Shown here piece by piece: positions 1 to 14,212 of a DNA stretch of 14,212 nucleotides. Below the pieces are notes generated by a model that saw only the letters and a list, made by a program, of their open reading frames with translations, searched no databases and had not been told where the DNA came from. Within the stretch, counting starts at the first letter, position 1. Each line of letters starts with the position of its first letter. Made by a program: the position numbers and the translations under genes. Source of the DNA: Anaerolineales bacterium (GTDB lineage: Bacteria > Chloroflexota > Anaerolineae > Anaerolineales > Villigracilaceae); the NCBI GenBank assembly GCA_028689195.1, contig JAQTWR010000028.1, forward strand, positions 1 through 14,212, in the 5' to 3' direction.

Positions 1-1284
1 CTTCTGAACCAGAAGAATCGAAAAGAATAAATTTCCTATCGCCATAAAAATAGAACAATTCGTTTGGAATCCAATTTTATTGATTCCATTTAATAATACG
101 GAAATCGGACTCGCCAGACTTAACAACACCGTCCATAAACAAAGCCCCATCAGCAAAACGAAAGCGGGATGAATTTCGGGACCCACCCAAATTTCAATCA
201 CCTTGCCGCCAAAAAACACTAGGAATAAAGATGGGGGCAGGCTGGCGCTAAAAGATAAGAGTAGCGAACGTTTGAAGGTTTTACGAATCCAATTTATGTC
301 TTTGCGCGCAAACGCCTCGCCATACGCGGGCCAGAGCGGCGTCAACACAAAACTCAGCAGGGACGGTATTAACGTGAACAGTTTCATTGGGACGGCATAT
401 TGAGGAACCTGACTTGCCCCCAGAAAGCGCGCAATTACAAGGTTGTCAGATTGATAAGCCACAGCGACTACCAATTGAAGGATAAAAAATAACGATCCGC
501 TTTTTAGAATCTGTTTGGAAGCGGACTGATTTACCATCCGCCATTTAGGAAGCAGCCAGGGGCGTCGAACGCCAAACAAGGTCGTCGCGCTAAAAGTCAT
601 TACCAATACGGGAGAACCCGCCATCGCGAGGACAAGCCAGGGTAAGTTTGCCCGAAAATAAATCGCAATCAGCACATTGCATAGACCCAGCAAACTGCTC
701 CCAGCCCGCCAAAGCCCGTTTATATATCCTTCTTGATAGCCGTCATAGATTTTTTGAACAAGTCCGACGGGCAGGTTAACCAGCATACACCAGATAAAAA
801 TAGATACCGCTGGTCCCGCTTCGACCGCAGCCTCGGGGGTTGCGACATTGAACAGCCAAGCCCACGAGATATGAGGATAAACGATTGTCCAGATTACCCC
901 AAAAAATAGGGCAATCCCCGTAAGGATATAAAAAGCGCTGGACACATACGATTTCGCGGCTTCGTGGTCATCCCGCCCATTTGCGCCTGCGAGCGCGTTA
1001 AGCAGCCCGTTCCCCATGCCCAGATCTGCAAACCCAAGAATCGCGATGAACGAACTAATCGCTATCCACAACCCATAACGCTCCGCGCCCAGATAATTCA
1101 ACGTCAGAGGCACCGAAACCAACACCGTCAACATGCTCACGCCTTGCGCAAACGCCGAAACCATGGCGGTTAAAGCCACTCGTCGAAGCCGTTCTTTTGA
1201 GCTTTCCTCCTCCGTATCAGCGCCGAACGGAGTCAGTCGGATGACGGAAATCCATTGGCGGGTTTTTGACCATACTTGATTCAT
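1..1284 (-). CDS. Polysaccharide/oligosaccharide flippase (MATE/MVF-like), partial at its C-terminus
   Basis: The minus strand reads open for 428 codons from ATG at 1284 to the window edge with no stop, so the C-terminus lies outside. After a charged N-terminus (about residues 1-35, with a DTEEESSKERLRR stretch) the protein is a succession of hydrophobic segments. Near residues 40-100 is the signature VSVPLTLNYLGAERYGLW followed by ISSFIAILGFADLGMGNGL, typical of the Wzx/polysaccharide-biosynthesis flippases in the MVF superfamily. A second half-like stretch, LVVAVAYQSDNLVIARFLGA and then VPQYAVPMKLF, fits the repeated architecture of the family. The likely role is moving lipid-linked glycans across the inner membrane for cell-surface polysaccharide; the substrate cannot be read from the sequence. 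An in-frame ATG at 1311 would add nine residues. Neither start has a clear Shine-Dalgarno sequence; 1284 has the more AT-rich upstream context. Family is confident, exact function is not. Confidence 0.85.
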   Translation of the reverse strand, partial: MNQVWSKTRQWISVIRLTPFGADTEEESSKERLRRVALTAMVSAFAQGVSMLTVLVSVPLTLNYLGAERYGLWIAISSFIAILGFADLGMGNGLLNALAGANGRDDHEAAKSYVSSAFYILTGIALFFGVIWTIVYPHISWAWLFNVATPEAAVEAGPAVSIFIWCMLVNLPVGLVQKIYDGYQEGYINGLWRAGSSLLGLCNVLIAIYFRANLPWLVLAMAGSPVLVMTFSATTLFGVRRPWLLPKWRMVNQSASKQILKSGSLFFILQLVVAVAYQSDNLVIARFLGASQVPQYAVPMKLFTLIPSLLSFVLTPLWPAYGEAFARKDINWIRKTFKRSLLLSFSASLPPSLFLVFFGGKVIEIWVGPEIHPAFVLLMGLCLWTVLLSLASPISVLLNGINKIGFQTNCSIFMAIGNLFFSILLVQK

Positions 1285-1371
1285 AAGTTTAATATCATGC
1301 CTCGGCGTCATGTAAAGGGACTCGCCGATAAGCCCTTCGCGCGGCACAGAGATCGGCAAGTTTAGAAAAGC

Positions 1372-1380
1372 AGTATACCA
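1372..1380 (-). promoter_or_regulatory. Extended -10 promoter of the flippase gene
   Basis: Read on the minus strand this is TGGTATACT, an extended -10 element (TGn followed by a five-of-six match to TATAAT). No good -35 lies 16-18 bp upstream; a TTGACG is present but 21 bp away, which is too far. It would start transcription near 1365 and leave a leader of roughly 55-80 nt before the start codon. Confidence 0.5.
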
Positions 1381-1479
1381 AAGTCAGGGGAAATTTTACG
1401 TCAAGAAAACAAAGGGCGCGCGCCAAACGCTTTAACTAAAAACGCTAACAAAACTCAAATTTCTTATATCTATGCCACA

Positions 1480-1488
1480 TGCTATAAT
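1480..1488 (+). promoter_or_regulatory. Extended -10 promoter of secA
   Basis: TGCTATAAT is a perfect extended -10 (TGn plus consensus TATAAT), with no recognisable -35. Transcription would start near 1495, only about 16 nt before the secA ATG at 1511. Because this element lies downstream of the ATG at 1472, that more upstream in-frame start would not be transcribed, which supports 1511 as the start. The downstream bases (TATAATCCC) match the clpC promoter. Confidence 0.65.
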
Positions 1489-1507
1489 CCCTTCCCGTGA
1501 AAGGGAT
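1487..1507. promoter_or_regulatory. Palindrome over the secA -10/start region, possible operator
   Basis: ATCCCTT (1487-1493) and AAGGGAT (1501-1507) form a perfect 7-bp inverted repeat with a 7-base spacer. It overlaps the end of the -10 box, the expected transcription start and the Shine-Dalgarno sequence (AAGGGA) of secA. If transcription starts near 1495 the left arm is not in the RNA, so the symmetry would matter as DNA, for example as a repressor site. No known regulator motif is recognised. Confidence 0.35.
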
Positions 1508-1510
1508 ACT

Positions 1511-4500
1511 ATGCTCAAAAATTTTGTAAAGTTATTTAGTGGCGACCCCACAAAAAAAACCGTCTCGCAATTTGGCAGCCTCGCCGAGCAAATCGCCGCG
1601 CTGGAGCCGCGCTTTCAAGCATTAAGCGACGAAGCCCTGCGCGCAAAGACCGACGAATTCAAAGCGCGGCTCGCGTCCGCGCTTCCTTCTCTCTCTGAGA
1701 AAAGCGCCGGGGATGAGGGGTACAACGAAGCCGACATCCGCCGTTTCGAGCAGGACGCTCTGGACGAACTTTTGCCCGAAGCCTTCGCCGTCGTGCGCGA
1801 AGTATCCAAACGCACAATCGGGTTGCGCCATTATGACGTGCAAATGATCGGCGGCGCGATTTTGCATCGCGGCTCCATCGCCGAGATGAAGACGGGCGAA
1901 GGCAAAACGCTGGTGGCGACCCTGCCCGTTTATCTCAACGCGTTGACGGGGCGCGGCGTGCATTTGGTCACGGTCAACGATTATTTGGCGCGGCGCGACG
2001 CCCGTTGGATGGCTCCGATTTTCCATGCGCTGGGTTTGAGCGTGGGCGTTCTGCAAATGGCGTCCACGACCGAGCATGGCAAGAAAGCCTATGTCGTGGA
2101 TTTTGAACGCGAGTCGCCGCACGAAGACCAGAATCACCTGCGTCTGGTGGACCGCGTCGAAGCCTATAACGCGGATATTACCTACGGCACGAATTCCGAA
2201 TTTGGCTTCGATTATCTGCGCGATAACATGGCAATGCGATTAAGCGACCGCGTTCAACGCGGACATTATTTTTCAATCGTAGACGAAGTGGATAACGTCC
2301 TCATTGACGAAGCGCGCACGCCGTTGATTATTTCGGGTTCGTCTTCAGGCGACCTTGAATATTACAAAACGATGGCGCAGGTGGTCAAGCAATTAAAGCC
2401 CGAAGACTACGAGGTGGACGAAAAAAATCGAAACGTGACGCTAACTGAATTGGGATTCAGCCGCGTCGAATCCCTTTTGGGGTTGCAGCTTCTCGATCCA
2501 GATCGTCCCGAAGATTTAACGCCCGAACAAGCGCGGCTGACGGGGTATCTCGAACAAGCCCTGCGCGCGAATTTCCTCTTTCACCGCTCGAAGGAATATC
2601 TTGTGCTGGGCGGCAAGGTGGTCATCGTGGACGAGTTCACCGGGCGGCAAATGCCCGGGCGCAGGTGGAGCGACGGTCTGCATCAATCTGTCGAAGCCAA
2701 AGAGGGAGTTAAGATAGAGCCAGAGTCTGTCACCTACGCCACCGTCACGCTGCAAAATTATTTCCGCATGTACCAAAAACTGGCGGGCATGACAGGCACG
2801 GCGTTGACCGAAGCCGAAGAGTTCAATAAGATTTACAAGATTGACGTGATGCCCGTGCCGACCAACCTTGAGTATCAATCGCTCCGCTCCGACGCGACGC
2901 TGATCGAACATCAAGCCAAAGACGAAGAAGGCTATCAATATTTATATTACACGCAAAAAAACGACGACGGAAAAATTTTCTATAAAAGAAAAGACTACCC
3001 CGACGTAATCTATCGCACGGCAGAAGCGAAACTGCGCGCCATCGCCACAGAGATTGTCCGCTATCACGCGCTGGGGCGTCCGCTGCTGGTCGGCACGACT
3101 TCGGTGGAATCATCCGAGCGGCTTTCAGACAGATTGAAGCCCGAAGCGATTCGGCGTTTGCTGCAAGTGGCGCTTGTGCGCCGCGTCTATCTGCAAGCCA
3201 ATAATTTGGATGAAGACGGGCGGCGCGTGGAGGCGCTTGTGCCTTTCAATGAACCGCTTGAAAAAATCACGCCGGACGTGCTGAGGAAATTCATCGCGCC
3301 GCATGGCTTGACGAGCATCAATCCCGAAGAACCGAATAATTTACAAGCCCTGCTTGGCGCGATGAATCTGCCCAATCAAACCGCAGACCGATTGAAGGCG
3401 ATTCTTCAAGGCGGCGTTTCGCACGCGGTATTGAACGCGCGCAAACACACCGAAGAGTCGCAAATCATCGCGGGCGCGGGCGCGTTTGGCGCGGTCACTA
3501 TCGCCACCAATATGGCGGGGCGCGGCGTAGACATCAAACTCGGCGGCGAACTGGCTGAAGAAGTCATCGCGGAAGTGAATCGCGTGCTGCGTAAAGCGGG
3601 CTACGAAGACCCCTTCGACATGACTCTCGAAGAGCGCCGTCAGGCTTTATTGAAGGTTGACCCTTCGCAGTACGGCATTTACGACGCGGAGGTGAAACTC
3701 TTCCTCCAATATTTCGACGATATGGAAACCGTGAAAAAACTCGGCGGCTTGCACGTCATTGGCTCCGAACGCCACGAAGCGCGGCGCATTGATAATCAGT
3801 TACGCGGACGCGCCGCCCGTCAGGGCGACCCGGGTTCGTCGCGTTTTTATCTATCCCTCGAAGACGAACTCATGCGCCTGTTCGGCGGCGAGCAGGTCAG
3901 CAATTTGATGGAACGCCTCAGCGTGGACGAATCGCTCCCGCTGGAAGTGCGCCTTGTCAGCAATATTATCGAAGGTTCGCAGACCCGCGTCGAAGGCGCG
4001 AACTTCGACGTGCGTAAACATTTGCTGGAATACGACGACGTGCTGAACATGCAGCGCGCGCAAATCTACAATCAACGCGACCGCATCTTCGTCAAAGAAG
4101 ATTTAAGCGGAGACATCGCGGACATGCTCGACGACGAAGTGACCAAGCGCGTCAATCTTGGACTGACCGACGAAGAAGGCATGTGGAGATTGATCGCGTG
4201 GCTCGAACAAGTGCAGCCGCCGTTTGAATCGCTCGACGGGTTGTTCCCGTCTTACGGATTTAAATTAATTCTCAGCCAGATTACGCCCGACCTGCGCCCT
4301 TCGATTTTGAACGTTGTTTCACGCGCCATCGCAGCCGAAGAAACGCATACGCTTCACGCGATTGAAACGCTTGTAGAAAAAACGCATGAGGCGCTCGAAG
4401 CGCAAATCAACGAGCGCAACGACGACCTCGACGCATATTTCGAGAACCTGCGCGACGCGGAAGAGAAATTACGCCCGCAGAAAATTTTGGAAGAAATAAA

Positions 4501-5524
4501 CGCGCTTATTCACCTGCCGTTGAAACCCAACAATGAGACGATGCGCGCGCTTGGCGAAGACCCGGGTTCTGTCAAAGAAGATATTCAGGATTTGGTCAGC
4601 CAGCAGTTGACCGCGCTCAACGCTACGCGGTTGATCGGCGCGATTCTCAATCGCGTGGGCGAGCAATTGCCCTGGCCCAACCCGCTGCCTTTGGATTGGG
4701 ACGAACTCGAACAAGTTATCCTGCAAACGGCGCGCGAGGGATTGGTTCGCAAACGCGAACGTTTGAACAATCAAATTGCGCGCGATATTGACGTTTTGTT
4801 GCAGCGCGAGAATACGAACGACGATGCGGGCAAACTCCGCTTGCTATTAACGCTCTCGCAGGGCGCGCGCACGGTGTTCAACCAGAAAACGCACAAGCAG
4901 GTTACCCAAAACTATACGCGCTTCACTTATATCTTCCTCGCGGCGCAAGCGCTCGAAGGAAAGGAAGCGCAGGATATAAGCGACGATGTGATGGAGCATC
5001 TCGAATCGGCGGAAGAAGCGCTGCGCGCAACCTGGGGACAAAGCGAATATGCGCGGTTGAATCAAAACGCGGCGCGGCTCGCGGATTTCGGTCCCGCGGC
5101 GCGGATCGCTTTGGGCGGGGAGCGAATGGGCGAAGCGCCGTCCAGTTTGAACGAGGAAAACCGCGCGCATTTGGTGGATTCGATTGGCAGGTATGTTCTT
5201 AATGAAGTGCATCGTCAATTGTTGTTGAGCGCGTTCAGCGAATTGTGGGTGGAATATCTCACAAAAGTGGAAGCCCTGCGTATTTCGATCGGCTTGGAGG
5301 CTTACGCCCAACGCGACCCGCTGGTACAATACAAAGGACGCGCGTCTGAGATGTTCCAGCAATTGCTCGAAGACGTGCGCGGATTGGTGATCGGGCGCGC
5401 GTTTGCCGCGAAGCCGCGCCGCGTGGAGATCAATCCAATCGAAACCGCCGAAAGCGAAGTGGTTGCGCCGCTCGAAATTCCGGCAAATGTCGGCGGCAAT
5501 AAAAAGAAACGAAAACGTCGCTAA
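1511..5524 (+). CDS. secA: Preprotein translocase ATPase SecA, unusually long (1337 aa)
   Basis: SecA is the motor that drives unfolded preproteins through SecYEG using ATP. Numbered from ATG 1511, the Walker A TGEGKT is at 128-133, the DEAD-type Walker B VDEVDNVLIDEARTP begins near 257, GMTGTA and VGTTSVESSERLS follow, ATNMAGRGVDI is at about 665, and the arginine-finger motif RGRAARQGDPGSSRF begins at 765. LLEYDDVLNMQRAQIY leads into the helical scaffold. Usual length is 800-950 residues. The excess comes from a longer stretch at about 187-216, roughly 95 residues inside NBD2 (about 540-636), and a C-terminal half some 200 residues longer than in E. coli. The protein lacks the CxC zinc-binding tail and ends in a basic KKKRKRR. 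Start 1511 is chosen because MLKNFVKLFSGDPTKK matches SecA N-termini and AAGGG lies 5 nt upstream; ATG 1472 precedes the promoter. No terminator was found downstream. Confidence 0.97.
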   Translation: MLKNFVKLFSGDPTKKTVSQFGSLAEQIAALEPRFQALSDEALRAKTDEFKARLASALPSLSEKSAGDEGYNEADIRRFEQDALDELLPEAFAVVREVSKRTIGLRHYDVQMIGGAILHRGSIAEMKTGEGKTLVATLPVYLNALTGRGVHLVTVNDYLARRDARWMAPIFHALGLSVGVLQMASTTEHGKKAYVVDFERESPHEDQNHLRLVDRVEAYNADITYGTNSEFGFDYLRDNMAMRLSDRVQRGHYFSIVDEVDNVLIDEARTPLIISGSSSGDLEYYKTMAQVVKQLKPEDYEVDEKNRNVTLTELGFSRVESLLGLQLLDPDRPEDLTPEQARLTGYLEQALRANFLFHRSKEYLVLGGKVVIVDEFTGRQMPGRRWSDGLHQSVEAKEGVKIEPESVTYATVTLQNYFRMYQKLAGMTGTALTEAEEFNKIYKIDVMPVPTNLEYQSLRSDATLIEHQAKDEEGYQYLYYTQKNDDGKIFYKRKDYPDVIYRTAEAKLRAIATEIVRYHALGRPLLVGTTSVESSERLSDRLKPEAIRRLLQVALVRRVYLQANNLDEDGRRVEALVPFNEPLEKITPDVLRKFIAPHGLTSINPEEPNNLQALLGAMNLPNQTADRLKAILQGGVSHAVLNARKHTEESQIIAGAGAFGAVTIATNMAGRGVDIKLGGELAEEVIAEVNRVLRKAGYEDPFDMTLEERRQALLKVDPSQYGIYDAEVKLFLQYFDDMETVKKLGGLHVIGSERHEARRIDNQLRGRAARQGDPGSSRFYLSLEDELMRLFGGEQVSNLMERLSVDESLPLEVRLVSNIIEGSQTRVEGANFDVRKHLLEYDDVLNMQRAQIYNQRDRIFVKEDLSGDIADMLDDEVTKRVNLGLTDEEGMWRLIAWLEQVQPPFESLDGLFPSYGFKLILSQITPDLRPSILNVVSRAIAAEETHTLHAIETLVEKTHEALEAQINERNDDLDAYFENLRDAEEKLRPQKILEEINALIHLPLKPNNETMRALGEDPGSVKEDIQDLVSQQLTALNATRLIGAILNRVGEQLPWPNPLPLDWDELEQVILQTAREGLVRKRERLNNQIARDIDVLLQRENTNDDAGKLRLLLTLSQGARTVFNQKTHKQVTQNYTRFTYIFLAAQALEGKEAQDISDDVMEHLESAEEALRATWGQSEYARLNQNAARLADFGPAARIALGGERMGEAPSSLNEENRAHLVDSIGRYVLNEVHRQLLLSAFSELWVEYLTKVEALRISIGLEAYAQRDPLVQYKGRASEMFQQLLEDVRGLVIGRAFAAKPRRVEINPIETAESEVVAPLEIPANVGGNKKKRKRR

Positions 5525-5535
5525 TTAGCGCAACA

Positions 5536-5621
5536 TCATTGCGAGCCGCGCTTTAGCGAAGCAATCCTTTCGTATGCTGAGATTGCTTTGTCGCAAAGAA
5601 TAAGAACGCTCCTCGCAATGA
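5536..5621. repeat. MITE-like palindromic intergenic repeat
   Basis: The element is bounded by perfect 10-bp inverted termini, TCATTGCGAG at 5536-5545 and CTCGCAATGA at 5612-5621. A second, nested inverted pair lies inside: GAAGCAATC (5558-5566) and GATTGCTTT (5581-5589), one mismatch. It fills the gap between secA and the deaminase gene. The layout is that of a small non-autonomous dispersed repeat. From general familiarity, this 'cattgcgag...ctcgcaatg' type recurs in many bacterial genomes; copy number here cannot be judged from one window. Confidence 0.7.
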
Positions 5622-5640
5622 CGGAAGTCATAGAGGCAGA

Positions 5641-6681
5641 TTGCTGCGTAAAGTCACCGCTCCGTTAAATCAATATTTTTCCCTTCCAAAGGTGGAGTTA
5701 CATCGCCACCTTGAAGGGTCTTTGCGCTTAACGACCATGTTGGATATTGCCCGCCTGCATGGCGTAACAGTGCCAGCCAGCATGTTCAACTTAAGCGGGT
5801 TGGTGCAGGTGCAAGACAAAGACCCGATGACGTTTTCGAATTTTCTCGATAAATTCAAAACGCTGCGGCTCTTTTATAAATCGCCTGATGTGATTCACCG
5901 CGTAACGCAGGAGGCGGTTGAAGACGCGGCGAAGGACAACATCCGCTACATGGAGTTGCGCTTCACGCCCGTCGCATTAAGCCGCGCGGAGGGGTTCCCC
6001 CTAAACGAGGTGATGGATTGGGTGATATTAAGCGCCAAGGTCGCCGCAGAAAAATATAACGTAAAGGTCGGTTTGATCGCTTCGGTCAACCGCCATGAGA
6101 GTCCCGAACTTGCCGAGCAGGTGGCTTGGCTTGCGGCGGATCAAATCAAGAATGGCATGGTGGGCATTGACTTGGCGGGCAATGAAGCGGAGTTTCCGTC
6201 CGAGCCGTTTTACGCTTTATTCAAGGAAGCGAAACAAGCCGGGCTGCATGTGACCATCCACGCGGGGGAATGGGGACCCGCGGAAAATATCCGCGAGGCG
6301 ATTGAAAAACTCGGCGCGGAGCGGATCGGTCATGGCGTGCGCGTGATGGAAGATGAAAGCATTGTCGCGCTGGCGAAGGAACGCAGGACGACGTTTGAAG
6401 TATGCGTGACGAGCAATTATCAATCGGGCGTGGTAAGTTCTCTGCCCGAACATCCGTTGACCCGCATGGCGGCGGCTGGATTAATTGTCACGGTCAACAC
6501 CGACGACCCAAGCGTTTCGCGCATCACTTTGTCGCATGAATATCAGCACGTCTGCGAAGATTTGAGGATGACGTTTGACGCATTGCAGCAAAGCGTTTTG
6601 AACGCGGCTCAAGCATCGTTTTTATCGAACGAGGCAAAAGCTAGGTTGATTATTGACTTGAAGGAAGAATTGAAAATGTAA
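5641..6681 (+). CDS. add: Adenosine deaminase
   Basis: A zinc-dependent amidohydrolase of the Add family, predicted to convert adenosine to inosine (and deoxyadenosine to deoxyinosine) in cytoplasmic purine salvage. Length is 346 residues, normal for the family. The N-terminal LPKVELHRHLEGSLR carries metal ligands H21 and H23. HAGEWG supplies H207 and catalytic E210. IGHG supplies H231. NTDDPS supplies the D288/D289 pair. The start is the TTG at 5641: the metal-binding motif lies only about 20 codons in, the next in-frame ATG (5740) falls after it, and the in-frame stop at 5578-5580 leaves no ATG or GTG upstream. AGAGG at 5632-5636 is a usable ribosome-binding site. The gene sits alone, preceded by a palindromic repeat and followed by a terminator. 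Related family members deaminate adenine or futalosine, so the exact substrate is inferred. Confidence 0.92.
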   Translation: MLRKVTAPLNQYFSLPKVELHRHLEGSLRLTTMLDIARLHGVTVPASMFNLSGLVQVQDKDPMTFSNFLDKFKTLRLFYKSPDVIHRVTQEAVEDAAKDNIRYMELRFTPVALSRAEGFPLNEVMDWVILSAKVAAEKYNVKVGLIASVNRHESPELAEQVAWLAADQIKNGMVGIDLAGNEAEFPSEPFYALFKEAKQAGLHVTIHAGEWGPAENIREAIEKLGAERIGHGVRVMEDESIVALAKERRTTFEVCVTSNYQSGVVSSLPEHPLTRMAAAGLIVTVNTDDPSVSRITLSHEYQHVCEDLRMTFDALQQSVLNAAQASFLSNEAKARLIIDLKEELKM

Positions 6682-6685
6682 ACTT

Positions 6686-6717
6686 AAGGGCAGGGATTCG
6701 TCTCTGCCTTTATTTAT
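6686..6717 (+). terminator. Intrinsic terminator after add
   Basis: GGCAGGGA (6689-6696), a TTCG tetraloop, and TCTCTGCC (6701-6708) form an 8-bp stem with one G-U pair, extended by A/U pairs outside and followed by a T-rich run (TTTATTTAT). It starts five bases after the add stop codon. Confidence 0.85.
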
Positions 6718-6737
6718 GTAACAGCCATAAAAGAGCA

Positions 6738-6819
6738 AACCACCGAGACACGAAGACACAGAGAAAAATCCGCGTTATTCCGTGTCAAAACAACTCCGTG
6801 ACTCAGGGTCTCCGTGGTT
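6738..6819. repeat. Palindromic intergenic repeat, 'accaccgagaca' type
   Basis: Arms at 6738-6763 and 6794-6819 are imperfect inverted repeats, 20 of 26 positions complementary, beginning AACCACCGAGAC and ending GTCTCCGTGGTT. The roughly 30-base centre is unpaired. It lies between the add terminator and the acnA leader and codes for nothing I can see. It resembles a dispersed palindromic family I associate with Anaerolineae and other environmental bacteria; that is recollection, not a search result. Confidence 0.6.
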
Positions 6820-6852
6820 CAGACTTTTGGGTAAAACATTCCACAAAAACCC

Positions 6853-6931
6853 CACCACATAGCAAGGATATCAAAGGCGCTCCTTTGAGTTCTTTAGAGT
6901 TGTGGTGTGAGTAACCCTCATACCAAAGGAG
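6853..6931 (+). promoter_or_regulatory. Structured acnA leader with a possible Shine-Dalgarno switch
   Basis: Outer arms CACCACA (6853-6859) and TGTGGTG (6901-6907) are perfectly complementary. They enclose a hairpin made by TCAAAGG (6871-6877) and CCTTTGA (6882-6888). The downstream arm contains CTCCTTTG (6880-6887), which is also a perfect 8-nt complement of the acnA ribosome-binding site CAAAGGAG (6924-6931). Two exclusive folds are therefore possible, one leaving and one hiding the site. I found no convincing promoter upstream and recognise no known riboswitch or IRE-type loop. Confidence 0.45.
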
Positions 6932-6937
6932 TATCCT

Positions 6938-9628
6938 ATGCAAGATCTATTTAAGTCCCGCGACGTATTAAAGGTCGGCAATAAGCAATACGTCATTTTC
7001 CGCCTCGATGCGCTGGAGAAGGCAGGCTTGGTGAAATTAGCCAAACTGCCGTATTCGATTCGGATCGTGCTCGAAGCCGCGCTGCGTCAGTGCAATGATA
7101 AAGAAATCACGCAGGCGGACGTCAAGAACATCGCCGCATGGTCGCCGAAAGGCGCGCGCCCCGGCATTCCGTTTTTGCCTGCGCGCGTGGTCATGCAGGA
7201 TTTCACGGGCGTGCCCGCGGTTGTGGACCTCGCTTCGATGCGCTCCGCCGTGGCAAGACTCGGCGGCGACCCGAAGAAAATCAATCCGCTTGTGCCTGTT
7301 GACTTGGTCATTGACCACTCGGTGCAAATTGACTTCTTCGCTACGAACGACGCGCTCAACCGCAATGCCGCACTCCAATTCCCGCGCAACCGCGAGCGTT
7401 ATGAATTTTTGAAATGGGGACAAAAGGCATTCAGCAATTTCCGCGTTGTGCCGCCGATGACGGGTATCGTTCATCAGGTAAATCTCGAAAATCTCGCTGA
7501 AGTCGTGATGACCAAAGTGGACGGCAATGATGTTCTGTCCTTCCCCGATACCGTCGTTGGCACGGACTCGCACACCACCATGATTAATGGTCTGGGCGTG
7601 GTGGGTTGGGGCGTGGGCGGAATTGAAGCCGAAGCCGTCATGCTCGGTCAGCCGATGGACATGCTGCTGCCCGACGTCATCGGTTTCAAACTCTACGGCA
7701 AACTCAACGAAGGCGTGACCGCCACCGACCTCGTGCTGACCGTCACTCAAATGCTGCGCAAGAAAGGCGTGGTGGATAAATTCGTCGAGTTCTATGGCGA
7801 AGGTCTTAACAACATGTCGCTGACCGACCGCGCAACGATTGCGAACATGGCGCCCGAATACGGCGCGACGATGGGCTACTTCCCCGTGGATGATGAGACT
7901 CTCCGCTACATGCGCTTGACGGGTCGCTCCGAAGAAACTGTCGCCCGCACCGAAGCATACATGCGCGCGCAGGGACTCTTCCGCGAAGCGAACAGCCCTG
8001 AACCCGAATTCACCGACACGCTCGAACTCGACCTCGCCTCCGTCGTGCCCTCCCTCGCGGGACCGAAACGCCCGCAGGATAGAGTCGCGCTCGCGGATAT
8101 GAAAGACACCTTCCGCAAAGCGCTGACCGCTCCCGTCAAAGATCGCGGATATGAACTCAGCGGCGAAGCATTGAACCGCGAAGCGACCTTCGGCACGAAC
8201 GGCGGTTCACAGCAGATGAAACATGGCGCGGTCGTTATCGCGGCGATTACATCCTGCACGAACACATCCAATCCTTCGGTGTTGATTGCGGCGGGACTGG
8301 TCGCAAAGAAAGCCGTTGAAAAAGGACTCAATGTCAAGCCGTACGTGAAGACCTCGCTTGCGCCCGGCTCGCTCGTCGTGACCGAATATCTCAAACACGC
8401 GGGACTCATCGAACCGCTTTCGCAACTGGGCTTCAACGTCATTGCGTATGGCTGCACCACTTGTATCGGTAACTCGGGTCCGCTGCCCGTGGAAGTTGCC
8501 AAAGCCGTGACCAGCGGCGACCTCGTCGCTTCGGCGGTCATCTCGGGCAACCGCAACTTTGAAGGGCGTGTTCATCCGCTCGTCAAGGCGAACTTCCTCG
8601 CGTCGCCGCCGCTCGTCGTGGCGTATGCGCTTGCGGGCACAGTTGATATTGATTTGAACAACGAACCGCTCGGCACGGGCGCGGATGGCAATCCCGTTTA
8701 CCTTAAAGATTTGTGGCCCACTCAAAAAGAGATTGGCGACCTCGTCGCGTCCAGCGTGCAAAACGCGATGTTCAAAGATAAATACGCGGACGTGTTCGGC
8801 GGCTCGGATATGTGGAAGGAAATTAAAGTCCGCGAAGGCGACCTGTTCGAGTGGAGCGAAGAATCAACCTACATTCATCATCCGCCCTTCTTCCAATCTG
8901 TCACGTTGGATGTGCCGCATATTCAGGAAATCAAAAACGCGCGCGTGCTTGGCGTGTTCAGAGATTCGATTACCACCGATCATATCTCCCCTGCGGGAAA
9001 TATCGCGGCGGATTCTCCCGCGGGAAAATTCCTGCAAGAGCGAAATGTCCAGCCCAAGGATTTCAACTCCTACGGTTCGCGCCGTGGCAATGACCTCGTG
9101 ATGGCGCGCGGCACGTTTGCGAACATCCGCTTGAAGAATGTGATGGTTGCGCCGAAGGAAGGCAACTGGACGAAGTACGACGGCGTGGAAATGCCGATCT
9201 TCGACGCGGCGATGAAGTATAAGGAAGCGGGTGTGGCGACGATCGTGTTGGCGGGCAAGGAATACGGCACAGGCTCCAGCCGCGACTGGGCGGCGAAGGG
9301 TCCCATGCTGCAAGGCGTGAAGGCAGTCATCGCGGAATCGTTCGAACGTATTCACCGCTCCAATCTCGTGGGCATGGGCGTGCTGCCGTTAAGATTTGCG
9401 GCTAGTCAGAACGCCGAGTCGCTGGGCTTGGATGGCAGTGAAGAGTTCACCATCGAAGGTCTGAATGACAACATCCAGCCGCAAAGCGAAGTCACCGTGA
9501 AGGCGAACAAGACTGACGGCAAGGTGATTGAGTTCAAGGCGACGGTGCTGCTGAACACGGATGTGGAAGTGAATTACTATCGCAATGGAGGAATCCTCCA
9601 TACGGTACTACGCAACTTGGTCAAGTAA
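6938..9628 (+). CDS. acnA: Aconitate hydratase A (aconitase)
   Basis: Interconverts citrate and isocitrate through cis-aconitate in the TCA cycle, using a [4Fe-4S] cluster. The 896-residue length matches AcnA/IRP-type aconitases. Cluster ligands are visible as C440 in [11 protein letters not shown] and C506/C509 in [14 protein letters not shown]. The N-terminal catalytic part contains [20 protein letters not shown], and the C-terminal swivel domain contains [21 protein letters not shown] and [15 protein letters not shown]. The start ATG has AAAGGAG 6 nt upstream. A terminator begins 17 nt after the stop, so it is probably monocistronic. The leader can pair with the ribosome-binding site. The odd point is the 3' end: the last 25 codons including the stop are repeated with silent changes after the next gene (10434-10508), so this gene's 3' end may have been replaced. 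Confidence 0.97.
9554..9576 (+). repeat. 23-bp direct repeat, left copy (inside the acnA 3' end)
   Basis: These 23 bases are identical to 10434-10456 and encode NTDVEVN plus two bases of the next codon. Homology continues to the stop codon at 85% overall (64 of 75 bases) but is perfect only in this block, and it stops abruptly on the upstream side. The pair brackets 880 bp in the manner of a recombination core or attachment-site duplication. Confidence 0.75.
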
Positions 9629-9645
9629 AAGTAATTGGTAATTGG

Positions 9646-9678
9646 AAGACCTTCAAGTTTAGGCTTGGAGGTCTTTTT
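9646..9678 (+). terminator. Intrinsic terminator after acnA
   Basis: AAGACCTTCAAG (9646-9657) pairs with CTTGGAGGTCTT (9664-9675) over 12 bp with one G-U pair, loop TTTAGG, and the stem runs into a TTTTT tract. It ends acnA transcription just before the NYN gene's own promoter. A duplicated GTAATTGGTAATTGG lies between the stop codon and the stem. Confidence 0.9.
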
Positions 9679-9705
9679 GTAAGGTAAAATAGAAAAAATG
9701 TTTTC

Positions 9706-9733
9706 TTGACAGCTTGGCGTTTTGGACGATAAT
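9706..9733 (+). promoter_or_regulatory. Near-consensus sigma-70 promoter for the NYN gene
   Basis: TTGACA (9706-9711), a 16-bp spacer and GATAAT (9728-9733, five of six) make the best -35/-10 pair in the window. Transcription would start near 9740. The other promoters seen here rely on an extended or bare -10 without a -35, so this one differs from its surroundings, in keeping with an acquired module. Confidence 0.7.
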
Positions 9734-9781
9734 AGAGGCATATCCCCCAGTAGTAGTTGGCTGTTTTGACGAACCTGGTGC

Positions 9782-9803
9782 GAGACCGCCATGAGGCGGT
9801 CTC
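9782..9803 (+). other. Perfect hairpin in the NYN leader (attenuator or small RNA end)
   Basis: GAGACCGCC (9782-9790) and GGCGGTCTC (9795-9803) form a 9-bp perfect stem with an ATGA loop. It lies about 40 nt after the expected transcription start and 15 nt before the NYN start codon, and is followed by TGTGTTT, a weak U-rich tract. It could be a weak terminator releasing a roughly 70-nt RNA, an attenuator, or a protein-binding or cleavage element. No known RNA family is recognised. Confidence 0.5.
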
Positions 9804-9818
9804 TGTGTTTAAGGGCTT

Positions 9819-10433
9819 ATGAAAACAAATATCTACATTGATGGCTTCAACTTCTACTACGGCTGTATCAAAGGCACGCCCTACCATTGGCTGGATGTGG
9901 CGAAGATGTGCCGCTTGCTGCTTCCCAATGATGAAATCCTTTCCATAAAGTATTTCACTGCTCTTGTTGAAGCCCGCCCAAACGATGTTGACCAGCCAAT
10001 CCGCCAGCGAACTTTCCTGCGCGCTCTCCAGACCATACCGAATCTTGAAATTATTTTGGGAAGTTTTTTATCTCATGAAGTGAAAATGCCGCTTTCACCG
10101 CTTGGAAGCGGATTTGCCACAGTCATCAAAACAGAAGAAAAAGGCTCTGACGTCAATATTGCCACGCATTTGCTTTTGGATGGATTTAGAAATGCTTACG
10201 AACTTGCCGTAGTCGTTTCAAACGACTCTGATTTGCTCCTGCCGATTCGAGTGGTTACAGAACAGTTTGGAAAGCCTGTCGGCTTGCTCAATCCACAAAA
10301 GCATGTCAGTTTGGCGCTCTTGCCGCACGTTCAATTTGTCAAAAAGATTCGCGGCTCGGTTTTGAAAAATAGTTTGTTTCCATCCGTTATGAGCGATGAG
10401 AATGGACAATTCTCGAAACCTGATGATTGGTAA
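9819..10433 (+). CDS. NYN-domain (PIN-like) putative ribonuclease
   Basis: A 204-residue protein of the NYN/LabA-DUF88 family, PIN-like nuclease folds with conserved acidic residues. MKTNIYIDGFNFYYG gives D8 and N11, EKGSDVNIATHLLLDGF gives D111, and VVVSNDSDLLLP gives D136 and D138, a complete set for metal-dependent RNA cleavage. The C-terminus ends KPDDW, which looks natural for this family, so the protein seems full length. The start ATG has AAGGG only about 3 nt upstream, a short spacing. It has its own promoter and leader hairpin. Its TAA stop abuts the second acnA tail, which lies in the same reading frame. Base use is more AT-rich than in acnA or clpC, suggesting acquisition. Target and biological role are unknown; function is inferred from the family. 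Confidence 0.88.
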   Translation: MKTNIYIDGFNFYYGCIKGTPYHWLDVAKMCRLLLPNDEILSIKYFTALVEARPNDVDQPIRQRTFLRALQTIPNLEIILGSFLSHEVKMPLSPLGSGFATVIKTEEKGSDVNIATHLLLDGFRNAYELAVVVSNDSDLLLPIRVVTEQFGKPVGLLNPQKHVSLALLPHVQFVKKIRGSVLKNSLFPSVMSDENGQFSKPDDW

Positions 10434-10456
10434 AACACGGATGTGGAAGTGAATTA
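10434..10456 (+). repeat. 23-bp direct repeat, right copy
   Basis: Identical to 9554-9576 and starting at the base after the NYN stop codon. With the left copy it delimits an 880-bp unit containing an acnA tail, terminator, promoter, leader hairpin and the NYN gene. Confidence 0.75.
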
Positions 10457-10508
10457 TTATCGTAATGGAGAAATTCTCCATACGGTGTTGAGGAATTTGG
10501 TGAAGTAA
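10434..10508 (+). pseudogene. Second copy of the acnA 3' end (24 codons plus stop)
   Basis: The 75 bases align without gaps to acnA 9554-9628 with 64 identities. Of 11 differences, 10 are silent; the only amino-acid change is G to E in [17 protein letters not shown]. It has no start codon or body and is read as the displaced or incoming tail of an aconitase gene. Right after it come a short degenerate tandem stretch (GAGAGTAGATACTAGAGAATAG) and a strong terminator, so it carries a gene-end context of its own. Confidence 0.85.
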
Positions 10509-10530
10509 GAGAGTAGATACTAGAGAATAG

Positions 10531-10563
10531 AAAAACGGAGTGGCGAAAGTCCACTCCGTTTTT
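10531..10563. terminator. Bidirectional intrinsic terminator between the acnA tail and hicA
   Basis: AAAAACGGAGTGG (10531-10543) and CCACTCCGTTTTT (10551-10563) form a perfect 13-bp stem with loop CGAAAGT, with a T run on either strand. It can end plus-strand transcription through the NYN gene and acnA tail, and minus-strand transcription of hicBA, whose last stop is five bases away. Confidence 0.9.
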
Positions 10564-10568
10564 AATTG

Positions 10569-10805
10569 CTATTCTTCGTACACTTTCAAAAACTCATCCC
10601 GTGAAATTCCGCTTTGGGAGAGAATTGTCCGCAGCGTGGAACTTTTTATTGTACGGTGATTAGGCATGGTCAAGGGCGTATTTGTCCCATCCGCGTTTTG
10701 GCGCAACATGGCAATATGATTCCCCTCTCGAACCAACCGAAAGCCAAGTTTTTCAAGAGCCTTGATGACTTTTGCTTTCGGCGCGTCAACGGGAAACTTG
10801 GGCAT
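10569..10805 (-). CDS. hicA: HicA-family mRNA interferase toxin
   Basis: A 78-residue HicA-type toxin with a double-stranded-RNA-binding-like fold that cleaves mRNA. The conserved layout is present: VIKALEKLGFRLVREGNHIAML with the catalytic-type histidine at position 30, then TMPNHRTIKSSTLRTIL and SGISRDEFLKVYEE. Length is normal for the family. It overlaps the upstream hicB by one base (TAATG), so the two are translationally coupled, with the antitoxin first and the toxin second. It converges with the NYN gene across a shared terminator. The active residue set looks intact, so the toxin is probably functional. Confidence 0.9.
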   Translation of the reverse strand: MPKFPVDAPKAKVIKALEKLGFRLVREGNHIAMLRQNADGTNTPLTMPNHRTIKSSTLRTILSQSGISRDEFLKVYEE

Positions 10806-11032
10806 TAAACCGCTACTCCTGCTTCAGCGATAAATGCTTCCAATACGGGCGTTTCAAAATTTAACACGTCTTTTCCAAATGTTTCGATATGAAATTGAAT
10901 GGCAGATGTTACGTCTGCAAGGGCTTCTTCGTAAGTGTCGCCTTCCGCAACCACTATGCCTTTTAATCCAAGCGGGTAAGCCACGTAGCCATTGGGATGT
11001 TTCTCAACGATAATTTTAAACTGTTGTAACAT
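10805..11032 (-). CDS. hicB: HicB-family antitoxin (short form)
   Basis: A 75-residue HicB antitoxin predicted to bind and neutralise HicA. The partial RNase H-like core is recognisable in PNGYVAYPLGLKGIVVAEGD followed by TYEEALADVTSAIQFHIETFG. The usual LPGC-type loop reads PLGLKGIVV here, a mild deviation. The protein ends soon after the core, so it lacks the extra C-terminal ribbon-helix-helix or HTH DNA-binding domain of longer HicB proteins; autoregulation, if any, would need another route. AGGAG lies 6 nt before the ATG, and a TATAAT box lies just upstream. Confidence 0.88.
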   Translation of the reverse strand: MLQQFKIIVEKHPNGYVAYPLGLKGIVVAEGDTYEEALADVTSAIQFHIETFGKDVLNFETPVLEAFIAEAGVAV

Positions 11033-11058
11033 GCTTTCTCCTTTTGGTCGGTAAGCGG

Positions 11059-11064
11059 ATTATA
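11059..11064 (-). promoter_or_regulatory. -10 box of the hicBA promoter
   Basis: A consensus TATAAT on the minus strand, followed by CCGC as at the other TATAATCC promoters here. It is about 27 bp upstream of the hicB start codon, giving a leader of about 20 nt that contains the ribosome-binding site. There is no clear -35 and the TG is one base out of register for an extended -10. Confidence 0.55.
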
Positions 11065-11187
11065 CACCAGCCAGTGCCTTCGTTATTGCGGTGGCGCAAC
11101 AGTCTGTCGCCGCCCCACGTCTACTCCCACCACCCCAAAATCTAACACACCTCTAACGCCCCTCCAACAGCGCGCAAATCTGGCATT

Positions 11188-11196
11188 TGTTATAAT
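11188..11196 (+). promoter_or_regulatory. Extended -10 promoter of clpC
   Basis: TGTTATAAT is a perfect extended -10, followed by CCC as in the secA promoter; no -35 is evident. Transcription would start near 11203, giving a leader of about 105 nt that holds the palindromic repeats. No CIRCE inverted repeat (TTAGCACTC/GAGTGCTAA) or CtsR-type heptad repeat was found. Confidence 0.65.
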
Positions 11197-11213
11197 CCCT
11201 CTCGTACCCAAAA

Positions 11214-11281
11214 TAGACCTGACAGGTCTCGCGGAAACCCCGCTGGACTGTCAGATTCCGATGTAGACCTATCAGGTCTCG
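11214..11281 (+). promoter_or_regulatory. Structured clpC leader with paired palindromes 50 bp apart
   Basis: An 18-base unit (TAGACCT, two variable bases, CAGGTCTCG) occurs at 11214-11231 and 11264-11281, exactly 50 bp apart and each internally palindromic. Between them CTGTCAG (11248-11254) pairs with CTGACAG (11219-11225), continued inward by TCT/GGA and GCGG/CCGC around an AAACC loop, giving a long hairpin (11219-11254). All of this lies in the expected clpC 5' untranslated RNA. It may be an operator pair, an RNA element, or a small dispersed repeat. Confidence 0.5.
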
Positions 11282-11307
11282 TCGGGTAAAAAAAGGAACA
11301 ACCTACC

Positions 11308-13773
11308 ATGATGAGATTCGACCGCTTTACCGAGCGCGCGCAGGAAGCCGCACAGCGCGCCGCCGAAATTATTCAGCGCTACGGGCATAACCAAATAGAC
11401 ACCGAACACATCCTTCTGGCGCTTATCGAACAGCCGGGCGGCGTGATTCCCCAAATTCTCGAAAAACTCAACGTCAGCGCCGACGCGCTCACCGAACGCC
11501 TCGACGCCACGCTGCACGCCAGCCCCAAAGCCAACATCTTCGGCGGCGGCGCGGGGCAAATCTTCATCACGCCGCGCGTCAAACGCATTATTGACCTCGC
11601 CAACGAAGAAGCCAACCGCCTCAAAGACGAATATATTTCCACCGAGCATATCTTCCTCGCCATCTTGACGGAACGCAACACCCCCGCCGCGAGGATTCTC
11701 GAAAGCGCGGGACTCACCCGCGATAGAGTCTACGACGCGATTCAAGACCTGCGCGGCGGACAGCGCGTCACCGACCCCCAATCTGAGACGCGGTATCGCG
11801 CGTTGGAAAAATACTCCCGCGATTTGACCCAACTCGCGCGCGAGGGAAAACTCGACCCGGTCATCGGGCGCGATAAAGAAATCCTGCGCTTGATCCAAAT
11901 CCTTTCGCGCCGCACGAAGAATAATCCTGTGTTGATTGGCGAAGCGGGCGTGGGCAAGACCGCCATCGCCGAAGGACTCGCGCAGAAGATCGCCAGCAAC
12001 GACGTGCCTGAAATTTTAAGCGGCAAGAAAGTGGTCGCGCTCGATCTCGGCGCGATGATCGCGGGTTCGCGTTTTCGCGGTGAATTTGAAGAACGCCTCA
12101 AAGCCGTGATGGACGAAGTGCAGCGCTCGAAGGGCGACGTGATTTTGATGATTGACGAATTGCATACCGTCGTTGGCGCGGGCGCGGCGCAGGGCGCAAT
12201 GGACGCGAGCAACATGCTCAAGCCCGCCCTCGCGCGCGGCGAGTTGCAATGTATCGGCGCGACGACTCTCGACGAGTTCCACAAACATATTGAAAAAGAC
12301 GCCGCGCTCGAAAGGCGCTTTGCCCCCATTTATGTGGACGAGCCGAGCGTGGACGATACGATCAAAATGTTGCACGGCTTGCGCGATAAATACGAAGCGC
12401 ACCATAAAATTCATTTTTCCGACGACGCGCTGACCGCCGCCGCGCGGCTCGCGGAGCGCTACGTCACCGATCGTCACCTGCCCGACAAGGCAATTGACCT
12501 CATGGACGAAGCCGCCGCAAAAGTGCGCGTGGCGCTTTACTCCATGCCGCCCGATTTGAAGGCGATGAAATCCGAAGTGGACAAACTCCGCGCCGAAGAA
12601 GAGCAGGCTGGCTTGGAACGCGATTACGAACGCGCCGCGCAAAAGAAAGCCGAGCGCCTGCGCCTCGAAGAAGAATACGCCGTCAGCCGCGATAAATGGG
12701 AAGCCGACCACCAACTCGACGAAGTTGTGGACGTGGACGACATCGCCGCAGTCGTACATCAATGGACGGGCATTCCCGTCAATCAAATGCTCGAAACCGA
12801 GTCTGAAAAACTGCTGCACATGGAAGCGCGTTTGCACGAGCGCATCATCGGGCAGGATGACGCCATTCGCGCCATCTCAGACGCCATCCGCCGCGCGCGC
12901 TCCGGGCTGAAAGACCCCAGCCGCCCGATTGGCTCGTTCATCTTTATTGGACCTTCCGGCGTGGGCAAAACCGAACTTGCCAAAGCCCTCGCGTGGTTCA
13001 TGTTCGACGATGAAGAAGCGCTGGTTCGCATTGATATGTCCGAGTACCGCGAGCAGCACACCGTCAGTAGATTATTCGGCGCGCCTCCCGGATACGTGGG
13101 CTACGAGGAAGGCGGACAATTAACAGAAGCGGTTCGCCGCCGTCCGTATCGCGTGGTGTTGTTCGACGAAATCGAAAAGGCGCATCCCGAAGTATGGAAC
13201 GCGCTCCTGCAAATTTTGGACGATGGCCGCCTCACCGACGGTCAAGGCAAAGTTGTGGATTTCCGCAACACGGTTTTGATTATGACCTCGAACCTCGGCA
13301 CCGAATATGTGACCAAAGGCGGCACGCTCGGATTCCTCACTCAAAAAACGGACGACGACGAACGCGCCATGCACGAGAAAATCGAGAAGGCGCTTAAAGG
13401 CGCGTTCCGCCCCGAGTTCCTCAACCGCGTGGACGAGACCATCATGTTCTCGCCGCTGACCATCGAGCAAATGGAATCCATCGTTGTCTTGCAGATGAAA
13501 GAAGTGCAAGACCGCTTGAACGAACATGACATCACCGTCCAGTTGAGCGACGCCGCGCGCGTTTGGCTCGCCAAGGAAGGTTACGACCCCGCGTTCGGCG
13601 CGCGCCCGCTGCGGCGGGCAATCCAGAAATATGTCGAGAGTCCGCTTTCGGTGGAATTGCTCGGCGGTAAGTTCAAGGACGGCGCGGTTGTCACCGTGGA
13701 CGTGACGGATAATAAAATCACCTTCGTCACCGAAGCGTCCGCGAAAAAATCGAAGAAAAAAGTGGATGCGTGA
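11308..13773 (+). CDS. clpC: ATP-dependent Clp protease ATPase subunit ClpC
   Basis: A double-AAA+ HSP100 unfoldase that threads proteins into ClpP or acts as a chaperone. Order of parts in 821 residues: Clp N-domain double repeat (about 1-150), AAA-1 with Walker A GEAGVGKT at 211-218 and Walker [10 protein letters not shown], a short middle region with a UVR-like [19 protein letters not shown], then AAA-2 with GPSGVGKT at 548-555, Walker [14 protein letters not shown], sensor SNLG and the [10 protein letters not shown] sensor-2 region. Length and the short middle favour ClpC over ClpB. The C-terminus is lysine-rich (KKSKKKVDA). AAAGGA lies about 11 nt before the first of two adjacent ATGs, a long spacing that favours the first. 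No mcsA, mcsB, ctsR or clpP is adjacent. It is transcribed alone behind a structured leader. Confidence 0.95.
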
Positions 13774-13798
13774 TTAGTAATTAGTTGATTAGTAATTA
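13772..13798. repeat. Two tandem copies of GATTAGTAATTA at the clpC stop
   Basis: GATTAGTAATTA occurs at 13772-13783 and 13787-13798, a 15-bp period; the first copy overlaps the TGA stop codon. A related GTAATTGG pair follows the acnA stop. Confidence 0.7.
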
Positions 13799-13956
13799 AC
13801 GCAAGTTGCCACCTTTACCAGTTTTTTAGTTCTTTTGCCACGGATTATACGGATTTTCACTAATTTGAAAAAAATCCGTGCAAATCGGTGAAATCTGTGG
13901 CAAGGGTCTGAAATTTTCTTGCCCAGAAAACATGGTAGCAACTTGGGTTAATTAGT
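13791..13956. repeat. Nested palindromic element downstream of clpC
   Basis: Outer arms 13791-13813 and 13934-13956 are inverted repeats complementary at 20 of 23 positions, containing CAAGTTGCCACC and GGTAGCAACTTG. They enclose a separate palindrome with arms 13835-13860 and 13878-13903 (21 of 26 complementary), beginning TTGCCACGGATT and ending AATCTGTGGCAA. The inner unit looks like a dispersed 'gccacggat' repeat inserted in, or captured by, the outer one. No coding potential was seen. The gap 13774-14072 holds only this, the terminator and a weak promoter region. Confidence 0.65.
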
Positions 13957-13957
13957 G

Positions 13958-13995
13958 AAAAGGCGAGAGGAGATTAAATTTTCTTTCGCCTTTTT
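13958..13995 (+). terminator. Intrinsic terminator for the clpC transcript
   Basis: AAAAGGCGA (13958-13966) pairs with TCGCCTTTT (13986-13994); the stem continues inward through AGGAGA/TTTTCT with G-U pairs and ends in a five-T run. It lies about 185 bp after the clpC stop, beyond the nested palindrome. Confidence 0.8.
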
Positions 13996-14072
13996 GTTAT
14001 TCATCATTCTGCATTCAGCATTTCCTATTTCGCGGTATCATCGGGCTATCTTTTACAAACTAGAGGAAAAAA

Positions 14073-14212
14073 ATGGAAGAGAAAAAACAAAATAATACGC
14101 TTTTGCTCGTAATTGGCATTGTCGTTTTGCTATGCTGTATTTGCCTTATTGTATGCGGCTTGGGCGGATATGCGTTTTATCAATTTGGGCAATCCCTGCC
14201 GACAACAATAAA
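14073..14212 (+). CDS. Small cysteine-rich single-pass membrane protein, partial
   Basis: The frame opens at ATG 14073 and runs 46 complete codons to the window edge without a stop. GAGG lies 6 nt upstream, an ordinary ribosome-binding site. The N-terminus MEEKKQNN is charged and short, then a hydrophobic segment LLLVIGIVVLLCCICLIVCG spans about residues 10-29, followed by GLGGYAFYQFGQSLP. This is a type II-like membrane anchor without a signal-peptidase site, and it contains four cysteines (one CC pair plus two singles) within the membrane span. What follows is outside the window, so no family can be named. A possible TATCAT -10 lies at 14036-14041 without a clear -35. Confidence 0.75.
   Translation, partial: MEEKKQNNTLLLVIGIVVLLCCICLIVCGLGGYAFYQFGQSLPTTI

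Follow-up and report, generated by a model that had tools for sequence, protein, structure and literature searches.

In Escherichia coli, prophage e14 has replaced the 3' end of icd and displaced the old end, known as the icdC remnant; e14 encodes an integrase and uses a fixed att site. In fungal mitochondria, the mORFs of Glomus (atp6, atp9, cox2, nad3) and Allomyces are nuclease ORFs within the 3' portion of a gene, where a foreign C-terminal end restores the gene and the native end lies downstream (PMC3630166, in excerpt). For displaced effector ends in the T6SS clusters of Vibrio cholerae, gain by homology-facilitated illegitimate recombination or merodiploid formation has been proposed (PMC5361080, in excerpt). 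Type III toxin-antitoxin systems (ToxIN, CptIN, TenpIN) are laid out as promoter, RNA, terminator and RNase gene (PMC5086642, in excerpt), and the AbiF ncRNA (RF03085) is a small RNA with a terminator which precedes a toxin gene and regulates the toxin (PMC12373285, in excerpt).

The locus analyzed here lies in 14,212 nucleotides from an Anaerolineales bacterium (contig JAQTWR010000028.1), called the window, and all features given below are on its + strand. The acnA gene (6938..9628; Pfam Aconitase and Aconitase_C) is complete including tail 1, and the insertion is found at its 3' end. A repeat search gave one direct-repeat family at the locus with a spacing of 880 bp: tail 1 (9554..9631), the left copy and functional acnA 3' end, and tail 2 (10434..10511), a displaced acnA tail that starts right behind the NYN stop. 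The two tails are identical over their first 23 bp and diverge beyond, with 85% identity overall (66 of 78 bases). Their local alignment scores 96, whereas 200 mononucleotide shuffles reached 27 at most. Of the 72 coding bases 11 differ, 10 of the changes being silent, and the residue is kept in 23 of 24 codons. These results bear out the preliminary description, which had reported a perfect 23-bp repeat bracketing a NYN unit at the acnA 3' end and 11 differences, and its view that the tails come from different acnA genes is supported. Tail 1 is followed by a hairpin and T-run (9646..9678), by eye the acnA terminator, with a similar sequence after acnA in G016, while terminator scoring placed a terminator-like inverted repeat 3' of tail 2 (10531..10563). 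Difference counts were used in place of trees, for which the signal in 72 bp is too small; among 57 other acnA tails, the nearest to tail 2 of the window's genome (G000) is tail 2 of G036 with 6 differences, and the nearest to tail 1 differs at 11.

From its sequence, the unit that moved can be delimited as a discrete cassette of ~0.75 kb, consisting of a promoter, a ~65-nt two-hairpin RNA and a NYN gene, between acnA tails of different alleles. It extends from an AT-rich stretch before the promoter through the NYN stop (9680..10433), as judged from a left edge conserved in unrelated places and from the flanking repeats. Scoring identified a sigma-70-like promoter, TTGACA-16-GATAAT (9706..9733), and a terminator-like second RNA hairpin with a weak T-run (9782..9803, also seen in the fold), although promoter-like and terminator-like sites occur in shuffled sequence too, with a mean of 1.4 of each kind. 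The structured RNA occupies 9739..9812 and the NYN-domain nuclease gene, encoding 204 aa, 9819..10433. The latter is the sole ORF of at least 100 aa between the repeats, and Pfam matched it to NYN only. No recombinase was found by Pfam among ORFs of at least 100 aa in the unit, in line with the earlier statement that it carries no integrase.

The gene product is a predicted NYN-family (PIN-like RNase) protein. It matches Pfam PF01936 with 30 bits (curated cut-off 24.2) and PADLOC model HEC-09 over residues 4-204 (E 3.5e-37); no NCBIfam model matched. The predicted structure has the fold of the MARF1 NYN RNase with the active-site aspartates conserved, and among the matches listed in the fold search the top structures are NYN proteins and neither ToxN nor other toxin folds occur. 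A sequence profile found no solved structure at E 0.01. At E 1e-20 the protein has 7051 homologues.

Related cassettes are found at other genes. In 14 of 54 cassettes tested, direct repeats flank the unit; among ordinary ORFs the count is 4 of 595 (p 3e-13). The repeat threshold of 41 was chosen after the first loci had been examined, the lengths of sequence compared differ slightly between the two sets, the background ORFs come from two genomes and the cassette loci are not independent. L179 and L180 were left out because they share the places of L178 and L171, L181 because it lies at a contig end and L177 because it has no NYN; L184 and L191 were skipped for their short flanks. Most of the repeats are gene ends, and the genes vary, namely acnA, glmS, hisA, an acetyltransferase, a DUF1156 methylase and a type I specificity subunit, an assignment made without L209 and L214; the L214 repeat had no Pfam match. 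The L173 repeat comes from DNA that follows a lyase gene, and those of L171 and G026 correspond to no known gene end. No flanking repeat was found in 40 of the 54, including L176 (G029) and L172 (G038), and we assume that these lost their repeats with age. Two ends from different alleles are present at acnA in G000 and G036 and at hisA in L223, whereas glmS, L178, L189 and L193 give no clear picture; the pattern of codon changes resembles decay rather than two alleles at glmS (2:3), the acetyltransferase (3:2), L189 (5:4) and L193 (5:11). The cassette is also seen at a 5' gene head. In L189, L190 and L193 the NYN precedes a DUF1156 gene, in keeping with HEC as short for Hma-embedded candidate. 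Insertion with regeneration of the gene tail, as previously described, is supported. The cassette is not a cargo specific to acnA, since it lies beside several unrelated genes, some of which have their own ends duplicated.

Insertions recur at the 3' end of acnA across the genomes compared. A DNA search detected extra acnA tails in 5 of 57 genus genomes, and tblastn on fetched loci added G064 (E 0.011) and G030; further family genomes fetched after a weak second acnA match (L124-L129) had no second tail. The junctions lie ~32 to ~384 bp before the stop and differ per unit, and G122 has a recent-looking displaced end, a 129-codon fragment. As a control, 673 ORFs in 400 kb from each of two genomes, G032 and G026, were screened for displaced gene ends of 36 residues that lack an ORF. 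Such ends were seen for acnA of G032 and five others; four of these five were inspected, of which three are longer homologous stretches and one is without a gene end. Second acnA tails at E 1e-3 are present in 6 of 51 genomes, these being the genomes with a fetched acnA end in the genus where the pattern was first noticed (Fisher p 3e-5 against the control). Units without NYN and without the cassette RNA also sit between acnA tails; the preliminary description had proposed a search for other cargo bounded by acnA-tail repeats. Relatives lacking NYN do carry both tails, which it had named as contrary to its reading, but with other cargo between them. Two further candidates were rejected: the NYN cassette as seed of the other acnA units, as these gave no full-scoring RNA leader and weak, largely palindromic hits (best 18.2 bits), and clpC as downstream neighbour of acnA, as the two do not adjoin where both are on one long contig (e.g., G021).

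We lean towards the reading that this is an acnA-end cassette which spreads with a piece of the neighbouring gene and encodes an RNA/NYN RNase pair for toxin-antitoxin function or defence. The insert would have carried the functional acnA tail, and the resident one would have been displaced behind NYN together with its terminator. Spread might occur via recombination or homing-like repair in the neighbouring gene, which would stay whole. Against this reading are the 40 cassettes that lack flanking repeats, the decay-like codon changes at four sites and the acnA tails that flank other cargo. A stronger version, which we find rather doubtful, is that the ~65-nt RNA and NYN jointly move their own gene, as a self-spreading element of <1 kb that has no known transposase, homing endonuclease or integrase and brings a spare end as the price of entry into a gene end; it may also be an unnamed RNA-controlled toxin/defence family across several phyla. 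A serious possibility, if not the expected one, is passive gain of the type proposed for the Vibrio effector ends, with a donor gene end and cassette taken up by homology at one end and illegitimate joining at the other, so that the cassette is common because it is addictive or protective and not because it moves itself. The scattered acnA junctions, the same scar with other cargo at acnA, the recent-looking end in G122 and the allelic tails all agree with such gain. However, in 12 of the 14 repeat-flanked cassettes the right copy begins 0-56 bp 3' of the NYN stop (600-700 bp searched), and random donor ends are not expected this close.

We consider it improbable that the RNA does no more than attenuate NYN in cis, in which case the unit would be an ordinary regulated gene. 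In the aligned loci the RNA is located shortly 5' of the NYN start and terminates in a terminator-like hairpin, as an attenuator would. On the other hand, it has its own promoter-like sequence, a second copy is present in L204, L218 and L226 (scanned without L211, which has the same leader as L210), and in L198 and L200 it lies 3' of NYN on the opposite strand, convergent.

Since it is duplicated in three loci and convergent in two, the RNA is in all likelihood a separate small RNA. Model R1 scores 75.6 bits on the window, which is among the sequences used to build it. Covariation was found in the alignment, with two of five measures weak (double-change pairs equalled in 22 of 500 shuffles and further pair types in 90 of 500). 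G000 and G036 have 7 additional bases in hairpin 1, and in the minimum-energy fold of the window RNA this hairpin deviates from R1. Rfam 15 gave no match to the RNA over the loci searched, with sub-threshold or plasmid RNAI hits only. The order promoter, RNA, Rho-independent terminator, RNase gene is present, with a T-run that is weak in the window and longer in other loci, and this arrangement points to a type III-like module of an RNA and an RNase, serving as a toxin-antitoxin or in defence. In such a pair, in which the RNA would control a toxin or a nuclease active against phages, the RNA would be made in excess, hairpin 2 would halt most transcripts before NYN, and the nuclease would be held in check by the RNA.

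Site-specific integration at the 3' end of acnA through a trans-acting recombinase, as for e14 at icd, is very unlikely in our view. The acnA tail has been used repeatedly, with the tail restored each time, and the 23-bp tail start is identical between both tails in G000 and agrees at 22 of 23 positions in G036. Yet this start differs between G000 and G036, there is no common junction or core, no clear conserved silent-site block was seen by eye in the acnA tail, and the cassette uses other genes as well. Additionally, no PF00589 integrase is near acnA among the matches listed, and no close acnA tail was found in viral contigs, phages (best 50% identity) or plasmids (61% best among the matches listed). 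Rejected as candidates were a fixed att core, as junctions differ by unit and by gene, a palindrome in the acnA tail as recombination core, which by eye is not kept in relatives, and a role of the acnA tail as attP in any of these three sets, whose weak matches, where annotated, are other acnA genes. The preliminary description had offered site-specific insertion or a double crossover; recombination that brought in an acnA tail with NYN and left the resident tail is still a candidate, but not a single fixed att core. Local tandem duplication with decay, or an assembly chimera, has next to no probability: the direct repeat has two copies as these would produce, but 10 of 11 differences are silent, as had been argued against a recent duplication, and the junction TAA|AAYACGG between NYN stop and acnA tail recurs in a second assembly (G036, contig C120), which makes the chimera at 10434 considered earlier unlikely.

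If the spreading-cassette reading is true, the locus is a bacterial counterpart of the fungal mitochondrial elements that restore the entered gene, and a source of some duplicated gene ends in genomes. It would also link a structured RNA without an Rfam 15 match in the loci searched to a large NYN family for which PADLOC has a candidate model only. Whether the RNA is an antitoxin, a guide or a part of mobility is a testable question.

Compared to icd/e14, the cassette likewise replaces the end of a TCA-cycle gene, but it has neither an integrase nor a fixed att site. HEC-09 is a protein-only model matched by the NYN, and the RNA and duplicated gene ends are outside it. As in AbiF, a small RNA and terminator precede the gene, while both protein and RNA are different. 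The likeness to type III systems is one of layout, with the elements in the same order; the RNA is repeated in L197, an E. coli plasmid (2.6 copies of 33 bp). Unlike in those systems, the protein is NYN/PIN-like, and NYN is absent from the excerpted review text (PMC5086642). The window has the RNA as a single copy, while some relatives have it duplicated with its own promoter-like sequence or convergent. A literature search covering few subscription papers found no description of the RNA/NYN pair. In the V. cholerae T6SS case, a module also enters via homology in the upstream gene and the old 3' end is shifted downstream, but effector loci are affected there and housekeeping and defence genes here (PMC5361080, in excerpt). 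Like the mORFs, the cassette brings a nuclease-type ORF to a gene 3' end together with a duplicated end that restores the gene; those are organellar endonuclease ORFs (LAGLIDADG in atp6), whereas the cassette carries a bacterial predicted NYN RNase-type protein and a structured RNA (PMC3630166, in excerpt). It also differs from them in occurring at a 5' gene head as well, and target cleavage is hypothetical here.

The acnA 3' end is present twice in the window, as a functional tail (9554-9631) and as a displaced tail behind the NYN stop codon (10434-10511), which a direct-repeat search placed 880 bp apart. Pairwise comparison of these two tails gave 23 identical bp and differences at 11 of 72 coding bases, one of which alters a residue, which bears out the preliminary description of two acnA tails around a NYN gene. 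The interval holds a terminator after the functional tail (by eye), a promoter at 9706-9733, a hairpin at 9782-9803 and the NYN gene (9819-10433, Pfam). Just 3' of the displaced tail, on the reverse strand, a HicA toxin gene (Pfam PF07927) and a small HicB-like gene, its partner by position (10569-11032), are more toxin-antitoxin cargo at the acnA site.

Another genome of the same genus, G036, shows the same order of acnA tail, terminator, leader, NYN and tail, and shares the junction TAA|AAYACGG between the NYN stop and the tail. Fourfold-site divergence between the two genomes is similar for NYN (0.37) and for its neighbours acnA (0.40), part of secA (0.45) and add (0.51). Their displaced tails differ at 6 of 72 bases and their functional tails at 12. 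Within each genome the first 23 bp of the tails agree (all positions in the window's genome, 22 of 23 in G036), yet this block differs between the genomes, which points to probable exchange or conversion in the block and not to simple duplication and decay, as had been argued from the window. As an oddity, G036 contigs C38 (L053) and C39 (L052) each overlap the start of C120 (L050) by 109 bp, and C38 terminates in a 107-codon acnA fragment.

A discrete cassette of RNA and nuclease exists, and the window holds one copy (9680-10433). Comparison of the flanks of the cassettes first located by a leader-derived pattern revealed direct repeats that are ends of different genes. With a single method applied to all loci, flanking repeats were found at 14 of 54 distinct cassette loci versus 4 of 595 ORFs, and the scores were bimodal (41-210, then at most 25); a duplicated neighbouring stretch accompanies the cassette in a quarter of cases. 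Repeats occurred in 7 of 8 relatives of at least about 80% identity versus 7 of 46 others, as expected if the spare gene end decays. Measured from the NYN stop, the right copy starts at 0, 0, 46, 23, 8, 9, 46, 17, 14, 56, 20 and 40 bp in 12 repeat-flanked loci and at 563 and 145 bp in the remaining two of the 14. Target genes assigned by profile include glmS (L174, L177), GNAT (L178), hisA (L223), a type I specificity subunit (L202), an aromatic amino acid lyase (L173; repeat beginning at the stop codon) and DUF1156 (L189, L190, L193). In these last three loci it is the 5' end of the gene after NYN that is repeated. In G001 a relic (L177 6036-6445, reversed locus) has lost NYN and keeps the RNA leader downstream of glmS, flanked by two glmS ends.

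The NYN protein of the window matches Pfam NYN and PADLOC HEC-09. Its AlphaFold2 model (mean pLDDT 85.1) has MARF1 NYN domains and VPA0982 as the best solved-structure matches among those listed. Fifteen sequences all share KTEEKGSDVN and the aspartates D136 and D138. A leader-derived pattern scanned over a collection of genome contigs hit eight stretches, every one from a record titled Chloroflexi, Anaerolineae, Anaerolineales or Anaerolineaceae, with NYN behind the leader in seven and the leader alone in L177. NYN relatives were found in 22 of 400 genomes across the order (E 1e-40), in 48 of 400 across the phylum (E 1e-30, at most five per genome), and in 122 plasmid records (1e-15).

For the RNA, 24 leaders were aligned, and the structure tested for covariation had been named after viewing the alignment; 96.7% of cells were paired and 33 were changed on both sides. 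The covariation score was reached by none of 500 shuffles and was lost when partners were slid, while two further measures were weaker (reached by 22 and 90 of 500). The RNA model matched in 25 of 32 further loci carrying a NYN homologue; at E 0.1 it had no match in L196, L197, L199, L201, L216, L222 and L224, some of which show hairpins by eye. Second RNA copies (L204, L218, L226) and a position convergent with NYN (L198, L200) argue that the RNA is a gene of its own. No matching Rfam family was found in the 16 sources searched. On L197, a small E. coli plasmid, the RNA portion consists of a 33-bp repeat (2.6 copies) followed by a terminator; with this tandem hairpin-RNA array (836-952) and a NYN homologue, the plasmid offers a convenient copy for laboratory work.

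The acnA 3' end has been used as a site repeatedly. When the displaced tail was searched at DNA level against 57 genomes of the genus, extra acnA tails were found in G000 (the window's genome), G036, G032, G073 and G075; tblastn of fetched loci added G030 and, weakly, G064 (E 0.011). A tail-profile search of 150 family genomes gave G156, G135, G122 and G103, together with a fragment located away from acnA in G107. Fragments range from ~32 to ~384 bp. The cargo between tails differs among genomes, with some gene names assigned from ORFs by eye: a TIR/LGFP gene, a TumE toxin and a HEPN/nucleotidyltransferase pair between tails 2 and 3 of G036 (L050 1113-4338), a response regulator/kinase/ABC unit (G073, G075, G032), and a HupE-to-FAD-oxidoreductase unit (G030, G032, G075). 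Other cargo bounded by acnA-tail repeats, a prospect raised in the preliminary description, thus turned up as several unrelated units among genus and family genomes. The empty acnA site it envisaged for the NYN cassette was looked for among relatives and none was found; G025 fits an empty site for the G073 unit, since its single tail runs straight into sequence resembling, by eye, that 3' of the G073 displaced tail. No integrase near acnA was among the matches listed.

Two observations concern related arrangements. G103:C1 (L119 3894-4567) carries, away from acnA, an acnA tail and terminator nearly identical to those of acnA on another G103 contig, a DUF433-like gene (by eye) and a second short tail, possibly the end of a large island. 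In G026 (C1:579811-584993), a displaced end of another gene, 32 residues long and 84% identical, lies ~3.9 kb downstream of it; the homology reaches further upstream.

Two explanations compete for what drives the insertion. That the cassette has tight edges speaks for an active route, i.e., self-driven homing; the displaced acnA tails that also surround unrelated cargo speak for passive recombination, with the cassette retained as addictive or protective. A donor gene end probably arrived together with the cassette, because the tails are allelic at acnA, hisA and L190. The cassette resembles in this respect the fungal mitochondrial mORFs, in which a donor gene end accompanies the insert (PMC3630166). 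By its layout, RNA plus NYN might be a toxin-antitoxin system, comparable with the type III systems (PMC5086642) and AbiF (PMC12373285).
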